The notes under the pieces were generated by a model, which did no database searches, was not told where the DNA came from, and saw nothing but the letters and a program-made list of their open reading frames with translations. A stretch of 64,000 bases of DNA from an uncultured Monoglobus sp. (GTDB lineage: Bacteria; Bacillota; Clostridia; Monoglobales; Monoglobaceae): contig CANQKC010000001.1 in NCBI GenBank assembly GCA_947624305.1, positions 62,001 through 126,000 on the forward strand. The letters run 5' to 3'. The first letter of the stretch is position 1, and each line of letters opens with the position of its first letter. The position numbers and the translations under genes were made by a program. This document shows positions 1-64,000 of this stretch, in pieces.

Positions 1-1
1 C

Positions 2-1363
2 CTTAAAATGTACTATGACGCCGAAAAAGCCGTGGCGCAAAAGCTTATTGAAATGTCGGGCGTGATCTTTGACGTGGACGCGGGATACATTGACAGGCTG
101 ATCGACGGCGGCAGCGACGGCATCGAGCTTTCGGACAGCCAGCGCGAAGCGATTCATTGCGCGTTCCGCAACTCCGTGATGGTGATAACCGGAGGCCCGG
201 GAACCGGAAAAACGACTATTATAAACACGATAATCCGCGCCATGGAGAGCGACGATCAAAAGGTGATGCTGGCCGCTCCCACGGGCAGGGCGGCAAAGCG
301 CATGACAGAGGTCTGCGGCTTTGAGTCAAAGACTATCCACCGACTGCTTGAGATCGTGCCCGGCGCTGACGAGGTCGGAAGCAGCTTTGCGCGGAACGCC
401 GACAATCCGCTCGAGTGCGACGTGCTTATCATTGACGAGATGTCTATGGTCGACATAATGCTGATGTGCAGCCTGCTCGACGCGGTCGCGCGCGGCACAA
501 GGCTTATAATGGTGGGCGACAGCGACCAGCTTCCTTCGGTCGGGCCCGGAAACGTGCTCAAGGACATAATCGACAGCGGCACGATCGAGTGCATAAAGCT
601 GACCGAGATATTCAGACAGGCCGAGGAAAGCATGATCGTAGTCAACGCGCACAGAGTCAACCACGGCATGGAGCCGCACCTTAACGACAATGACGGCGAC
701 TTCTTCTTCATCCACCGCGACGATCCGGAACAGCTTCCGAACACGATCGCTGATCTGTGCCTGCGGCGCCTGCCCGATTATTACGGCTTTGACAGCATGT
801 CCCAGATCCAGGTGCTGACCCCGACAAGAAAGTCATCGATCGGCGTCACGAGCCTTAACACAATACTACAAAGATGTCTTAACCCCTCCTCGCCTGACAA
901 GGCTGAACACTTTACACGCCGCTGCGTGTTCCGCGAGGGCGATAAGGTGATGCAGACCAAAAACAACTATCAGCTCGAATGGCGCAGAGGCTCCGAAAAA
1001 GGGCACGGAATTTTTAACGGCGACTGCGGATTTGTCACAAAAATTGACAAAAAACGCGGTAAACTCGAGGTTTTATTCGATGACAGATATGTGGACTACG
1101 ACTTTTTGCAGCTTGACGAGATCGAGCTTGCCTATGCCGTCACCGTGCACAAGAGCCAGGGCAGCGAGTTTGACGCCGTGGTCATTCCAATGTTCCCCGC
1201 GCACCGTCTGCTTATGACAAGGAACTTGCTTTACACCGCTATCACAAGGGCAAAGTCGCTTGTGGTGCTTGTTGGCCTTGAGGAAGTCATGAATTTTTAT
1301 GTTAAAAACGACAATGTTCAGAGCAGATTTTCGGGGCTTAAGGATAAGCTCAGGATATTCTGA
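2..1363 (+). CDS. recD2: RecD2-type DNA helicase, 5'-truncated
   Basis: C-terminal 453 residues of a RecD2-family superfamily 1B 5'-3' DNA helicase acting in DNA repair and recombination. The frame is open to the left edge, so the true start lies outside the window; full RecD2 proteins are about 720-800 residues, so the N-terminal HhH region is missing. Counting from the first Met at 8, Walker A is GGPGTGKTT (62-70), Walker B DVLIIDEMSM (about 138-147), the GDSDQLPSVGPG motif is at about 170-181, and late motifs AVTVHKSQGSEF and LLYTAITRAK are near the C-terminus. The VHKSQGSEF and YTAITRA signatures fit RecD rather than UvrD or PcrA. recR follows after 25 nt, so the two may be cotranscribed with the next acetyltransferase. 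Confidence 0.95.
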   Translation, partial: LKMYYDAEKAVAQKLIEMSGVIFDVDAGYIDRLIDGGSDGIELSDSQREAIHCAFRNSVMVITGGPGTGKTTIINTIIRAMESDDQKVMLAAPTGRAAKRMTEVCGFESKTIHRLLEIVPGADEVGSSFARNADNPLECDVLIIDEMSMVDIMLMCSLLDAVARGTRLIMVGDSDQLPSVGPGNVLKDIIDSGTIECIKLTEIFRQAEESMIVVNAHRVNHGMEPHLNDNDGDFFFIHRDDPEQLPNTIADLCLRRLPDYYGFDSMSQIQVLTPTRKSSIGVTSLNTILQRCLNPSSPDKAEHFTRRCVFREGDKVMQTKNNYQLEWRRGSEKGHGIFNGDCGFVTKIDKKRGKLEVLFDDRYVDYDFLQLDEIELAYAVTVHKSQGSEFDAVVIPMFPAHRLLMTRNLLYTAITRAKSLVVLVGLEEVMNFYVKNDNVQSRFSGLKDKLRIF

Positions 1364-1388
1364 TCAATTCAGAAAGGATAGATGATTT

Positions 1389-1988
1389 ATGGAACAATAT
1401 GCCGCCCCGCTGAGGGATTTGATCGAGGAATTTAACAAGCTGCCGGGAATTGGCATAAAGACCGCGCAGCGGCTGGCGTTTCACGTTATAAACCTGCCGG
1501 CGGAAAAATCCGAGAAGCTCGCGAACGCGATATTAAACGCCAAGCGCGAGATAAGGTACTGCGAGGTCTGCCAGAACCTTTCGGCGTCTAAGCTCTGCAA
1601 TATCTGCGCCGCTCCCAACCGCGACCACAGCGTTATCTGCGTTATGGAAAGCCCGCGTGACGTTATGCAGATGGAGAGAACAAACGAGTTTAAGGGCGTT
1701 TACCATGTGCTGCACGGCGCGATCTCGCCGATGGACAACATTTCGCCCGACGATATTAAGATCAAGGAGCTCGTGGCCCGCGTCTCGGAAGGCGGCATCA
1801 CAGAGGTGATAATGGCGACCAACCCCAACCTCGAGGGCGAGGCAACGGCCATGTATATTTCAAAGCTTTTAAAGCCGTTTGGCGTTAAAATAACAAAAAT
1901 TGCCCACGGTGTGCCCGTGGGCGGAGAGCTTGAGTTCGCCGATGAAATAACCCTCGGCAGAGCTTTAAATTCAAGAACGGAGATGTGA
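1389..1988 (+). CDS. recR: Recombination mediator RecR
   Basis: 199-residue RecR, a ring-forming protein that works with RecO to load RecA onto SSB-coated gapped DNA. It shows an N-terminal helix-hairpin-helix segment ([14 protein letters not shown], about 18-31), a C4 zinc finger with Cys 58, 61, 70 and 73, and a Toprim domain over about 80-175. Length matches the family (about 198). The start at ATG 1389 is preceded by AGAAAGGA. Its stop overlaps the region just before the next gene, suggesting coupling. recO lies nearby on the other strand, so the two RecFOR-pathway partners are neighbours but not in one operon. Confidence 0.97.
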
Positions 1989-1990
1989 TC

Positions 1991-2488
1991 ATGAGCAAAT
2001 TAATTAAGAAAGCTGAAACCGACGACGAGATAAGAATGATCGAAAAATGCGCGGAAATAACATGGCACGACGCGTATGATCCTCTGCTTCCGGACGGGCA
2101 GGTGGAATATATGCTCGGGAAATACCAGAGCTTTGATGTTATCAAAAACGACATAAAAAATAACGGCTACACCTATTATTTGTATTTTCTGGACGGCGAG
2201 GCCGCGGGCTTCTGCGGCGTCAAACGCGAGGCGGACAGGCTTTTTGTCAGCAAGATATACGTCCTGCCAAAGTTCCAGCGGCGCGGGATAGCCTCCGAGC
2301 TGTTCGAGCGCGTAAAGCGGGATTTCGGCGGCGAATACGACGAGTTTTACCTTACGGTCAACAAGCACAACGAAAAGGCGATAGCGGCTTACACCAAGTT
2401 CGGATTTAAGACATCCTCCACCGCTGTCACCGACATCGGCCACGGCTATGTTATGGATGATTATATTATGACCTATAAAACAAAATAA
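1991..2488 (+). CDS. GNAT family N-acetyltransferase
   Basis: 165-residue GNAT-fold acetyltransferase. The acetyl-CoA binding motif A reads VSKIYVLPKFQRRGIASELF (about 90-110), followed by the typical NKHNEKAIAAYTKFGFK motif B. The substrate cannot be told from sequence. I chose ATG 1991 because GGAG at 1979-1982 sits 8 nt upstream; a GTG at 1985 is also in frame but has no suitable spacing. It starts 2 nt after the recR stop, so it is probably translated from the same message. The gene is followed by a hairpin shared with the convergent recO. Confidence 0.85.
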   Translation: MSKLIKKAETDDEIRMIEKCAEITWHDAYDPLLPDGQVEYMLGKYQSFDVIKNDIKNNGYTYYLYFLDGEAAGFCGVKREADRLFVSKIYVLPKFQRRGIASELFERVKRDFGGEYDEFYLTVNKHNEKAIAAYTKFGFKTSSTAVTDIGHGYVMDDYIMTYKTK

Positions 2489-2499
2489 TAATATGCTTG

Positions 2500-2523
2500 C
2501 GGTGTTTGTTATAATAAACACCG
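2500..2523. terminator. Two-way hairpin between GNAT gene and recO
   Basis: 8-bp inverted repeat CGGTGTTT/AAACACCG with an 8-nt loop, lying between two convergent genes. T-runs beside it are short, so termination strength is uncertain. Confidence 0.5.
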
Positions 2524-2530
2524 TATCTCT

Positions 2531-3280
2531 TTACAGGGCGCGGACGTTTCGCAGGTAATCAAGGGTTTTAAGGTCCTTTTCAAGGTGGCAGCGCATGTAT
2601 TCCTCGGCGATATAGGCCAGATATTCCGCGCTGCTTCTGCCGAGCTTAAACGAAAAGGCCGACGCGAGGTTTGAGCCAATAATATAGGCGATCACCTTAA
2701 ACAGCCTGTCGTTAACCTCAAGCCCCATATGGCCTTCTTTGCATTTTTTGCAGCGGAAAACGCCCTCGGCGGGACAGAGCATGCTTATATCCTCTTCCTC
2801 TCCGCAAGCGCAGCCGCCGCAGTCGGGCGCGACTCCGGCCTCTTTTAACGCGCGGAACAGGAACACGCATTCAAGCCGCTCCGCGTCATCGTCATTTCCC
2901 TTGTCAAGGCCGCTAAGAGTGTTCAAAAGCAGGCGCAGCAACTCGTTCTGCTCGGTTCCCTCATAGCATAAATGGTTGGCGAGGTCGCAGAAATATGAGG
3001 CATAAGCCATTTTTTCAAGAGAAATCCTAAGTCCGCCGAACGGCTCGATGACCTCGGCCTCGTTAAGGCGCAGAAGGCTGCCTTCCCTGCCCATGAACAC
3101 TTCAAAATCCGAATAGGCGAAAAGCTGCGTGGCCGTCAGCACGCCCGAACGGTTCGAGCGCGCGCGGCTCGCGAGGATCGAGACCTTGCCGTGATCCTTG
3201 GCAAGCACTGTTAAGATGCGGCTATTTTCACCGTATTTTATTTCGCGGGTCACAATGCCGCGCAGCTCAACGTTCGCCAT
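2531..3280 (-). CDS. recO: DNA repair protein RecO
   Basis: 249-residue RecO, which anneals complementary strands and brings RecR to SSB-coated DNA. The N-terminal OB-fold is seen in RGIVTREIKYGENSRILTVL, followed by the helical domain. A zinc-binding cluster is visible around residues 154-181 (CGGCACG and CRFKKC-like CKKC spacing), as in Gram-positive and Deinococcus RecO. Length is usual for the family. The ATG at 3280 is preceded on the minus strand by GGAGGAGGAC. The RluA-type gene ends just upstream of it (21 nt gap), so both may share a transcript. Confidence 0.95.
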   Translation of the reverse strand: MANVELRGIVTREIKYGENSRILTVLAKDHGKVSILASRARSNRSGVLTATQLFAYSDFEVFMGREGSLLRLNEAEVIEPFGGLRISLEKMAYASYFCDLANHLCYEGTEQNELLRLLLNTLSGLDKGNDDDAERLECVFLFRALKEAGVAPDCGGCACGEEEDISMLCPAEGVFRCKKCKEGHMGLEVNDRLFKVIAYIIGSNLASAFSFKLGRSSAEYLAYIAEEYMRCHLEKDLKTLDYLRNVRAL

Positions 3281-3301
3281 GTCCTCCTCCTTTCCGTGGT
3301 T

Positions 3302-4201
3302 TTATATCTCTATTGTCTTTCCGCTTAAATAATTGAGTATGCCCGCGTCGGTCTTAAAGTCAAATACTATCCTGTTTGCGGTAAGCTCCTGATAGCCGTC
3401 TCTGCGGGTTTTAGCGCCGTATTTTATATCACCCGCGATCGGGTGGCCGAGAGCGCCGAGCATCGCCCGTATCTGGTGCGTTCTGCCCGTGAGCAGCTCG
3501 ATCTCGACCTCGCTCATTCCGTTTTCGTATTTTGTAACGTTATATTTGAGCGCGGCGGGCTTCCCCCTCTTCTCTTTATTGAAGCGCACTCTGTCGGGCC
3601 CGATCTTTTCTATATATCCGCTGATCTCGCCGCGCTTCGGCTCAAGCCTACCCTCGGCGAGGCAGACGTAAAATTTTCTTATTTCTTTTTTCGCGATTTT
3701 TTCGGTTATAATCCGGTGCGCCTCAAGGTTTTTCGCGCCGATCACAAGGCCCGAGGTGTTGCGGTCGATCCTGTGGCACAGCGACGGAATATACGCCGCT
3801 CCCGGGTCAAGAGCGCCGCGCCCGCTGAGCAGCTTCCGGAACCCGCTCTCAAGCGAGAGCGCGGGCAAATCAGGCGGATCCTGCGAGGGCAGCCCCGAGG
3901 GCTTGAACATGACCGCTATGTTATCATCCTCATAGACGATCTCGGGGATTATCTCAGAGCGCATCCAGTCGGGCTCGCTCGCGGGTCCGTTCTCAAAAAA
4001 CTCGTCGTTAATATAAAGCTCAAGCTCGTCGCCGGTTTTAAGACGGGCCGCGCCGTCGGTCACGCGCCTTCCGCCGACCTTGACGCGTTTTTTGCGCAAC
4101 GCTTTAAAGACCGCGCCCGCGGGAGCGGCGGGCATCGTCTTAAACAAAAACCTGTCGAGCCTTATTCCGTTGTCGCTTTGTGATACGGTAAACTTTTTCA
4201 T
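3302..4201 (-). CDS. RluA-family pseudouridine synthase with S4 domain
   Basis: 299-residue RNA pseudouridine synthase of the RluA/RluC/RluD group, converting uridine to pseudouridine in 23S rRNA or tRNA. An S4 RNA-binding domain occupies the first 65 or so residues (RLDRFLFKTMP, then KALRKKRVKVGGRRV). The catalytic motif HRIDRNTSGLVI contains the essential Asp, and GRTHQIRAMLGALGHPI is the usual C-terminal signature. The start is uncertain: ATG 4201 begins right at the S4 domain but has no strong ribosome site; an in-frame ATG at 4219 and a GTG at 4279 would add 6 or 26 residues with no family match that I can see. The exact modified position cannot be assigned. Confidence 0.9.
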   Translation of the reverse strand: MKKFTVSQSDNGIRLDRFLFKTMPAAPAGAVFKALRKKRVKVGGRRVTDGAARLKTGDELELYINDEFFENGPASEPDWMRSEIIPEIVYEDDNIAVMFKPSGLPSQDPPDLPALSLESGFRKLLSGRGALDPGAAYIPSLCHRIDRNTSGLVIGAKNLEAHRIITEKIAKKEIRKFYVCLAEGRLEPKRGEISGYIEKIGPDRVRFNKEKRGKPAALKYNVTKYENGMSEVEIELLTGRTHQIRAMLGALGHPIAGDIKYGAKTRRDGYQELTANRIVFDFKTDAGILNYLSGKTIEI

Positions 4202-4330
4202 ATAAATATTATCACACATTTTCGCCGAATAATCAAGTGCTATTTGTGCCCGAGCCGCAAATGCGCAGATATTTTTCACAAATCGAAAGATGTCGAATAT
4301 ACTGTACTGCGGGAGTTTTTAAATTGACGG

Positions 4331-4359
4331 TTGAAAACTTCCGATTTATGTGTTAGAAT
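4331..4359 (+). promoter_or_regulatory. Promoter of cysteine desulfurase-thiI
   Basis: TTGAAA (4331-4336) and TAGAAT (4354-4359) with a 17-nt spacer, 37 nt before the start codon. A small AGCCGC/GCGGCT hairpin lies between the -10 box and the ribosome site. Confidence 0.6.
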
Positions 4360-4396
4360 ATATAAAAGCCGCGCATGCGGCTATGGAGGAGTTAGT

Positions 4397-5539
4397 ATGG
4401 AAGTATATTTAGACAACAGCGCCACAACCAAGCCTTACGGCGAGGTTTGCGCCGCTGTGTTTGACACTATGAGCGGAAACTACGGGAACCCGTCCTCGCT
4501 CCACTCGCTGGGGATCGAGGCGGAACGCGCGGTCAAAACCGCCAAAGAGCAGGTCGCGTCCGCGATCAAGGCGGCTCCGGGCGAGATAATATTTACCTCG
4601 GGCGGAACCGAGTCGGACAATCTGGCGCTGCTCGGAGCGGCCGCCGCGAGCCGCGGCAGGCATATGATCACGACGCCTCTTGAGCACCCCGCGATCATGA
4701 GCGTTCTGCCCGAGCTCCGCGCGAAGGGCTACAAGATAGACTTCGCGCCTGTTGACGAGAACGGCTGCGTGAAGCTTGACGCTTATGAAAAGATGATAAG
4801 GCCCGACACGTTTTTAGTGTCCGCTATGCTGGTCAACAACGAAATAGGAACCGTGGAGCCCGTCGCGGAGATGGCGTCGATCCTCAAGCGGAAAAACCCG
4901 AGAGCGCTTTTCCACACCGACGCGGTGCAGGGCTTCGGCAAGGTGCCGATCGACGTGCGCAAAACGCCGATCGACATGATCTCGATAAGCTCGCACAAGA
5001 TACACGGCCCCAAGGGAATGGGCGCGCTCTATATCAGAAAGGGCACGGGAATAAAACCGATCATACACGGCGGCGGCCAGCAGGGCAATATTCGCTCCGG
5101 CACCGAGAACGTTCCCGGGATAGTCGGCTTCGGCGCGGCGGCAAAGCTTGCCTCGCAGGATCTTGAAAAAAAGGCGGAGCGCATGGCGACGCTCAGAAAG
5201 CGGCTTGAGAACGGAGTGCGCCAGCTTGATAATATAAGAGTGAACACGCCCGAAAACTGCGCGCCGCATATTCTCAACGTGTCGTTCGGCGGCGTCAGGT
5301 CCGAGGTGCTGCTCCACTCGCTTGAGATGCAGAAAATTTTCGTGTCAAGTGGAAGCGCGTGCAGCAGCCACAAAAAGGAGCCGAGCTATGTGCTGACCGA
5401 GATCGGAGTGCCGAGAAAAATGATTGACGGCAGCATACGTTTCAGCCTGTCCGAGTTCACCACGGCCGAACAGATTGATGAGACGATACAGGCTGTCAAC
5501 AAGATCGTGCCGCGCCTGAGACGGCTCAACATGAGATAA
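4397..5539 (+). CDS. Cysteine desulfurase, NifS/IscS-like (ThiI partner)
   Basis: 380-residue PLP enzyme that takes sulfur from cysteine and holds it as a persulfide for transfer. The N-terminus YLDNSATTKP is characteristic; the PLP lysine is Lys201 in SSHKIHGPKG; the mobile catalytic Cys is Cys322 in SSGSACSSHKKEPS. I chose ATG 4397 because GGAGGA lies at 4385-4390 and the conserved fold begins at once; an upstream in-frame ATG at 4331 overlaps the promoter. thiI follows after 32 nt, so this enzyme most likely supplies sulfur for 4-thiouridine in tRNA, as the NifZ-ThiI pair does in Bacillus subtilis. A role in Fe-S assembly cannot be excluded. Confidence 0.95.
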   Translation: MEVYLDNSATTKPYGEVCAAVFDTMSGNYGNPSSLHSLGIEAERAVKTAKEQVASAIKAAPGEIIFTSGGTESDNLALLGAAAASRGRHMITTPLEHPAIMSVLPELRAKGYKIDFAPVDENGCVKLDAYEKMIRPDTFLVSAMLVNNEIGTVEPVAEMASILKRKNPRALFHTDAVQGFGKVPIDVRKTPIDMISISSHKIHGPKGMGALYIRKGTGIKPIIHGGGQQGNIRSGTENVPGIVGFGAAAKLASQDLEKKAERMATLRKRLENGVRQLDNIRVNTPENCAPHILNVSFGGVRSEVLLHSLEMQKIFVSSGSACSSHKKEPSYVLTEIGVPRKMIDGSIRFSLSEFTTAEQIDETIQAVNKIVPRLRRLNMR

Positions 5540-5571
5540 TTAAAAATTCAAAAGATAAACAGGAGAGAGAA

Positions 5572-6759
5572 ATGCAAAAGACAGACTTATATTTATTAAA
5601 ATACGGAGAGATCGCTTTAAAGGGCCTTAACCGTCCGAAATTTGAGCAGAAATTGATCGACAACGTAAATTCGGCTCTGGCGCCGCTGGGCAAATTCAGC
5701 GTAAAAAAGGCGCAGTCAACGATATATGTCGAGGCGCTTGATGAGGATATTGACGGCATAGAGACCGTGGAGCGGCTCAAAAAGGTGTTCGGCATTGTGA
5801 ACATCTGCCCCGCCACGCGCTGCGAGAAGGGAATGGACAGCATAAAAGAGACCGCGGCGCGGTGCGTGCTCGGCATGGATTATGAGGGCAAAAGCTTTAA
5901 GGTCGAGACAAAGCGCGAAGACAAACGGTTCCCGTTGAAGTCACCGGAGATTTCCCGCGAGGTCGGCGGAGCCGTCCTCCGCGCGGTCAACAAGGCGGGC
6001 GGAAAAATCAAGGTGGACGTGCATGACCCGGATATTTTGGTTCAGGTCGAGATACGCGACAGCGCCTACATCGTGGCCGACATAATCAGCGGCGCGGGCG
6101 GAATGCCCATTGGCAGCGGCGGACGTGCCGCCCTGCTGCTAAGCGGCGGAATTGACAGCCCGGTGGCGGGCTGGATGATCGCCAAGCGCGGCGTGACGCT
6201 TGACGCGGTCTACTTCCACAGCCCGCCCTACACAAGCGAGCGCGCAAAGGACAAGGTGGTCGATCTCGCGAAGATACTCTCGTCATACACCCGCGGAATT
6301 CGCCTGTATTCGGTTCCTTTCACCGACATTCAGCTTGATATAATCGACAACTGCCCTAAAAATATGCTTACGATCATTATGCGGAGGATCATGATGCGGA
6401 TCGCGGAAAAGATCGCGGTGAAGAACGGCGACATGGCGCTTGTCACCGGCGAGAGCATAGGCCAGGTCGCCAGCCAGACAATGGAGGCGCTTTACTGCAC
6501 GGACGCGGCAGCAGGCATGCCCGTGTTCCGTCCCTGCATCGGCATGGATAAGGAAGAGATCACCGCGATCTCAAAAAAGATCGGCGCGTATGAGACTTCG
6601 ATACAGCCTTATGAGGACTGCTGCACGATATTTGTGCCCAAGCACCCCAAAACCAAGCCTCGCCTTGATGAGATAATCGAGGCCGAAAAGTCGCTTACCG
6701 ACATTGAAACCATGATCGAAAAAGCGATCGAGGGCGCGGAGATCATAAACATAAAATAA
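5572..6759 (+). CDS. thiI: tRNA 4-thiouridine synthetase ThiI
   Basis: 395-residue ThiI, which adenylates U8 of tRNA and replaces its oxygen with sulfur. It has an N-terminal ferredoxin-like and THUMP region (about 1-165) and a PP-loop ATPase domain with SGGIDS at 191-196. It ends after the ATPase domain and lacks the rhodanese domain of the E. coli protein, as is normal in Bacillota; sulfur would then come directly from the desulfurase upstream. ATG 5572 is preceded by AGGAGAGA. A terminator-like hairpin follows. Confidence 0.96.
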   Translation: MQKTDLYLLKYGEIALKGLNRPKFEQKLIDNVNSALAPLGKFSVKKAQSTIYVEALDEDIDGIETVERLKKVFGIVNICPATRCEKGMDSIKETAARCVLGMDYEGKSFKVETKREDKRFPLKSPEISREVGGAVLRAVNKAGGKIKVDVHDPDILVQVEIRDSAYIVADIISGAGGMPIGSGGRAALLLSGGIDSPVAGWMIAKRGVTLDAVYFHSPPYTSERAKDKVVDLAKILSSYTRGIRLYSVPFTDIQLDIIDNCPKNMLTIIMRRIMMRIAEKIAVKNGDMALVTGESIGQVASQTMEALYCTDAAAGMPVFRPCIGMDKEEITAISKKIGAYETSIQPYEDCCTIFVPKHPKTKPRLDEIIEAEKSLTDIETMIEKAIEGAEIINIK

Positions 6760-6765
6760 ACCGAA

Positions 6766-6796
6766 AGCGCGGGCGGAAATGTCCGCGTTTTTATTG
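6766..6796 (+). terminator. Terminator after thiI
   Basis: Hairpin GCGGGC/GTCCGC around a GGAAAT loop, followed by GTTTTTATT. Confidence 0.6.
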
Positions 6797-6822
6797 ATAA
6801 ATTTTCGGATTTGTGCTAAAAT
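6794..6822 (+). promoter_or_regulatory. Promoter of cinA
   Basis: TTGATA (6794-6799), 17-nt spacer, TAAAAT (6817-6822), 35 nt before the cinA start. Confidence 0.55.
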
Positions 6823-6856
6823 AAGTAACGGAATATTTTTACAGAGGAGAATAGAT

Positions 6857-8107
6857 ATGACTTTTGAACTTTTATCGGTGGGAACCGAGCTGCTGCTCGG
6901 ATCGATCGTGAACACAAACGCGCAGTATTTAAGCCGCAGGCTCAGCGAGCTCGGCTTCAACGTCTATTACACGACGGTCGTGGGCGATAATCCCGAACGC
7001 CTCAAGGCGGCGCTTGAGATCGCGGCGGGCAGGGCCGACGCAGTAATAACCACAGGCGGCCTCGGCCCCACCGGCGACGACCTTACCAAAGAGACGATAG
7101 CGGATTACTGCGGGCTCAAGTGTGTTATGGACGAGGAGAGCAAGCGGCGGATAATCGAGCGCTTCAGCCGCGGCCATATGTATATGCCCGAGAGCAACTT
7201 CAAGCAGGCCGAAATGCCCGAGGGGTGCATTATCCTTCAAAACGACAACGGAACCGCGCCGGGCGCGATCGTTGAGAGCGAAAACTGCAAATTTATAATG
7301 CTGCCCGGCCCCCCGAGCGAGATGAAGCCGATGTTTGACGATCTTGTCATCCCCTATCTTGAGCAATTCTCCGACGGAGTGATACGCTCAAAGTCGATCA
7401 GAGTCTTCGGCCTCGGCGAGTCGGCGGTTGATGAAATGCTCGGCGACCTTATAAATAACTCGACAAATCCGACTGTCGCGCCGTACGCGAAAACCGGCCA
7501 GGTGGAGCTGAGAATAACCGCCAAGGCCGACACGGTCGATAAGGCAAAGGCGATGCTTGAACCCGTGCGCGAGCAAATCGAGTCGGTCCTCGGCGACAGG
7601 GTTTACGGAACAGGGATAGACAATTCAATGGAAAACGTCGTTGTCGGTATCCTGCGCGATAAGAAGCTCAAGGCGACCTGCGCCGAGAGCTGCACCGGCG
7701 GACTTATCGCCGAGAAGATAACGCGGATCCCCGGCTCGTCAGACTGCTTCGATTGCGGATATGTGACGTACTCAAATGTTCAGAAGGCTGATATGCTCGG
7801 CGTCAGCACCGAAACGCTGAAAAAATACGGCGCTGTGTCCGAGCAGACCGCGCTTGAAATGTCGCGCGGGGCCCGCGGACGCTCGGGCGCGGACATCGCC
7901 GTGGCTGTCACCGGCATAGCGGGCCCGGGCGGCGGCACGCCCGATAAGCCGGTCGGCCTCGTCTATATCTCGATATGCGCCAAAGGGCTCCACAAGGCGT
8001 TTAAGCTCAATTTAAACGGCAGCAGGGAAAACATTCGCGAGCGCGTCTCACTCCACGCCCTCGACCTGATTCGCCGCTGCGCCCTCGGCATAGAAATTAA
8101 GATATAA
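6857..8107 (+). CDS. cinA: CinA family nicotinamide mononucleotide deamidase
   Basis: 416-residue two-domain CinA. The N-terminal MoCF-like/COG1058 domain begins SVGTELLLGSIVNTNAQYLS and carries TTGGLGPTGDDLTKE (about 62-76); the C-terminal PncC-type amidohydrolase domain carries AESCTGGLIAEKI and VAVTGIAGPGGGTPDKPVG. PncC activity converts NMN to nicotinic acid mononucleotide in NAD recycling; the name comes from competence/damage induction in other Bacillota. ATG 6857 follows GAGGAGAATAGAT; an in-frame ATG at 6779 overlaps the promoter and was rejected. No recA follows, unlike the cinA-recA order of many Bacillota. Confidence 0.95.
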   Translation: MTFELLSVGTELLLGSIVNTNAQYLSRRLSELGFNVYYTTVVGDNPERLKAALEIAAGRADAVITTGGLGPTGDDLTKETIADYCGLKCVMDEESKRRIIERFSRGHMYMPESNFKQAEMPEGCIILQNDNGTAPGAIVESENCKFIMLPGPPSEMKPMFDDLVIPYLEQFSDGVIRSKSIRVFGLGESAVDEMLGDLINNSTNPTVAPYAKTGQVELRITAKADTVDKAKAMLEPVREQIESVLGDRVYGTGIDNSMENVVVGILRDKKLKATCAESCTGGLIAEKITRIPGSSDCFDCGYVTYSNVQKADMLGVSTETLKKYGAVSEQTALEMSRGARGRSGADIAVAVTGIAGPGGGTPDKPVGLVYISICAKGLHKAFKLNLNGSRENIRERVSLHALDLIRRCALGIEIKI

Positions 8108-8151
8108 AAAACCGCCGTCGCGACGCGTTCCCATAAAACAGTAAAATTTTG

Positions 8152-8190
8152 GCAACGGTATAGTTTAGGCTATGCCGTTGCTTCGTCTTT
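8152..8190 (+). terminator. Terminator after cinA
   Basis: 12-nt arms GCAACGGTATAG and CTATGCCGTTGC (8152-8163, 8170-8181; one mismatch) followed by TTCGTCTTTTT. It separates cinA from the convergent Nudix cassette. The rest of 8191-8312 holds a weak TGTCAC/GTGACA dyad at about 8277-8300 and no gene. Confidence 0.75.
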
Positions 8191-8312
8191 TTGTAATAAT
8201 GACAGCGGAAACATACCTACTGTTACTGTCATTTTGAGAGAATAGCAAGCACAAGCAAATGTGCAAGCACAGCGTGGTGTCACATCCATAGGTGGGTGAC
8301 ATCTTATTTTTT

Positions 8313-8825
8313 TCAGCAGGGGACTTTCCGCAAACATCTCTCTATATCGTCAATATGTTCCATTACGCTGTGTGCTGCTTTACAAATAAATTTATCCGTT
8401 TTAATAAGCTCCAGATATTCTTCATAAGTCAGCCACATATAGTCAATTGTTTCGCCCTCCTGCAACAAAATTTTTTCATTGCCGTCAACAAGTACCACAA
8501 AGCATTTATATATACTCGGTTTTCGGATTTCTTTGTATGCAAAGTAAAGCTGCGATTCATCGACTGTAATACCGGTTTCTTCACGAAGTTCGCGAATTGC
8601 TGCCTGTACAGGCGTTTCACTCTTTAAGGCGGAGCCGCCTTGGTTTTCCCAAAGAAGAGCCCACGGTTTGTTTTTCGCGCGTTTTGTGACAAGAATCTTG
8701 CCCGTTTTTGAAAAAACATAATTCTCAACCACAAGATGATACACATTTTCGGGAATAGGCTCGCCACGGTAAAGGTCAAATCCTAATTTATTTTCATTTT
8801 TGTCATATGCGTCCCAGACTTCCAT
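8313..8825 (-). CDS. Nudix hydrolase
   Basis: 170-residue Nudix hydrolase. A perfect Nudix box (G-x5-E-x7-REUxEExGU) runs from GGSALKSE to RELREETGI at about residues 74-97. The N-terminus VWDAYDKNENKLG is shared with the isopentenyl-diphosphate isomerase-like/YfcD-type Nudix group; the substrate is unknown. ATG 8825 is preceded by AAGGAGCAGCATT on the minus strand. It is the last gene of a GNAT-nucleotidyltransferase-Nudix cassette and looks more AT-rich than the flanking core genes, suggesting acquired accessory DNA. Confidence 0.88.
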   Translation of the reverse strand: MEVWDAYDKNENKLGFDLYRGEPIPENVYHLVVENYVFSKTGKILVTKRAKNKPWALLWENQGGSALKSETPVQAAIRELREETGITVDESQLYFAYKEIRKPSIYKCFVVLVDGNEKILLQEGETIDYMWLTYEEYLELIKTDKFICKAAHSVMEHIDDIERCLRKVPC

Positions 8826-8880
8826 AATGCTGCTCCTTCCGTTGACTCCGTGATTTTCTCTTTCTGTTACTTTCTTTCGG

Positions 8881-9474
8881 TCAATAATTTAAATTTCTTT
8901 TTGCGTACTTCTCGCATGAAGCAATATATTCATATAACGCCGGATTGAAATTTTCTTTAAGATATTCGAGAGTGTCAAGCAACATATCTTTGGTAGTCTT
9001 ACCGGAATGACCGAATACCTTTTTATACATTCTGTTTATGTCGCTTTCACAATCTATACCGCGTAAATAGTGCTTCGCGTTTGCGACCCACAGCTTTAAA
9101 ATATGCGTATTTTTATCATTCACAATGTCGCGTTTTGTAATGCTCATAATATGCGGCGCGGCGCTGCATTTAATATCAACAATCAGAAACGGATTATCTT
9201 CGGAAATTGCGCAAGACACCACATATTCATTCGGCAGTAAACTGGGTGCATAGTCGCTGAAAACGACAGGATAAATTTCATTTAGTATTACAGGCACACG
9301 TTTTAAAAATCTACCATTATCATAGCCGGAAACATCAACTTCAATATCTATATCTGAATATTCGTCATAATCTCCGCGACTCAGACTGCCGTAAATCTTA
9401 CAAAAATTAACTTCCCGCTTTTTTTCAAATTGCACGCAAATGTTTTTTGCTATTTCTAAATTATTCCCTTCCAT
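8881..9474 (-). CDS. Nucleotidyltransferase-domain protein
   Basis: 197-residue protein with a polymerase beta-type nucleotidyltransferase core near the N-terminus: IYGSLSRGDYDEYSDIDIEV (about 23-42), including the G-S and paired Asp residues needed for metal binding. The C-terminal half is predicted helical. This layout recalls small aminoglycoside/lincosamide adenylyltransferases and related standalone enzymes, but no drug target can be assigned from sequence. The start is supported by GGGAGAG upstream. It is 12 nt from the acetyltransferase before it and 55 nt from the Nudix gene after it, so it sits in the middle of a three-gene cassette of small-molecule modifying enzymes. Confidence 0.75.
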   Translation of the reverse strand: MEGNNLEIAKNICVQFEKKREVNFCKIYGSLSRGDYDEYSDIDIEVDVSGYDNGRFLKRVPVILNEIYPVVFSDYAPSLLPNEYVVSCAISEDNPFLIVDIKCSAAPHIMSITKRDIVNDKNTHILKLWVANAKHYLRGIDCESDINRMYKKVFGHSGKTTKDMLLDTLEYLKENFNPALYEYIASCEKYAKRNLNY

Positions 9475-9486
9475 TTACTGCTCTCC

Positions 9487-9972
9487 CTATTTTATCTTGT
9501 ACTCCATAAATCCCACAGTAAACGGCAGATGTTCAAACTTGCGTGTTCCAATATGTACAAAGCCGTTTCGCAGATACCAATTTTTAAGTATCGTATTTTC
9601 TTCAATTATGCCTATCTTAAGCGCATCGACATTCATGGATTTTGCGGTGTTGACAGCGTATTTAATCATTTCCGCTCCGTATCCCTTGTGCCTGTACTGC
9701 GGTAAAACCGAAAGATTGTCCAATTCCAATCCACCGTCTTTTTGAGGTATCATTGAAAAATATCCTACAATTTTGCTATCTTCAATATAAACGAACATAG
9801 GGCAACCGTGATCAAACTGCATTTTCAGTTTTTCCGGCTGAATAAAGCTCGTGTGCGTCGGGCAATTCTCTTTAGTCAGACCAAAGTTATTTGCCACCGT
9901 CGCGTGACTTGCGCGTATAACCGCAGCACATTCATCTATTTCCGATTCAATAATATTTCTTATCATTTTCAT
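9487..9972 (-). CDS. GNAT family N-acetyltransferase
   Basis: 161-residue GNAT acetyltransferase, first gene of the minus-strand cassette. The acetyl-CoA motif reads LDNLSVLPQYRHKGYGAEMI (about 83-102), followed by ENTILKNWYLRNGFVHIGTRKF, the usual NxxxxxxYxxxGF region. The substrate is unknown. The start is either ATG 9972 or ATG 9966; GGAG lies 4 or 10 nt upstream respectively, so the second start is equally possible and would remove two residues. A good promoter precedes it. Confidence 0.85.
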   Translation of the reverse strand: MKMIRNIIESEIDECAAVIRASHATVANNFGLTKENCPTHTSFIQPEKLKMQFDHGCPMFVYIEDSKIVGYFSMIPQKDGGLELDNLSVLPQYRHKGYGAEMIKYAVNTAKSMNVDALKIGIIEENTILKNWYLRNGFVHIGTRKFEHLPFTVGFMEYKIK

Positions 9973-9995
9973 ACATCTCCTTTTATTGTTACATA

Positions 9996-10024
9996 ATTAT
10001 AGCATAAATTTCTTGGTAAATCAA
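9996..10024 (-). promoter_or_regulatory. Promoter of GNAT-NTase-Nudix cassette
   Basis: On the minus strand, TTGATT (10019-10024), 17-nt spacer, TATAAT (9996-10001), 23 nt before the first ATG. Confidence 0.65.
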
Positions 10025-10103
10025 TAATTTCCCGCAAATGACGTTTTTATTTCCTGTTTCTCGGCTCTATGATTTCACTAAATAAACGCAATATGCAAAC
10101 AGC

Positions 10104-10138
10104 AAAAGAGCGTATCCTTTTCGTGGATACGCTCTTTT
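10104..10138. terminator. Two-way terminator downstream of trpB2
   Basis: Perfect 14-bp stem AAAAGAGCGTATCC / GGATACGCTCTTTT with a 7-nt loop. The A/T ends give U-runs in both directions. It lies 70 nt after the trpB2 stop. The remaining bases of 10025-10208 hold nothing else that I recognise. Confidence 0.8.
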
Positions 10139-10208
10139 ATGATCCCGTTCAGACGGCATGTCATTGTTTTATGTCATGCCAACGTAGGGCGGTTTTATTT
10201 TTGGTGAA

Positions 10209-11576
10209 TTACTCGGTTTTGGGGAGCTTTTCGAGGTAGGCCTGAATTTCCTCGTCGGTGGGAACGTAGTCGCTCATTTCGCCGTCGTGGAACTTCTCGT
10301 AAGCCACCATGTCGAAGTAGCCTGTTCCGGTGAGGCCGAACACGATTGTCTTTTCCTCGCCGCTTTCCTTGCACTTGAGAGCCTCGTCGATCGCGCCCTT
10401 GATAGCGTGGCTGCTCTCGGGAGCGGGCAGGATGCCCTCCGAGCGCGCGAACAGCTCGGCCGCCTCAAATACCTCTGTCTGCTTGTAGGACCTGGCTTCC
10501 ATAAGGCCGTCATGATAAAGCTGCGACAAGATCGAGCTCATGCCGTGATAGCGCAGACCGCCCGCGTGGTTGGGAGCCGGGATAAAGCCGCTGCCCAGCG
10601 TATACATCTTCGCGAGCGGGCAAACCATGCCTGTGTCGCAGAAGTCATAGGCGAACTTGCCTCTCGTAAAGCTGGGGCAGGACGAAGGCTCGATCGCGAT
10701 TATGCGGTAGTCGCTCTCGCCGCGGAGCTTTTCGCCCATGAAAGGCGACACAAGTCCGCCGAGGTTAGAACCGCCGCCCGCGCAGCCGATGATAATGTCA
10801 GGCTTCTCGCCGATCTTGTCAAGCGCGGTCTTGGTCTCAAGGCCGATTATCGACTGGTGCAGCAATACCTGATTTAAAACGCTGCCCAGAACATATCTGT
10901 AACCCTCGGTCGAAACGGCCTTCTCAACCGCCTCGGAGATCGCGCAGCCGAGGCTGCCCGTGGTTCCGGGGTGCTCCGCCAGTATCTTCTTGCCGACCTC
11001 TGTCTCCGTTGAGGGCGAGGGTGTTACCGAGGCGCCGTAGGTGCGCATTACCTCGCGACGGAAGGGCTTTTGCTCATATGAAACCTTAACCATGTATACC
11101 TTGCAGTCGAGGTCAAAGTACGCGCAGGCCATCGAGAGAGCCGTGCCCCACTGGCCCGCTCCGGTCTCGGTGGTAACGCCCTTGAGCCCCTGCTTCTTGG
11201 CGTAATACGCCTGAGCGATCGCCGAGTTCAGCTTATGGCTGCCGCTTGTGTTGTTGCCCTCGAACTTATAATAGATCTTCGCGGGCGTGTCGAGCTTCTT
11301 TTCAAGGCAGTAAGCGCGAACCAGCGGCGACGGACGGTACATTTTATAGAAGTCTAAGATCTCTTGGGGAATGTCGATGTAGGGCGTGTCGTTGTCAAGC
11401 TCCTGAGCGACCAGATCGGCGCAGAAAACGCCCTCAAGCTCCTCTGCCGTCATCGGCTGAAGTGTGCCGGGGTTAAGCAGCGGCGCGGGCTTGTTTTTCA
11501 TGTCGGCCCTCACGTTGTACCATTGAGTGGGGATCTCGTTTTCTTCCAGATAGATTTTGTATGGGATTTTTGACAT
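10209..11576 (-). CDS. trpB: TrpB2-type tryptophan synthase beta chain
   Basis: 455-residue PLP enzyme joining indole and serine to make tryptophan. Length, the N-terminal IYLEENEIPTQWYNVRADM and the sequence around the PLP lysine (GNNTSGSHKLNSAIAQAYYA, Lys115) match the TrpB2 group rather than the shorter (about 400-residue) TrpB1. GCAGGGSNLGG is the phosphate-binding loop and GLTGTGYFDM lies near the C-terminus. TrpB2 often occurs without TrpA and is thought to salvage indole; no trpA is present here. The gene stands alone behind a tryptophan T-box, so it should be induced by uncharged tRNA-Trp. Confidence 0.93.
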   Translation of the reverse strand: MSKIPYKIYLEENEIPTQWYNVRADMKNKPAPLLNPGTLQPMTAEELEGVFCADLVAQELDNDTPYIDIPQEILDFYKMYRPSPLVRAYCLEKKLDTPAKIYYKFEGNNTSGSHKLNSAIAQAYYAKKQGLKGVTTETGAGQWGTALSMACAYFDLDCKVYMVKVSYEQKPFRREVMRTYGASVTPSPSTETEVGKKILAEHPGTTGSLGCAISEAVEKAVSTEGYRYVLGSVLNQVLLHQSIIGLETKTALDKIGEKPDIIIGCAGGGSNLGGLVSPFMGEKLRGESDYRIIAIEPSSCPSFTRGKFAYDFCDTGMVCPLAKMYTLGSGFIPAPNHAGGLRYHGMSSILSQLYHDGLMEARSYKQTEVFEAAELFARSEGILPAPESSHAIKGAIDEALKCKESGEEKTIVFGLTGTGYFDMVAYEKFHDGEMSDYVPTDEEIQAYLEKLPKTE

Positions 11577-11623
11577 TTTCCATGTCTCCTTTCATATATA
11601 TAAATTTTATTATTTTTCAAAAT

Positions 11624-11884
11624 AAAAAGCCCTTGATCCGCATAAAACATGCAAATCAAGGGCGAAATTTCAAAAACTCCGCGGTGCCACCTTGCTTCAA
11701 GCCAAAGGCTCCTCTGCGGGATACGCGCATATCCCCGGCTTCTGACGTGAGCCTGACGTCGGCGCATTTGACGCCGCCCTCGGCAGTCCATATTATTCGC
11801 CCGGCAATACGGAACTCACACCGTAATCCGCTCGCTCAAATTGCCCGCAGCGATTTTTTTCTGCCTCATCGGTTTATTATTACG
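11624..11884 (-). ncRNA. T-box leader, probable tRNA-Trp sensor
   Basis: Untranslated leader of trpB2 on the minus strand. The antiterminator core GGTGGCACCGCGG is at 11679-11691. A competing terminator follows: GCCCTTGAT/ATCAAGGGC arms (11629-11637, 11655-11663) and a U-run. In the 5' part, a stem I-like region contains AATATGGACTGCC; the UGG at 11788-11790 (followed by A) is the likely specifier codon, pairing with the tRNA-Trp anticodon. Reading: uncharged tRNA-Trp binds the UGG and the T-box bulge and prevents termination. The specifier is assigned by eye and by the trpB context. Confidence 0.9.
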
Positions 11885-11890
11885 ATATTT

Positions 11891-11919
11891 ATAATATCAC
11901 AAATGCTAACCTTTGTCAA
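11891..11919 (-). promoter_or_regulatory. Promoter of T-box-trpB2
   Basis: TTGACA (11914-11919), 17-nt spacer, TATTAT (11891-11896) on the minus strand, directly upstream of the T-box leader. Confidence 0.75.
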
Positions 11920-11957
11920 CACCGAATTTTAAAAAAACTCGGAACGAATGAAAATAT

Positions 11958-11986
11958 AAAACAGCTTGATTGAATAAATCTGTTTT
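11958..11986 (-). terminator. Possible terminator after radical SAM gene
   Basis: 7-bp inverted repeat AAAACAG/CTGTTTT with a 15-nt loop, 17 nt after the radical SAM stop codon; the stem ends in A/T runs. Weak. Confidence 0.35.
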
Positions 11987-12002
11987 TAACTTGTGTTATG
12001 TG

Positions 12003-12923
12003 TTATCGTGCTTCTTTGTTTCGTTTTCCTGTATTCTCAGACTTTCTGATTTCCTCGTGGTAAAAATAGTCCACAATAACCGGATGTCCTTGCGGAACAC
12101 GTCCGTAAGGCATTTCGTTATCCACAAACGGGCAGTCGTATTTTTCCGCCATTTCTTCCGCTCTCTTTTCAAGCATTTCAAAATAACCGCGGTCATGCCT
12201 GTTATATATTTCTTGATAAAGCGGTAAAAGTGAGGGATATTTTTCTGCGATATAGTCCATAATGGTCTTTTTAAATCCGCCTCGCAAATTCAGATTTTCA
12301 AGCCAGAACAGATCGCACTGATCCTTGACCCGCTCAAAGATCGCCTCAAAGTCTGTTATTTCCGGGAAGACGGGCGATACAAAGCAGACCGTACGGATAC
12401 CGGCGTCATAAACCTGTTTCATAGCGGCAATGCGCCGCTCAATGCTAACGGCGTTGTCCATGTCGTTCTTGAAGTCCTCATCCAGCGTATTGATCGACCA
12501 CGATACTGTCACCTGCCCCAGCTCTTTCAAAAGGTCGATGTCCCTCAAGACAAGATCGGATTTTGTGCATATCAGAATATCCGCGCCGCTGCCGCGAAGC
12601 TGCTTGAGCAGCTTGCGGGTCGCTCCGAATATTTCCTCCTGCGGATTGTAGCCGTCGGTCACCGAGCCTATAACCACGCGCTGTCCGGCGTATTTTTTCG
12701 GGTTTTTGATTTCCGGCCAGTGTTTCACATCAAGGAATGTTCCCCATTCCTCCGTATGTCCGGTAAAGCGTTTCATAAACGAGGCATAACAATACTTGCA
12801 GGCGTGGGTGCAGCCAACATAGGGATTGACGGAGTATCCGCCTACCGGCAGACTTGATTTTGTCATAATACTTTTCGCATCAACATCTGCAATCAATATG
12901 TTATTTTCTATCATTTGTGCCAT
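12003..12923 (-). CDS. SPL-family radical SAM protein
   Basis: 306-residue radical SAM protein. The cluster motif CX3CX2C is GCTHACKYCYASF (Cys 38, 42, 45), followed by features of the spore-photoproduct-lyase-like group (COG1533): VVIGSVTDGYNPQE, ILICTKSDLVLRD and VTVSWSINTLDEDF. Its sequence also recalls the protein B of so-called radical SAM mobile pairs, but no partner radical SAM gene is beside it. True spore photoproduct lyases have a C-terminal Cys near the active site; none is obvious here, so DNA repair should not be assumed. Its ATG at 12923 lies inside the last codons of a short upstream ORF, suggesting coupled translation with the cupin gene. Confidence 0.85.
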   Translation of the reverse strand: MAQMIENNILIADVDAKSIMTKSSLPVGGYSVNPYVGCTHACKYCYASFMKRFTGHTEEWGTFLDVKHWPEIKNPKKYAGQRVVIGSVTDGYNPQEEIFGATRKLLKQLRGSGADILICTKSDLVLRDIDLLKELGQVTVSWSINTLDEDFKNDMDNAVSIERRIAAMKQVYDAGIRTVCFVSPVFPEITDFEAIFERVKDQCDLFWLENLNLRGGFKKTIMDYIAEKYPSLLPLYQEIYNRHDRGYFEMLEKRAEEMAEKYDCPFVDNEMPYGRVPQGHPVIVDYFYHEEIRKSENTGKRNKEAR

Positions 12924-13042
12924 TTTCTCTGTTCCTCCAAAACTTTATTGTAAGCATCGGGCAATTCCTGTACGGCACTATTCTCACCCATAATAGAGGA
13001 AAAATCCACTAATGTGTTAAATACAGCGTATTTTCCGCCCAA
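12911..13042 (-). pseudogene. Small ORF or gene remnant between cupin and radical SAM gene
   Basis: A 43-codon open frame directly after the two stop codons of the cupin gene, in the same frame, beginning at a TTG and ending in a TGA that overlaps the radical SAM start. Its translation (FNTLVDFSSIMGENSAVQEL and then PDAYNKVLEEQRKWHK) looks like real, helical, charged protein sequence rather than noise. An internal ATG at residue 18 would give 26 residues. It may be the C-terminal remnant of a lost gene or a short coupling leader; I do not recognise the family. Confidence 0.4.
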
Positions 13043-13045
13043 TTA

Positions 13046-13399
13046 TTACGCCATAACCGCGTCACTTGCCGTATATTCTTCAAGTGAGCCGGATTTTACT
13101 TGAATACACAGGTATTTGAGTGAGGAATTATCATCCGCGGAAAGCTGTCTTTTCGCTTTCGGTGATACGCGAAGAAAATCATTAGCCTCAAGTGCGACCT
13201 TTTCTCCGTCAATTTCCATGCAGCCTTTGCCTTCGAGGATTATATAAATTTCCTCGTTCTGCTTATGCGCGTGCACAAACGGCACACCCGCGCCCGCGGG
13301 CATAAAATTTACGCTTATTTCCGCGCCTGTAAGCCCGAGCGTATCGTGCAGCTCAACTCTGTCCGTACCGCTTACGTTTACCTTGCAATAGTTTGCCAT
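13046..13399 (-). CDS. Cupin-domain protein
   Basis: 117-residue single-domain cupin. The two cupin motifs are visible: PFVHAHKQNEEIYIILEGKG (His-x-His ... Glu) at about 42-61 and then the beta-strand region ALEANDFLRVSPKAKRQL. The second His motif is not complete, so metal binding in motif 2 is uncertain. ATG 13399 is chosen because GGAGG lies upstream; a longer frame from 13462 would run through the operator. It is expressed from a promoter covered by two Rrf2-type operators, and is probably the main target of the neighbouring Rrf2 regulator. Substrate unknown. Confidence 0.85.
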   Translation of the reverse strand: MANYCKVNVSGTDRVELHDTLGLTGAEISVNFMPAGAGVPFVHAHKQNEEIYIILEGKGCMEIDGEKVALEANDFLRVSPKAKRQLSADDNSSLKYLCIQVKSGSLEEYTASDAVMA

Positions 13400-13420
13400 A
13401 ATAAAAACCTCCAAAAATAA

Positions 13421-13490
13421 TATATAGTTGTAACCATTTTGATTACAACTATATATTAACACAAATTTATTGTAATGTCAATAGTTACAA
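13421..13490 (-). promoter_or_regulatory. Cupin promoter with two Rrf2-type operators
   Basis: Minus-strand promoter TTGACA (13476-13481), 17-nt spacer, TAATAT (13453-13458). Operator 1 is a perfect inverted repeat with 13-bp arms TATATAGTTGTAA/TTACAACTATATA and a 9-nt spacer (13421-13455), covering the -10 edge and start of transcription. Operator 2 is TTGTAA-N9-TTACAA (13470-13490) and covers the -35 box. The regulator gene just upstream has an operator with the same plan. Binding by the Rrf2 protein is inferred from spacing, symmetry and position. Confidence 0.75.
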
Positions 13491-13507
13491 CAAAAAATAT
13501 AAATATT

Positions 13508-13933
13508 TTACATGAATAAATTTAACTGCTTCATCAAATCGGCGAGGGTCACACCTTTAAGCTCATTTTCCAATGCAGTCTGAGCGGCTGAAAGATGCAA
13601 ATCCAATACAGCATGAATATTTTTTCCGACAGGACATTTCGGATTTGGGTTTTCATGAAAATTAAAAAGGTCGCCCTCCACGCAGTCAACCGCCGTGTAA
13701 AGGTCATAAAGAGTAACATCGTCCGCGTCCTTTACGGGCATAGCTCCTCCGCTTCCGGCTTTAACGCTGATTATTCCCGCTGATTTAAGGCTTGAAAGAG
13801 TACGTCTTATCACAACCGGGTTTACATTGACGCTCGACGCGATAAAATCCGATGTCATTTTGTATTCCTTTCCGAGGACATAAATCGCAAGCAGCGTATG
13901 AACTGCCACAGTAAATCTTGATGTAATTTTCAT
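13508..13933 (-). CDS. Rrf2-family transcriptional regulator
   Basis: 141-residue Rrf2-type winged-helix repressor. The N-terminus MKITSRFTVAVHTLLAIYVL and the recognition segment SSVNVNPVVIRRTLSSLKSA (about 32-51) are typical of the YwnA/IscR fold. It has only two Cys in the region where IscR/NsrR have three cluster ligands (VDCVEGDLF and NPKCPVGKNI), so an Fe-S cluster cannot be claimed; sensing by cysteine oxidation is possible. Its own promoter and the cupin promoter share TGTAA-N9-TTACA operators, so autoregulation together with control of the cupin operon is likely. Confidence 0.9.
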   Translation of the reverse strand: MKITSRFTVAVHTLLAIYVLGKEYKMTSDFIASSVNVNPVVIRRTLSSLKSAGIISVKAGSGGAMPVKDADDVTLYDLYTAVDCVEGDLFNFHENPNPKCPVGKNIHAVLDLHLSAAQTALENELKGVTLADLMKQLNLFM

Positions 13934-13953
13934 CCTAACACCTCTTTGATTGT

Positions 13954-13991
13954 ATTATATATTATTTTAAATGTAATGTCAACGATTACAT
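13954..13991 (-). promoter_or_regulatory. Rrf2 gene promoter and operator
   Basis: TTGACA (13977-13982), 17-nt spacer, TATAAT (13954-13959) on the minus strand. ATGTAA-N9-TTACAT (13971-13991) is centred on the -35 box, same half-sites and spacer length as the two operators at the cupin promoter. Confidence 0.75.
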
Positions 13992-14016
13992 CTCTGCAAA
14001 TAAGTATTTTAAAAAA

Positions 14017-14049
14017 CAAACGCCTCGGGCAGTGCGCTCAAGGCGTTTG
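14017..14049 (-). terminator. Terminator of hydrogenase-flavin reductase operon
   Basis: 9-bp stem CAAACGCCT/AGGCGTTTG; on the minus strand it ends in GTTTTTTAAAAT, 10 nt after the flavin reductase stop. Confidence 0.8.
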
Positions 14050-14059
14050 GTAACAATTC

Positions 14060-14632
14060 TTATTTTTTCATAAGTTCTGTTCCGGCGTTCCAGGCTTGGC
14101 CTACTTTTTTGCCGGTGGCGTAGTATCCGTTTTGGAACTGGTCGAACATTAACGCATTGAGCTTTTCGGGATCGACCTTCCCATTTTCCGAAAGAACTTC
14201 TTCCTCCGCTTTGACGTTCACTATCTTTCCGACAATACCGTCAACATGGTCGGTATGCAGGAACTCAAGCAGCTCGCACTCCATAACGACGGGAAATTCC
14301 TCGATGATCGGGGCGTTGACCTTATCGCTCTTAACGGCGCGATAGCCGGTGCGCTCGAATTTGTCGCTGATCTTATTGCCCGAAGCGATGCCGAAGAAAT
14401 CCGCTGCGTCCATGTGCGCCTCGTCTGCGATCGCGACGGTAAACGCCTTGCTTTCCTTAATATTCAGCCATGTTTTCTTGCCCTCGCCGATAAACAGGAT
14501 GATCTTGTCCTCGACGCAGATCTGGCCCCACGCGACGTTCATAACGTTGACTTTCCCGTTTGCGTCATACGCGGCAACCATAAGCACAGGCATCGGATAT
14601 ACGGCTTGAACCAATCCTAAATCCTTTTTCAT
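14060..14632 (-). CDS. Flavin reductase-like FMN-binding protein
   Basis: 190-residue protein of the flavin reductase/FMN-binding split-barrel family. The N-terminus YPMPVLMVAAYDANGKVNVM and the segment AFTVAIADEAHMDAADFFG are characteristic; these proteins bind FMN and often pass electrons from NAD(P)H. Here it is the last gene of the hydCBA operon, 15 nt after hydA with no terminator between, so it may use or deliver electrons linked to the hydrogenase. The exact reaction is not known. Confidence 0.85.
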   Translation of the reverse strand: MKKDLGLVQAVYPMPVLMVAAYDANGKVNVMNVAWGQICVEDKIILFIGEGKKTWLNIKESKAFTVAIADEAHMDAADFFGIASGNKISDKFERTGYRAVKSDKVNAPIIEEFPVVMECELLEFLHTDHVDGIVGKIVNVKAEEEVLSENGKVDPEKLNALMFDQFQNGYYATGKKVGQAWNAGTELMKK

Positions 14633-14647
14633 TCTGACACTTCCTTC

Positions 14648-16390
14648 TTAAAATAATCCTCTGTCGGTATAGGTTGTGTGGAGCAGCTTGTGAGCCTTGT
14701 GTGAGCCGGGTTTTTCGAGGTAGTCGTTATAGAGGGTTATCATATCCGGGTTCTCGTGGCTCTTTCTTATCTTGCTGGCCTTGTCCTCGGAATAGATGGC
14801 CTTGGCGCGCTCTACGCGAACGTCCTTATCCATCTTGTCCTTTGCGCTTACAATGGGCTGGCCGCCGCCGTTTACGCAGCCGCCGGGACATGCCATGATC
14901 TCAATGAAGTGATAGTCGGCCTTGCCGTCTCTTATGCTCTCAAGCAGCTTTCTCGCGTTGCCGAGGCCGTGAGCGACCGCGACCTTTACATCCGTGCCGC
15001 CCATGTTGACTGTGGCTTCCTTAATGCCGTCAACGCCGCGAACACCGTGATACTCGATCTCCTCGACCGATTTGCCGCCGAGAGTGTCAGCCGCTGTTCT
15101 GAGCGCGGCCTCCATAACGCCGCCAGTCGCGCCGAAAATGACGCCCGCGCCGCTCGCGCGCTCGAAAGGCTGATCGAATTCCTCGTCGGGAAGCTTGTTG
15201 AACATAATTCCCGCTTCTCTGATCATGTTGGCGAGCTCTCTGGTCGAGATAACCGCGTCAACGTCTCTCAAGCCCTCGCTCTCCATTTCGGGTCTGCCGG
15301 CCTCGAATTTTTTCGCGACGCAGGGCATTACCGAAACGTTGAATATGCTTTTCGGGTCAATGCCGTGCTTCTCGGCATAGTAGCTCTTGATTATCGCGCC
15401 GAACATCTCGTGCGGAGACTTGCAGCTTGAGAGATTGTCGAGGAAGTCGGGGAAGTTGTGCTCGCAGAACTTTACCCAGCCGGGGCTGCACGACGTGATC
15501 ATCGGCAGCTTGCCGCCGTTTTGGATGCGCTCAACAAGCTCGTTCGCCTCCTCCATTATCGTGAGGTCGGCGCCCGTGTCGGTGTCAAACACCTTGTCAA
15601 ACCCCAGTCTGCGCAGCGCCGCCGCCATTTTTCCGGTAACAGCCGTGCCCATGGGATAGCCAAACTCCTCGCCGAGGGCCGCTCTTACGGCCGGCGCGGT
15701 CTGGACGATAACCACCTTGTTCTCGTCGGCAAGTGCGTCCCACACCTCTTTGGTGTTGTCTTTCTCTCTCAACGCGCCTGTGGGACATGAGATGATGCAC
15801 TGTCCGCAGTTAACGCATGCGGTGTCGGCCAAATTCATATCAAAGGCCGAGCCGACCTTTGTCTTAAATCCGCGCTCCATTGTGTCGATAACCGACACGG
15901 TCTGAACGTTTTTACACATATTCACGCAGCGGCGGCAGAGAACACACTTGTTGTTATCGCGGACGATCGACGGCGAAACGTCGTCAATGTCATACTCATT
16001 CATCTCGCCCTCAAATGGAATGTCGGTGACTCCGAGCTCATCCGCCAGCGTCTGGAGCTCGCACTTCTGGTTGCGCGGGCAGCTCAGGCACTTTCTGTCA
16101 TGGTCTGACAGCAGAAGTTCAAGCGTGACTCTTCTCTGGTCTCTTACTTTCTTTGTGTTGGTGTAGACCTCAAGCCCCTCCGAAACGGGGTAAACGCATG
16201 AAGCCTGGAGAGCTCTCGCGCCTTTTATCTCAACTATGCACATTCTGCATGCGCCGGTCTTGCTCACGTCCTTTAAATAGCACAGGGTCGGGATGTCGAT
16301 CCCGTTTTCCCTTGCCGCTTCAAGAATGGTATAATCAGCGGGAACAGATATTTCTATTCCGTTTATTTTCATATTAACTTTATCAGACAT
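14648..16390 (-). CDS. hydA: NADH-dependent [FeFe] hydrogenase, catalytic subunit
   Basis: 580-residue group A [FeFe] hydrogenase, catalysing reversible proton reduction. In order: a [2Fe-2S] domain (Cys 37, 48, 51, 65), a His-ligated [4Fe-4S] (His97, Cys 101, 104, 110), two [4Fe-4S] ferredoxin clusters (about 149-205), and the H-cluster domain. H-cluster motifs are TSCSPGW (Cys301), MPCVAKKFE (Cys357) and ACPGGCVNGGGQP near 500. The position after Cys301 is Ser, where most group A enzymes have the proton-relay Cys. The organisation with HydB and HydC fits the trimeric electron-bifurcating or NADH-linked type. GGAGGG precedes the ATG. Confidence 0.95.
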   Translation of the reverse strand: MSDKVNMKINGIEISVPADYTILEAARENGIDIPTLCYLKDVSKTGACRMCIVEIKGARALQASCVYPVSEGLEVYTNTKKVRDQRRVTLELLLSDHDRKCLSCPRNQKCELQTLADELGVTDIPFEGEMNEYDIDDVSPSIVRDNNKCVLCRRCVNMCKNVQTVSVIDTMERGFKTKVGSAFDMNLADTACVNCGQCIISCPTGALREKDNTKEVWDALADENKVVIVQTAPAVRAALGEEFGYPMGTAVTGKMAAALRRLGFDKVFDTDTGADLTIMEEANELVERIQNGGKLPMITSCSPGWVKFCEHNFPDFLDNLSSCKSPHEMFGAIIKSYYAEKHGIDPKSIFNVSVMPCVAKKFEAGRPEMESEGLRDVDAVISTRELANMIREAGIMFNKLPDEEFDQPFERASGAGVIFGATGGVMEAALRTAADTLGGKSVEEIEYHGVRGVDGIKEATVNMGGTDVKVAVAHGLGNARKLLESIRDGKADYHFIEIMACPGGCVNGGGQPIVSAKDKMDKDVRVERAKAIYSEDKASKIRKSHENPDMITLYNDYLEKPGSHKAHKLLHTTYTDRGLF

Positions 16391-16403
16391 CTCTATTCCC
16401 TCC

Positions 16404-18290
16404 TTATTGCTTGCTGATAGCCTTAAAGGGGCACTTCTCCATGCAAGCGCCGCACTTTATGCACTTATCTGTGTCAATGGTGAACGGACTCTTGACCTGA
16501 CCCGAAATCGCGCCGACCGGACACTGCTTGGCGCACAGGCTGCAGCCGCGGCACTTCTCGGGATCGATCGTGAACTTGGCGAGGCCTTTGCAGACATGCG
16601 CGGGACAGGTCTTGTCCTTGATGTGCGCCTCGTACTCGTGTCTGAAATATTTCAGCGTCGACAGAACGGGGTTCGGGGCAGTCTGGCCGAGGCCGCAGAG
16701 CGAGCCCGCTTTGATAGCGTTGGCCAGCTCCTCGAGACGGTCGAGGTCCTCCATTGTTCCGTTGCCGTCGGTGATCTTTGTCAGTATCTCAAGCAGGCGC
16801 TTGGTTCCGATGCGGCAGGGCGTGCACTTTCCGCAGGACTCGTCAACCGTGAACTCAAGGAAGAATTTGGCAATATCGACCATACAGTTGTCCTCATCCA
16901 TAACGATGAGTCCGCCCGAGCCCATCATAGAGCCGATAGCGGTCAGCGAGTCGTAGTCAATAGGCGTGTCAATAAGCTCAGCCGGGATGCAGCCGCCCGA
17001 GGGGCCGCCGGTCTGAGCCGCCTTGAACTTCTTGCCGTTCGGGATGCCTCCGCCGATGTCCTCGATGATCTCGCGCATGGTAGTACCCATGGGAACCTCA
17101 ACAAGGCCCGTGTTGTGGATCTTGCCGCCGAGCGCGAACACCTTGGTGCCCTTGCTCTTTTCGGTTCCGGTAGAGGCAAACCACTCCGCGCCGTTTAAGA
17201 TAATTCTGGGCACGTTCGCGTAGGTCTCAACGTTGTTGAGTATCGTGGGAACGCCGAACAGGCCCTTAACTGCCGGGAACGGCGGACGGGGTCTCGGCTC
17301 GCCTCTGTGGCCCTCTATCGAGGTCATGAGCGCGGTCTCCTCACCGCACACAAAGGCGCCCGCGCCGAGTCTGATGTCAATGTCAAAATCAAAGCCGGAA
17401 TTAAAGATGTTCTTTCCGAGCATTCCGTATTCTCTGGCCTGCTTTATCGCGATCTTGAGCCTTTCAACCGCGATCGGGTACTCGGCTCTGATGTAAATAT
17501 ATCCCTGACACGCGCCGATAGCGTAGCCCGCGATAGTCATGGCCTCGAGCACCGCGTGGGGGTCGCCCTCTAAGATACTTCTGTCCATGAACGCTCCGGG
17601 GTCGCCCTCGTCGGCGTTGCAGCAGACATATTTTATGTCGCCTTTTGAGTTTGCTGCGAACTGCCACTTTGTTCCGGTGGGGAATCCCGCGCCGCCGCGG
17701 CCCCTGAGGCCCGACGCGCTGATCGTGTCGATGACCTGCTGAGGCGTCATTTCGCCGAGCACCTTGCCGAGCGCGGCGTAGCCGTCTCTCGCTATGTATT
17801 CCTCGATGTTCTCGGGGTTTATAACGCCGCAGTTCCTGAGCGCGACTCTGTGCTGCTTCTTATAAAAGTCGATCTCGTTGAGCGACTTGATCTCATCTGT
17901 TCCAGCGTGAACGGACTCCTCATAGAGCAGTCTTGTAACGACCTTGCCGCCCTTTAAGTGCTGCTCGACGATCTCGTGCACGTCCTCGGCCTTGACCATG
18001 CTGTAAAACGCGCCTTCGGGATATACGATAACGACCGGGCCGAGCGCGCACAGGCCGAAGCAGCCGGTCTTTACCAGCTTAACGTCGTCGTGCAGGCCGT
18101 TTGCGTCGATCTGCTTTTCAAACTCCTCGATCAGCGTCATGCTGCCCGACGAGGTGCATCCGGTACCGCCGCAGACGAGCACCTGATACTTATATTCGCT
18201 GTTATTGGTTTTTTCGCTGTCATCATTTCTCATATCGACCGTGTCGAACATTTTATCGCGAATTGATTTAAGCTCTTCCAAACTATTCAT
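16404..18290 (-). CDS. hydB: Hydrogenase NADH-binding flavoprotein subunit (NuoF-like)
   Basis: 628-residue HydB/NuoF-like subunit that binds FMN and NAD(H) and moves electrons to HydA. It has an N-terminal thioredoxin-like [2Fe-2S] domain (about 34-125, Cys 40, 45, 77, 81), the FMN/NADH domain with GLRGRGGAGFPTGTKW (194-209), the NuoF [4Fe-4S] motif SCGKCTPCRIGTKR, and two C-terminal ferredoxin motifs CRGCSLCAKQCP and CIKCGACMEKCP. The extra N- and C-terminal domains distinguish HydB of trimeric hydrogenases from plain NuoF. It is 13 nt from hydA and 30 nt from hydC. Confidence 0.95.
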   Translation of the reverse strand: MNSLEELKSIRDKMFDTVDMRNDDSEKTNNSEYKYQVLVCGGTGCTSSGSMTLIEEFEKQIDANGLHDDVKLVKTGCFGLCALGPVVIVYPEGAFYSMVKAEDVHEIVEQHLKGGKVVTRLLYEESVHAGTDEIKSLNEIDFYKKQHRVALRNCGVINPENIEEYIARDGYAALGKVLGEMTPQQVIDTISASGLRGRGGAGFPTGTKWQFAANSKGDIKYVCCNADEGDPGAFMDRSILEGDPHAVLEAMTIAGYAIGACQGYIYIRAEYPIAVERLKIAIKQAREYGMLGKNIFNSGFDFDIDIRLGAGAFVCGEETALMTSIEGHRGEPRPRPPFPAVKGLFGVPTILNNVETYANVPRIILNGAEWFASTGTEKSKGTKVFALGGKIHNTGLVEVPMGTTMREIIEDIGGGIPNGKKFKAAQTGGPSGGCIPAELIDTPIDYDSLTAIGSMMGSGGLIVMDEDNCMVDIAKFFLEFTVDESCGKCTPCRIGTKRLLEILTKITDGNGTMEDLDRLEELANAIKAGSLCGLGQTAPNPVLSTLKYFRHEYEAHIKDKTCPAHVCKGLAKFTIDPEKCRGCSLCAKQCPVGAISGQVKSPFTIDTDKCIKCGACMEKCPFKAISKQ

Positions 18291-18320
18291 ATTTAACCTC
18301 CAAACTGTATACTGATTTAA

Positions 18321-18800
18321 TTAACTGTACTGCTTAACAATTCCGTCAACCTGATCAACGGTAAGTCTGCCGTGAACATCGTCGCCGATAGTCATGACCG
18401 GCGCGAGACCACAGGCGCCTATGCAGCGCGTCGCGTCGAGCGAAAACTTTCCGTCGTCGGTGCACTCGCCAACGTCGATCTTGAGAATGCTCTTGAGCTT
18501 TTCGAGTATGTCGCCGCTGCCCTTAACATAGCAAGCGGTTCCGAGACAGACACCGATAGGATGCTCGCCCTTGGGGTTGAGCGAAAACTGCGTGTAAAAC
18601 GTCACAATTCCGTACACCTCGGCAAGAGACACGCCGAGCCCCTCGGCGATCATTTTTTGAACCTCAATGGGAAGATAACCGTAAATGTCCTGCGCCTCGT
18701 GCAGAACCGGAATGGTGGCTCCCTTCTCGCCTTTGTGGGCAGCGATAACCGCTTTAAGCTGCTCCTCCTGCTCCTTTGTGCCCTTAAATGGGATTGCCAT
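18321..18800 (-). CDS. hydC: Hydrogenase [2Fe-2S] subunit (NuoE-like)
   Basis: 159-residue HydC/NuoE-like thioredoxin-fold protein carrying one [2Fe-2S] cluster (Cys 85, 90, 126, 130: CLGTACYVKGS and CIGACGLAPV). It is the small subunit that links HydB within the soluble hydrogenase complex. Length is normal. It is the first gene of the operon; GGAGGT precedes ATG 18800 and a consensus-like promoter lies 80 nt upstream. Confidence 0.95.
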   Translation of the reverse strand: MAIPFKGTKEQEEQLKAVIAAHKGEKGATIPVLHEAQDIYGYLPIEVQKMIAEGLGVSLAEVYGIVTFYTQFSLNPKGEHPIGVCLGTACYVKGSGDILEKLKSILKIDVGECTDDGKFSLDATRCIGACGLAPVMTIGDDVHGRLTVDQVDGIVKQYS

Positions 18801-18881
18801 TTACAAAACCTCCTGTTAATACAAATTCGATAATTTATGATAATGTTAATTAAATTTCGGGTTTATACTCAAAACCAACTT

Positions 18882-18910
18882 ATTATATCACAAAAAAAAT
18901 AAAACTGCAA
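18882..18910 (-). promoter_or_regulatory. Promoter of hydCBA operon
   Basis: TTGCAG (18905-18910), 17-nt spacer, TATAAT (18882-18887) on the minus strand. A TTGT...ACAA dyad at about 18929-18948 lies upstream, but its 20-nt length does not fit a Rex site. Confidence 0.65.
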
Positions 18911-18948
18911 GCATTACTTTAAAAAAATTGTTAAAAAAAATACACAAT

Positions 18949-19056
18949 TTTTTCGACCATTCCAAATCAACGCGCTCACGCCGTTTTCGCAGCTCCGCAA
19001 TTTAAAAATCCGATGTTTTACGCCATTTTCATGCCAAACGAAAGCTTGGTAATATT
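18949..19056. other. Intergenic DNA without a recognised feature
   Basis: AT-rich stretch between the hydrogenase promoter and the palindrome at 19057. I see no gene, RNA or repeat in it. Confidence 0.5.
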
Positions 19057-19082
19057 TTTTTTGATTAAATTTAATCAAAAAA
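19057..19082. repeat. 26-bp perfect AT-rich palindrome
   Basis: Two 13-bp arms TTTTTTGATTAAA/TTTAATCAAAAAA with no spacer. It abuts the terminator stem of the small gene next to it; part of it supplies that terminator's U-run. It could also be a protein-binding site. Confidence 0.6.
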
Positions 19083-19113
19083 GCGGCGCAAACATAAATG
19101 CTTTACGCCGCTT
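19078..19113 (-). terminator. Terminator of tagO-wecB-small gene operon
   Basis: Stem AAGCGGCG/CGCCGCTT (19081-19088, 19106-19113), read on the minus strand and followed by TTTTTTGATT. It begins 15 nt after the stop of the 50-residue gene. Confidence 0.75.
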
Positions 19114-19127
19114 AACTTTATACTTAT

Positions 19128-19280
19128 TTACTTTTGTACAATACCGGTGATATATGCTTTGATAATTTCCTTAATTTCCGCTGGTGTATAATTATCTTTT
19201 TCGGTGTTAGACTCAATTGTATCAATTAAATCATAAGCCATAGCCTTCTTTATCTCCGCTGCTTCTCTATCAGTAGGCAT
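19128..19280 (-). CDS. 50-residue small protein, unknown
   Basis: Small gene with an excellent ribosome site (AAGGAGGTG, 6 nt before ATG 19280) and a terminator right after it. The product starts MPTDREAAEIKKAMAYDLID and ends IKAYITGIVQK; it is charged, predicted helical, without a membrane segment or cysteine. It lies 41 nt after wecB in the same direction and appears to close the operon. I do not recognise a family. The strong start signal and the fit between stop codon and terminator argue that it is real. Confidence 0.7.
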   Translation of the reverse strand: MPTDREAAEIKKAMAYDLIDTIESNTEKDNYTPAEIKEIIKAYITGIVQK

Positions 19281-19321
19281 AAAGTTCACCTCCTTGCCGA
19301 TATTATTGTATGCCGTTGAAT

Positions 19322-20446
19322 TTATGAAAACTTTTCTATGATCGCTTTTACTATGCGTTCGGAGGCGTGGCCGTCGCCGTAGGGGTTGACGGCTCTCGCC
19401 ATCTTGGAGTATTCATCACTGTCGATCAGAAGCTCTTTGGTCATTTTATAAATATTTTCCTCGTCAACGCCCGCGATCTTGACCGTTCCGGCCTCGACCG
19501 CCTCGGGGCGCTCGGTCTCGTTGCGCAGGACAAGCACCGGCTTTCCGAGCGACGGGGCTTCCTCCTGGAGGCCGCCCGAATCGGTCAGAACCAGATAGCC
19601 GCGTTTGATCGAGTTGTGGAGTTCGTCGGCATTTACCGGGTCGATAAGCTTGATCCTGTCATGGCCGCCGAGAATTTCAAACACCGTTTCGCGCACCGCG
19701 GGATTAAGGTGGACGGGATAGACGACCTGAACGTCCTCAAACTCGTTCACTATCCGAAGGACGGCGCGGCAGATATTGCGCAGCGGCTCGCCGAGATTTT
19801 CGCGGCGGTGGGCCGTCATGACAATAACCCGCTTGTTTTCCCAATCGAGGGATTTGAGACCTTCGTCGGCGAAAACATAATCGTCTCTGACTGTGGTCTT
19901 GAGCGCGTCGATCACCGTGTTTCCGGTAATGTAAATTTTGCCGGGGTCTGTGTTCTCGCTCACCAGATTATTGTAGTTCCGCTGCGTGGGCGCGAAGTGC
20001 ATGTCGGCGATAACGCCGGTTATGCGGCGGTTGATCTCCTCGGGGAACGGGAAATATTTGTCATATGTGCGGAGGCCCGCCTCGACATGGCCGACCGCCG
20101 TCTGGTTATAATATGCGGCGAGGCTGCCCGCGAATGTCGTCGAGGTGTCGCCGTGAACCAAAACGATGTCGGGCTCAACCTTTTTGATCACATCGTCAAG
20201 ACCCTCGAGGGCGCGAGTGGCGATCCCCACAAGCGTCTGGCGGTCGTGCATGATGTTCAAGTCATAGTCGGGCGTGATGTCGAAAATTTTCAGCACTTGG
20301 TCAAGCATTTCCCTGTGCTGCGCGGTGACGCAGACTATCGATTCGATCCTGTCGCTGTTTTTTTCAAGCTCCTTGACTAGCGGAGCCATTTTGATTGCCT
20401 CCGGACGCGTACCGAAGATCGTCATAACTCTAATTTTTTCGCTCAT
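19322..20446 (-). CDS. wecB: UDP-N-acetylglucosamine 2-epimerase (WecB/MnaA)
   Basis: 374-residue non-hydrolysing UDP-GlcNAc 2-epimerase, giving UDP-ManNAc for teichoic acid linkage units or surface polysaccharide. FGTRPEAIKMAPLVKEL is the N-terminal signature; VHGDTSTTFAGSLAAYY, GHVEAGLRTYDKYFPFPEE and LTDSGGLQEEAPSLGKPVLV are family motifs. ATG 20446 follows ACGGAGGAAAACA; the longer frame from 20476 has no ribosome site. The start overlaps the end of the TagO-like gene by 17 nt, so the two are translationally coupled. Confidence 0.95.
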   Translation of the reverse strand: MSEKIRVMTIFGTRPEAIKMAPLVKELEKNSDRIESIVCVTAQHREMLDQVLKIFDITPDYDLNIMHDRQTLVGIATRALEGLDDVIKKVEPDIVLVHGDTSTTFAGSLAAYYNQTAVGHVEAGLRTYDKYFPFPEEINRRITGVIADMHFAPTQRNYNNLVSENTDPGKIYITGNTVIDALKTTVRDDYVFADEGLKSLDWENKRVIVMTAHRRENLGEPLRNICRAVLRIVNEFEDVQVVYPVHLNPAVRETVFEILGGHDRIKLIDPVNADELHNSIKRGYLVLTDSGGLQEEAPSLGKPVLVLRNETERPEAVEAGTVKIAGVDEENIYKMTKELLIDSDEYSKMARAVNPYGDGHASERIVKAIIEKFS

Positions 20447-21539
20447 TGTTTTCCTCCGTAAGCTGCTCGTCGGCATTGTAGTTTATATATTCGCCCGGAT
20501 CCTTGAGCTCGCTCATGACCTTGACCGAAACAAGGATTATGACAAGCACCGAGCATATCAGTATCAGTCCGCGGGTGTAGCCCTTGATCGCGATGACAAC
20601 GGCGGTCATGCAGAGCACCGCGGTCAGCGTGTAAAGAATGGCGACGACGCGCCTCTGCGAAAAGCCCATGTCAAGCAGCCTGTGGTGGAGATGCCCTCTG
20701 TCGGGCTGCATGGGTGAATGGCCCGTGAGAACGCGTCTTAAAATCGCGAATATCGTGTCGAATATCGGCAGGCCGAGAATGAGTATCGGCGCGGCGAACG
20801 TGATAACGGCGGACATTTTAAGCATGCCCTGGACCGATATGCATGCCAGGATAAAGCCCAGGAACAGCGCACCCGTGTCGCCCATGAAGATCTTGGCCGG
20901 GTTAAAGTTATACGGCAGAAAGCCGAAGCCCGCGCCCGCAACTGCCGCGGTGATTATCGCGACGTTTAAGTTCTCGCTGATAAGCGTCAGGGTCAGAAGC
21001 GCGATCGAGGCGATGGACGAGACGCCGACCGCCAGACCGTCAAGGCCGTCGATCAGGTTGACCGCGTTGCATATGCCCACGATCCAGATAATGGTGACGG
21101 CGCACGACATCCAGTTGTCAAGCACGATATAGGGACCGCCGATCCACGCCGAGAAAGGATTGCCGAAATGCTCGATCCTCACTCCGCTCGCGACGACGAC
21201 AACTGCCGCCAGTATCTGGCAGAACAGCTTTACGATCGCCTTCATGTCGGTTATGTCGTCGATAATGCCGGTGGTGACAACGATCACGCAGCCTATAAGT
21301 ATGCCCATGACCTCGGTGTCGATCGTAGCGAAGCATATTACGCTGACGACAAACCCGTAGAATATCGCGAGCCCGCCCATGAGCGGCGTCGGTTTTTTAT
21401 GTACGCGCCGCGCTTCCTTCGGCACGTCGATAGCGTTAACCTTGTGTGCCAGAGAGATGACCATAGGCGTCGCCGAAAAAGAAATCAGGAACGCGACGGC
21501 CAGAGCCAGCAGCACATAAATCTCATTACTGAAAATCAT
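20430..21539 (-). CDS. tagO: Undecaprenyl-phosphate GlcNAc-1-phosphate transferase (TagO/WecA)
   Basis: 369-residue integral membrane enzyme of the MraY/WecA family that moves a sugar-1-phosphate to undecaprenyl phosphate, the first step of wall teichoic acid or other lipid-linked glycan assembly. About ten or eleven membrane segments are visible. Key motifs: KPTPLMGG near residue 50, NLIDGLDGLAVG around 160, FNPAKIFMGDTGALFLG around 213-229, and the His-rich loop DRGHLHHRLLDMGFS. The sequence after the GDTG motif fits WecA/TagO better than MraY. Gene order with wecB supports this. A TATA-poor region precedes it; GGGAG lies before the ATG. Confidence 0.93.
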   Translation of the reverse strand: MIFSNEIYVLLALAVAFLISFSATPMVISLAHKVNAIDVPKEARRVHKKPTPLMGGLAIFYGFVVSVICFATIDTEVMGILIGCVIVVTTGIIDDITDMKAIVKLFCQILAAVVVVASGVRIEHFGNPFSAWIGGPYIVLDNWMSCAVTIIWIVGICNAVNLIDGLDGLAVGVSSIASIALLTLTLISENLNVAIITAAVAGAGFGFLPYNFNPAKIFMGDTGALFLGFILACISVQGMLKMSAVITFAAPILILGLPIFDTIFAILRRVLTGHSPMQPDRGHLHHRLLDMGFSQRRVVAILYTLTAVLCMTAVVIAIKGYTRGLILICSVLVIILVSVKVMSELKDPGEYINYNADEQLTEENNERKN

Positions 21540-21559
21540 TAGAATGTTCTCCCAACGTA

Positions 21560-21587
21560 GTGATTAGTGATTAGTGAATAGCGATTA
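21560..21587. repeat. Four 7-bp tandem repeats
   Basis: GTGATTA, GTGATTA, GTGAATA, GCGATTA in tandem between trpS and the TagO-like gene. Slippage-type repeat; no function apparent. Confidence 0.6.
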
Positions 21588-21592
21588 GAATA

Positions 21593-22597
21593 TTACGGTT
21601 CGATAAAGCCCACTTTGCGGTACACCTTTGCCAGGGTCTTATTGGCGACGCGGGCCGCACGCTCGGCGCCGCTCTTGTAAACCTGTTTTAAATAGTCCTT
21701 GTTTTTCATAAGATCGGCGTATTTCTCCTGTATCGGGCGCAGGGTCTCAACGACCGCCTCTGCCACCGCTTTCTTAAAGTCGCCGTAACCTTTGCCATCA
21801 AACTCTGTCTCGATTTCGTCAAACGATTTGCCCGTGCAGGCGCCGTAGATCGACATAAGGTTCTCGATGCCCGCCTTGTCCTCGCCGCGCTTTACCTCGC
21901 TGCCCGAGTCAGTGACGGCGCGCTTTATCTTATTCGCGGCTCTGTCAAGCGGATCAAGCAGCAGAATGTATCCGTTCTCGTTGGTGTCCGACTTTGACAT
22001 CTTCTGTGTCGGGTCCTGAAGGCTCATTATCCTCGCGCCGACCTTCGGGTTATAGGCCGAGGGGACCTTGAAGGTCTCGCTGTACGCGTTGTTAAACCGG
22101 TTGGCAAGATCGCGCGTCAGCTCAAGGTGCTGGTTCTGGTCGTTGCCGACCGGAACCAGGTCGGCCTGATACAGCAGAATGTCCGCCGCCATCAGCGACG
22201 GGTATGTGAACAGACCCGCGTTTAGGTTGGATGCGTGTTTTTTTGCCTTGTCCTTATATTGCGTCATGCGCGAAAGCTCTCCCATGTAGGTGTTGCATAT
22301 AAGCACCCAGGCCAGCATCGAGTGGGCGGGCACATGGGACTGGAAAAATATCGGGCTCTTTTCGGGGTCGAGTCCGCTCGCGATAAACAGCGCGAGCAGA
22401 TCCATGGCGTTTTTGCGGAAGTCCTTCGGAGTCTGGCGCACGGTTATCGTGTGCATGTCAGCAAGCATGAAAAATGCTTCATACTCGTCGCCGCGCGAGA
22501 GCTCGACCCAGTTGCGCAACGCGCCGAGATAGTTGCCGAGAGTCAGCGCTCCCGACGGCTGAATTCCGCTCAAAATACGCTTTTTGGTGTCGCTCAT
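21593..22597 (-). CDS. trpS: Tryptophanyl-tRNA synthetase
   Basis: 334-residue class Ic aminoacyl-tRNA synthetase charging tRNA-Trp. The HIGH-like motif is PSGALTLGNYLGALRN (about 15-30), the KMSKS motif is DPTQKMSKSD (about 190-200), and LMAADILLYQADLVPVGNDQ is the substrate-binding region. Length is normal for bacteria. Its ATG shares one base with the stop of the aminotransferase gene upstream (TAATG), so the two are coupled. No T-box is found before this gene, in contrast to trpB2. Confidence 0.97.
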   Translation of the reverse strand: MSDTKKRILSGIQPSGALTLGNYLGALRNWVELSRGDEYEAFFMLADMHTITVRQTPKDFRKNAMDLLALFIASGLDPEKSPIFFQSHVPAHSMLAWVLICNTYMGELSRMTQYKDKAKKHASNLNAGLFTYPSLMAADILLYQADLVPVGNDQNQHLELTRDLANRFNNAYSETFKVPSAYNPKVGARIMSLQDPTQKMSKSDTNENGYILLLDPLDRAANKIKRAVTDSGSEVKRGEDKAGIENLMSIYGACTGKSFDEIETEFDGKGYGDFKKAVAEAVVETLRPIQEKYADLMKNKDYLKQVYKSGAERAARVANKTLAKVYRKVGFIEP

Positions 22598-23799
22598 TAC
22601 TCGCCAACCTCCTCTTTTAAGAGGTCTCCCAATATTTTAATTCCCTTTTCTATCTGCTCAAACGAGGCGGTCGAATAGTTCATTCTGAACGTGCTGTAAA
22701 CCGCCTTGTCGTCGATCATGGTCGTGGAGCCCGGCACGAACGCAACTCCGCGCTCGACCGCCTTTGCCATGACCTCTTTGCTGTCATGGCCCTCGGGCAT
22801 CTCGCAGAACAGGAAAATTCCGCCCTGCGGCGTGGTGTGAGTTACCGAGGCGGGGAAGTACTTGTCCATGCACTCGCACATGAAGCGGCACTTCTCGCCG
22901 TATACCTTGCGCAGGCGGGCGATATGCTCGTCGATCGAGTTGTTCTTTATGTACTCATACGCGGTCATCTGGGCGAAGACGTTGGTGTGAACGTCCTGCA
23001 CCTGCTTGCATATTATCATGCGTTCCATAAGGTCCTTATGGCATGACGTGAAGCCGAGTCTGAGACCGGGCGAGAGGATTTTCGAAAAAGAGCCGAGATA
23101 AACCACTCTGCCGCTTGTGTCCATTGATTTCATGGTCCTGACGTCCTCGCCGTCAAAGCGCAGCTCGCCGTAGGGATTGTCCTCAAATATAATGAAGTCA
23201 TATTTTTCGGCGAGCTCAAGCAGCTTTTTGCGGTTCTCAAGCGACATAGTGATGCCCGACGGGTTCTGGAACGTCGAGATAGTGTATATAACCTTGATGT
23301 TCGGGTGGGCCTTGCACAGCTCCTCAAGCTCGTTCATGTCTATGCCGTCGCTTTTAACGGTAACGCCGTAAATTTCCGCGTTGTATGAGCGGAAGCAGTT
23401 GAGGCCGCCGATAAAGCTGGGAAGCTCGCACACTACGCCGTCGCCGGGATTGAGCAGCGACTTGGCCGCGAGGTCGATGCCCTGCTGGCCGCCGCTGACT
23501 ATTATCGTCTCGTTGAAATCGCCGTCTTTGATTATTCCTTGGGAAATAAGACGATCCTTTACCCAGTCTCTGAGCGGAGTGTAGCCCTCGGTAACGCCGT
23601 ACTGAAGCGCGACTTTGCCCTGCTTTAACAGCACGTCGCTCGCCGCCTTCGCAAGCTGCTCGCAGGGGAACAGCTCGGGATCGGGCGCGCCGCCCGCGAA
23701 TGAAATGATCCCCGGCTTGTCAAGCAGCTTAAATATCTCTCGGATAGCCGAGGCCTCAAGATCTTTTACTTTGTCAGAAAATTTTGTTTGAATGTCCAT
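22597..23799 (-). CDS. PLP-dependent class I/II aminotransferase
   Basis: 400-residue fold-type I aminotransferase resembling 2-aminoadipate/aromatic aminotransferases of the LysN/MocR catalytic type, here without a DNA-binding domain. Motifs: FAGGAPDPELFP near the N-terminus, VSGGQQGIDLAAKSLLNPGD, FEDNPYGELRF, and the PLP lysine in YLGSFSKILSPGLRLGF. It transfers an amino group between an amino acid and a 2-oxoacid; the preferred substrate cannot be read from sequence. A GAGGT ribosome site precedes ATG 23799. It is coupled to trpS. Confidence 0.9.
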   Translation of the reverse strand: MDIQTKFSDKVKDLEASAIREIFKLLDKPGIISFAGGAPDPELFPCEQLAKAASDVLLKQGKVALQYGVTEGYTPLRDWVKDRLISQGIIKDGDFNETIIVSGGQQGIDLAAKSLLNPGDGVVCELPSFIGGLNCFRSYNAEIYGVTVKSDGIDMNELEELCKAHPNIKVIYTISTFQNPSGITMSLENRKKLLELAEKYDFIIFEDNPYGELRFDGEDVRTMKSMDTSGRVVYLGSFSKILSPGLRLGFTSCHKDLMERMIICKQVQDVHTNVFAQMTAYEYIKNNSIDEHIARLRKVYGEKCRFMCECMDKYFPASVTHTTPQGGIFLFCEMPEGHDSKEVMAKAVERGVAFVPGSTTMIDDKAVYSTFRMNYSTASFEQIEKGIKILGDLLKEEVGE

Positions 23800-23833
23800 T
23801 TTTATACTTACCTCACAATTTAATAATTACAGA

Positions 23834-24283
23834 TTATAAAACTATATAGCCCTTTTCCTTTTTGATCTCATCCGAAGGCTCATCGGCCTCGCCTTCGTCA
23901 TAATCTTCGGCTTTCGCCTCGTCAGCGGCGGATTCATCCTCTTCCTCCGCCGAATTCTGCTCTTCTGCCGCCGAGCCGTCGTAGGAAACGATTTTGTGGC
24001 TGCTGCAATAGAGCTTTTTGATAACCGCGCGGGCTACGACAATTCCCGCCGCGATCGCGGTGATAAGGCCGATGATCGCCATGATCAGGCGCATGCTGCC
24101 GTGAACAGCGTCACAAAGCCTGTCCCAAAGCGTGGGATTGTGCCTGCGCTCATAGGCGCGCTTTTTCTCGTTGTACCATTCTCTCGCGCTGTCGCCCGCG
24201 TCCGAAAAGAACTCGCCGGTTCTTTTGATGTAGGGTGACGCGAATTTTGCCGCCTCGTCGGCATACTCTCCGAAACGTCTCAT
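23834..24283 (-). CDS. Single-pass membrane protein, unknown
   Basis: 149-residue protein with a basic/amphipathic N-terminal region (1-65), one membrane segment (about 67-88: MRLIMAIIGLITAIAAGIVV) and an acidic tail rich in Glu, Asp and Ala (100-140) ending in KKEKGYIVL. The GGAGG before ATG 24283 supports translation. I do not recognise a family. It lies between hpt and the aminotransferase on the same strand. Confidence 0.7.
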   Translation of the reverse strand: MRRFGEYADEAAKFASPYIKRTGEFFSDAGDSAREWYNEKKRAYERRHNPTLWDRLCDAVHGSMRLIMAIIGLITAIAAGIVVARAVIKKLYCSSHKIVSYDGSAAEEQNSAEEEDESAADEAKAEDYDEGEADEPSDEIKKEKGYIVL

Positions 24284-24319
24284 AAATATTCCTCCAAATC
24301 TATAAAAATTCTTAAATAA

Positions 24320-24847
24320 TTAGCTGTTCAGTTCAATCACCGCCACATACGGCAGGTGTCGGTAACACTCGGCGTAGTCAAGGCCGTAGCCCACTATGAA
24401 CTCGTCGGGAATGACCGCTCCGACATAGTCCGCCTTAAAGTCGGTGATCCTTCTTGAGGGCTTGTCAAACAGTCCGCAGAACCGCAGGCTTTTCGGACAC
24501 ATTTTAAGCAGCCTTTCCTTGAGGCTGTTTAAGGTGCGGCCCGTGTCGATTATGTCCTCGACGACCAGCACGTCTCTGCCGCGGATGTCTCCGGTCGCTT
24601 CGCCGACCGATACCTCGCCCGAGCTCACGTCGCTTTTGCCGTAGCTTGACGCGCGAATAAACTCGATCCTTATATCGGGAACGCTCAGGCGGCGCACAAG
24701 GTCGGCGGTGAACATAACGGCCCCTTTCAACACGCACAGCACGGTGAGGCTTTCGGCGCCGCTTAAGTCACTGTTTATTTTGTCCGCCAATTCCGAAACT
24801 ATGCCGCCGAGCTCCTGCTCGGTGAACATAATTTTTTTAATTGTCAT
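24320..24847 (-). CDS. hpt: Hypoxanthine phosphoribosyltransferase
   Basis: 175-residue purine salvage enzyme making IMP/GMP from hypoxanthine/guanine and PRPP. The PRPP-binding motif VLVVEDIIDTGRTL (about 96-109) and the N-terminal LCVLKGAVMFTADLVRR loop are typical. Start is uncertain: ATG 24847 begins the family-like sequence, while ATG 24856, three codons earlier, has a GGTGG at a better distance. Either start overlaps the end of tilS, giving the tilS-hpt pair common in Bacillota. ftsH, the usual next gene, is absent. Confidence 0.93.
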   Translation of the reverse strand: MTIKKIMFTEQELGGIVSELADKINSDLSGAESLTVLCVLKGAVMFTADLVRRLSVPDIRIEFIRASSYGKSDVSSGEVSVGEATGDIRGRDVLVVEDIIDTGRTLNSLKERLLKMCPKSLRFCGLFDKPSRRITDFKADYVGAVIPDEFIVGYGLDYAECYRHLPYVAVIELNS

Positions 24848-26300
24848 GCCCCTCATAACGCACCACCAAGTAATTTTTTGTATGCTTATCCGGCTTGTAG
24901 ATCTCACTGACTCTGACTCCCGGAACCGCGATTATCTCGCCGCCATAACAGAGAACAGGTATCCTCTCGCGGTTTTCGCGGCGTATCTTGCGGTCGATAA
25001 ACAGATTTTTGAGCTTTTTGGTCTTTCCGTTTTTATAAACCGCTATTCTGTCGCCCGCGATCCTGCTGCGGAGAGTGAAGCGCGGATCGGCCAAGTCCGT
25101 TATGCCGAGCTTGTCGGCGTCGAGCAGAATGTCGCCCTTATTTGCTGCGAGAGCGTTTTTGTCAATGACGGTCAGCGAAATTTCAGCTCCCGTTTTTTCT
25201 ATATTATATAACTTATCGGTGCCGACTTCAACACAAAATTCAATATTGTTACAAGAATGTAAAGTTTGGGAAACCTTTTCAGCCTCCTCGGGTCTTAAGA
25301 ACTCGAGCCAGCCGTATCTCTCGCTGACCCGCAGGCCCTTCGGAAGCTCCGCGGCGGAGCCGCGGCCGTCGATTATGTCAAAGACAAGCTCGATATGCTT
25401 TTTTTCAAGGCTGTAATCCTCGCCCATAGCGTCCTTCGCGCACAGAATAATAAGCCGCGTTATTATGCTTTTCTGAGAGATCGTTCTGAGCGTTTCAATA
25501 TGCAGGCCCTTGTATCTTATATTCGGAAGCGGAACGCGGAGCCTCGCGTAGAGCCTTTCGGCGTAGCCTTCCATAAAATCCGCGTCCTCACCCGCCGAGT
25601 CCGCAAGATTTACAAGCGCTGCGGTTATATTTGGGTTAAACTCCTTTTCGATATACGGAATGAGTCCGAGCCTCACGCTGTTGCGGGTGTAGCGGGTGTC
25701 GCCGTTCGTGCTGTCGGTGCGGAACTCAAGACCCGCCGCGGCGCAGTATTCCTCGATCTCGGCGCGGCTCACGTCGAGCAGCGGGCGTATGATCCCGTCG
25801 TCTCTTTTGTATCTTATCCCGCGCAGCCCCGAAAGCCCGGTTCCGCGCACAACGCGCATCAGAACCGTTTCGGCCTGGTCGTTCATGTTGTGGGCGGTGG
25901 CCGCGGCGTCGGCCTTTCTCTCCTTAATAACCCTTTTGAAAAAGTCGTACCTCGCACGCCTGCCCGCTTCCTCCTCCGATATTCCCAGTGACCTTGAAAG
26001 CGCGGGAACATCGGCGTTTTCCGTGACAAGCTCAACTCCCAGATCGGCGCAGAGCCTTTCGCAGAATTTCTGATCGTCGTCAGCCTCGGCTCCCCTTATC
26101 ATATGGTTGAGATGTGCCGCCAGAAGCTTAAAATTTTTCTCGTTTTTTATGCGGTTTAAAACATGGAGCAGACACACCGAGTCCGCGCCGCCCGAGAGAG
26201 CGGCGACAACCGTCGCGGAATTTTCAAGCAGACCGCGTTTTTCGATCGTGTCAACGACTTTTTGTGTGACTGTTTCGATAATGTCCGTATTATTACTCAC
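24837..26300 (-). CDS. tilS: tRNA(Ile)-lysidine synthase TilS
   Basis: 487-residue TilS, which adds lysine to C34 of tRNA-Ile(CAU) so that it reads AUA. The ATP-binding PP-loop LSGGADSVCLLHVL is near residue 35, then AAHLNHMIRG and AATAHNMNDQAETVLMR. The C-terminal substrate-binding domain is present. I choose GTG 26300 within GTGAGTAA, overlapping the dnaB stop by 8 nt, because GGAG lies 8 nt before it; a TTG seven codons upstream is also in frame. The gene is essential in most bacteria. Confidence 0.94.
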   Translation of the reverse strand: MSNNTDIIETVTQKVVDTIEKRGLLENSATVVAALSGGADSVCLLHVLNRIKNEKNFKLLAAHLNHMIRGAEADDDQKFCERLCADLGVELVTENADVPALSRSLGISEEEAGRRARYDFFKRVIKERKADAAATAHNMNDQAETVLMRVVRGTGLSGLRGIRYKRDDGIIRPLLDVSRAEIEEYCAAAGLEFRTDSTNGDTRYTRNSVRLGLIPYIEKEFNPNITAALVNLADSAGEDADFMEGYAERLYARLRVPLPNIRYKGLHIETLRTISQKSIITRLIILCAKDAMGEDYSLEKKHIELVFDIIDGRGSAAELPKGLRVSERYGWLEFLRPEEAEKVSQTLHSCNNIEFCVEVGTDKLYNIEKTGAEISLTVIDKNALAANKGDILLDADKLGITDLADPRFTLRSRIAGDRIAVYKNGKTKKLKNLFIDRKIRRENRERIPVLCYGGEIIAVPGVRVSEIYKPDKHTKNYLVVRYEGHDN

Positions 26301-27675
26301 GCATACCGCTCCAATTCGCAAATTTTACATACTCGCCCAGCCACGACAGGTATTCATAACCAACCTCGCCGTTTCTGTGCTTTTCAAACTTAATTTTAGT
26401 CTTGTTTGGCTCCTCGCAGTTCTCGTCATAGTAGCCTTCCCTGTAGAGAAAAATAACTATGTCGGCGTCCTGTTCGATCGAGCCCGACTCTCTGAGATCG
26501 CTGAGAACCGGCTCCTTTGACTCGCGCTTTTCCACCGAGCGATTGAGCTGTGACAGGGCGATGACAGGTATGCCAAGGTCGTTCGCGAGAACCTTGAGTG
26601 TTCTTGAAATATTTGAGACCTCTTCCTGACGGTTGCCCGCCCTCACGCCCGATGTCATAAGCTGAAGGTAGTCGATAACCACCAGATCAAGGCCTTTTTC
26701 CATTTTGAGCTTGCGGCACTTTGCGGCGATCTCTCCCACGGTGATCGCGGAATTGTCGTCAATATAAATTTTTGTGTCCACCAGCAGCGAGAGAGCCTCG
26801 CCGAGCCTGGGCCAATCCTCGTCCTTAAGGTCGCCGCGCTTTATGCGCTCGTTGCTCACTTTGGCCTGACCCGAGAGCATGCGGTTCGCGATCTGAATGC
26901 CGGGCATTTCGAGACTGAAGATCGCCACGGAAGCGTTGTCCTTGATCGCCGCGTTCTGCGCGATATTAAGGCCGAGCGCGGACTTGCCCATGCCCGGACG
27001 ACCGGCGATCAGTATAAGCTCCGCGGGGTGCAGTCCCGCGGTCCTGCGGTCCAGATCGGCAAAGCCGGTGGTCAGGCCGGTCACTGTCTCTTTGGCGTCG
27101 GCAAGCTGTTCGATTTTTTCAATGCTTTCGTTCAAAAATGCCGAAATGTGCGTGAGGCCCTTGACGTTTTTGCCGCGGGTGATATTTAATATTCCCTGTT
27201 CGGCCGCGGCTATCATATCCTCAAAGTCGCCCTCGCCGCCGTAGCAGCGCGTCGCCGTGCTTTCGCAAAGATTTATCAGGCGGCGTATGCTCGCCTTCTC
27301 GCTGACTATTTTCGAGTAATGGCGGACACTCGCGGCGTCGGCGGACGGAATAAAATCGAGCATGCGGAAAATATAATTCATGCCTCCGACAGAATCAAGT
27401 ATTCCCTTTTTGCCGAGAGCGTCTTTTAACGAGACAACATCAATGACAGATCCCATATTGAACATCTCGATTATGGTGTCAAAGATTTGTCTGTTGCGCT
27501 CGTTATAAAAATCCTCGCCGTTTACCGCCGACATGACCTCGGGGATAAGCTCACGGTTATATAACATTCCCGCGATGACGGACTGCTCGGCCTCATCGCT
27601 GAACGGCATAACGCGCAGACCGCTTATCTCGCTGTCAAATTCGGGCTCGCGCGGCTCGTTGGTGTATTCTTCCAT
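26293..27675 (-). CDS. dnaB: Replicative DNA helicase DnaB
   Basis: 460-residue hexameric 5'-3' helicase that opens the replication fork. The N-terminal DnaG-interaction domain begins MPFSDEAEQSVIAGMLYN; the RecA-like C-terminal domain has Walker A GRPGMGKSALGLN near 225, Walker B LDLVVIDYLQLM, and SQLNRSVEKR and DLRESGSIEQDADIVIF motifs. No intein interrupts it. ATG 27675 has AGGAG 10 nt upstream; a TTG two codons earlier is possible. The order gdpP-rplI-dnaB is conserved across Bacillota (Bacillus yybT-rplI-dnaC). Confidence 0.97.
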   Translation of the reverse strand: MEEYTNEPREPEFDSEISGLRVMPFSDEAEQSVIAGMLYNRELIPEVMSAVNGEDFYNERNRQIFDTIIEMFNMGSVIDVVSLKDALGKKGILDSVGGMNYIFRMLDFIPSADAASVRHYSKIVSEKASIRRLINLCESTATRCYGGEGDFEDMIAAAEQGILNITRGKNVKGLTHISAFLNESIEKIEQLADAKETVTGLTTGFADLDRRTAGLHPAELILIAGRPGMGKSALGLNIAQNAAIKDNASVAIFSLEMPGIQIANRMLSGQAKVSNERIKRGDLKDEDWPRLGEALSLLVDTKIYIDDNSAITVGEIAAKCRKLKMEKGLDLVVIDYLQLMTSGVRAGNRQEEVSNISRTLKVLANDLGIPVIALSQLNRSVEKRESKEPVLSDLRESGSIEQDADIVIFLYREGYYDENCEEPNKTKIKFEKHRNGEVGYEYLSWLGEYVKFANWSGMRE

Positions 27676-27705
27676 TCTCAACTTTCTCCTAAGTAAAAAT
27701 ATTAA

Positions 27706-28155
27706 CTATTTCTGCTCGGTAACTTCAACCTTAAACGTTCCCGAGATGCCCGCGTAAAGCGAAACCTTAACGTCGCGAATTCCGCAGGACTTTATTCCGT
27801 CGGGCAGATCTATCTTTCTTTTGTCAATGTCAATATTATACTGCTCCTTAAGCGCCGCGGCCACATCCTTTGAGGTGATCGAGCCGAACAGCTTTCCGCC
27901 CTGGCCCGCCTTGGCCGTGAGCTTTACCGTCATATCCTTCATGCGCTCCGCAATGTTGGAGGCCTTGAGCTCCTCCTGGTTGCGCCTGTACTGCTCCGCG
28001 CCCTTCTTTCCCTCAAGCTCGTTGAGAGCCTGCTTGGTCGCGAGCTTCGCGAGGCCGCGCTTGAGCAGATAGTTGTTGGCGTATCCGTCGCTGACGTTGA
28101 TAAGATCGCCTTTCTTGCCCTGCGCCTTTACATCCTGTGTCAAAATAACTTTCAT
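27706..28155 (-). CDS. rplI: 50S ribosomal protein bL9
   Basis: 149-residue bL9. The N-terminal signature is MKVILTQDVKAQGKKGDLIN then VSDGYANNYLLKRGLA; the long linking helix and C-terminal RNA-binding domain (SITSKDVAAALKEQYNIDID) follow. It stabilises the L1 stalk base of 23S rRNA. It lies between gdpP (20 nt gap) and dnaB. Confidence 0.98.
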   Translation of the reverse strand: MKVILTQDVKAQGKKGDLINVSDGYANNYLLKRGLAKLATKQALNELEGKKGAEQYRRNQEELKASNIAERMKDMTVKLTAKAGQGGKLFGSITSKDVAAALKEQYNIDIDKRKIDLPDGIKSCGIRDVKVSLYAGISGTFKVEVTEQK

Positions 28156-28175
28156 ATTTAAAATCCTCCTTATGA

Positions 28176-30224
28176 TTACGAATTATCTAAAATTTCATCG
28201 ATCGCGGCTTTAAGCTGTTCCTCCGCGTCCTGAATATCGGTGGTGGCAAGCTGTGCGCCGGCTATTGTTATATGACCGCCGCCGCCAAGCCTCTCCATAA
28301 TTATCTGAACGTTGATAGACTCAAGCGAGCGGGCGCTGATCGAGATCCTGTGCCCAACCCTCGCCAAAACGAAGGACGCCTCTATACCCGCTATGTTAAG
28401 CAGCTCATCAGCGGCCTTGGCCGCGATAACCTGCTGATCCTTGCCGTTTTCGCCGCAGGCGGCGATCGCGATATTATCGCGGTAAACCGTGACGCCGCTC
28501 ACTGTCTTTGACAGTCTGATCGACTCTTTTATATCGCTCTTGAACAGTCTGCGGACGCTGACCGGATCAACGCCGAGCCGCCTCAGATAGGCCGCGGCCT
28601 CAAATGTCCTCACGCCCGTTTTGAAAGTAAAGCCCTTGGTATCAAGATAAATTCCCGCGTATAAGGCCTCGGCTTCTTTTAAGCCGATCTTGGGGTTGTC
28701 CTGAATATACTGAAGAATTTCGGTCACCATCTCGCACGCGGATGAGGCGTAGGGCTCGTGATAAGTCAAGACCGCGCTGTCGATAAAGTCCTCTGAGCGG
28801 CGGTGGTGGTCAATCAGGACAATTGATTTCACGCTGCCAAGCAGCTCCTCAAACTCGACCATGCTCCGCCTGTGCGTGTCAACGACTATCAGCAGCGTCT
28901 GCTTGTCGGCGATAGACACCGCCTTGTCGCCCGTAATAATATTATTTGAATATTCCGGAATTTCCGAGAAAATATTAAGCAGCATCTTCGCGTTGCTCGA
29001 CGAGCGCCGCACGGCGATATACGCGTCAACGCCGCGGCTCCGTATCGCCTGATAAAGACCGATAGCCGCTCCGAAACAGTCCATGTCGCTGTCTCTGTGG
29101 CCCATGATTATTACCTTCGACGACTGGTCAATAAGCTGGCGCATCGCGTGGGCGACAACTCTGGCCTTTACCTTGGTGCTCTTTTCTACCTCGCGGCTTT
29201 TTGCGCCGTAGAATTTGTACGACGACGGCGATTTGACGACTACCTGGTCCCCGCCTCTGCCGAGCGCCATTTCAAGCGCGAGCGAAGCCATTTTGTCATT
29301 ATCCTCAAGCGTTTCGCCGCCGATACCCGTTCCGATACTGAGCGTGACCGGTATCTTGTTTTCAAGATTGATCGACCTTACTTCGTTTAAAACCTTATAT
29401 TTTTCCTTTTCGATAACCTCGGTATATTCTTTATTCTTAAAAAATATCAGGAACTTTTCGCGCTCGTATTTGCGGATCGTGCCCTTGCCGCGCGCGGCCC
29501 ACGCGTTCACGCAGCGCTCGATCTCGCCCATAAGCGCGCCGTGGTTCGAGTTGGGGGTTTCCTTTATTACCTCGTCATAGTTGTCAACCACCGCGATACA
29601 CTCAACCGTGCGGTTGTCCTCAACCGTCTGCCGCAGGCCAGCCATCTCGGTTACATCGACAAAATACAGTCCCGCGAGCTTTATCGAGTCGGAAGTGTTG
29701 ACTATGGCTCGACCGCGGACGATATAGCTCCGATCCTTATATTCAAAATCCTCTTTGACCTCGGACGCGCTCTCAATATATTTCCCGACCGGCAGATTGG
29801 GAAATATATCCTGGATATATTCGCCGTAATGCGACTCGCGGTCGATCATTTTAAGAAAATGGTTATTGCTCCAGATTATCTCGCCCTCATCGTTGATAAC
29901 AGCCATCGGGTGAACAAAATTCTCAAGCGCGGTCCTCGTCACAGTGTCCATGCAGAATGAGTATTCCTGCATATATCTGAACACCCGTTTATTTCTCAAA
30001 TGCATTGTGAATATGCCATAGATAAGTATAACAGCGCCCGCGGCTATCCCCGCGAAGCCCAAAAGCTGAACATCGACTCCGGGTCTTCCGCCGAAGAAAA
30101 CCAAAGCAACGCCGAAAAGCATGATAATAACGCAGCACGCCGTGCTGCTGACAAATCCCGACTTAACGTCGTTGACCGCGAATTTCCTCGCGTTGCTTGT
30201 CTTGTTATTCTTCATGGCTGCCAC
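28176..30224 (-). CDS. gdpP: Cyclic-di-AMP phosphodiesterase GdpP
   Basis: 682-residue membrane-bound DHH/DHHA1 phosphodiesterase that breaks down c-di-AMP. Two membrane segments at about 24-75 are followed by a PAS-like domain (about 90-180), a degenerate GGDEF domain (about 190-320), and the DHH domain: IIMGHRDSDMDCFGAA near 375, VVDTHRR near 440 and VLIDHHRRSEDF near 472. The DHHA1 motif GGGGHITIAGAQ is near 652. Start is GTG 30224 with GGAG 5 nt upstream; ATG 30215 is the alternative. It overlaps the YybS-like gene by 20 nt. c-di-AMP controls potassium and wall homeostasis. Confidence 0.95.
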   Translation of the reverse strand: MAAMKNNKTSNARKFAVNDVKSGFVSSTACCVIIMLFGVALVFFGGRPGVDVQLLGFAGIAAGAVILIYGIFTMHLRNKRVFRYMQEYSFCMDTVTRTALENFVHPMAVINDEGEIIWSNNHFLKMIDRESHYGEYIQDIFPNLPVGKYIESASEVKEDFEYKDRSYIVRGRAIVNTSDSIKLAGLYFVDVTEMAGLRQTVEDNRTVECIAVVDNYDEVIKETPNSNHGALMGEIERCVNAWAARGKGTIRKYEREKFLIFFKNKEYTEVIEKEKYKVLNEVRSINLENKIPVTLSIGTGIGGETLEDNDKMASLALEMALGRGGDQVVVKSPSSYKFYGAKSREVEKSTKVKARVVAHAMRQLIDQSSKVIIMGHRDSDMDCFGAAIGLYQAIRSRGVDAYIAVRRSSSNAKMLLNIFSEIPEYSNNIITGDKAVSIADKQTLLIVVDTHRRSMVEFEELLGSVKSIVLIDHHRRSEDFIDSAVLTYHEPYASSACEMVTEILQYIQDNPKIGLKEAEALYAGIYLDTKGFTFKTGVRTFEAAAYLRRLGVDPVSVRRLFKSDIKESIRLSKTVSGVTVYRDNIAIAACGENGKDQQVIAAKAADELLNIAGIEASFVLARVGHRISISARSLESINVQIIMERLGGGGHITIAGAQLATTDIQDAEEQLKAAIDEILDNS

Positions 30225-31185
30225 CGGCTCTCCTTATCGCGCGCAGATCAAGATTGGCGTCAAGCATTCCCACAAGCATCAGCGCGTAGAATATCAATGA
30301 AATAAATATGTAGCCCAAAACGGCGACAAGCAGATAAACCAAAAACCGCTTGTAACCGCTTTTAATTTTATTCTTCAGCTTAAAGTCCGTGTATGACAAG
30401 CCTTCCACCGCAAAGGCGAATGAAAGCAGCGCGGTTATGTTCCGAAGCGCCAGCGTGTAGACCGTGTCATCATTTGTGAAAAACGTTATAAGCATAAGTA
30501 TGATCGCTATTATCACAGTGCTTTTCGGCAGGCGTATCATGCAGAATTTTACATAGTTATATTTTTTTATCCTGAGTCTTGCCGCGAAGAATATGCCGAG
30601 CGAGAGCAGAATATATCCCAAAATCACCGAGGCGACGATCATTATCGTCGGGAAATAGCTCAAAACGGTCTGCTTGGTGCGGTCAAGCGCGTCGGTAACA
30701 GCGCTCATAAGCTGTCCGCTCGCGTCGGCGGCGGCGTATTGACCGACGGTGTTTTTCATTGTTTCGACCGCCCCGTCAAGCATCTGATTGACCGCGTTCC
30801 CGCCGCTCATTGCGTTAAGCAGCATAATGTCTATGATATTTCCGAACAAAACGGCGGCAGTCACCGCGCAGAGCGTGGGAAAATACTTGATGTCCCTGCC
30901 GATGCAGTAGCCCGCGGTCATATACGGGAGCAACAGGATAAACGCGCTGAGCGGGCCGGAAATTATATCCCCGGTCAGAGCGAAAATCAGAGCAAGAGAG
31001 GCGACAAGCGCCGCGACCGAAACGCCCGTGCTTCTTCTTATCATCAGCCACAAAAGCGGAATGCCCGAAACAAGCCCGCAAAACGAGCCCAGAACCGGAA
31101 CATACATTCCCATCGTGAGCAGAAGCACAGTCAGCGCCGTAACGATCGCGCCCTCGCACACGGGCGCCGCTTTACTATTTTTCAT
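30205..31185 (-). CDS. YybS-like DUF2232 membrane protein
   Basis: 326-residue polytopic membrane protein with eight or so membrane segments, of the YybS/DUF2232 family by its N-terminus (GAIVTALTVLLLTMGMYVPV) and by its place directly before gdpP, rplI and dnaB, as in Bacillus. Biochemical function unknown; it has the look of a small-molecule transporter component of the ECF/BioY-like fold. The stop overlaps the gdpP start, so translation is coupled. Confidence 0.85.
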   Translation of the reverse strand: MKNSKAAPVCEGAIVTALTVLLLTMGMYVPVLGSFCGLVSGIPLLWLMIRRSTGVSVAALVASLALIFALTGDIISGPLSAFILLLPYMTAGYCIGRDIKYFPTLCAVTAAVLFGNIIDIMLLNAMSGGNAVNQMLDGAVETMKNTVGQYAAADASGQLMSAVTDALDRTKQTVLSYFPTIMIVASVILGYILLSLGIFFAARLRIKKYNYVKFCMIRLPKSTVIIAIILMLITFFTNDDTVYTLALRNITALLSFAFAVEGLSYTDFKLKNKIKSGYKRFLVYLLVAVLGYIFISLIFYALMLVGMLDANLDLRAIRRAGGSHEE

Positions 31186-31213
31186 ATTAACAACCCTCTT
31201 TGCATAAATCGCG

Positions 31214-31513
31214 CTAAAAGCTCTTGTAAAGCCGCGAAAGATCGCCGTAGCGCCTTTCGATAAGGTGACCGGCTTCGATTTCGCGCTTTAGTTCCGACTT
31301 CATAAAATCGCCAATGCTGTCATAGTCCACCCCGAGCCTCGCGGCCAGCAGGCAGGCGACATTGATCAGGGCGGCAGTATCGCCCGTCAGCCGCGTCAGC
31401 GTCTCGCTGTCGGTCTCGGCGCTTATGTCGCCGAAAAGATCGGTGACTTTCTGCATGAGCTCGACCTTAAGAAGCTCCACGGTTTTAATGTTATTCGCGA
31501 TATTTATCTCCAA
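31214..31513 (-). CDS. MazG-like small protein
   Basis: 99-residue all-helical protein: NIKTVELLKVELMQKVTDLF, then DTAALINVACLLAARLGVDY. Size and helical pattern recall the MazG-like family (PF12643) of Bacillota, related in fold to nucleotide pyrophosphatases, but the metal-binding Glu cluster (ExxE...ExxD) of active MazG is not complete. It lies 28 nt before the YybS-like gene on the same strand and diverges from feoA. Function unknown. Confidence 0.55.
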   Translation of the reverse strand: MEINIANNIKTVELLKVELMQKVTDLFGDISAETDSETLTRLTGDTAALINVACLLAARLGVDYDSIGDFMKSELKREIEAGHLIERRYGDLSRLYKSF

Positions 31514-31679
31514 AACACATCACCTTACTCAAAAGCATACACCCGCATTTCGCGCGGGCACAACACGAGATGTTATTATTTTACCAAACTTTCACAATGA
31601 TTTCAAGCCCCTTTTGAAAATTATTCGGTGACAATTTTAATTTATAAGGCATAGTATGTTATAAGAAACGGGGGATTTT

Positions 31680-31949
31680 ATGGAAACAGAGCAAAAAAAC
31701 GTCGTGTTTCCGCTGAACAGACTGCCGATCGACGCGCAGGCCGTAATATGCGGAATATCCGCAAAAGCCGGCGGCAAGGCGGAGCTTCTGATAAATATGG
31801 GCTTTGTTCCCGGGGAGTGCGTGACGCCTGTTTTCAGCTCGCCCGCTGGGGATCCGACGGCGTATCTTTTGGGCGGCTGCTTCACGGTGGCTCTTAGGCA
31901 TGCCGAGGCGGAAAATATTTTGGTCACGGAGGAACGTTATGGGAATTAA
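31680..31949 (+). CDS. feoA: FeoA-domain protein
   Basis: 89-residue SH3-like FeoA protein, the small cytosolic partner of FeoB in ferrous iron uptake. Typical pattern: GGKAELLINMGFVPGECVTP, then YLLGGCFTVALRHAEAENIL. GGGGG sits before ATG 31680. Its end overlaps feoB by 11 nt. The 31514-31679 gap has no clear Fur box that I can see; regulation by iron is expected from the family only. Confidence 0.88.
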   Translation: METEQKNVVFPLNRLPIDAQAVICGISAKAGGKAELLINMGFVPGECVTPVFSSPAGDPTAYLLGGCFTVALRHAEAENILVTEERYGN

Positions 31950-33825
31950 GCTCTTAAAACAAAAAACCGACTGCCGTCGGGTTCGCCGACTTTATCTTTT
32001 AGGCAACCCAAACGTGGGCAAAAGCACAGTCTTTAACGCCATGACCGGACTTAAGCAGCACACGGGCAACTGGTCGGGAAAGACGGTGGACGCCGCCATG
32101 GGAAAATATACATATAACGGAAGCGAATATATTCTGACGGATCTGCCCGGCACACATTCGGTGCTGTCCGAGTTTTCCGAGGAAAGCGTGGTCAGCGGCG
32201 AAATGGAAAGCGCCGCGCGCGGTTCAGTGACGCTGATATTAGCGGACGCCTCGGCTCTCAAGCGCGGCGTCGCTCTCGCCCTGGAATTTATCGAGGAGGC
32301 GCGCGGCGGCGCGGTCCTGTGCGTAAACTTTTGCGACATTGCCGCCGAAAAAGGAATTGAGATCGACTTTCGGAGGCTCAGCGCGCTGCTCGGCATTCCG
32401 GTGATAGGCATTACCGCCAAACGCGGCGCGGACATAAAACGGCTTAAGGCGATGATAGACGGCGAGTTTGACAAAATCGCGGCGGGCATTTCCGGCGAAA
32501 CAGAAATAACGTCGCCCGGCGCGAGACTCAAAAAAGCCGACAAAATCACCGGGGAGTGCGTGAACGCTCCGATACATAAGAGGCGCGGCTCCGCGTTGAA
32601 AATCGACAAAATTCTGACATCCGCAGCCGTTGGAATTCCGGTGATGATCATATTTCTCGGCGCTATACTCTGGCTGACGATCCGCGGCGCGAACTATCCT
32701 TCGGAGCTGCTTTCAAGGCTTTTCGGATTTCTGAAACCGTATATCGCGGCGGTGTTTGACTATCTTCCTCTGCCGCGCTTCATAGAGGGAATAGTTATGG
32801 ACGGAGTTTATGACACGGTAACGTGGATCATATCGGTCATGCTGCCTCCGATGGCAATATTCTTCCCGCTGTTCACCCTGCTCGAGGACGCGGGCTTTCT
32901 GCCGAGGATAGCGTTCAATCTTGACAAGTGCTACGCGCGCTGCGGCATGAGCGGCAAACAGTGCCTGACACAGTGCATGGGTCTGGGCTGCAACGCCGTC
33001 GGCGTGTGCGGATGCAGAATAATGCCCGGGGAAAAGCAGCGGGCCGTGGCGGTCATTACCAACAGCTTTATGCCGTGCAACGGTCGGTTCGCTATCCTGA
33101 TCTCGCTTTCCGCGATCTTTGTGGGCGGAACGATTCCCGGCGGCGCTGGCGGATTTGCGCCTATGCTCTGCGTTCTTGCGCTTATCTGTCTCTCGGCCGC
33201 GGCAACGTGGGCGGTGTCAGGAATTCTGACAAAGACATTGTTCAAAGACAACACGCAGACCTTTGCGCTTGAGCTGCCCGAATACCGCCGCCCCGAGATC
33301 ATAAAAACGCTGGGCGTCTCGCTTGTCAGCAGAACGCTCAGGATCGTAGGCCGCGCGCTTCTGGTATCCGCTCCCACCGGGGCGGCGGTGTGGCTTTTGG
33401 CAAATATCACGTTCGGAGGGGCGCCAATCCTCACGCATATATCGCATTTTTTTGATCCGTTCGGAAGATTCCTCGGCGTTGACGGATTTATCATTTTAGC
33501 CTTTATCCTCTCGCTTCCCGCAAACGAGATCACGCTGCCAATCCTTATCATGAGCTACACGGCTGCGGGCAGCATGGCCGACGCGGGCAACCTTGAAACC
33601 CTGCGTCAGGTCTTTGAGGCAAACGGCTGGACGATAGTCACCGCGATTAACATGATGCTGCTGACGCTTTTCCACTGGCCCTGCGCAACAACGCTCATGA
33701 CGATATATCACGAGACAAAAAGCCGGAGCATCCTCGGCTTATCATTCATAACGCCGTGCCTTGTGGGAATGATATTGTGCCTTTTTGTCAAATGCTCATC
33801 AATATTGTTAAAACTCATAGTATAA
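31939..33825 (+). CDS. feoB: Ferrous iron transporter FeoB
   Basis: 628-residue FeoB: an N-terminal GTPase domain followed by a membrane channel domain. G1 is GNPNVGKST (22-30), G3 DLPGTHS (68-74), G4 NFCD (130-133). The membrane part shows two Gate regions, with conserved Cys in TQCMGLGCNAVGVCGCRIMP and repeated hydrophobic helices to the C-terminus. ATG 31939 follows GGAGG; an upstream in-frame start at 31900 lacks one. Slightly short for FeoB (usually 650-770) but all main parts are present. Imports Fe2+, which the Fe-rich hydrogenase in this window would need. Confidence 0.94.
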   Translation: MGIKLLKQKTDCRRVRRLYLLGNPNVGKSTVFNAMTGLKQHTGNWSGKTVDAAMGKYTYNGSEYILTDLPGTHSVLSEFSEESVVSGEMESAARGSVTLILADASALKRGVALALEFIEEARGGAVLCVNFCDIAAEKGIEIDFRRLSALLGIPVIGITAKRGADIKRLKAMIDGEFDKIAAGISGETEITSPGARLKKADKITGECVNAPIHKRRGSALKIDKILTSAAVGIPVMIIFLGAILWLTIRGANYPSELLSRLFGFLKPYIAAVFDYLPLPRFIEGIVMDGVYDTVTWIISVMLPPMAIFFPLFTLLEDAGFLPRIAFNLDKCYARCGMSGKQCLTQCMGLGCNAVGVCGCRIMPGEKQRAVAVITNSFMPCNGRFAILISLSAIFVGGTIPGGAGGFAPMLCVLALICLSAAATWAVSGILTKTLFKDNTQTFALELPEYRRPEIIKTLGVSLVSRTLRIVGRALLVSAPTGAAVWLLANITFGGAPILTHISHFFDPFGRFLGVDGFIILAFILSLPANEITLPILIMSYTAAGSMADAGNLETLRQVFEANGWTIVTAINMMLLTLFHWPCATTLMTIYHETKSRSILGLSFITPCLVGMILCLFVKCSSILLKLIV

Positions 33826-33892
33826 ATTCCAACATAAAGAATATATAAATGATAATTTTTTAGTTAAATCTGTAAAAAAATCAGCAAAAATA

Positions 33893-33921
33893 TTGACATA
33901 TGAAATGCGTTGGGTTATACT
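33893..33921 (+). promoter_or_regulatory. Promoter of SCP2-domain gene
   Basis: TTGACA (33893-33898), 17-nt spacer, TATACT (33916-33921), 47 nt before the start codon. Confidence 0.75.
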
Positions 33922-33967
33922 TGTATTAAAAATAAAACAAATTTTGATCAAGGAAAGGTGATTATTA

Positions 33968-34456
33968 ATGACTTTTGAACAGGCCGTTGGCAGAGTACAG
34001 GCGATAATGGAAAACGCCAGCGCGGAGAAAATCGGTAACGTCGCGGTTCAAATCCAGTTTACAAACAGCGACTGCAAGGGTATCATGTATATCTCGACAA
34101 AGACAGGTGTTCTTGACGTTCAGGGATATGATTACTATGACTGCGATGCGGCTGTTGAACTGGTTTACGGCGACCTCAGCAAGGTTCTGACCGGCAAACT
34201 CAGCGCCGCAAACGCTATAGCCAGAGGCGACATTTCTGTTGTTTCCGGTAATCCCGACGCGTTTCTCGCTCTTGCCGGCTGCGCGAAAAAGGCTCCGGTA
34301 AAGAAGCCCGCCGCCAAAAAGCCCGCTTCCAAACCCGCCGCCAAAAAGGCTTGCGCAAAAAAGGAATGCGCGCCCAAGACGGAGGCAAAGCCCGCCGCTA
34401 AGCCTGCTCCCAAGGCTGCGGCAAAGAAGCCGGCAGCGAAAAAGACTTCAAAGTAA
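33968..34456 (+). CDS. SCP2-domain protein with histone H1-like tail
   Basis: 162-residue fusion. Residues 1-100 form an SCP2/sterol-carrier-like domain: KIGNVAVQIQFTNSDCKGIM, then AVELVYGDLSKVLTGKLSAA and AIARGDISVVSGNPDAFL. Residues 105-162 are almost only Lys, Ala and Pro with a few Cys (KKPAAKKPASKPAAKKACAK and similar), like histone H1 or AlgP tails that bind DNA or acidic polymers. The gene has its own consensus promoter, AAGGAAAGGTG before ATG 33968, and a strong terminator, so it is a single-gene unit and probably well expressed. The SCP2 part could bind a lipid; the role of the tail is unknown. Confidence 0.85.
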   Translation: MTFEQAVGRVQAIMENASAEKIGNVAVQIQFTNSDCKGIMYISTKTGVLDVQGYDYYDCDAAVELVYGDLSKVLTGKLSAANAIARGDISVVSGNPDAFLALAGCAKKAPVKKPAAKKPASKPAAKKACAKKECAPKTEAKPAAKPAPKAAAKKPAAKKTSK

Positions 34457-34480
34457 TATCGCTTAATAAATTATAATAAA

Positions 34481-34511
34481 AAAATACCACCGGTTGATCC
34501 GGTGGTATTTT
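34481..34511. terminator. Two-way terminator between SCP2 gene and giant gene
   Basis: Perfect 13-bp stem AAAATACCACCGG/CCGGTGGTATTTT with a 5-nt loop, continuing into T-runs on both strands. It ends two convergent genes. Confidence 0.9.
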
Positions 34512-34527
34512 TTTATTAACCCGGCTT

Positions 34528-37500
34528 TTAAATTTCAAGCGACGCCCAATCCATAACCGGACGCAGAGACGTCCAAACCTCATAGCCTCCGTCGCCGCGC
34601 TCGCTGTAGTGCGAGTTGGTGGCCTCCTGGACATCGGCGTAATACCACTTGGTCTTATCGCTGTTGTCGGGCCATACTATCATATCGTCAAGCATGTGAT
34701 CCGCCGAGGGCTTTCTTTCAAGTACTCTGTTGACAAGAGCCATAGCCTCGGCTCTTGTGATACTTTGATCGGGCTTGAATGTTCCGTCCTCATAGCCGTT
34801 GATCCAGCCGCGCTCGGCAGCCCTGTTAATATACTCGCTTGCCCAATGCTCGCCGGTGTCGCTGAACTTATCGGGGCCGTCATAGGCGGATGAGTCAAAG
34901 TTGGCCGCGATCACCGCGAACTCGGCGCGGGTAATCGGATCGTCGCCGCGGAAGGTTCCGTCCTCATAGCCGTGAACAATATCGGCCGCCGCCATCGTTG
35001 AAACCGCGGTGTTGAACCAGTTTCCGACCGAAACGTCGCTGAACTTGTTGCCCTTGGTCATATATCTGTCGCGCGAGCTCTCGGACAGCATTCTGAAGAA
35101 TATTGTCGCGACCTCGGCTCTTGTGATCGTTCCCTCTGGCTGAACGGTGCCGTCCTCATATCCTACGATATACGCGTAATGGTCGTCGTAATTCAGAGTC
35201 GGCAGATCATCGGGAGCCTTTCCGCCCGAACCGCCGCCTCCGTTCGGCGGGCTGACAACAACGCTCTCGTCATAGGTGTTAATAACCTTGTAACCGCCGG
35301 AGGTCGACTCATACTTTGGAGCGTAATGGTTGACAGCTTCCTCTATAACCGTGTACTCGGTACCGGTTTTCAGATTTGAGAATGTGTGCTGCCAATTATT
35401 TTCGGCCGAAAGCGCGCATTGGTCAACCGCGTTGCCGTTTTGCATGAGTTTTATTGTTATGGACGAGGGTCTCTCTCCTCGGCTGTTGTTGTCATCATCC
35501 CACTCTTTCACTACGCGAACCGAAGCGGTGCCAAAGCCTCCGCCACCGCCGCCGCCTCCGCTGCCTCCGCTGCCGCCGCCCGGCTTTTTAGTCGGGGACG
35601 GAGACGGGGACTCCGAAGCTCCGGGCTCCGGCGTGCCTGTCGCGGGAGCGTCCGTAGGCTCTACGGTAGGCTCGCTTGTAGCGGGAGCGTCCGTGGGCTC
35701 CGCGGTGGGCTCGCTTGTCGCGGGAGCATCTGTCGGCTCCGCTGTGGGCTCACTCGTCGGCGAGGGAGACGGCTGAGGCTGATATTTCGACCACTGCGCC
35801 ACAAACACAATTCCGTCGTCGGGCATTGTGAAGCTGCTGCTTGCACCGCCGTATCTGTAAACGGGGCCGTCGGTTCCTCTCGCCGTCCAGCCGTCGAAAA
35901 CATAGCCTTCGCGGGCGGGCTCGCGGGCGGGTATTTCGTATACCTCGCCGCGCTCTCCGGTGATCGCGTCGGGCATATCCGTCACGGCTGCAGCCGCGCC
36001 GTCGTCAACGCCGTCATCGAATATCGCTTGAACATAGTCGGCTGTGCCGTCGCCGTTCTCATCCTTCGCCCATACCGCGTACAAATTCATATATCCGCTC
36101 GCGGGCGGGCTGTCAAACCTTGTATGATCCTTCAAAATTCCCGCGTTTTCTGCGTCAAATCTCGTGACAACCACATTGTTCGCCTTTTTGCTCCAGCCGA
36201 GGAAGGCCGCGCCTTCCTTGACGAGCTCGGGCTCACCGTCGTTGCCGAGGACGGGAACATTGTCGGTGCCGTCAATAACGTACTTGTTATCGTCAAACGG
36301 AACAACGCCGTAAGTCGCGTGGTTCTCGCGATAGATCACGCCGTATTCGTCGGGAGGAACGACCGCCTCCCAAACCGCGTAGAGCACATCCGGTCCGGCA
36401 GACTTCCTGAACGCGCTTTCGCCGATCGGATCGCCGTCCGGATCGTTGAGGCTCCAGCCGAGGAAGTTGTAACCCTCTCTTACGGGCTCTCCCGGCTTGA
36501 TATCCACATCGGTTCCGTCAATATAGCTGTTGGTGTCAGCCTCGGGCATTCCCGAAACCTCCTCGCGGCCCGCGTTTGAATTGTAGAACACCTGATAGTA
36601 ATCTGCCGTTCCGTCCTCAATCACGGTGTGCGTGCCGTCGGTTATATCAATTCCCCAAACCGCGAACAACGTCATAACCGAGCTGTTGTCTCCAAGATCA
36701 AGCGGAACTATCTCGCCCGCGGGCAAAATTCTCTCCGAAAGCTCATCCTGGGTCATGATTATCTGCTCGTGCGCGTTCTTCGACCAGCCGAGGAATACCG
36801 CGCCCTCTCTCGTCATTTCGCCTCTGTCCATAAGCTGAACGCCGCCGCCTATCGGATAGGTCTTTTCGTCAATCGGAACGCTGTCGTTTCCGCCGTTGGA
36901 ATTATAAACCACTCCGTATTCCGCAATGGGGATTTTCTTCCACACCGCGTAGACCGTAACATCCGCTCCCGCGATCGTGACGCTGTCCTTGACAACGCCG
37001 TCGGGAACATCCGTGAAAATCATCGGGCTGCCGTTTTCATCGGTGACGGCGGTCTTGTCGTCGCACCAGCCGAGGAACTCACATCCCGGCATAGTCGGCT
37101 TTGCCGCTCCGTCAAGAGTGACAACGTCGCCGTCAAGCAGACCGGTCACAGGCTCGGGAACAGAACCCTCGCCGCCGTTTCCGTCATATGTCAGAGTGTA
37201 AGTCTTTTCCTCGTAATCCGGCACATTGTTGCCGTTCTCATCCGCGGCCCACAGCGCGTAAACCGTGATGTCGCTGTCCGCGAACGTGAGATACGCGTTG
37301 TCCGCAGAAAGTTCCGCAAGCTCAGCCGCCGAGGTTACAAGCTCTTCGTGAGGCTCCTTGCCCCAGCCGACCAAAACGGCTCCGTCGCGCATAACGCGCT
37401 GTCTGCCCTCATCGATCGAGATCAGTTCCGCGGTCTGACCGCTGAGTCTGTAGCGGGTGTAATCCTCAAAGAATATGCTGTCTGTTGTCTTCGGGAAGGT

Positions 37501-40500
37501 TCCGCCGTTTATATGGTACTTCACAAGATACATATTGTCGGCGTAGTCGGGAACATTGTCGCTGTTCTTATCCTCGGACCATACCGCGTAAACCGTTTTG
37601 TCGCCGTTTTGCAGCGTGACGCTTGTGACGATCGTTCCGTAATCTGGAGGCGCGGTCAGCGCGTCATTTACCGGTGTCTCGCTCCAGCCGACAAACACAA
37701 CGTCATCCTTTGTCGGTCTTTCACCCGCGAGCGGGATATAAAGCGCGGCGTTCTCACCAAAGGCGTAGGTCCTGCCCGCGTATTCGTCGGGAACCGTTCC
37801 GCTTCCGCCGTTCATGTCATACACAACATGGTACCTGTCAGCGCTCCATACCGCGTAAAGCGTCACGTTCGCGCTGTTTATCCGAACCTCGCCGCCGACC
37901 TCTATAATATCTCCGCCAATCGCGCTCACGCTCCAGCCGAGGAAGTAATGCTTCACTCCGCTCTCGTCAGTGTAATAGCGTCCGTTTGTATCGGTCTCAA
38001 GGCCTTCGGTTATGTCGCCCGCCTTGACGGACGCGTTGTAAGCGAGGCCTGTCTGCGCTTCGGGCACCTTAACGCTGTCGGGCGCGCCGTTCGCGTTATA
38101 CGAAACAGTGTAACCCTCGTTATAGTCGGGCGTTCCGTTGTTGTTCTTATCCGCCACCCATACCGCGTAAACCGTCACATCACTCGTGGTTATTGTCACG
38201 CTGTCGGTGATTATACCGCTTTCGGGCGCGGCGTCGAAAATTTTCGCTCCGCCGTTCTCATCTTGAACCGCCGCCTTATTTTCGCTCCAGCCAATGAACA
38301 CAGCGTCGGCAAGCCTCATGTCGGCGCCCGGCTGAACAAGCCTTATAACGCTTCCGGTCGAATATTTGTTAGTGTCAACGGGCGCGCTTCCCTCGGCTCC
38401 GTTTTTGTCATACGTCACCGCATAGCGTCCGTAATCGGGTATGTTGTCGCCGTTTGAATCCGCGGCGTACAGCGCGAATACCGTGACGTCATCAAAGCCC
38501 ATTGTGTAGGTGTCATTCTTAATTCTCAGCGCGGCCTCTTCCTCTGCGCTTGTCATAAGCTTTGGATATTTTGTCAGGCTCCAGCCTACAAATACTCCGC
38601 CGCTCTTGGTAAGTCCGGGCGCCATGTCAAGTCTGACATCCGTGCCGGGAAGCAGACCGGGCACCGCCGAGGGAACCGTTCCCTCGCCGTCGTTGGCGTT
38701 ATAATAAAGAGTGTGCGGCTTCTCGTTATAGTCGGGCGTTCCGTTATGGTTAGTGTCAGCGGCCCATACCGCGTATACCGCCGCATCCGAAGCCTTGATC
38801 TCAACGCTGTCAACAATCACGCCGTCCTTGGGCGGAGCGGAAACGAACACGATCGGTTTTCCGTCCGCGCCGCGAACATCCTCCTCGCTTTCGCTCCAGC
38901 CTATGAATACCGCCTTATCCATCGAAAGCTCCGCGTTTTGTTCAAGCGCAACGCTTTCGCCGTCAAGCAGGCCGGTCACGGGTTCGGGAACCGATCCCTC
39001 GCCGCCGTTTCCGTCATATGTCAGAGTGTAAGTCTTTTCATCGTAGTCCGGAACATTGTTGCCGTTCTTATCCTCGGCCCACAGCGCGTAAACCGTGATG
39101 TTTTCGCTGCCAAACGTGAGATACGCATTGTCCGCAAGCAGTCCCGCAAGCTCCTCATCAGAGGTCACATAAGCGCTATGTGCCTCCTTGCCCCAGCCGA
39201 CCAGTACCGCGCCTTCCAGCGAAACGCGCTGTCTGCCTTCGGTCTCAACATCAATAAGCTCAGCCACGGCTCCTGTGATGTAATATCTTGTATAGTCGGC
39301 GAAGAAGACATGATCCTCGGGATCGGGGAAGCCGCCGTTTGAATGATATTTCACAAGGTACATGCTGTCGGCGTAGTCCGGAATTTTGTCTCCGTCCTTA
39401 TCCTCGGCCCATACCGCGTAAACCGTAACATCCCTGTTCGGGATATTCACGCTCGTAATCAGCGTTCCCGCGGCGGGAACTTCAGTGAGCACCTTTTCGG
39501 CGGTTTCTTTGTTGTCCGTCCAGCCGGCGAACACGGTTCCCGCGGCGCCCGCGGGGAGCTGTGCCTCGCTTAGCGGCATCCACAAAGCAGCCGTCTCACC
39601 GTAAGCGTATGTTCTGCCGCGGAAGTCATCGCTCACATATTCGGTATCAAGCGCGCCGCCTATGTAGTAGAGAACCTTAAATCTGTCGGCTCTCCACACG
39701 GCATGAAGCGTAACATTCGCGCTGTTTAAGCTGAGATATTTTCCGGGCGCCAGATCCGCGTCAGCGCTTTCTGCGCGAGCGTCCCTGCTCCAGCCCTCGA
39801 AGTATACTTTAACTCCGTTTCCGTCGGTATAGTATCTTCCCTCGTCGTCTGTCGAAAGTCCTTCGGAAATATCTTTTATTTGAATTATTCCGTTGTGCGT
39901 AAGTCCTGTGTGGGCGGTCGGCGCTTTAACGCTGTCGGGAGCGCCGTTTGTGTCATAGTCGACCGTGTAGAATTCGTCATAGTCCGGAACGCCGTTGTTA
40001 TTGGTGTCCGCGGCCCATACCGCGTAGACCGTCACATTCGCGCTGCCAATCATAACCTCGGTCTCGACAATTCCGTCCGCGGGGGCCTCGGTAAATATCA
40101 CCGGTCTGCCGCCGCTCGTGCTTACGGCGTTTTTGTTCGAGCTCCAGCCGATGAACATCGCGCCCGACAAGGTCATGTCAGCGTCGGGAGTTTTAAGCGT
40201 TACCGCCGTTCCCGTCGAGTACCAATTATTGTCGGTCGGCGCCTCTCCGCTTTCGGCTCCGTTCTTGTCATACAGAACCTGAAATCTGCCGTAGTCGGCC
40301 TCGCCGTTGTCGTCAAGATCGGCCGCGTAAAGAGCGTAAACGGTCACGTTCCGGTCGCCCATTGTGTACTCATCAATTCTGAGCGCGTTCTCCTCCTCAA
40401 GGCTCGTGATAAGCTTTGAGTATTCTGTCAGGCTCCAGCCGACAAATACCGCGTTCTCTTTGGTGAGTTCAACGTTATCCTCAAGATCAATGTTAATTCC

Positions 40501-43500
40501 CGGCAGAACCGTCACGGAAGCGGGCACTGTTCCCTCGCCGCCGTTAGCGTTATAAGTCAGAGTGCGCGGCGTCTCATTGTAATCGGGAACACCGTTATGG
40601 TTAATATCCTCGGCCCATGCCGCGTAAACGGTGATCTCGTTCTCATCGTCATCGGCGACGGTCACGCTGTCCGCGATCACGCCCTCACCCGGAGCGGATT
40701 TAAAGATCACGGGTTTGCCTTCCGCGCTGACAACGCTCTGCTGTCTGCTCCAGCCTATGAATACCGCGTCGGTCAGTGTTATGGCGGGAGCTTTTTCAAG
40801 CTCAACGCTGTCGCCGACCAAAAGGTCGCCCACAGAAGCGGGAGCCTCGCCGCTTCCGCCGTTTATGTCATATTTCAGCGTGCGTGGATTTTCCCTGTAA
40901 TCCGGTATGTCATTGCCGTTCTTGTCCGCGGCCCACAGCGCGTAAACCGTGATGTTCTGATCTGCGAACTTAAGGTTGGCTTCATCTGCGATCAAAATGT
41001 TAAGCTCCTCATCCGATTTCACAAGCTCACTGTGAGCCTCCTTGCCCCAGCCGACCAGAACCGCTCTGTCTCTTGATACGCGTCTCGCGCCCTCGTCAAG
41101 ACCTATGAGATCGGCTGTCTGATCCTTTAAGTAAAACCTTGTGTAATCGGCAAAGAATATGTGATCTTCGGGATCCGGGAAACCGCCGTTTGAATGGTAC
41201 TTCACGAGGAACATATCATTGGCGTAGTCCGGTATATTGTCGTTGTTCTTGTCCTCTGCCCATACCGCGTAAACCGGAACATCCTTGTTCGGGATGCTGA
41301 CGCTTGTAACCAGCGTTCCGGCGGCGGGTATTTTGTTCAGGACAGTATTGTCCATGCTCTCATCCGCGCTCCAGCCCGCAAAGACTGTCGCGTCAGCGCC
41401 CTGCGGATATTCCGCCTCGCTGACGGGCATCCACAATGCCGCTGTCTCGCCGAACGTGTAGCTTCTGTCTCTGAAATCTTGATCAACCTTGGCGGTGTCA
41501 AGCTCGCCGTTTATGTAGTAGAGAACCTTGTATCTGTCCGCGCTCCAGATCGCATAGAGCGTAATGTCGGCGCTGTTGAGTTTTACCGAAGAATTCGGGG
41601 CGTATTTGATGTCTCCGGCATCGGCATGCTTATCCTCGCTCCAGCCGAGGAAATAATGCTTAACGTAGTTAGCGTCGGTATAGTATTTGCCTTTTCCGTC
41701 GTTGTCATCCGAGAGGCCCTCGGTGATATCGCCGATCGTGACCTCGGAGTTATAGTCAAGCCCCGCCTTGTTTTCGGGCAGCTTAACGGTGTCGGGCGCA
41801 CCGTTTGAGTTGTACGTCACGCTGTAGCTCTCGTCATAGTCCGGCTTGCCGTTTCTGTTGCCGTCCTCGGCCCATACCGCGTAAACGGTCACGTTGTCCG
41901 CGTCGATCTTAACGCTTTTTGTGATCACGCCTTCCGCGGGGGCGGCGTCAAACACCTTGGCGCTGCCGTCACCGTTTTGGACCTCATCCTTTTTCTCGCT
42001 CCAGCCGATAAATACCGCGTCCGTCTTTTTCATTGAAGCGTCGGGTTCTTTAAGCGTAACTTCCGCTCCGGTTGAGTATTTGTTATTGTCGGCAGGCGCC
42101 GAACCTTCATCCGCTCCGTTTTTGTCATATGTCAAAGTGTAACGTCCGTAATCCGGCGTTCCGTCTCCGTTATTATCAGCGGCATACAGCGCGTAAACGG
42201 TAACGTCCTCATTACCCATGGTATATTCGTCTATTCTGATGGAGTTTTCCTGCTCCGCACTCGTCACAAGTTCAGTGTACCGGTTAAGGCTCCAGCCGAT
42301 AAATACCGCGCCCTGCTTGGTGAATGTCTTTTCGGTGTCAAGCGTGATCTTGATCTCGGGCAGAACCGTCACGGGCTCGGGTACTGTTCCCTCACCGCCG
42401 TTAGCGTCATAAGACAAAGTATGCGGCGTCTCGTTATAATCGGGCGTGCCGTTATGGTTAATGTCCGCCGCCCATACCGCGTAAACGGTAACATCTTTAT
42501 CATTGATCGTAACCGTGCTTGTAAGCACACCGTCCTGCGGGGCGGCATCGGTGAATATCTTCGCGCTGCCGCCATTGTTTTGAACTGCCGCTTTGTCCGC
42601 GCTCCAACCGATAAACATCGCGTCGGTCATGGTGAGACCGGGATTTTTCTCAAGCTCAACGCTGTCACCCGGAAGCAGATGTTCACGCGCAGCGGGAACA
42701 GTTCCCTCGCCGCCGTTTTTGTCATATGTCAGCGTGTATTCCGTCTCGCTGTAATCGGGCTTGTCGTTGTTGTTAAGATCCGCGGCCCACAGCGCGTAAA
42801 CCGTGACGTCGCTATCGCTAAACGTCAGGTGCTCATCGCCTGCCTCGAGCGTTTTAAGCTCCGCCGCGTTTGACACGAGATTGCCGCCGTTGTCGCTCTT
42901 GCCCCAGCCGACCAGAACAGCGTTCTCTCTGGAAACTCGCTTCTTTCCTTCCTCGATCGTGATAAGCTCTGCTTTTTGGCCGTTTAAGTAATACTTTGTG
43001 TAATCGGCAAAGAAGATACTATCCGGTTCGGGGGCAGGAAATCCGCCGTTCGCGGCATAGCTTACAATATACATATTGTCGGCGTAGTCGGGAACTTTAT
43101 TTCCGTCCTCGTCAACCGCCCATACCGCATAAACATTTACATTGTCACTCGGCATAACAACGCTTGTGATAAGCATTCCCGCCGTCGGAACTTTGTCGAG
43201 AGCGGTCTTGGCCGTTTCGGGATTTTTTGTCCAACCCGCGAACACGAGCTTATCCTTAGCCGGAAGCTCCTCTCTCGCGGCGGGCATCCACAGCGCGGCT
43301 GTCTCATCATAATTATATGTTCTGTCTCGATAAGCTTTGTCAACTTTGTTTGTCTCGTCGGTGTCAAGCACATCGTCAAAGTAATACAGCACGCTGTATT
43401 TATCCGCGCTCCAAATCGCGTACAGCTTGGTCTCACCCTTGATCGTGATCTTCTTATCCGTCACCTTGTGAGAGGTTCCGTCCGCCGAATACTCGGGCGT

Positions 43501-46500
43501 GTCGGAATACTTATTCTCGCTCCAGCCGAGGAAATAGTGCTTGACTCCGTTCGCATCGGAGTAGAAATAACCGTCTTCATCATTGTCAAGCTCGGTTCCG
43601 TCCGCCTTTTTGGGCAGCTCGGCCACATTTGTCTCGTTATCATAATAGAGGTTGCTTACGCTTTCCGGAGCGGCAACCATATCAACGGGCGCTCCGTTTG
43701 TGTCGTAATCCAAAGTATAGCCCTGCGTGGCCGCGATATTGAGCTCACCCGCAAAGCCCTCGGTCGGCGAGTATTGGAATGTTATCGTTCTGTTGTTGAC
43801 CTCCAGTATCTGAAGCTCCATGTCTTTAGCCTTAACGGTTCCGTCAAGGCTTACAAAGCTGTGAGCGTCCTTTGCGGTTCTTATAACGAAGCTTGTGTTG
43901 CCGCTGACATTATCGTCAAGCGTCAATGTCATTTTATATTTTCCGGGCTCGAACCAATTTATAAACGCGCTTCCGGTTCGTGCATCATCGGTTTTATCGG
44001 TCAGCGGGAAGCCTTTTTCAAACGCCTCTTCAAGATCGCCGCCGTCCGATTGAGTAATAACCTCATACACGCTATCGATCGTAAATCCTGTTACCAAGCC
44101 CTCTTCCGGCTCGCACAAGCCGTCTCTGTTCACGTCGTTGTAAACCCTGACGTTGACAGCGGCGGGCACGATCTTTCTCCAAACTGCGTAAAGCACATCG
44201 GGTCTGCCTGCGCTCTTTTCAAAGCTGTAGGCCCTGCCGAGGCCGTTTGTGGGGCCCGCGTAGAACATGCCGTTTTCCGCCTTGCCGTTCGCGCCGGCTG
44301 GATCGTTCACGCTCCAGCCGTCGAAGGCATAGCCCTCAACCGCCAGGCTGCTCGATCTGATATACGCTGCCGCGTTATCATCCGAAATCACGTCTGCCGA
44401 TGCATTTTCATAATCCTTTTGGCGTATAGCGTCAGCGTCAGTGTTTTTGAACGTTTCAAGAACACTCTTATTAAGCGTGTATTTACCGTCAACGCCGTAT
44501 GTCACCGGATCAACATTGAGGCTTCCGCTGAATTCAGCGTCCGAGGGAACGTTAAACTCATAGAACACCTGCAGGTAATCGGCAATTCCGTCGCTTTCAT
44601 GCTTTATCAGCTCGCCGTGCTTGGGATTTCCGTCACTGTCTACGCAGCCGCTGTGCGCGTCTCCGTAATACGCGTTCGGATTGTCGCAGCTTCTGCCGTC
44701 GCTGTCAACAAGCTTGCCGCGGGTGTCCTCGGCCCAAACAGCGTAAACCGTGTTGGCGGTCAGCATCTGAATTGAGCTGAGCAGGCTGTCCTTAACCGTG
44801 TTATAGTCACTGACAACTCCGAGCGCCGTGGCCGACCAGCCGATAAACACAGCGTCCTCGCGGCTGATTTCCGGGAACGTGATTTTTCCTTCCGCGTTTT
44901 TGTAACCGGGACGGTTTTCCGAATTTTCGTCAAGCGGAATTGAAGCATCCTTTTCGGATACGATAACATAACGCTTGTTTGTATCGATCAGAGTTCCGTT
45001 TAAAGCATCCTCGCCGCCGCTTTCATATTGACCGCCGTTTGCGTCAAACGTCAGCGGGTACTTATTAAATCCTCTGTCCCAAACGGCGTAAAGCGTGAGA
45101 TCGCCCGCGGGCATTTCCTTAAATGAATTATTTCTGTAATCTCCGCCTTCGGCAAGTTCTGATACAGACATACCCGTATCCGGAGCGCTCGCGTCGGAAT
45201 TGACCGACCAGCCGAGGAACTCATGCGTAAGTCCGGCTGAGTCGGTGAATATATACTTACCGGTACTGCTGTCTATAGTCTCATTCAGAGAGTCGGCGCC
45301 GAGTACCGAGACCTTTCCGTCGTATACGCGTCCTTCGGAGTCCGTGTAATATGTTTCACCTTTATAGTACGCGTAATCCTTATCGGGCGCCGCGTCTGTC
45401 TTAAGACCTACCTCGACCGGGGCGCCGTTCATATTATAAACCACGTCATAAGGCCTTGTCACGCCGTAGCGGATCGCGCCCGCGTAACCGTCATAGGGTA
45501 TATTGATATCCTGCGTGAGCGTCAGCGTGCTTCCGTCAAGCTTAGAATCAATATCTCCCTGCTCGGCGCCCAGCGCGTAGTTCACGCCCGTGTATCTGTC
45601 GTAAGCGTTAAACTGATCCTCATCGATCGTTATTGTCAAAGTGTAATCGCCGGGCTTGAGCATATCGCTCGTGAACTGAACTCCGCCGCCGTCGGTATGC
45701 TCAACGCTTTCTATCGCGTCGCCGCCATTCTTTGGCGTGAGGGTGATCCTGTCTGTGCTTATTCCCAGCAGAGTTTCTTCTCCGCCGTATGTTCCGTCAT
45801 TATTCGCGTCGTCAAACACCTGTATGATAAGCGACTGCTCGTTCTTCGTCCATTGAGCGTAGAACATGTCAAGTTTTGCCGTCTTGGGGCCCCAGGGCAT
45901 TCCCGGGTTATAGCGGTTTGTCTCGGCAGTCGGTTCCTTAACATCTGTCCATCCCACGAAGGTGTAACCGTCAAGCGTCGGAGCGGCAGCAAGCATTATA
46001 TACGACTCTCCGGGCACATATTGATTATGATCCACCGGAACGCCGACAACTTCGCCGTCTGCTCCCTCCGGCGTGTTTCCGTCATACGCAACCTGGAAAT
46101 AATCAGGAATTCCGTCGCCCGTCTCCGGACCGGGAGTCGCCGTGGGAGACGGCGTGGTGTCGGGATCAGCCGTGGGCCTCGGCGTTTCATCCGGGCCGAG
46201 CGTGGGCTCGGACGGAGGCAATACCTGACCGCCGCGCGAGTCCTCGGTCCATACCGCGTAAACGGTAAGAACGCCGTCATGAACATATTTGTTCATCAGT
46301 TCTTCGGTTCTCAAATTAACCGACTCAAGCAAGCCCTCAATATTATCCGATGTTGCCATACCGGGATATGTATCCACTATCGGATTATCTTTATATGCCT
46401 CACTCAGGCTCCAGCCGACAAACACGGCATTTTCATGACCGTTAAGGCTGAGATTTACATCCTCTTCTCCTATCGTGATCGTGTTGCCGTTATGCGGCAG

Positions 46501-49500
46501 GAAGTCCGCCTCGGTGTTCACAACATGGTGGTGCATGCAGGTGTAAAGAAGCTTATTGGTTTTGTAATCATCTGTTCTATTGTCCGGATCAACCTGCGCG
46601 TCGCCGATATAATACCGAACGCTGTAGCCGTCCTCGGCAAAGTCGGGTGTGTTGTTGCCGTTAGCGTCGGCAGCCCATACCGCGTAAAGCGTAACGCTTC
46701 TCTTGGGCATGGTTATGCTGTCTTGTATATTCTTTAATATTCCTTTGCTGTTCCAGCCATTATTCAAAGAATAGATATTGAGTTTTTCGGCAAAATCCTT
46801 ATCCTCGGCAGTCAGCGCGGCGTTTCTTCTTTCGGTGTCATAATAGGTTATTTCACCGGTCGCATCGTCCGTCTTTTCAATATACTCACTCCAGCCGATA
46901 AACATTTCACCGCTGTTTCTGGTAAGAGTAAGCTTGCCGCCTTCATCGCTTTTATCGCTTTCAACCTTATAAACCGTAACTTCCTCATTTTCCTCATAAT
47001 TTTCGGGCACGGGCAAATTCTCGTCGCCCGCGAGCGCGCCGTTTGAGTTGTAGGTCAGAAGATACTGATCGGTGTAGGTGTTAATAAACTTAATATCGTC
47101 AAGCGTTAGCGGTCCGCCGCCCTCCGGTTTGTGCGCGTCTTCCGACTCGGCCTCAAAGCTTTCCTTCCACTCGGAACCCAGCGAGTCTCTGTAATAAACC
47201 GAGGGTTTAATTTCCAGTGCGCCGTCATATTTATCCGTAACCTCAAGCGTCAGCTTGTACTGATAATTGTCATATGTATAACCAATCTCGGTCGGAATAC
47301 CGTCCTCGGCGGGCGTAACCTCCCGGATCAAATACTCATATGTTCCGGGAGCGGAAAAATGAAGTTCAACATTTGTTCCTTCGGTATTTGCCTTTAAAAC
47401 GCTGTCATCTGTTCCAAATCTGTCTTTGATCTTGCTCATGTCAAATGTTGATGCAAGCGATGAAGCCGCTTCGGTGTTTTCAGCCGCTTTTACCTCAAAC
47501 TCAACATAACCATCCATATTATTAAATCCGGGCGGAATTTCACTTACGCTGCTGTTAAACGGCTCAAGCTTTATGCTGAACTGGCCGGCAGCAATACTCG
47601 GAGCGCTGATCTTGCCCGAGGTCGTGAGATTTTTGGCTATATTCGCAAGCTTATCAAAATCGAATGTGCCGCTTGAGGCATAGGTGTTTTTAAATGTGTA
47701 GTCAAAGTTATATGTTCTGTCTCCGGAAATGCCTTCAACCTCCGACTTGGTCGCGTCATTAAGCAACTCCACAGTTACATACTGCTCCGTGCCGTCGCCG
47801 TCTCCCGACAGCATATATACGCTGAAGTAATAGTCGTGCACCGCCTCATCATATGTAACACCGGAATTACCGCCATTCTCCTCCTTCAATGTGTAATGGT
47901 ATACCTTGGCGGAGGCTTTTCCGCTGCCCGCGTCGGCCGCTTCAAAAGTAAGCTCCGGAACGGTTATTGCCTCGCGACCGTCCGCGCCGTTTCCTGCGAC
48001 GCCTATAACTCCGCTCGCGTCGTTATAAAGCGTCATATTTGCGCCTTCAAAATTCTTTCTGACGCCCGGCATCGGCATATTTGCCTGCGCGGTGAACGTC
48101 CCCGTTTCATCGGAACTTTTGGTTCCGGAAGTATAGTTCGCCGCGGTTTTCGCGTCGAGATCAATAACCTCGACCGGGGTCAGAGTGAACTTAAATCCTT
48201 TTTCGCTGCCCGCGAACTTAGTAAGATCGCCGTCAAATTCCTTCGCGGCATTGATCTCAACAGTACTGCTGTTGGGGTCATATTTATTTGTAAATTCCGC
48301 TTTATGCTCCGCGGGCCCCTCTCCGGAAACAGCATTTATGCACTCATTGTTTTTAAATATATCAACGCCGGATTTGCTTGCGCTGCTTTCATCGTCAAGC
48401 ACAAGCTTGCCGTTTTCGGTGTCATCCTTAACGTAAACGCGGATCGTGTACACGGTACCGTCATAAACAATTCCGGGTATGGCCGGATTACCCTCCGTGC
48501 CGTAAGGGTTGATCTCTTTTAAGGTATACTCGTAGTATTGCGGCGCGTCCGGCTCGGCGTCTTTAACAACGCTCGGCGCGGCTATATTAATGAAGGATTT
48601 TTCGCCAAACTTTATACCGCTTATAGTTGTTTTCTCGGAATCAATTTTACCGTTATCCGAATTAAGAGCGCTGTCACTTCCTGTGACCTTAAGCTCGGCC
48701 GTATTATTCTCCGCCGCGGGAGCGCCGTTCGAAGGCTCCAATATAAAGCTGAAGTTGTCGCCGTCCCTGAATATACGGGCGTCATCGGTGCTTTGAAGTA
48801 TTTTGTCGACACTAAGCCCCATGGGCGCGCTGTTTGCGGTTTCGCCTTCCGGAACATCGGACAAATACAACTTTAAGGCCTCGGGCGCGTATGAGTTGGT
48901 GAAGCTGAAGCCGCTCGCCGGCTCGCCGTTTTCATCACACTGCGCGGCGTGAACGATCTGATAGAACTCGTCGTCTGCTGTATCATCGGGTGTTCCCTTG
49001 TCATCAGCAGTTACAACCTCTTTATAAACGCGCACATAAACATACTGAGAATTTTCATCATATGTTATGCCCGGAACCGCTGCATCTTCCGGCTTGATCT
49101 CGGTAATTTTATAGCGGTAAATTATCGCGTTTGCCTCGTCCTCGCCTGCATTATCCTCGGTAAAGGTTATGGGGTTAAACTTAATATTGTTCGCCGGATC
49201 GACCGTGTTCTTGGTGCGGCTCGAATCAGGCGCAGACGAAGCAGGCTCCGCCGTCGGGTGCGGAGTTGGCATTGACTCATCATTAGTAAACTCTCCCGTG
49301 CCTTTGTTGAGCTGTTTTTTGCCGGCAGCCTCGATCTTAAACTCAAACTCGCCGGCGTTTAAATCTCTGCCGCTTAAAGTCTTGGTACCCTCAAACGCCA
49401 CCTCGGGCGCAGTCAGATCATATACGTTATTAAACTCCAGCATCGACTTGCCTTTGTTTTCTCCCGCATCATCTCCGTATGTGGGATTATGTTTCATATT

Positions 49501-52500
49501 GCCCGCGACATTACTTTCATCTTTGAATTGTCCGTAAGGCAGGCTGTACCAATCATCATTATCCCAAGGATCAATTTTAGTATGCTGTTCCTCGTCTGGT
49601 TTAAGCGATCTGCGCCAGAAGAAGTTTTCAACCACAAGGTGACCTGTGCCCGCCTTGTCCTTATCCTTGTTTTCAACAATCGAAGCGTCGTCCGTTACGT
49701 CAATATAAAGCTTATATCTCTCATTGGCATATTTAACACCGGGGATCGGGTCAATATTATCGGTAGTGTAAGGCTTCATCTCGCGCAGAATATATGAATA
49801 TACTCCCGGCTGAGTGAAAGTCATCGTGTATTTATTGTCAAGAGTAACCGATACCTCGCCTTTTGCTGAATCAACACCATTTTTGGTGTCAACAGGTATT
49901 TCCGTGTTAATGCTTCCGTCCGCGTTTTTAACATCCGGCGAAAGACCCGGCTGAAGTACATGTTCCTCACCGTCGTTGCCGTTCAACTGCAAGAACCACG
50001 TTGACGGCTCCAGAGATAACTTAAATTTGTCACTTTCCTTTATTTCTCTTCCGTCAAGAAGAACGCGGGCCTTAATGCCAAGCGAGTTATAGTTATATGC
50101 ATCAAGATATTCGACATTGCTTTCATCGGGTTCGCTCATGCCGAAAGCAGTTACCGCGATCGGCTGGTATTTATTTGTAAAGCTTGCAAGAGCCGTACGT
50201 GCCGTATCCGAAATACTGCTCGAACGCGATTTTTGATTTCCCAAAGCGGGTGACAATTCAAATCCGTTAGGCATGTTCTTGGCCTTTCGCGGATTTTCAT
50301 TGCTTTCGTCAAGACCGGATTTTGTTGAAAGGTCAACAACTCCCTCGTCATACACAACGCCGCTTACCGTGTCAGTATAACCATCCGCATCCGATAATCC
50401 GTCAAGGAAAGGATCCTGCTTATATGTGTCGGGATCACTTTCATCAACAGGAACTTTACTGTCTTTTTGTGTCTTGACGTCATCAAGCTCCATAATTGTA
50501 TAAGCGGTTCCGTTAGGAAGATCATTAATAGTGATACGCTCGCCTGCGACAAGGGTGAATATCGCCGAGACTTCGTTTCCTGCGCCGCGTTTTTTGAACA
50601 CCAGAGCTTTATTCGGATCGCCGTCAATTTCAACGCCCGTGCTTAAATTGGTTTTGGTGTCCTCGACCGGAATAATTTTTGTTCCGGTTTCATCAAGTTC
50701 AGCCTCGGTAACATTTCCGAGAGTGAGCTTATAAACGAAATATTGATGCTTAATATATTTGTCTATTGCTTCCTGCGTTGTATTGTAAGGCTCAACGCTT
50801 TTGTGTATCGAAAGACCGCCCATGTACGAATATCCGGCGTATGCCTCTTGGGTTGCGTTTGCGTGAATATCTATGTACTGGGTTATAGTCGTCTCTTCGG
50901 CGCTTGCCTCGATTACGCCGTCGCCGTCCTTATCACCGTTGCTCGAGTACGCGACCGAGTTATAGGGGCAGCCCTCCGGCAGCTCAATTATCACGCGGTA
51001 ATGTCCCGGGATAAGTCCCTGAAGGCCGGTATATTCGGGAGTTTCTTTTTCCTCACTTATTCTCTTACCAACCTTGCCGCCGGTTTGGTTCGTTCCTTTT
51101 CCCGGTTCATACGCATAAGCAAGATCAATAAGTTCGCCGTCTTTGTTTGTCAAAAATACGGTTGTTGTTTTATTAACTGTAAGATCTATATTATATTCGT
51201 GACTGTCCGGTAGATTTTCATCATAAGCAGGATTTTCAATAACCTTGTCAAACGAATCTTGATATCTGCCGTCGGCTTCCACTCCTTCGGTGTCGCCGGT
51301 CAGCGCGTTTCGCTTCGCGATATGAACTATCGCGCCCTCAATTCCCGGCTCGCCCTCATCCTTCTTTCCGTTATGGTTCTTGTCATACCACACCGTCTCT
51401 TTAAGATTTGAAGGCTGAGTTATAATAGTAAACTCCCAGTTGTCATATTTTTCTTCATATACTCCTCTGTTAAGCTGAACACTGTTAAGCGAAGCGCTTC
51501 CGGTATAGAAAACCCTGTAATCATAATATTGATCCGGAGCGACATTGTTACTGGCTTTATCAAGCTTAAGTGTATATTGGGGCAAATCATCATACGAGAC
51601 AACCGCTCCCAGCGCTTCATCAACCGAAATGCCGGTCTTTTTATATGCCGCGTTTTCCTTATAGAAGTCATACAGCTTTTTCTTTTGCTCCTCGGTTAAG
51701 GTATTATATTGGCTACCGTCAGCGTCACCCGCAAGAATTTCAAGTATTGCCTTTACTTCCGGATCATCCGATGTCACATTGCCCTCGGCGCTGTTTTTAA
51801 GAACGCCGTATATTTCAAACGCGGCGCTCATGGAAACATCGCGCAGTTCCTCAGGCTTCCACATAGCGTGTATGCGCAAAGCTTTATCGGTAGGCTTACT
51901 TATATATCCGACGTTAGCGGCGTAAACAATTTTTTGATTTTCATTTCGTGTTGCCAAATTAACCGTCTGCACACAGACATTGGGTTTCTCACCATATTCT
52001 TGACCGTTTTTGCCGACTGTTGTTACGCGGTGCGTGATAACGTCATTTCCCGCCAGAGGATCGGAATAAGTTATTGTCAAAGTAACGGTTTTAGCTCCCT
52101 CGCCAAAAGCACGCATATCTATGGGTATGCTGTAATAACCGTATGTATTTGTAACAGCTTTATATGTAACCGGCTCATTGGGGTCTGAACCCTCGATGTT
52201 TTTTCGGCTTCCGTAAGAAGCTACAATAGTGGCAAGCGGCAGTTCTCTGTCATCTGTCGCCTTGTCATAAACACCAATACCGGTATTGTCGGTTCTGGAC
52301 GTGTCAAGAAAGACAAAGCCTGTCAGCAGTTTCTGATTATCATAGTTATCAAGGCTGATCGCTTCCGTCATAACCTTGTTGTTGGCCTGACGAGCCGCCG
52401 CATATGTCCAAACATCCACTATACCGTGGTCACACGCGCCATCACTTGTGGATACAGCCGCGTTTTTGGTAAGCTTTCGAGCGTCCACGCTTGCCCCCGA

Positions 52501-54837
52501 ACCAAATTCATAAGAGGCAATGCCGTCAATGCTCATATCTTCAAATGTTGCGTCTGTTGCTCTCCATTTTCCGTTAAGCGTCTCATTCACAACATCTATT
52601 GTATGTGATTTAAAGGCCGCAAGAATATCTGCGGGAGAGCCCGCTTCATTATCCTCTGGAAAATAAGGATTAGAAACATTTACAAACCCATATTCTACAT
52701 CAGCTGTACTCGGGTTAAATGAAGCTGCCGCTCCCATTACCTTCTCACCGGACTTAGTACAAGATTGATTTTTTGAAAGGTTCCAATACCAAGTATTATT
52801 TCCTATGCCGTAGTTCCCGCTAATTACACTTTCAGTACCACTATTACCTTTCTTCTTTCTTGTATATGCGAAAGGAAAGGTATCAATAGCATAATCCCTT
52901 AAGAGTCCCTCGTCCAAATTGTTATAATATACATTTGAGCGCGCCTCTATCTGTTTGTCAAGTCCGAGCTGTTTTCCTTCGTCATCAAAAACCATCCATT
53001 GCGGAGCGTTCTCAAGCCAAAGGGAAATACCTTGATTCATATTTTCCACATCGCCCAAAGGGAAGTGTACCTCACCCGCCTTGATCTCGGCCGTAACCGT
53101 ACCGCGCGGTGTGTTTCCGAAATAAGTTCCCATAGGCAGTATGCGTCCATAGTGGTCCCTGCCGTCCCATTTTATCCTGTTCGGCTGTTGATTTCCGTTC
53201 ACGGCGGTGTTGCCCAGCATTACCTTGCCGAGGGATTTGTAACCATTTTCGGAAAGAAATTTCTGCTCGTTGGTCGTAAGGCCCTCATATAAATCTTGAT
53301 AGTTCTCAGCCGTTATTTCTTCATATTTTACATAATTGTCAAGCGCCTGGCTTGATCCTGTTCCGCCGATTGTGTTTCCCAGGTTCGTGGGATGCCTGTT
53401 ATATTTTCCGTCTTTTTGTTCAACAGCCATAACGGCGTACCATTTGCCGCCCGATTTATATATAAAGTTTATATCATCCGGAGTGCTGAGGCATATTTCG
53501 TCATTATGTATTTTGTCGGCGTCATCATAACTGGAAGTATAACCGGACTCACCATGGTAGTGTTTCGCGTACATGTTGCTCATGTCAATAATAACTCTGT
53601 ATGACGTCGCGGCGTCGGTTTCGACAACAAAATATCCGCCGGCGCCTACATAGCCCGAATTATTGGTAGTTATATTTTCATCCGATGTCTCGCCGCTGGG
53701 CTGGCCGTCAAACTTAATGCTCTTGACGTTTCCCGGTTCCTGAGGCGTTGCCTTGACTATGCTGTCCGAAATTGTGTTATCGGGATAATTCACAAACATG
53801 TGATAAGGCGAGTCAACATCCGTAACCTCGTTGTCAGGGCCGAGAATGTAAACGCCGTCCGGATTTCCGTTTTTGTCCGTCAAATTTTTAAGCGACGCAA
53901 AACTTGTTGTGTTTGACAGCGGGAAGTGAATGGAATGATAAGCCGAAGCGTTGGTACCGCTGCCTATATTGCCGCGTGAATTTGCATACATTGAAAATGT
54001 GTTCGGCTGCATTCCGTTAAGGCCGAACTTCCATATATATCCGTCTCTTGTCACAACATGAAGATATCCGTAGACATCGCCGCTGTTCTGCATGGCGATA
54101 GCATCCATCCATACTCTTCCGTTAACTTCATTGTAACCCGTAATTTCAGACTCGGGCGTTTCTCTTTGAGGCTGCGTCACGGTAACATCCCATGACAGCA
54201 CATGATTTTGAGAATGAGCACCGTTTATATCTGTATTAAGCTTCATGTTACCGGGAGACGAGCCGCCGGCTTGAGAATTGGTAGCAGTACTTACATCGGT
54301 ATAAAATTCAAGAACATACATACCCGACTGCGGAGCCGTGTACTGATACGCAGTATATTTATCAGCTTCATTACCCTCCTTCTTAAGAGTTAAAGGTTTA
54401 TCATCGGGTGATTTGGGGCCGGCTGCTTCGTTTTTCAATGAACTAATATAGCCCTTGTCGGCACTCAAATCAATATTTTGAACCTGACCGTCCGGAAGAG
54501 TCATTTTAACGTCATCGGTTCTTTCTATTTCATTTGACGCAATAAATACAACCTCGCCCTCGTAGGCATAAAATTTTACTTTTTGCTGCTGACTTACGCC
54601 CATAAAAAGGCCCGGGTTCTTATACGCCATAAAGCTCCATCGCGCCTGGTTAGACTTTGGCACCGGCGAAGCGTAAGGATTTTCAGCTTTTGCCACATCG
54701 TCGGCGTTTTCCTGCGAGGACAAAACAATGTCTCTCGAGCCTTCGGCGCGGACCGCGGCCGTGCCGCACAAAAGCGTCACGGCACATACAAACGCCATAA
54801 TGATCGTGATTAAAATTCCGTTGCGTGTCTTACCCAT
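34528..54837 (-). CDS. Giant secreted SLH-domain surface protein, 6,769 residues
   Basis: One uninterrupted frame of 20.3 kb. Residues 1-31 are a signal peptide (GILITIIMAFVCAVTLLCGT, then AAVRA). About 32-1130 is a large unrecognised ectodomain. About 1140-1330 is SdrD/Cna_B-like (WYDKNHNGKKDEGEPGIEGA). About 1340-2590 holds several Spy0128/FctA-like pilin domains, with repeated YxYxLxExxP and GxxYDxxxY patterns. About 2596-6350 is an InlB/Listeria-Bacteroides repeat array, each unit ending in F(I/V)GWS...VYAVWAxD and a DxNxNGxPDY linker. A Pro/Ser/Thr linker and Gly run (about 6353-6435) precede a Cna_B domain (VRVVKEWDDDNNSRGERPS) and three SLH domains (about 6540-6740), which anchor it to wall polymers. 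No LPxTG. Likely adhesin or S-layer-associated stalk. Confidence 0.93.
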   Translation of the reverse strand: MGKTRNGILITIIMAFVCAVTLLCGTAAVRAEGSRDIVLSSQENADDVAKAENPYASPVPKSNQARWSFMAYKNPGLFMGVSQQQKVKFYAYEGEVVFIASNEIERTDDVKMTLPDGQVQNIDLSADKGYISSLKNEAAGPKSPDDKPLTLKKEGNEADKYTAYQYTAPQSGMYVLEFYTDVSTATNSQAGGSSPGNMKLNTDINGAHSQNHVLSWDVTVTQPQRETPESEITGYNEVNGRVWMDAIAMQNSGDVYGYLHVVTRDGYIWKFGLNGMQPNTFSMYANSRGNIGSGTNASAYHSIHFPLSNTTSFASLKNLTDKNGNPDGVYILGPDNEVTDVDSPYHMFVNYPDNTISDSIVKATPQEPGNVKSIKFDGQPSGETSDENITTNNSGYVGAGGYFVVETDAATSYRVIIDMSNMYAKHYHGESGYTSSYDDADKIHNDEICLSTPDDINFIYKSGGKWYAVMAVEQKDGKYNRHPTNLGNTIGGTGSSQALDNYVKYEEITAENYQDLYEGLTTNEQKFLSENGYKSLGKVMLGNTAVNGNQQPNRIKWDGRDHYGRILPMGTYFGNTPRGTVTAEIKAGEVHFPLGDVENMNQGISLWLENAPQWMVFDDEGKQLGLDKQIEARSNVYYNNLDEGLLRDYAIDTFPFAYTRKKKGNSGTESVISGNYGIGNNTWYWNLSKNQSCTKSGEKVMGAAASFNPSTADVEYGFVNVSNPYFPEDNEAGSPADILAAFKSHTIDVVNETLNGKWRATDATFEDMSIDGIASYEFGSGASVDARKLTKNAAVSTSDGACDHGIVDVWTYAAARQANNKVMTEAISLDNYDNQKLLTGFVFLDTSRTDNTGIGVYDKATDDRELPLATIVASYGSRKNIEGSDPNEPVTYKAVTNTYGYYSIPIDMRAFGEGAKTVTLTITYSDPLAGNDVITHRVTTVGKNGQEYGEKPNVCVQTVNLATRNENQKIVYAANVGYISKPTDKALRIHAMWKPEELRDVSMSAAFEIYGVLKNSAEGNVTSDDPEVKAILEILAGDADGSQYNTLTEEQKKKLYDFYKENAAYKKTGISVDEALGAVVSYDDLPQYTLKLDKASNNVAPDQYYDYRVFYTGSASLNSVQLNRGVYEEKYDNWEFTIITQPSNLKETVWYDKNHNGKKDEGEPGIEGAIVHIAKRNALTGDTEGVEADGRYQDSFDKVIENPAYDENLPDSHEYNIDLTVNKTTTVFLTNKDGELIDLAYAYEPGKGTNQTGGKVGKRISEEKETPEYTGLQGLIPGHYRVIIELPEGCPYNSVAYSSNGDKDGDGVIEASAEETTITQYIDIHANATQEAYAGYSYMGGLSIHKSVEPYNTTQEAIDKYIKHQYFVYKLTLGNVTEAELDETGTKIIPVEDTKTNLSTGVEIDGDPNKALVFKKRGAGNEVSAIFTLVAGERITINDLPNGTAYTIMELDDVKTQKDSKVPVDESDPDTYKQDPFLDGLSDADGYTDTVSGVVYDEGVVDLSTKSGLDESNENPRKAKNMPNGFELSPALGNQKSRSSSISDTARTALASFTNKYQPIAVTAFGMSEPDESNVEYLDAYNYNSLGIKARVLLDGREIKESDKFKLSLEPSTWFLQLNGNDGEEHVLQPGLSPDVKNADGSINTEIPVDTKNGVDSAKGEVSVTLDNKYTMTFTQPGVYSYILREMKPYTTDNIDPIPGVKYANERYKLYIDVTDDASIVENKDKDKAGTGHLVVENFFWRRSLKPDEEQHTKIDPWDNDDWYSLPYGQFKDESNVAGNMKHNPTYGDDAGENKGKSMLEFNNVYDLTAPEVAFEGTKTLSGRDLNAGEFEFKIEAAGKKQLNKGTGEFTNDESMPTPHPTAEPASSAPDSSRTKNTVDPANNIKFNPITFTEDNAGEDEANAIIYRYKITEIKPEDAAVPGITYDENSQYVYVRVYKEVVTADDKGTPDDTADDEFYQIVHAAQCDENGEPASGFSFTNSYAPEALKLYLSDVPEGETANSAPMGLSVDKILQSTDDARIFRDGDNFSFILEPSNGAPAAENNTAELKVTGSDSALNSDNGKIDSEKTTISGIKFGEKSFINIAAPSVVKDAEPDAPQYYEYTLKEINPYGTEGNPAIPGIVYDGTVYTIRVYVKDDTENGKLVLDDESSASKSGVDIFKNNECINAVSGEGPAEHKAEFTNKYDPNSSTVEINAAKEFDGDLTKFAGSEKGFKFTLTPVEVIDLDAKTAANYTSGTKSSDETGTFTAQANMPMPGVRKNFEGANMTLYNDASGVIGVAGNGADGREAITVPELTFEAADAGSGKASAKVYHYTLKEENGGNSGVTYDEAVHDYYFSVYMLSGDGDGTEQYVTVELLNDATKSEVEGISGDRTYNFDYTFKNTYASSGTFDFDKLANIAKNLTTSGKISAPSIAAGQFSIKLEPFNSSVSEIPPGFNNMDGYVEFEVKAAENTEAASSLASTFDMSKIKDRFGTDDSVLKANTEGTNVELHFSAPGTYEYLIREVTPAEDGIPTEIGYTYDNYQYKLTLEVTDKYDGALEIKPSVYYRDSLGSEWKESFEAESEDAHKPEGGGPLTLDDIKFINTYTDQYLLTYNSNGALAGDENLPVPENYEENEEVTVYKVESDKSDEGGKLTLTRNSGEMFIGWSEYIEKTDDATGEITYYDTERRNAALTAEDKDFAEKLNIYSLNNGWNSKGILKNIQDSITMPKRSVTLYAVWAADANGNNTPDFAEDGYSVRYYIGDAQVDPDNRTDDYKTNKLLYTCMHHHVVNTEADFLPHNGNTITIGEEDVNLSLNGHENAVFVGWSLSEAYKDNPIVDTYPGMATSDNIEGLLESVNLRTEELMNKYVHDGVLTVYAVWTEDSRGGQVLPPSEPTLGPDETPRPTADPDTTPSPTATPGPETGDGIPDYFQVAYDGNTPEGADGEVVGVPVDHNQYVPGESYIMLAAAPTLDGYTFVGWTDVKEPTAETNRYNPGMPWGPKTAKLDMFYAQWTKNEQSLIIQVFDDANNDGTYGGEETLLGISTDRITLTPKNGGDAIESVEHTDGGGVQFTSDMLKPGDYTLTITIDEDQFNAYDRYTGVNYALGAEQGDIDSKLDGSTLTLTQDINIPYDGYAGAIRYGVTRPYDVVYNMNGAPVEVGLKTDAAPDKDYAYYKGETYYTDSEGRVYDGKVSVLGADSLNETIDSSTGKYIFTDSAGLTHEFLGWSVNSDASAPDTGMSVSELAEGGDYRNNSFKEMPAGDLTLYAVWDRGFNKYPLTFDANGGQYESGGEDALNGTLIDTNKRYVIVSEKDASIPLDENSENRPGYKNAEGKITFPEISREDAVFIGWSATALGVVSDYNTVKDSLLSSIQMLTANTVYAVWAEDTRGKLVDSDGRSCDNPNAYYGDAHSGCVDSDGNPKHGELIKHESDGIADYLQVFYEFNVPSDAEFSGSLNVDPVTYGVDGKYTLNKSVLETFKNTDADAIRQKDYENASADVISDDNAAAYIRSSSLAVEGYAFDGWSVNDPAGANGKAENGMFYAGPTNGLGRAYSFEKSAGRPDVLYAVWRKIVPAAVNVRVYNDVNRDGLCEPEEGLVTGFTIDSVYEVITQSDGGDLEEAFEKGFPLTDKTDDARTGSAFINWFEPGKYKMTLTLDDNVSGNTSFVIRTAKDAHSFVSLDGTVKAKDMELQILEVNNRTITFQYSPTEGFAGELNIAATQGYTLDYDTNGAPVDMVAAPESVSNLYYDNETNVAELPKKADGTELDNDEDGYFYSDANGVKHYFLGWSENKYSDTPEYSADGTSHKVTDKKITIKGETKLYAIWSADKYSVLYYFDDVLDTDETNKVDKAYRDRTYNYDETAALWMPAAREELPAKDKLVFAGWTKNPETAKTALDKVPTAGMLITSVVMPSDNVNVYAVWAVDEDGNKVPDYADNMYIVSYAANGGFPAPEPDSIFFADYTKYYLNGQKAELITIEEGKKRVSRENAVLVGWGKSDNGGNLVSNAAELKTLEAGDEHLTFSDSDVTVYALWAADLNNNDKPDYSETEYTLTYDKNGGEGTVPAAREHLLPGDSVELEKNPGLTMTDAMFIGWSADKAAVQNNGGSAKIFTDAAPQDGVLTSTVTINDKDVTVYAVWAADINHNGTPDYNETPHTLSYDANGGEGTVPEPVTVLPEIKITLDTEKTFTKQGAVFIGWSLNRYTELVTSAEQENSIRIDEYTMGNEDVTVYALYAADNNGDGTPDYGRYTLTYDKNGADEGSAPADNNKYSTGAEVTLKEPDASMKKTDAVFIGWSEKKDEVQNGDGSAKVFDAAPAEGVITKSVKIDADNVTVYAVWAEDGNRNGKPDYDESYSVTYNSNGAPDTVKLPENKAGLDYNSEVTIGDITEGLSDDNDGKGKYYTDANYVKHYFLGWSEDKHADAGDIKYAPNSSVKLNSADITLYAIWSADRYKVLYYINGELDTAKVDQDFRDRSYTFGETAALWMPVSEAEYPQGADATVFAGWSADESMDNTVLNKIPAAGTLVTSVSIPNKDVPVYAVWAEDKNNDNIPDYANDMFLVKYHSNGGFPDPEDHIFFADYTRFYLKDQTADLIGLDEGARRVSRDRAVLVGWGKEAHSELVKSDEELNILIADEANLKFADQNITVYALWAADKNGNDIPDYRENPRTLKYDINGGSGEAPASVGDLLVGDSVELEKAPAITLTDAVFIGWSRQQSVVSAEGKPVIFKSAPGEGVIADSVTVADDDENEITVYAAWAEDINHNGVPDYNETPRTLTYNANGGEGTVPASVTVLPGINIDLEDNVELTKENAVFVGWSLTEYSKLITSLEEENALRIDEYTMGDRNVTVYALYAADLDDNGEADYGRFQVLYDKNGAESGEAPTDNNWYSTGTAVTLKTPDADMTLSGAMFIGWSSNKNAVSTSGGRPVIFTEAPADGIVETEVMIGSANVTVYAVWAADTNNNGVPDYDEFYTVDYDTNGAPDSVKAPTAHTGLTHNGIIQIKDISEGLSTDDEGRYYTDGNGVKVYFEGWSRDARAESADADLAPGKYLSLNSANVTLHAVWRADRFKVLYYIGGALDTEYVSDDFRGRTYAYGETAALWMPLSEAQLPAGAAGTVFAGWTDNKETAEKVLTEVPAAGTLITSVNIPNRDVTVYAVWAEDKDGDKIPDYADSMYLVKYHSNGGFPDPEDHVFFADYTRYYITGAVAELIDVETEGRQRVSLEGAVLVGWGKEAHSAYVTSDEELAGLLADNAYLTFGSENITVYALWAEDKNGNNVPDYDEKTYTLTYDGNGGEGSVPEPVTGLLDGESVALEQNAELSMDKAVFIGWSESEEDVRGADGKPIVFVSAPPKDGVIVDSVEIKASDAAVYAVWAADTNHNGTPDYNEKPHTLYYNANDGEGTVPSAVPGLLPGTDVRLDMAPGLTKSGGVFVGWSLTKYPKLMTSAEEEAALRIKNDTYTMGFDDVTVFALYAADSNGDNIPDYGRYAVTYDKNGAEGSAPVDTNKYSTGSVIRLVQPGADMRLADAVFIGWSENKAAVQDENGGAKIFDAAPESGIITDSVTITTSDVTVYAVWVADKNNNGTPDYNEGYTVSYNANGAPDSVKVPEAQTGLAYNASVKAGDITEGLETDTNGRYYTDESGVKHYFLGWSVSAIGGDIIEVGGEVRINSANVTLYAVWSADRYHVVYDMNGGSGTVPDEYAGRTYAFGENAALYIPLAGERPTKDDVVFVGWSETPVNDALTAPPDYGTIVTSVTLQNGDKTVYAVWSEDKNSDNVPDYADNMYLVKYHINGGTFPKTTDSIFFEDYTRYRLSGQTAELISIDEGRQRVMRDGAVLVGWGKEPHEELVTSAAELAELSADNAYLTFADSDITVYALWAADENGNNVPDYEEKTYTLTYDGNGGEGSVPEPVTGLLDGDVVTLDGAAKPTMPGCEFLGWCDDKTAVTDENGSPMIFTDVPDGVVKDSVTIAGADVTVYAVWKKIPIAEYGVVYNSNGGNDSVPIDEKTYPIGGGVQLMDRGEMTREGAVFLGWSKNAHEQIIMTQDELSERILPAGEIVPLDLGDNSSVMTLFAVWGIDITDGTHTVIEDGTADYYQVFYNSNAGREEVSGMPEADTNSYIDGTDVDIKPGEPVREGYNFLGWSLNDPDGDPIGESAFRKSAGPDVLYAVWEAVVPPDEYGVIYRENHATYGVVPFDDNKYVIDGTDNVPVLGNDGEPELVKEGAAFLGWSKKANNVVVTRFDAENAGILKDHTRFDSPPASGYMNLYAVWAKDENGDGTADYVQAIFDDGVDDGAAAAVTDMPDAITGERGEVYEIPAREPAREGYVFDGWTARGTDGPVYRYGGASSSFTMPDDGIVFVAQWSKYQPQPSPSPTSEPTAEPTDAPATSEPTAEPTDAPATSEPTVEPTDAPATGTPEPGASESPSPSPTKKPGGGSGGSGGGGGGGGFGTASVRVVKEWDDDNNSRGERPSSITIKLMQNGNAVDQCALSAENNWQHTFSNLKTGTEYTVIEEAVNHYAPKYESTSGGYKVINTYDESVVVSPPNGGGGSGGKAPDDLPTLNYDDHYAYIVGYEDGTVQPEGTITRAEVATIFFRMLSESSRDRYMTKGNKFSDVSVGNWFNTAVSTMAAADIVHGYEDGTFRGDDPITRAEFAVIAANFDSSAYDGPDKFSDTGEHWASEYINRAAERGWINGYEDGTFKPDQSITRAEAMALVNRVLERKPSADHMLDDMIVWPDNSDKTKWYYADVQEATNSHYSERGDGGYEVWTSLRPVMDWASLEI
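37190..43710 (-). repeat. Higher-order repeat inside giant gene
   Basis: About 3.5 copies of a 1.86-1.89 kb unit. Equivalent points (the TNGAP/SNGAP module) fall at about 43,700, 41,810, 39,950 and 38,090. Each full unit encodes six different InlB-type modules in fixed order (TNGAP, YYF/INGELDT, NGGFPxPE, NGGEGTVP with D-start, NGGEGTVP with H/R-start, DKNGAxxGSAP). The last copy breaks off after its fourth module. Confidence 0.85.
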
Positions 54838-54905
54838 AACAAACTCCTTTATAATATTATATCTAAAGCTTTTATATATTTACATTTTTCTTTGTAAGCA
54901 TTATA

Positions 54906-54936
54906 ATCATAACACGTTCACCCATGAACAAGTCAA
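54906..54936 (-). promoter_or_regulatory. Possible promoter of giant gene
   Basis: TTGACT (54931-54936) and TATGAT (54906-54911) with a long 19-nt spacer that contains the dyad GTTCA-tggg-TGAAC, a possible operator. AAAGGAG precedes ATG 54837. Confidence 0.45.
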
Positions 54937-54959
54937 TAGTTTGAAGTGATTTTTTTGAA

Positions 54960-55328
54960 AAAATTATTTACAGTAGGTCAGGTGTGCAAATGCCGCGGCG
55001 TTTCACATTCGACTGTTCCGCATATGGAAAACAGATGGTAAATTAAAAACTAAAATAAATTACCCCCCCCCGAAAGGAAATTTCACCTTGTGAAATTTCC
55101 TTTCGGGAGGGTATAATATGCTTATCGTTCACACGCATAATATTATGCCATAAAACAAATATGATTTCAAGTGTTTTTATAACACAAATTAACGAAAATT
55201 TAGCATATTTTTATACGATTGTGTTTTTTATCCCATATCAACAAAAGACCGCCCGTCAATGCTCCCCGTTCCGTTACAAAATGCAAAATAATTATATTGC
55301 CTTTTTTATATCCGTTTCGGCTCCGTTA
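54960..55328. other. Intergenic stretch upstream of giant gene
   Basis: Low-GC DNA without a gene. It holds the long hairpin at 55065-55111 and, at 55271-55301, a sequence matching the 3' edge of the DUF2442 gene region (56415-56445). Nothing else recognised. Confidence 0.5.
55062..55112. repeat. Long perfect hairpin with C9 tract
   Basis: Perfect 16-bp arms CGAAAGGAAATTTCAC/GTGAAATTTCCTTTCG (55071-55086, 55090-55105) around a 3-nt loop, extended by a run of nine C on the left and GGGAGGG on the right. It is not followed by a U-run, so it is not a standard terminator. Possibly a small palindromic repeat element. Confidence 0.7.
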
Positions 55329-55532
55329 TTACAACTCAATTTCCTCGCCTGTATCGGTTAAAATTTGAGCTTGCAAAGCCTTTTTTGTATATCCGTTAAG
55401 ACTGCAGCCTTGCTGTTCGGCTATAGCTTGCAAAACCTTTTTTTGACCTTTTTTAACTCTAAAAGGAACTTGATCATAGGCTTTGGCATTATATTTAGCA
55501 TTAGCTCTCTTTCTTGCCTCGGACAACGGCAT
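55329..55532 (-). CDS. Ribbon-helix-helix protein, copy 1
   Basis: 67-residue small basic protein with a CopG/Arc-type ribbon-helix-helix pattern: a beta strand (DQVPFRVKKGQ), then KVLQAIAEQQGCSLNGYTKKAL. Such dimers bind DNA and often act as antitoxins or autorepressors. ATG 55532 follows AAGGGGTGA. It is a close paralogue of the gene at 56986-57189: same length, same ending (ILTDTGE-E/K-IEL). It lies downstream of toxin peptide 1 on the same strand, and its start region overlaps the opposite-strand promoter of antisense RNA 1. Confidence 0.8.
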   Translation of the reverse strand: MPLSEARKRANAKYNAKAYDQVPFRVKKGQKKVLQAIAEQQGCSLNGYTKKALQAQILTDTGEEIEL

Positions 55533-55543
55533 AAAATCACCCC

Positions 55544-55572
55544 TTGACACAGATTAAATTATGTGTTATAAT
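55544..55572 (+). promoter_or_regulatory. Promoter of antisense RNA 1
   Basis: TTGACA (55544-55549), 17-nt spacer, TATAAT (55567-55572): perfect consensus boxes. The imperfect dyad ACACA-N10-TGTGT within it could be an operator for the ribbon-helix-helix protein whose gene begins 12 nt away on the other strand. Confidence 0.85.
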
Positions 55573-55577
55573 CTGAG

Positions 55578-55662
55578 TACAGAGGGAACGGCTTTGACCG
55601 TTCCGCAGATGACAAACTATTATAGTCGCCCTATCCGCAAAATGGGGCGACTATTTCTTTAT
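55578..55662 (+). ncRNA. Predicted antisense RNA antitoxin 1
   Basis: About 85-nt untranslated RNA running toward toxin peptide gene 1. A 5' hairpin GGAACGG-CUUUGA-CCGUUCC (55585-55604) is followed by a terminator with arms ATAGTCGCCC/GGGCGACTAT (55622-55631, 55645-55654) and TTTCTTTA. It overlaps the 3' end of the toxin message by about 45 nt. Loop CUUUGA can pair with UCAAAG at the toxin message 5' end, and AGUCGCC can pair with GGCGACU in the toxin 5' hairpin loop. The RNA is predicted, not known. Confidence 0.7.
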
Positions 55663-55725
55663 GTACTTCACAATCTCAAGGATAATAACCAAGATTATTA
55701 TCAGCAAAATATTGTTTACGTCCAT
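55651..55725 (-). CDS. Predicted type I toxin peptide 1 (24 residues)
   Basis: 24-residue peptide: MDVNNILLIIILVIIL followed by EIVKYIKK, a single hydrophobic helix with a Lys-rich end, as in Fst, TxpA and other membrane-active type I toxins. The message would start near 55785, fold a 5' hairpin, and hold its GGGGGTG ribosome site in a GAAA-capped stem (ACACUACCC with GGGGGUGU). The stop codon lies in the terminator stem shared with antisense RNA 1. It is paralogous to the peptide at 57320-57397. Toxicity is inferred. Confidence 0.65.
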   Translation of the reverse strand: MDVNNILLIIILVIILEIVKYIKK

Positions 55726-55794
55726 ACCCACACCCCCTTTCGGGTAGTGTCGGAACAGTCGCCACCGTTCCTTTGATCTGCACTCATTGATATT

Positions 55795-55861
55795 ATTATA
55801 TCATAAGCATACAATGTTATCAATTTATAATATTAACAAAAACAACCTGATAACATTGTAT
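55795..55861 (-). promoter_or_regulatory. Toxin 1 promoter and inverted repeat
   Basis: Minus-strand TTGATA (55818-55823), 17-nt spacer, TATAAT (55795-55800), 10 nt before the GAG that begins the shared 5' motif. A perfect 14-bp inverted repeat ATACAATGTTATCA/TGATAACATTGTAT (55809-55822, 55848-55861) covers the -35 box and is a likely operator. Confidence 0.7.
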
Positions 55862-55920
55862 AATTTGCATATCTGTTTTATGAAGTAATCATAATCAAGA
55901 AAAATCAACCGCCACAAAAA

Positions 55921-56068
55921 GAACACCTTGCTTGCAAGGTGTTCGCAAAAAGGCGCATCGGGGCTCCCGCAAAGTCCGCAGGACTTTGTGGGAAAAGCGC
56001 CGAAGAAGGCAGTCAAAAAAGAAGACCTTGCAGGCAAGGTCTTCGTAAAAAACCGCCTTCTTCGGCGC
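55921..56068. repeat. Nested palindromic element beside att site
   Basis: Four stems in 148 bp: GAACACCTT/AAGGTGTTC (55921-55944), AAAGTCC/GGACTTT (55971-55987), and a 14-bp outer stem GCGCCGAAGAAGGC/GCCTTCTTCGGCGC (55997-56010, 56055-56068) enclosing a 10-bp stem GAAGACCTTG/CAAGGTCTTC (56021-56044). Open frames through it on both strands are by-products of the symmetry. It ends 1 bp before the tRNA-derived repeat. Probably a mobile palindromic repeat; I see no transposase. Confidence 0.7.
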
Positions 56069-56114
56069 TGGTATGCCCAGCGGGATTTGAACCCGCGACC
56101 TTCAGAGTCGGAGT
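56069..56114 (-). repeat. attachment-site duplication: 3' part of tRNA-Arg
   Basis: 46 bp matching positions 58424-58469 with one mismatch (A for G at 56079). It carries the CCA end, T arm and part of the anticodon arm of tRNA-Arg(CCG), then diverges inside the anticodon region, so it cannot make a tRNA. This is the footprint of site-specific integration into the tRNA gene; the element lay between the two copies (2.36 kb today). Confidence 0.88.
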
Positions 56115-56230
56115 GACGATCAGCACTTTCAGTAATTTTTGATAATCCCCCGAAATCAACGTTTTCACGGCGTTTTCAGCGTTTTTACTTTTTGTGGCCT
56201 TTGGTAAAATATCGGCTTTTTGGCGTCTGT

Positions 56231-56304
56231 AGTCGCCAAATAGTCACCAAGAAATCACCTAAAATCAACGCTATAACGTCACTTCTATTTTGAGTAGTCG
56301 CCAA
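56231..56304. repeat. Arm-type integrase motifs, left end
   Basis: AGTCGCCAAA, TAGTCACCAA, AAATCACCT in tandem at 10-11 bp spacing (56231-56260), and a further AGTAGTCGCCAA near 56291-56302. The first 20 bp are repeated exactly at 58336-58355, at the other end of the element. The spacing suggests arm-type binding sites of the tyrosine recombinase. Bases 56115-56230 and 56305-56437 hold no gene. Confidence 0.55.
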
Positions 56305-56437
56305 AAATTAAAAATCGTGGTATATTCGCCGGATTATACACGAAATAATATAATTTTACCTTGCCGCTCCAATCCTCGGATAAATCAAAAACGGAGCGGC
56401 TTTTATATGCTCCGCTCCGTTACAAAACGCAAAATAA

Positions 56438-56689
56438 TTATACCGCCTCGGCAACTCCATTATCCCACAGTTCGGTACATTCCAAATCAATAAAATCATT
56501 CCACGAAATACCATAGCCGCCCAGATCGGTTCTTACACTGTTAAACAATACATCATTCTCAAGAGGCTTAAAATCTTCCATTCGCTCTATAAGCGGTTTT
56601 ACGTCATAGAGTTTAATTATCCCGTTTTCAAATTTAATCCGGAGCATTAAATCGTGTAACGGCTCCACGCTTTTTACCTTGATAAACAC
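56438..56689 (-). CDS. DUF2442-domain protein
   Basis: 83-residue protein with the DUF2442 pattern: IKVKSVEPLHDLMLRIKFEN-type N-terminus (residues 3-21), then LYDVKPLIERMEDFKPLEND and YGISWNDFIDLECTELWDNG. Function unknown; these proteins commonly sit beside DUF4160 proteins and are suspected toxin-antitoxin partners. The start is GTG 56689, supported by AAAGGAG 8 nt upstream. It is the last gene of the RHH-DUF4160-DUF2442 set inside the att-bounded element. Confidence 0.8.
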   Translation of the reverse strand: MFIKVKSVEPLHDLMLRIKFENGIIKLYDVKPLIERMEDFKPLENDVLFNSVRTDLGGYGISWNDFIDLECTELWDNGVAEAV

Positions 56690-56709
56690 AAAATCAGCTC
56701 CTTTACTTT

Positions 56710-56967
56710 TTATTTCAGCGGCGGTAATTTTGTAAATTCCTGTGTTTCCCAGATTTTTAACAATTCATTTTCATGTAGTTTTACCCATTCAGCAAGTATT
56801 TTTTCAGCGCGTGGCGGTAAATCCCCTTCCATGAGCCTTTGAGTTTTTATTTCCATTACGCCTATATACTCATTCTCATATATTGCGTGTATATGCGGCG
56901 GGTTATGTTCACGCTGTAAAAAATACATTTTAACAACCATACCGTAAAACCTTGATAATATCGGCAT
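56710..56967 (-). CDS. DUF4160-domain protein
   Basis: 85-residue protein with the DUF4160 signature: MPILSRFYGMVVKMYFLQRE then HNPPHIHAIYENEYIGVMEI. The His-Asn-Pro-Pro-His-x-His motif is the conserved core of the family; a nuclease-like or metal site is possible but unproven. ATG 56967 has AAGGAG upstream; starting earlier (56976) is not supported. It pairs with the DUF2442 gene 20 nt downstream, an arrangement found widely and suspected to be a toxin-antitoxin pair. Confidence 0.82.
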   Translation of the reverse strand: MPILSRFYGMVVKMYFLQREHNPPHIHAIYENEYIGVMEIKTQRLMEGDLPPRAEKILAEWVKLHENELLKIWETQEFTKLPPLK

Positions 56968-56985
56968 ACTTCCCAACTCCTTTTA

Positions 56986-57189
56986 TTACAATTCAATTTT
57001 CTCGCCTGTATCGGTCAAAATTTTGGCTTGTAAAGCCTTTTTTGTATATCCGTTTAGACTGTCGCCTTGCTGTTCGGCTATAGCTTGTAAAACTTGTTTT
57101 TGTCCTTTTTTAACCACTATTCGCAAGCTATCATAATTCTTTGCATTGTATTTGTTTTTTGCTCTTGTTTGGGAATTTCCAACTGCCAT
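56986..57189 (-). CDS. Ribbon-helix-helix protein, copy 2
   Basis: 67-residue CopG/Arc-like protein (strand SLRIVVKKGQ, then KQVLQAIAEQQGDSLNGYTK), paralogous to copy 1 at 55329-55532. GAGGTGA lies 10 nt before ATG 57189. It begins 16 nt from the opposite-strand promoter of antisense RNA 2 and ends 18 nt before the DUF4160 gene, so RHH-DUF4160-DUF2442 form a likely operon. A minus-strand TATAAT lies in the same segment as the antisense promoter, so RHH binding there could control both directions. Confidence 0.8.
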   Translation of the reverse strand: MAVGNSQTRAKNKYNAKNYDSLRIVVKKGQKQVLQAIAEQQGDSLNGYTKKALQAKILTDTGEKIEL

Positions 57190-57204
57190 ATTAAAAATCA
57201 CCTC

Positions 57205-57233
57205 TTGACACAGATTATATTATGTGTTATAAT
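57205..57233 (+). promoter_or_regulatory. Promoter of antisense RNA 2
   Basis: TTGACA (57205-57210), 17-nt spacer, TATAAT (57228-57233). Nearly identical to the promoter at 55544-55572, including the ACACA/TGTGT dyad. Confidence 0.85.
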
Positions 57234-57236
57234 TTG

Positions 57237-57330
57237 AGTACAGAGGAAACATCTTTGGTTGTTTCCGCTAACGATTTTACAAAAGTAATAACCGCCCAGC
57301 GATTACCAAACGGGGGCGGTTATTTCTTTA
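57237..57330 (+). ncRNA. Predicted antisense RNA antitoxin 2
   Basis: About 95-nt RNA. The 5' hairpin has perfect 7-bp arms GGAAACA/TGTTTCC (57245-57251, 57260-57266) with CUUUGGU in its loop; the terminator has 11-bp arms AATAACCGCCC/GGGCGGTTATT (57287-57297, 57314-57324) and TTTCTTTA. It overlaps the 3' end of toxin message 2. Pairing contacts: CUUUGGU with ACCAAAG at the toxin 5' end, and AACCGCC with GGCGGUU in the toxin 5' hairpin. Predicted only. Confidence 0.7.
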
Positions 57331-57397
57331 TGTTCTTCACGAGTTCTGCAAAAGCGATTATAAAAATCACTAATAATAGCATTTCTATGTAGTCCAT
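57320..57397 (-). CDS. Predicted type I toxin peptide 2 (25 residues)
   Basis: 25-residue hydrophobic peptide: MDYIEMLLLVIFIIAFAE then LVKNIKK. Paralogue of peptide 1, sharing the MD start, one membrane helix, a Glu near the helix end and the -V-K-x-I-K-K ending. AGGTGGTGA lies before ATG 57397. The stop codon is within the two-way terminator. The long 5' leader (about 79 nt) contains the shared GAGTACAGA motif and a hairpin. Confidence 0.65.
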   Translation of the reverse strand: MDYIEMLLLVIFIIAFAELVKNIKK

Positions 57398-57485
57398 AAG
57401 CTTCACCACCTAATGCGCGTTTTATCAACGTACACGGAGCGGAAGCAACCGCCAATGTTTCCTTTGGTCTGTACTCATTGATTTT

Positions 57486-57514
57486 ATTATAGCATATAAA
57501 TTTATATTGTACAA
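57486..57514 (-). promoter_or_regulatory. Toxin 2 promoter
   Basis: Minus-strand TTGTAC (57509-57514), 17-nt spacer, TATAAT (57486-57491), 10 nt before the GAG of the 5' motif. The -35 box lies inside the first TTGTACAA operator. Confidence 0.7.
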
Positions 57515-57591
57515 GTATAAAATTGCACAAATATACTTGTACAACTTTGTACAATTTGTATATTGACTTATAGGTGTACAAGTAGTATAAT
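57507..57591. promoter_or_regulatory. Phage-type divergent operator array with plus-strand promoter
   Basis: A perfect 13-bp inverted repeat TTGTACAAGTATA/TATACTTGTACAA (57507-57519, 57532-57544), a third TTGTACAA (57547-57554) and a fourth TGTACAAGTA (57575-57584). They lie between the toxin 2 promoter and a plus-strand promoter TTGACT (57563-57568), 17-nt spacer, TATAAT (57586-57591). This is the layout of a phage or element repressor switch; no repressor gene remains nearby. Confidence 0.7.
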
Positions 57592-57646
57592 ATAACCATA
57601 GTCAAGGGAAACCAAGGCTAAATAAATCTTAAATGAGTTTTAAAAA

Positions 57647-57886
57647 ATGAGTGAGAACGTATTGACGAAAATGATTAAGGACTACAAGGAGCTTACCGCA
57701 ATGATCGACGAGCTTAAACAGGAAGCTGAGAGCATAGCAGACGAAATCAAAGCCGAGATGATAAGCCGGGACACGGACGAAATCAGAGCTGACATCTACA
57801 AGGTACGCTATAAGAGGGTGACAAGCACCAGATTTGACAGCAAGAGCTTTAAGGAAAAACGCAAACATCAAACAGAGTTATTGTAG
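57647..57886 (+). CDS. Element-borne protein, truncated
   Basis: 79-residue charged helical protein: MIKDYKELTAMIDELKQEAE, then RYKRVTSTRFDSKSFKEKR. It resembles small prophage/conjugative-element proteins of Clostridia that continue after the RFDS-KxFK segment; here the end is replaced by a few residues at the junction with the integrase fragment, so it is probably a deletion fusion. A five-codon ORF (57632-57649) overlaps its start. Driven by the plus-strand promoter at 57563. Function unknown. Confidence 0.5.
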   Translation: MSENVLTKMIKDYKELTAMIDELKQEAESIADEIKAEMISRDTDEIRADIYKVRYKRVTSTRFDSKSFKEKRKHQTELL

Positions 57887-58314
57887 TTTCAAAGCACGTT
57901 ATAGATCTGATACGGCAGTTAAAGCTCGAAAAGGCAAAGAAACAGTTTGAGCTCGGAACCTATTGGAAAAATACAAATTATTTGTTCACCACGGAGCGGG
58001 GCGAACCTATGAACGTGTCAACGCCATATCAAGCGTTTAAGAAGATAATCAGGCGGCATAACCGAATGATAGAGGCAGACAAAAGCTTTAAACCAAAACA
58101 AAAGCAATCGCTGCTCCTTCCTGATATACCGCTCCACGGGCTCAGGCACACATCGGCAACTTTGCTTATAGCGAAATCCATTGACCCTAAGACAGTCTCG
58201 GCAAGGCTCGGACACTCCCAGACGAGCACAACACTTAACATATACGCCCACGCCTTAAAATCTCTTGATGAAACGGCAAGCACAGCTCTTGAAGATATTT
58301 TACAGGCAAAATGA
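57865..58314 (+). pseudogene. Truncated tyrosine recombinase (integrase)
   Basis: C-terminal part of a phage/ICE integrase. The frame is readable from about 57865 (SNRVIVVSKHVIDLIRQLK) to the stop at 58312. It keeps the catalytic HGLRHTSATLL (His-x-x-Arg), RLGHSQTSTT (Gly-His) and nucleophile NIYAH (Tyr), but the N-terminal arm-binding and core-binding domains and the first catalytic Arg are gone. The 5' end is fused to the preceding gene at about 57850-57870. It runs toward the tRNA-Arg 3' end, the normal place for an integrase that targets this tRNA. Confidence 0.9.
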
Positions 58315-58335
58315 AAACTTTGTGATTTATTTAAC

Positions 58336-58355
58336 AGTCGCCAAATAGTCACCAA
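58336..58355. repeat. Arm-type integrase motifs, right end
   Basis: AGTCGCCAAATAGTCACCAA, an exact 20-bp copy of 56231-56250, two motifs at 11-bp spacing. Lies between the integrase stop and the tRNA. Confidence 0.6.
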
Positions 58356-58364
58356 AACACAAAA

Positions 58365-58394
58365 CCGCTCTTTTACGGAGCGGCTTTTCTTTTT
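58365..58394 (+). terminator. Terminator after integrase remnant
   Basis: CCGCTC/GAGCGG stem (58365-58370, 58378-58383) followed by CTTTTCTTTTT. Confidence 0.75.
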
Positions 58395-58423
58395 CAAAAC
58401 TAACGTATCTTCGGCGTTTTGAG

Positions 58424-58500
58424 TGGTATGCCCGGCGGGATTTGAACCCGCGACCTTCAGAGTCGGAGTCTGACACTCTATCCAACTGAGCTACGGACAC
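58424..58500 (-). tRNA. tRNA-Arg (CCG)
   Basis: 77 nt with encoded CCA. D stem GCTC/GAGT, anticodon stem TCAGA/TCTGA with 7-nt loop CTCCGAC (anticodon CCG), T arm GCGGG-TTCAAAT-CCCGC. The acceptor stem GTGTCCG/CGGGCAT contains two G-U pairs, one of them at the terminal 1-72 position. Its 3' 46 bp are the integration site duplicated at 56069-56114. Reads CGG codons. Confidence 0.93.
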
Positions 58501-58561
58501 ATATTCGCAAGAAATTATTATATCACAGGTTTTCGGTTTTTGCAAGCCTTAATTTCAAAAA

Positions 58562-58582
58562 CCGGGCGGAAATTCCGCCCGG
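58562..58582 (-). terminator. Terminator of purine operon
   Basis: CCGGGCGGAATTTCCGCCCGG read on the minus strand, followed by TTTTTG, 28 nt after the last gene. Strong GC-rich stem. Confidence 0.85.
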
Positions 58583-58610
58583 CCTTTTATTTCTGTATCG
58601 TTATTCCCGA

Positions 58611-59789
58611 TTAATGGTGGAACAGGCGGATGCCGGTGAACGACATCGCTATGCCGTACTTGTTGCAGGCGTCGATTACGTTGTCGTCCCTGATCGAGCC
58701 GCCGGGCTGGGCGATCACGGTCACGCCCGACTTGTGGGCGCGCTCGATATTGTCGCCGAACGGGAAGAACGCGTCGCTGCCCAGAGCCACGTCAGTGTTC
58801 TTTTTGAGCCATTCCTTCTGTTCCTCTTTGGTGAACACGGGCGGCTTGGTCTTAAATATCTTCTGCCACTCGCCCTCTTTGAGCACGTCCATATACTCGT
58901 CAGAGATATAAACGTCTATGGCGTTGTCGCGGTCGGCTCTGCGTATGCCGTCAACAAACTCGAGCGCCAGCACCTGCGGCGACTGTCTGAGCCACCAGAT
59001 GTCGGCCTTGTTTCCCGCGAGGCGGGTGCAGTGTATTCTGGATTGCTGGCCCGCGCCGATGCCTATCGCCTGACCGTCCTTGACGTAGCACACGCTGTTT
59101 GACTGGGTGTATTTGAGCGTAATCAGCGAGATCATCAGATCGCGCTTCTGCGCCTCGGTCATCTCGGTGTTTTGAGTAACGACGTTCGACAAAAGCTCCT
59201 CGTTGATATCAAGCTCGTTTCTGCCCTGCTCGAAGGTCACGCCGAACACCTGCTTATGCTCGATCGGGTCGGGGGTGTAGTTTTCGTCAATCTGGATTAT
59301 GTTATAGTTTCCGCCGCGCTTGCCTTTTAATATTTCAAGCGCCTTTTCCTCATAGCCCGGAGCAATCACGCCGTCGCTGACCTCTTTGGCGATGAGCTGC
59401 GCCGTGGGAACATCACACACGTCCGACAGCGAAATGAAGTCGCCGAAGGACGACATTCTGTCCGCGCCTCTGGCTCTGGCGTAGGCCGAGGCGAGAGGCG
59501 AGAGTTCGATCGACTCGTCGATAAAGTATATCTTTTTGAGCGTGTCCGAAAGCTCGAGTCCGACCGCGGCGCCGGCGGGCGAAACATGTTTGAACGAGGT
59601 AGCGGCGGGGAGGCCGGTCGCCTTTTTGAGTTCCTTAACGAGCTGCCAGCCGTTCAGCGCGTCCAAAAGGTTGATGTAGCCGGGTTTGCCGCACAGCACG
59701 GTAATCGGCAGATCGCCGCCGTTTTCCATATACACCCGCGAGGGTTTCTGATTAGGATTGCAGCCGTATTTTAATTCCATTTCATTCAT
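58611..59789 (-). CDS. Standalone AICAR formyltransferase (PurH C-domain type)
   Basis: 392-residue enzyme adding a formyl group from 10-formyl-THF to AICAR, the ninth step of purine synthesis. The start ELKYGCNPNQKPSRVYM, the segment SFKHVSPAGAAVG with the Lys-His pair of the active site, and the late FFPFGDNIERAHKSGVTVIAQ-type region (about 338-356) followed by QPGGSIRDDNVIDA are AICAR transformylase hallmarks. The N-terminal IMP cyclohydrolase domain of normal PurH (about 510-530 residues) is absent; a separate PurO-like gene directly upstream can fill that step. GGAGG precedes ATG 59789. Confidence 0.93.
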   Translation of the reverse strand: MNEMELKYGCNPNQKPSRVYMENGGDLPITVLCGKPGYINLLDALNGWQLVKELKKATGLPAATSFKHVSPAGAAVGLELSDTLKKIYFIDESIELSPLASAYARARGADRMSSFGDFISLSDVCDVPTAQLIAKEVSDGVIAPGYEEKALEILKGKRGGNYNIIQIDENYTPDPIEHKQVFGVTFEQGRNELDINEELLSNVVTQNTEMTEAQKRDLMISLITLKYTQSNSVCYVKDGQAIGIGAGQQSRIHCTRLAGNKADIWWLRQSPQVLALEFVDGIRRADRDNAIDVYISDEYMDVLKEGEWQKIFKTKPPVFTKEEQKEWLKKNTDVALGSDAFFPFGDNIERAHKSGVTVIAQPGGSIRDDNVIDACNKYGIAMSFTGIRLFHH

Positions 59790-59801
59790 AACAATTCCTC
59801 C

Positions 59802-60515
59802 TTATTTGTTCTTGTTCACTATTCTGGACTCGGTTTTGCCGGTGGCTATGTCTATGTATCTGACGAACAGCGAAACTTTGTTGTCCTCATTGAGGCTTGT
59901 CCATAATGTGTCGGTGAACTCGTCGATCGAGTTCGGGATCTCAACTTTCTTGGGCTCGCCCTCAAAGCTCGGCAGCGGATCGCCGTCGCCCTTGTAGGTG
60001 TGGATAAAATGTCCGTATCCGCTTTTCGGGTTTGAATACGCGAACGTAAATCTCCGGCACGACTCGGGATCGCCGTCGGCGCTTTTTAATATCGACATCG
60101 CGTAGTTGTAGGTTCCGTCCGATACCTTCATGACCGCCGAAATTCTCGGCGTGTAGTTCGGGGCATCGGGCTCGAACTCGCGACCGCGGAGCGACTGCTC
60201 GAACGTCATCTGCTTGTTCATCAGATCGTATATTGTGTCGGTCTGATCGCCGTTGGTGACGATCGTCTTGTTGCCCAAAACGCGAACCGGCGCGTAGATA
60301 ATGAGCGACGGATCCTCGAGTTTTGACTCATCAAACGCTTTGGTCCTAATGCCGTCTCCGTCCTCGACAAACACGCGGTTGCGGCTGTTTGTGCTTCTGC
60401 CCATGATAAAGTATGCGCATACCGCGCTGTTTCCGTCGGCCGATTTGCCGACGATAATTCCCCGTCCGGGGTATGAGTTGTTTTTCAGCTCATCGCTGAT
60501 ATTTATTGTTTTCAT
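59802..60515 (-). CDS. purO: PurO-like IMP cyclohydrolase
   Basis: 237-residue protein of the IMP cyclohydrolase family first known from archaea (PurO), closing FAICAR to IMP in the last step of purine synthesis. Family features: YPGRGIIVGKSADGNSAVCA at about 15-34, FIMGRSTNSRNRVF, then the TNGDQTDTIYDLM segment and APNYTPRISAV. It lies between purN and the AICAR transformylase, 3 nt and 12 nt from its neighbours, so the two-step PurH reaction is split over two genes here. Confidence 0.88.
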   Translation of the reverse strand: MKTINISDELKNNSYPGRGIIVGKSADGNSAVCAYFIMGRSTNSRNRVFVEDGDGIRTKAFDESKLEDPSLIIYAPVRVLGNKTIVTNGDQTDTIYDLMNKQMTFEQSLRGREFEPDAPNYTPRISAVMKVSDGTYNYAMSILKSADGDPESCRRFTFAYSNPKSGYGHFIHTYKGDGDPLPSFEGEPKKVEIPNSIDEFTDTLWTSLNEDNKVSLFVRYIDIATGKTESRIVNKNK

Positions 60516-60517
60516 GA

Positions 60518-61114
60518 TTATTCCTCCTTACATAACATCTCAACGGCGCGGGGCAGGATTATCCATTCGGCCTGCTCCATAACGCGTCTTTGCAAAATTT
60601 CCGGAGTGTCGCCGTCTTGAATTTCCACCGCCTTTTGCAGCAGAATTTTTCCGCCGTCAACAACCTCATTGACAAGGTGCGCGGTGGCCCCGGTCACCTT
60701 GACTCCGTAATCAAGCGCCGCCTCGTGCACCTTGAGCCCGTACATGCCCTCGCCGCAGAACGACGGTATCAGCGACGGGTGAATGTTCACGATTTTGCCC
60801 GCGTATTCCTTGAGCAGTTTTCCGCCGAATATCGCCAAAAATCCCGCAAGCACGATAATATCGACGTTCATTTCCTTCATGTATTCGCATATCTTTTCGC
60901 TGAACTTATCAATATCGCCGCCGCAGTCCGCGTTCTTGCGGATGACCTTTGTCGGGATCCCGGCTTTTTCGGCTCTCGTCAGTCCGTACGCGCCCGCGCT
61001 GTTTGAGCAGACGCACACGATCCTGCCGCTCTTTATGATCCCGCTTTTCTCGGCGTCAATAAGCGCCTGCAAATTTGTACCGCCGCCCGAAATCAAAACT
61101 CCTATGTTCTTCAT
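60518..61114 (-). CDS. purN: Phosphoribosylglycinamide formyltransferase PurN
   Basis: 198-residue folate-dependent GAR transformylase. [18 protein letters not shown] is the phosphate-binding start; [20 protein letters not shown] carries the conserved His, and [20 protein letters not shown] the catalytic region with His and Asp. Length is typical (about 190-210). Its ATG overlaps the purM stop by 4 nt (ATGA). Confidence 0.96.
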
Positions 61115-62148
61115 ATTATGTCCACGCCTTTCTCGCCGGCGACTATTCTGCCGACAACATAAGCCTTCTCGCCCGCGGCTTCGATCACCTCAACGGCCTT
61201 GTCCGCCTGATCGGCGGGCACGACAAACATCATGCCGATACCCATATTATAGGTGTTGAACATATCATGCTCGGAAACGCCGCCCAGCTTTTGCAGTTTT
61301 TTGAATATCGGCGGAGTCTCAAAGCCGCTCTTGTCGATCTCGGCTCTTGTGCCGTCTTTGAGCATGCGCGGAATATTCTCGTAAAATCCGCCGCCCGTTA
61401 TATGCGAGACCGCTTTCACGTCAACCGTTTCAATCGCCCTCAGCATCGGCTTTACATATATCTTTGTCGGCTCAAGCAACGTTTCGCCGATCGAGGCGCC
61501 AAGCTCGTCATCATATTTTTTAAGAGCCTCGGCGCACTCCGCGCTGTCGTCAATATTAAATATCTTTCTGACCAAAGAGTAGCCGTTGCTGTGAACGCCC
61601 GAGGACGCGATACCGATTATCTTATCGCCGACTTCTATTCTCTCGCCGTCAATGATCTTGTCCTTATCGACTATGCCGACCGAAAATCCCGCCAGATCAT
61701 ACTCGTCCGGATCGTAAAATCCGGGCATCTCGGCCGTTTCGCCGCCGACTAAAGCGCAGCCCGCCTTGACGCAGCCGTCGGCCACTCCTTTTACTATGTC
61801 CGCGATCTTCTCGGGGGTGTTTTTTCCGACCGCTATGTAGTCAAGAAAGAACAGCGGCTTCGCGCCTCCGCACACAATGTCATTGACGCACATCGCCACG
61901 CAGTCCTGACCCACCGTGTCGTGCTTATCCATGATAAACGCGAGTTTAAGTTTGGTTCCGACTCCGTCGGTTCCCGAGACAAGGACGGGATTTTTATATT
62001 CCCCGCCAAGCTCGAACAGGCCTCCGAAGCCGCCTATTCCCGAAATAACTCCGGGTATGTTTGTTCTTTTGACGTGCTCCTTGATCAGCTCGACCGATCT
62101 GTAACCCGCCTCAACGTCAACTCCGGCGTTTTTATACGCTTCGCTCAT
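61111..62148 (-). CDS. purM: Phosphoribosylformylglycinamidine cyclo-ligase PurM
   Basis: 345-residue AIR synthetase. [19 protein letters not shown] begins the protein; [15 protein letters not shown] and [20 protein letters not shown] are the glycine-rich ATP site and metal-binding region; [14 protein letters not shown] and [15 protein letters not shown] follow. Full length. Located between purE and purN. Confidence 0.97.
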
Positions 62149-62160
62149 TACATCGCCTCC

Positions 62161-62661
62161 CTATATATTGTCATAAAGCTCTTTTTGCAATTTTTTGTCT
62201 TTTTCGTCAACGGCCGCCGCCATGTCGGCCTTGAACTTTTCAAGCGCCTCGGAAAGCTTCTCATCGCTGAGCGCCAGCATCTGCACGGCCAGAATTCCCG
62301 CGTTGTCCGAGCCGTTCACTCCGACCGTCGCCACCGGGATACCCGTCGGCATCTGAACCATTGAGAGCAGCGAGTCAAGCCCGTCCATAAACGACGATTT
62401 GATCGGCAGCGCGATGACCGGCAGCGTGGTATACGCCGCGATAACTCCGCCCAGATGAGCCGCCTTGCCCGCGGCCGCGATTATCACCTTAACTCCGCTT
62501 GCCTTGGCGTTCTTCGCGAACTCCTCGGCCTTTGCGGGGGTCCTGTGCGCCGAGATCACATGCGCCTCAAAATCAACGCCGAACGATTTAAGCACGTCGA
62601 TCGCGCCCTTCACCACAGGCAGATCAGAGTTGCTTCCCATTACGATTGCTACTTTTGCCAT
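62161..62661 (-). CDS. purE: N5-carboxyaminoimidazole ribonucleotide mutase PurE
   Basis: 166-residue class I PurE. VAIVMGSNSDLPVVKGAIDV (about 3-22) and SAHRTPAKAEEFA are the signature; IIAAAGKAAHLGGVIAAYTT and ALPIKSSFMDGLDSLLS are active-site loops. It normally works with PurK, which is not in this window. First gene of the operon; GGAGGAAAACTA precedes ATG 62661. Confidence 0.97.
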   Translation of the reverse strand: MAKVAIVMGSNSDLPVVKGAIDVLKSFGVDFEAHVISAHRTPAKAEEFAKNAKASGVKVIIAAAGKAAHLGGVIAAYTTLPVIALPIKSSFMDGLDSLLSMVQMPTGIPVATVGVNGSDNAGILAVQMLALSDEKLSEALEKFKADMAAAVDEKDKKLQKELYDNI

Positions 62662-62690
62662 TAGTTTTCCTCCTTTTTTATGCTAATTTG

Positions 62691-62719
62691 ATTGTATATC
62701 AAGTTACGCGTTTTGTCAA
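62691..62719 (-). promoter_or_regulatory. Promoter of purine operon
   Basis: Minus strand TTGACA (62714-62719), 17-nt spacer, TACAAT (62691-62696), 30 nt before purE. No purine riboswitch or PurR box seen. Confidence 0.75.
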
Positions 62720-62818
62720 CATATTACAGCATTAAAAATACCAAATCCGCCGTATATTTTAATAAAAAACGGCCTTTGATTTTTATGTAAAATAACCCAA
62801 AATAATGCTAAGTTATAA

Positions 62819-62847
62819 TTGACTTTAATTAGCCCTTATGATAAAAT
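62819..62847 (+). promoter_or_regulatory. Promoter of membrane sensor gene
   Basis: TTGACT (62819-62824), 17-nt spacer, TAAAAT (62842-62847), 53 nt before the start. Confidence 0.65.
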
Positions 62848-62899
62848 AAGTTGAATGATAATGGGCGGAATTACGCAAATGATTGTAAGGAGCGTAAAT

Positions 62900-64000
62900 A
62901 TGTTTAAGAAGAACAAATTCGGCAAAATAATAACGCCGCTTTTGCTTTGCCTGCTCGCAGCCGCGGTGCTTCTGATCGGAATTGCATATTTCAATTTTAT
63001 CTCAAAGAAGATCTATGAGGACAGCACGGATCATCTTTCCGAGATCTACGATCAGGTCAACCGCTCTTTCGGCGCGTTCGTGGACAGGAACTGGGGCCTG
63101 CTTGAAAGCTGGGACGAGTATTTCGCGAAGGAAAACCCGGATCCCGCCGCGGTCTCGGATTTCATCGCGAAGGAAAAGGAATACTGGGGATTTTCCGACT
63201 TCTACTTTCTCTCGGGCGGCGAGGCGTATATGACTGCCTCGGGCTCCGCCGGAACAATGGATTTGGGAGATGCCAAAACAAACCTGACCGAACAGGGCGA
63301 GCCGATCATGGCGGGCGACACTCCGGAGTCGGGCAGGGACGTTATCGTGTTCGCCGCGCCCGCCGCGCCCGGCAGCTATAACGGATTTGAATATGACGCC
63401 GTCGCCGTCAGCTACAACAACGCCGACATGGCGAGCTCGCTGAACGTAGACGCTTTTTCGGGCAAGGCGAAATGCTTTGTTGTACATAACGACGGCAGCG
63501 TCCTGCTCTCCACGCAGACCGGCGGAAACGTGTTTGAAAACTTTCTTGTTTACCTCAAAGCCGCGTCGGATATTTCGCCGGATGTCCTCAGCCAAATCGG
63601 CGGCGATTGGCAAAACGGAAGATCGGGCCTGCTTCAGTGCAAGATCGGCGGCGTGAACTATTGTATTCTCTATCAGCCCGTGGGCTATCAGGATTACATA
63701 CTTTTGAGCGCCGTGCCGCAAAGCGTGTTAAGTGCGGGATTTTTGTCGGTGCAGAAGGTCACGATGAACGTGCTGATAATTATATTCCTGCTCATCGGCG
63801 CGGCTGTGATCGCGCTGCTTATTCTGCGCGGTCGCAGACTCTCAAGGCTCAATAAGACCGAGCTTCGTTACCGCGAGCGCATGTTTGACTTGCTTTCAAA
63901 CAGCGTTGATGATATATTCATCATGCTCGATTCCGCAAATCATAACGTTGACTATATAAGCCCGAACATAGAGCGGCTGCTCGGCATACCGCTCAAGGAC
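62900..64000 (+). CDS. Membrane sensor protein with PAS domain (3'-truncated)
   Basis: First 367 residues of a sensory membrane protein cut by the window edge. A membrane segment at about 10-32 (IITPLLLCLLAAAVLLIGIA) is followed by an extracellular sensing domain of some 245 residues, a second membrane segment at about 283-305 (VLIIIFLLIGAAVIALLI), and then the start of a PAS domain (RYRERMFDLLSNSVDDIFIM; YISPNIERLLGIPLKD). This is the plan of a histidine kinase or diguanylate cyclase sensor; the output domain is outside the window, so the type is open. AAGGAGCGTAAAT precedes ATG 62900. Confidence 0.8.
   Translation, partial: MFKKNKFGKIITPLLLCLLAAAVLLIGIAYFNFISKKIYEDSTDHLSEIYDQVNRSFGAFVDRNWGLLESWDEYFAKENPDPAAVSDFIAKEKEYWGFSDFYFLSGGEAYMTASGSAGTMDLGDAKTNLTEQGEPIMAGDTPESGRDVIVFAAPAAPGSYNGFEYDAVAVSYNNADMASSLNVDAFSGKAKCFVVHNDGSVLLSTQTGGNVFENFLVYLKAASDISPDVLSQIGGDWQNGRSGLLQCKIGGVNYCILYQPVGYQDYILLSAVPQSVLSAGFLSVQKVTMNVLIIIFLLIGAAVIALLILRGRRLSRLNKTELRYRERMFDLLSNSVDDIFIMLDSANHNVDYISPNIERLLGIPLKD

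What the first reader, a model, noticed from the sequence alone, without database searches (positions are those of the whole stretch)
55329..55572. RHH gene start overlapping the antisense RNA promoter
In both copies the ribbon-helix-helix gene starts 12-16 nt from the opposite-strand TTGACA of the antisense RNA promoter, and the promoter spacer contains an imperfect dyad ACACA-N10-TGTGT. A protein repressor of the antitoxin RNA promoter, encoded next to it, would add a type II-like control layer to a type I system. I know of no described type I module with a built-in RHH partner.
Basis: inference. Interest (0 to 1): 0.75.

Follow-up and report, generated by a model that had tools for sequence, protein, structure and literature searches.

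The report
Type I toxin operon with own repressor
A small gene for a DNA-binding protein sits behind a toxin-peptide gene that is silenced by an antisense RNA, and sequence evidence says the protein shuts off the toxin's promoter, not the antisense RNA's promoter as first proposed, so the toxin would have two independent locks.

Summary
The layout is real. In both copies the ribbon-helix-helix (RHH) gene starts 12 and 16 nt from the TTGACA of a perfect opposite-strand promoter for an antisense RNA (asRNA). The asRNA overlaps the 3' end of a 24-25 aa membrane-peptide gene.

The proposed function, RHH repressing the asRNA promoter, is not supported. The spacer dyad occurs only in the two window copies. 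The two RHHs differ at all three predicted DNA-contact residues, although their asRNA promoters are identical at 28 of 29 bases.

Across about 70 relatives those residues predict a palindrome in the operon-leading promoter. In modules it lies upstream of the toxin, on its -35 box, and not in the asRNA promoter: 22 hits against 0.8 expected, versus one weak hit. Around the window's second toxin promoter lie three TTGTACAA-like sites spaced 30 and 37 bp.

Best reading: a type I toxin/antisense-RNA cassette between a mobile-element promoter and that element's autorepressor. The RHH therefore does add a type II-like layer, at the toxin promoter. It resembles CopG/RNAII of pMV158 and omega of omega-epsilon-zeta.

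The pairing is not obligatory: only 16 of 80 strong asRNA loci have an RHH, and most RHH relatives stand alone. Nothing has been tested experimentally.

The parts
55329..55532 (-). RHH1 gene, 67 aa, contact triad Q,P,R
   Evidence: ORF with SD AAGGGGTG; phrog_13890 E 1e-14; Arc-like; dN/dS about 0.07
55544..55572 (+). promoter of asRNA1, TTGACA-17-TATAAT; ACACA-N10-TGTGT lies in it
   Evidence: 12/12 consensus; R1 model hit 115 bits
55579..55660 (+). asRNA1 (start inferred); 5' hairpin and terminator stem 55622-55654
   Evidence: terminator; conserved structure with covariation
55651..55725 (-). toxin-like peptide 1, MDVNNILLIIILVIILEIVKYIKK; stop codon and last codons overlap the asRNA terminator
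   Evidence: ORF; same offset (-13) in most relatives
55795..55823 (-). leading promoter of toxin1-RHH1, TTGATA-17-TATAAT
   Evidence: 11/12
55809..55823 (-). predicted RHH1 operator TTGATAACATTGTAT over the -35 of the toxin1 promoter
   Evidence: 2 mismatches from the site beside the QQR RHH of L010
55847..55861 (+). second predicted RHH1 operator CTGATAACATTGTAT, 38 bp away, inverted
   Evidence: 1 mismatch from the L010 site
56986..57189 (-). RHH2 gene, 67 aa, contact triad S,R,V
   Evidence: ORF; phrog_13890 E 1.5e-11; model pLDDT 87, helices 30-40 and 45-61
57205..57233 (+). promoter of asRNA2
   Evidence: 12/12 consensus
57240..57332 (+). asRNA2 (start inferred)
   Evidence: R1 hit G000:C1:119205-119332, 111 bits, covering promoter and RNA
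57320..57397 (-). toxin-like peptide 2, MDYIEMLLLVIFIIAFAELVKNIKK
   Evidence: ORF
57486..57513 (-). leading promoter of toxin2-RHH2, TGTACA-16-TATAAT
   Evidence: 10/12
57504..57517 (.). predicted RHH2 operator over the -35 (TACTTGTACAATAT on -)
57534..57547 (.). predicted RHH2 middle operator (TACTTGTACAACTT on +)
   Evidence: three of the genome's five TTGTACAASTW matches lie at 57507-57547
57571..57584 (.). predicted RHH2 operator in the spacer of the divergent promoter (TAGGTGTACAAGTA)
57563..57591 (+). divergent promoter TTGACT-17-TATAAT
   Evidence: 11/12
57647..57886 (+). divergent coiled-coil-like ORF, common opposite these RHH genes

Best explanation
The RHH protein is the autorepressor of a small mobile-element operon. 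It binds two or three palindromic operators in the promoter region upstream of the toxin; one covers the -35 box of the toxin promoter and one usually lies in the divergent promoter's spacer. The toxin/asRNA cassette sits between that promoter and the RHH gene, so one transcript carries toxin, antisense target and RHH. The asRNA, transcribed convergently from a promoter that abuts the RHH ribosome-binding site, silences the toxin part by pairing with its 3' end. RHH translation can proceed because its ribosome-binding site lies beyond the predicted duplex. If RHH falls, for example after loss of the element, the leading promoter is derepressed. More toxin mRNA is then made, and polymerases crossing the asRNA gene may also occlude its promoter. 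Shown by sequence: the layout, the residue-to-operator correspondence, operators at the toxin promoter and their absence at the asRNA promoter. Inferred: toxicity, binding, co-transcription, occlusion and the addiction role.
For: Same-triad RHH pairs share a palindrome of at least 12/14 in 24.6% of cases versus 5.0%, 0 of 2000 permutations; the effect holds within protein-identity bins. Consensus operators taken only from solitary RHHs and scanned on 11 modules gave 22 hits upstream of the toxin (0.8 expected; two pairs of hits overlap by half), 1 weak hit in an asRNA promoter, 0 elsewhere; wrong-triad consensus gave 4 hits. SRV gives TACTTGTACAAGTA, EKR TACTGTACACAGTA, REK TACTGACGACAGTA or TATTGACGACAATA. 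Operators span the -35 at a near-constant offset in L160, L034, L154, L177, L132, L096, L124 and both window copies. Repeated palindromes of at least 11/14 upstream of the toxin: 9/16 with RHH, 3/80 without, p=1.5e-6; one of the three, L109, is a relict with SRV operators. Three of the genome's five TTGTACAASTW matches lie there. No sense-strand promoter of at least 10/12 in the toxin-RHH gap in 14 of 19 modules. In L084 a second toxin without its own promoter lies in the same operon.
Against: No binding, transcript or toxicity data. L125 and L152 (first RHH) show no operator matching their triad, and L135 and L007 only weak ones. For RHH1 the operator is inferred from two sites matched to a relative with a slightly different triad (QQR). 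Promoters are consensus matches. Five modules have a candidate internal promoter. The triad-operator test uses related proteins, and the consensus strings were chosen by eye from the solitary set.
Confidence: 0.75

Rival explanations
1. One reading: the RHH protein represses the asRNA promoter that overlaps its gene start, using the ACACA-N10-TGTGT dyad, so it controls the antitoxin.
For: Perfect or near-perfect promoter abutting the RHH start in the RHH-linked modules; dyad above chance in the window.
Against: Dyad limited to the two window copies; no palindrome enrichment in RHH-linked asRNA promoters; near-identical promoters beside RHHs with different contact triads (WIN1/WIN2, L034/L044); triad-predicted operators absent there; promoter kept beside an RHH pseudogene (L104).
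Confidence: 0.08
2. Passenger model: the RHH is the regulator of the mobile element's divergent early genes only. The toxin/asRNA cassette landed behind its promoter by chance and the RHH has no role in toxin control.
For: Most RHH relatives stand alone with operators in a divergent promoter region; most cassettes have no RHH.
Against: In RHH modules the operator covers the -35 of the promoter that reads the toxin, so repression would include it. The layout recurs with different toxins and RHHs, and with an XRE repressor in the RHH's place (L084; HTH_26 E 1.6e-14).
Confidence: 0.12
3. RHH as a protein antitoxin: it binds the peptide and neutralises it, as in type II systems.
For: RHH domains are common in type II antitoxins (own knowledge); the gene is adjacent to and downstream of the toxin.
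Against: Most toxin/asRNA loci lack it. RHH relatives occur without a toxin nearby. The peptides are single membrane-helix-like stretches, not enzyme-like type II toxins.
Confidence: 0.04

Closest known systems
copG-RNAII-repB control circuit of plasmid pMV158 (PMC5717011; PMC4485353)
   Same: Transcriptional autorepressor (CopG is an RHH protein, own knowledge) of an operon that also has a cis antisense RNA; two independent layers
   Different: The target is a replication gene, not a toxin; the repressor gene comes before the target gene in the operon, here it comes after it
omega-epsilon-zeta of pSM19035 (three-component TA; PMC3920265)
   Same: TA system with a separate repressor protein; omega is an RHH (own knowledge)
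   Different: Type II toxin and protein antitoxin; no antisense RNA
yonT/SR6/yoyJ of Bacillus subtilis prophage SPbeta (PMC5848175)
   Same: Toxin on a polycistronic mRNA; antisense RNA overlaps the toxin 3' end and the 5' end of the downstream gene
   Different: The downstream gene is a weak second toxin, not a DNA-binding protein; no operon-encoded repressor of it found in the passages read
SOS-controlled type I toxins such as dinQ (PMC3567139)
   Same: Membrane peptide under antisense RNA control with transcriptional control on top
   Different: Repressor is the global LexA (own knowledge), not a partner encoded in the operon
Clostridial type I systems of C. difficile (PMC6563280)
   Same: Small hydrophobic peptide, antisense RNA, mobile elements
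   Different: Not a match to the peptides here as far as examined; the review's main text never uses the words repressor or operator

Membership tests
Type I toxin-antitoxin | short hydrophobic peptide gene | tested here: met
   24-25 aa peptides with one strongly hydrophobic stretch and a ..IKK end, in most asRNA loci
Type I toxin-antitoxin | cis antisense RNA overlapping the toxin mRNA | tested here: met
   promoter and terminator on the opposite strand, conserved in 15 aligned loci with covariation; transcription itself not shown
Type I toxin-antitoxin | toxicity of the peptide, neutralisation by the RNA | not testable with these tools
   needs expression experiments
RHH (Arc/CopG/MetJ) DNA-binding proteins | strand-helix-helix fold | tested here: met
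   profile hits Arc E 0.002 and AvtR E 0.0005; model pLDDT 87, top Foldseek match Arc with TMt 0.84 but E 1.5
RHH (Arc/CopG/MetJ) DNA-binding proteins | strand residues set DNA specificity | tested here: met
   triad-palindrome correspondence; no binding assay
Three-component TA with separate repressor (omega-epsilon-zeta kind) | repressor binds the operon's own promoter | tested here: inconclusive
   operators predicted at the toxin promoter; binding not shown
Three-component TA with separate repressor (omega-epsilon-zeta kind) | protein antitoxin and type II toxin | tested here: not met
   the antitoxin candidate is an RNA; so not filed as a member
Hol_Tox (PF16935) / TxpA-like toxins | Pfam match of the peptide | tested here: not met
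   window peptides give no match; only the distant, weakly scoring locus L121 does (E 1.6e-8)

The most novel reading that the evidence does not exclude
A previously undescribed architecture: a type I toxin/antisense cassette built into the autoregulated operon of small integrative elements, with an interchangeable repressor (RHH or XRE) and convergent transcription making a switch that fires when the element, and with it the repressor, is lost.
Probability: 0.45. Interest if true: 0.7.

Novelty: new variant of a known kind. Interest (0 to 1): 0.6.

Why it matters
Type I systems are usually described as RNA-controlled with host-level transcriptional input. A dedicated repressor encoded in the toxin operon would join the CopG/RNAII logic of plasmid copy control to toxin-antitoxin biology. 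It would also explain how a strong mobile-element promoter can safely drive a membrane toxin. The RHH triad-to-operator correspondence over dozens of natural pairs is in addition a ready data set for the recognition code of Arc-like repressors, testable with a handful of gel shifts.

Tried and rejected
Rfam found nothing at the module. Pfam and NCBIfam gave no significant family for RHH or peptides. A sense-strand terminator difference between RHH-linked and RHH-free modules, as an indirect test of read-through: no difference (3.0 vs 2.9 T, p=0.81). Covariation of the toxin 5'UTR GGCG motif with the asRNA terminator arm: 32 of 60 match, not convincing across the wide set, so not used. Viral contigs: only two weak RHH relatives, not pursued. 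A first protein alignment failed on wrong coordinates.

Full report
Observation. The window holds two copies of a compact module on the - strand: a 24-25 aa hydrophobic peptide gene, then an RHH gene, with an antisense RNA gene on the + strand between them. Both asRNA promoters match the consensus 12/12 and lie 12 and 16 nt from the RHH start codons. The dyad in the promoter spacer is above chance in the window but is one duplicated sequence. Relatives do not keep it.

Relatives. A protein search gave 75 RHH relatives in bacterial genomes. A minority have the same layout (L006, L007, L008, L020, L022, L032, L034, L044, L045, L050). Fifteen asRNAs aligned well, with two hairpins and compensatory changes in 8 of 16 pairs. 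A covariance model from them found 83 unique strong loci (at least 55 bits) in Clostridia genomes. A small membrane peptide ending in ..IKK precedes most of them at a fixed offset. Of 80 with enough flank, 16 (20%) have an RHH within 420 nt, although the model was built from RHH- or XRE-linked loci, which biases towards RHH. The RHH is therefore a recurrent partner, not an obligatory part. The window's own genome has two further module copies without RHH (L148, L151).

What the RHH binds. The residues of the RHH strand that should face DNA (positions +1, +3, +5 after YD) vary strongly in the family. They correspond to a palindrome in the promoter region that reads the RHH operon: SRV with TACTTGTACAAGTA, EKR with TACTGTACACAGTA, REK with TACTGACGACAGTA, and others. 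The correspondence is significant over 69 loci. When consensus sites taken from solitary RHHs are applied to modules, the sites fall upstream of the toxin and not in the asRNA promoter. They overlap the -35 of the toxin promoter at a near-constant offset, with sites about 30 and 37 bp apart and often one in the divergent promoter's spacer. Modules without an RHH mostly lack such repeats.

The window as a natural experiment. RHH1 has Q,P,R and RHH2 S,R,V. Their asRNA promoters differ at one base of 29, while their leading promoters are unrelated. RHH2's promoter region carries three SRV sites, and three of the five TTGTACAASTW matches in the 2.68-Mb genome are there. RHH1's carries two inverted copies of (C/T)TGATAACATTGTAT, one or two mismatches from the site beside a close relative of RHH1 (L010, QQR). 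If the RHHs recognised the asRNA promoters, these should have diverged with the proteins.

Mechanism. The best reading is autorepression of the whole operon by RHH plus antisense silencing of the toxin. Solitary RHHs have the same promoter-operator region directly before them, so the toxin/asRNA cassette appears inserted between promoter and repressor gene. Most modules have no candidate internal promoter for the RHH (14 of 19). L084 shows a longer chain, toxin-asRNA-XRE-toxin-asRNA-RHH, in which the second toxin has no recognisable promoter of its own. L020 shows toxin-asRNA-RHH-asRNA-RHH. Because toxin and asRNA promoters converge, polymerases from a derepressed toxin promoter would cross the asRNA promoter; this interference step is inference.

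Comparison. The logic is that of CopG/RNAII in pMV158. Among TA systems the omega repressor of omega-epsilon-zeta is nearest. In gene order yonT/SR6/yoyJ is nearest. In the open-access library I found no type I system with a co-encoded RHH repressor; subscription journals are mostly not covered.

Limits. All promoters, operators and RNA ends are predicted. The RHH test rests on related sequences, and the consensus strings were chosen by eye. Toxicity of the peptides is untested. The module of copy 2 lies in a remnant of an integrated element between tRNA-derived repeats, so it may be decaying.

Noticed in passing
56069-56114 and 58424-58469: 46-nt near-identical repeats, one in a tRNA gene (58427-58500), bracket a 2.3-kb element remnant with module 2, DUF4160, DUF2442 and a C-terminal tyrosine-integrase fragment (57982-58314).
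   Followed up: partly
L084:762-1696: Operon toxin-asRNA-XRE(HTH_26)-toxin-asRNA-RHH; an XRE gene occupies the RHH position behind the first asRNA.
   Followed up: partly
L020, L006, L132: Tandem asRNA-RHH units, where one asRNA is antisense to the 3' end of an RHH gene instead of a toxin gene.
   Followed up: no
L148 and L151 (G000 contigs C21, C9): Further copies of the toxin/asRNA module in the window's genome, without RHH.
   Followed up: no
solitary RHH loci L008-L080: Contact triad of this RHH family predicts its palindromic operator; a natural recognition code.
   Followed up: yes
56438-56976: Adjacent DUF4160 and DUF2442 genes directly downstream of RHH2, also next to RHH in L020; function not examined.
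   Followed up: no
34528-54837: 6769-aa reading frame with many repeats, next to the first module.
   Followed up: no
L104, L020, L109: RHH decayed, truncated or lost beside a toxin/asRNA module; L109 keeps SRV-type operators without the gene.
   Followed up: partly
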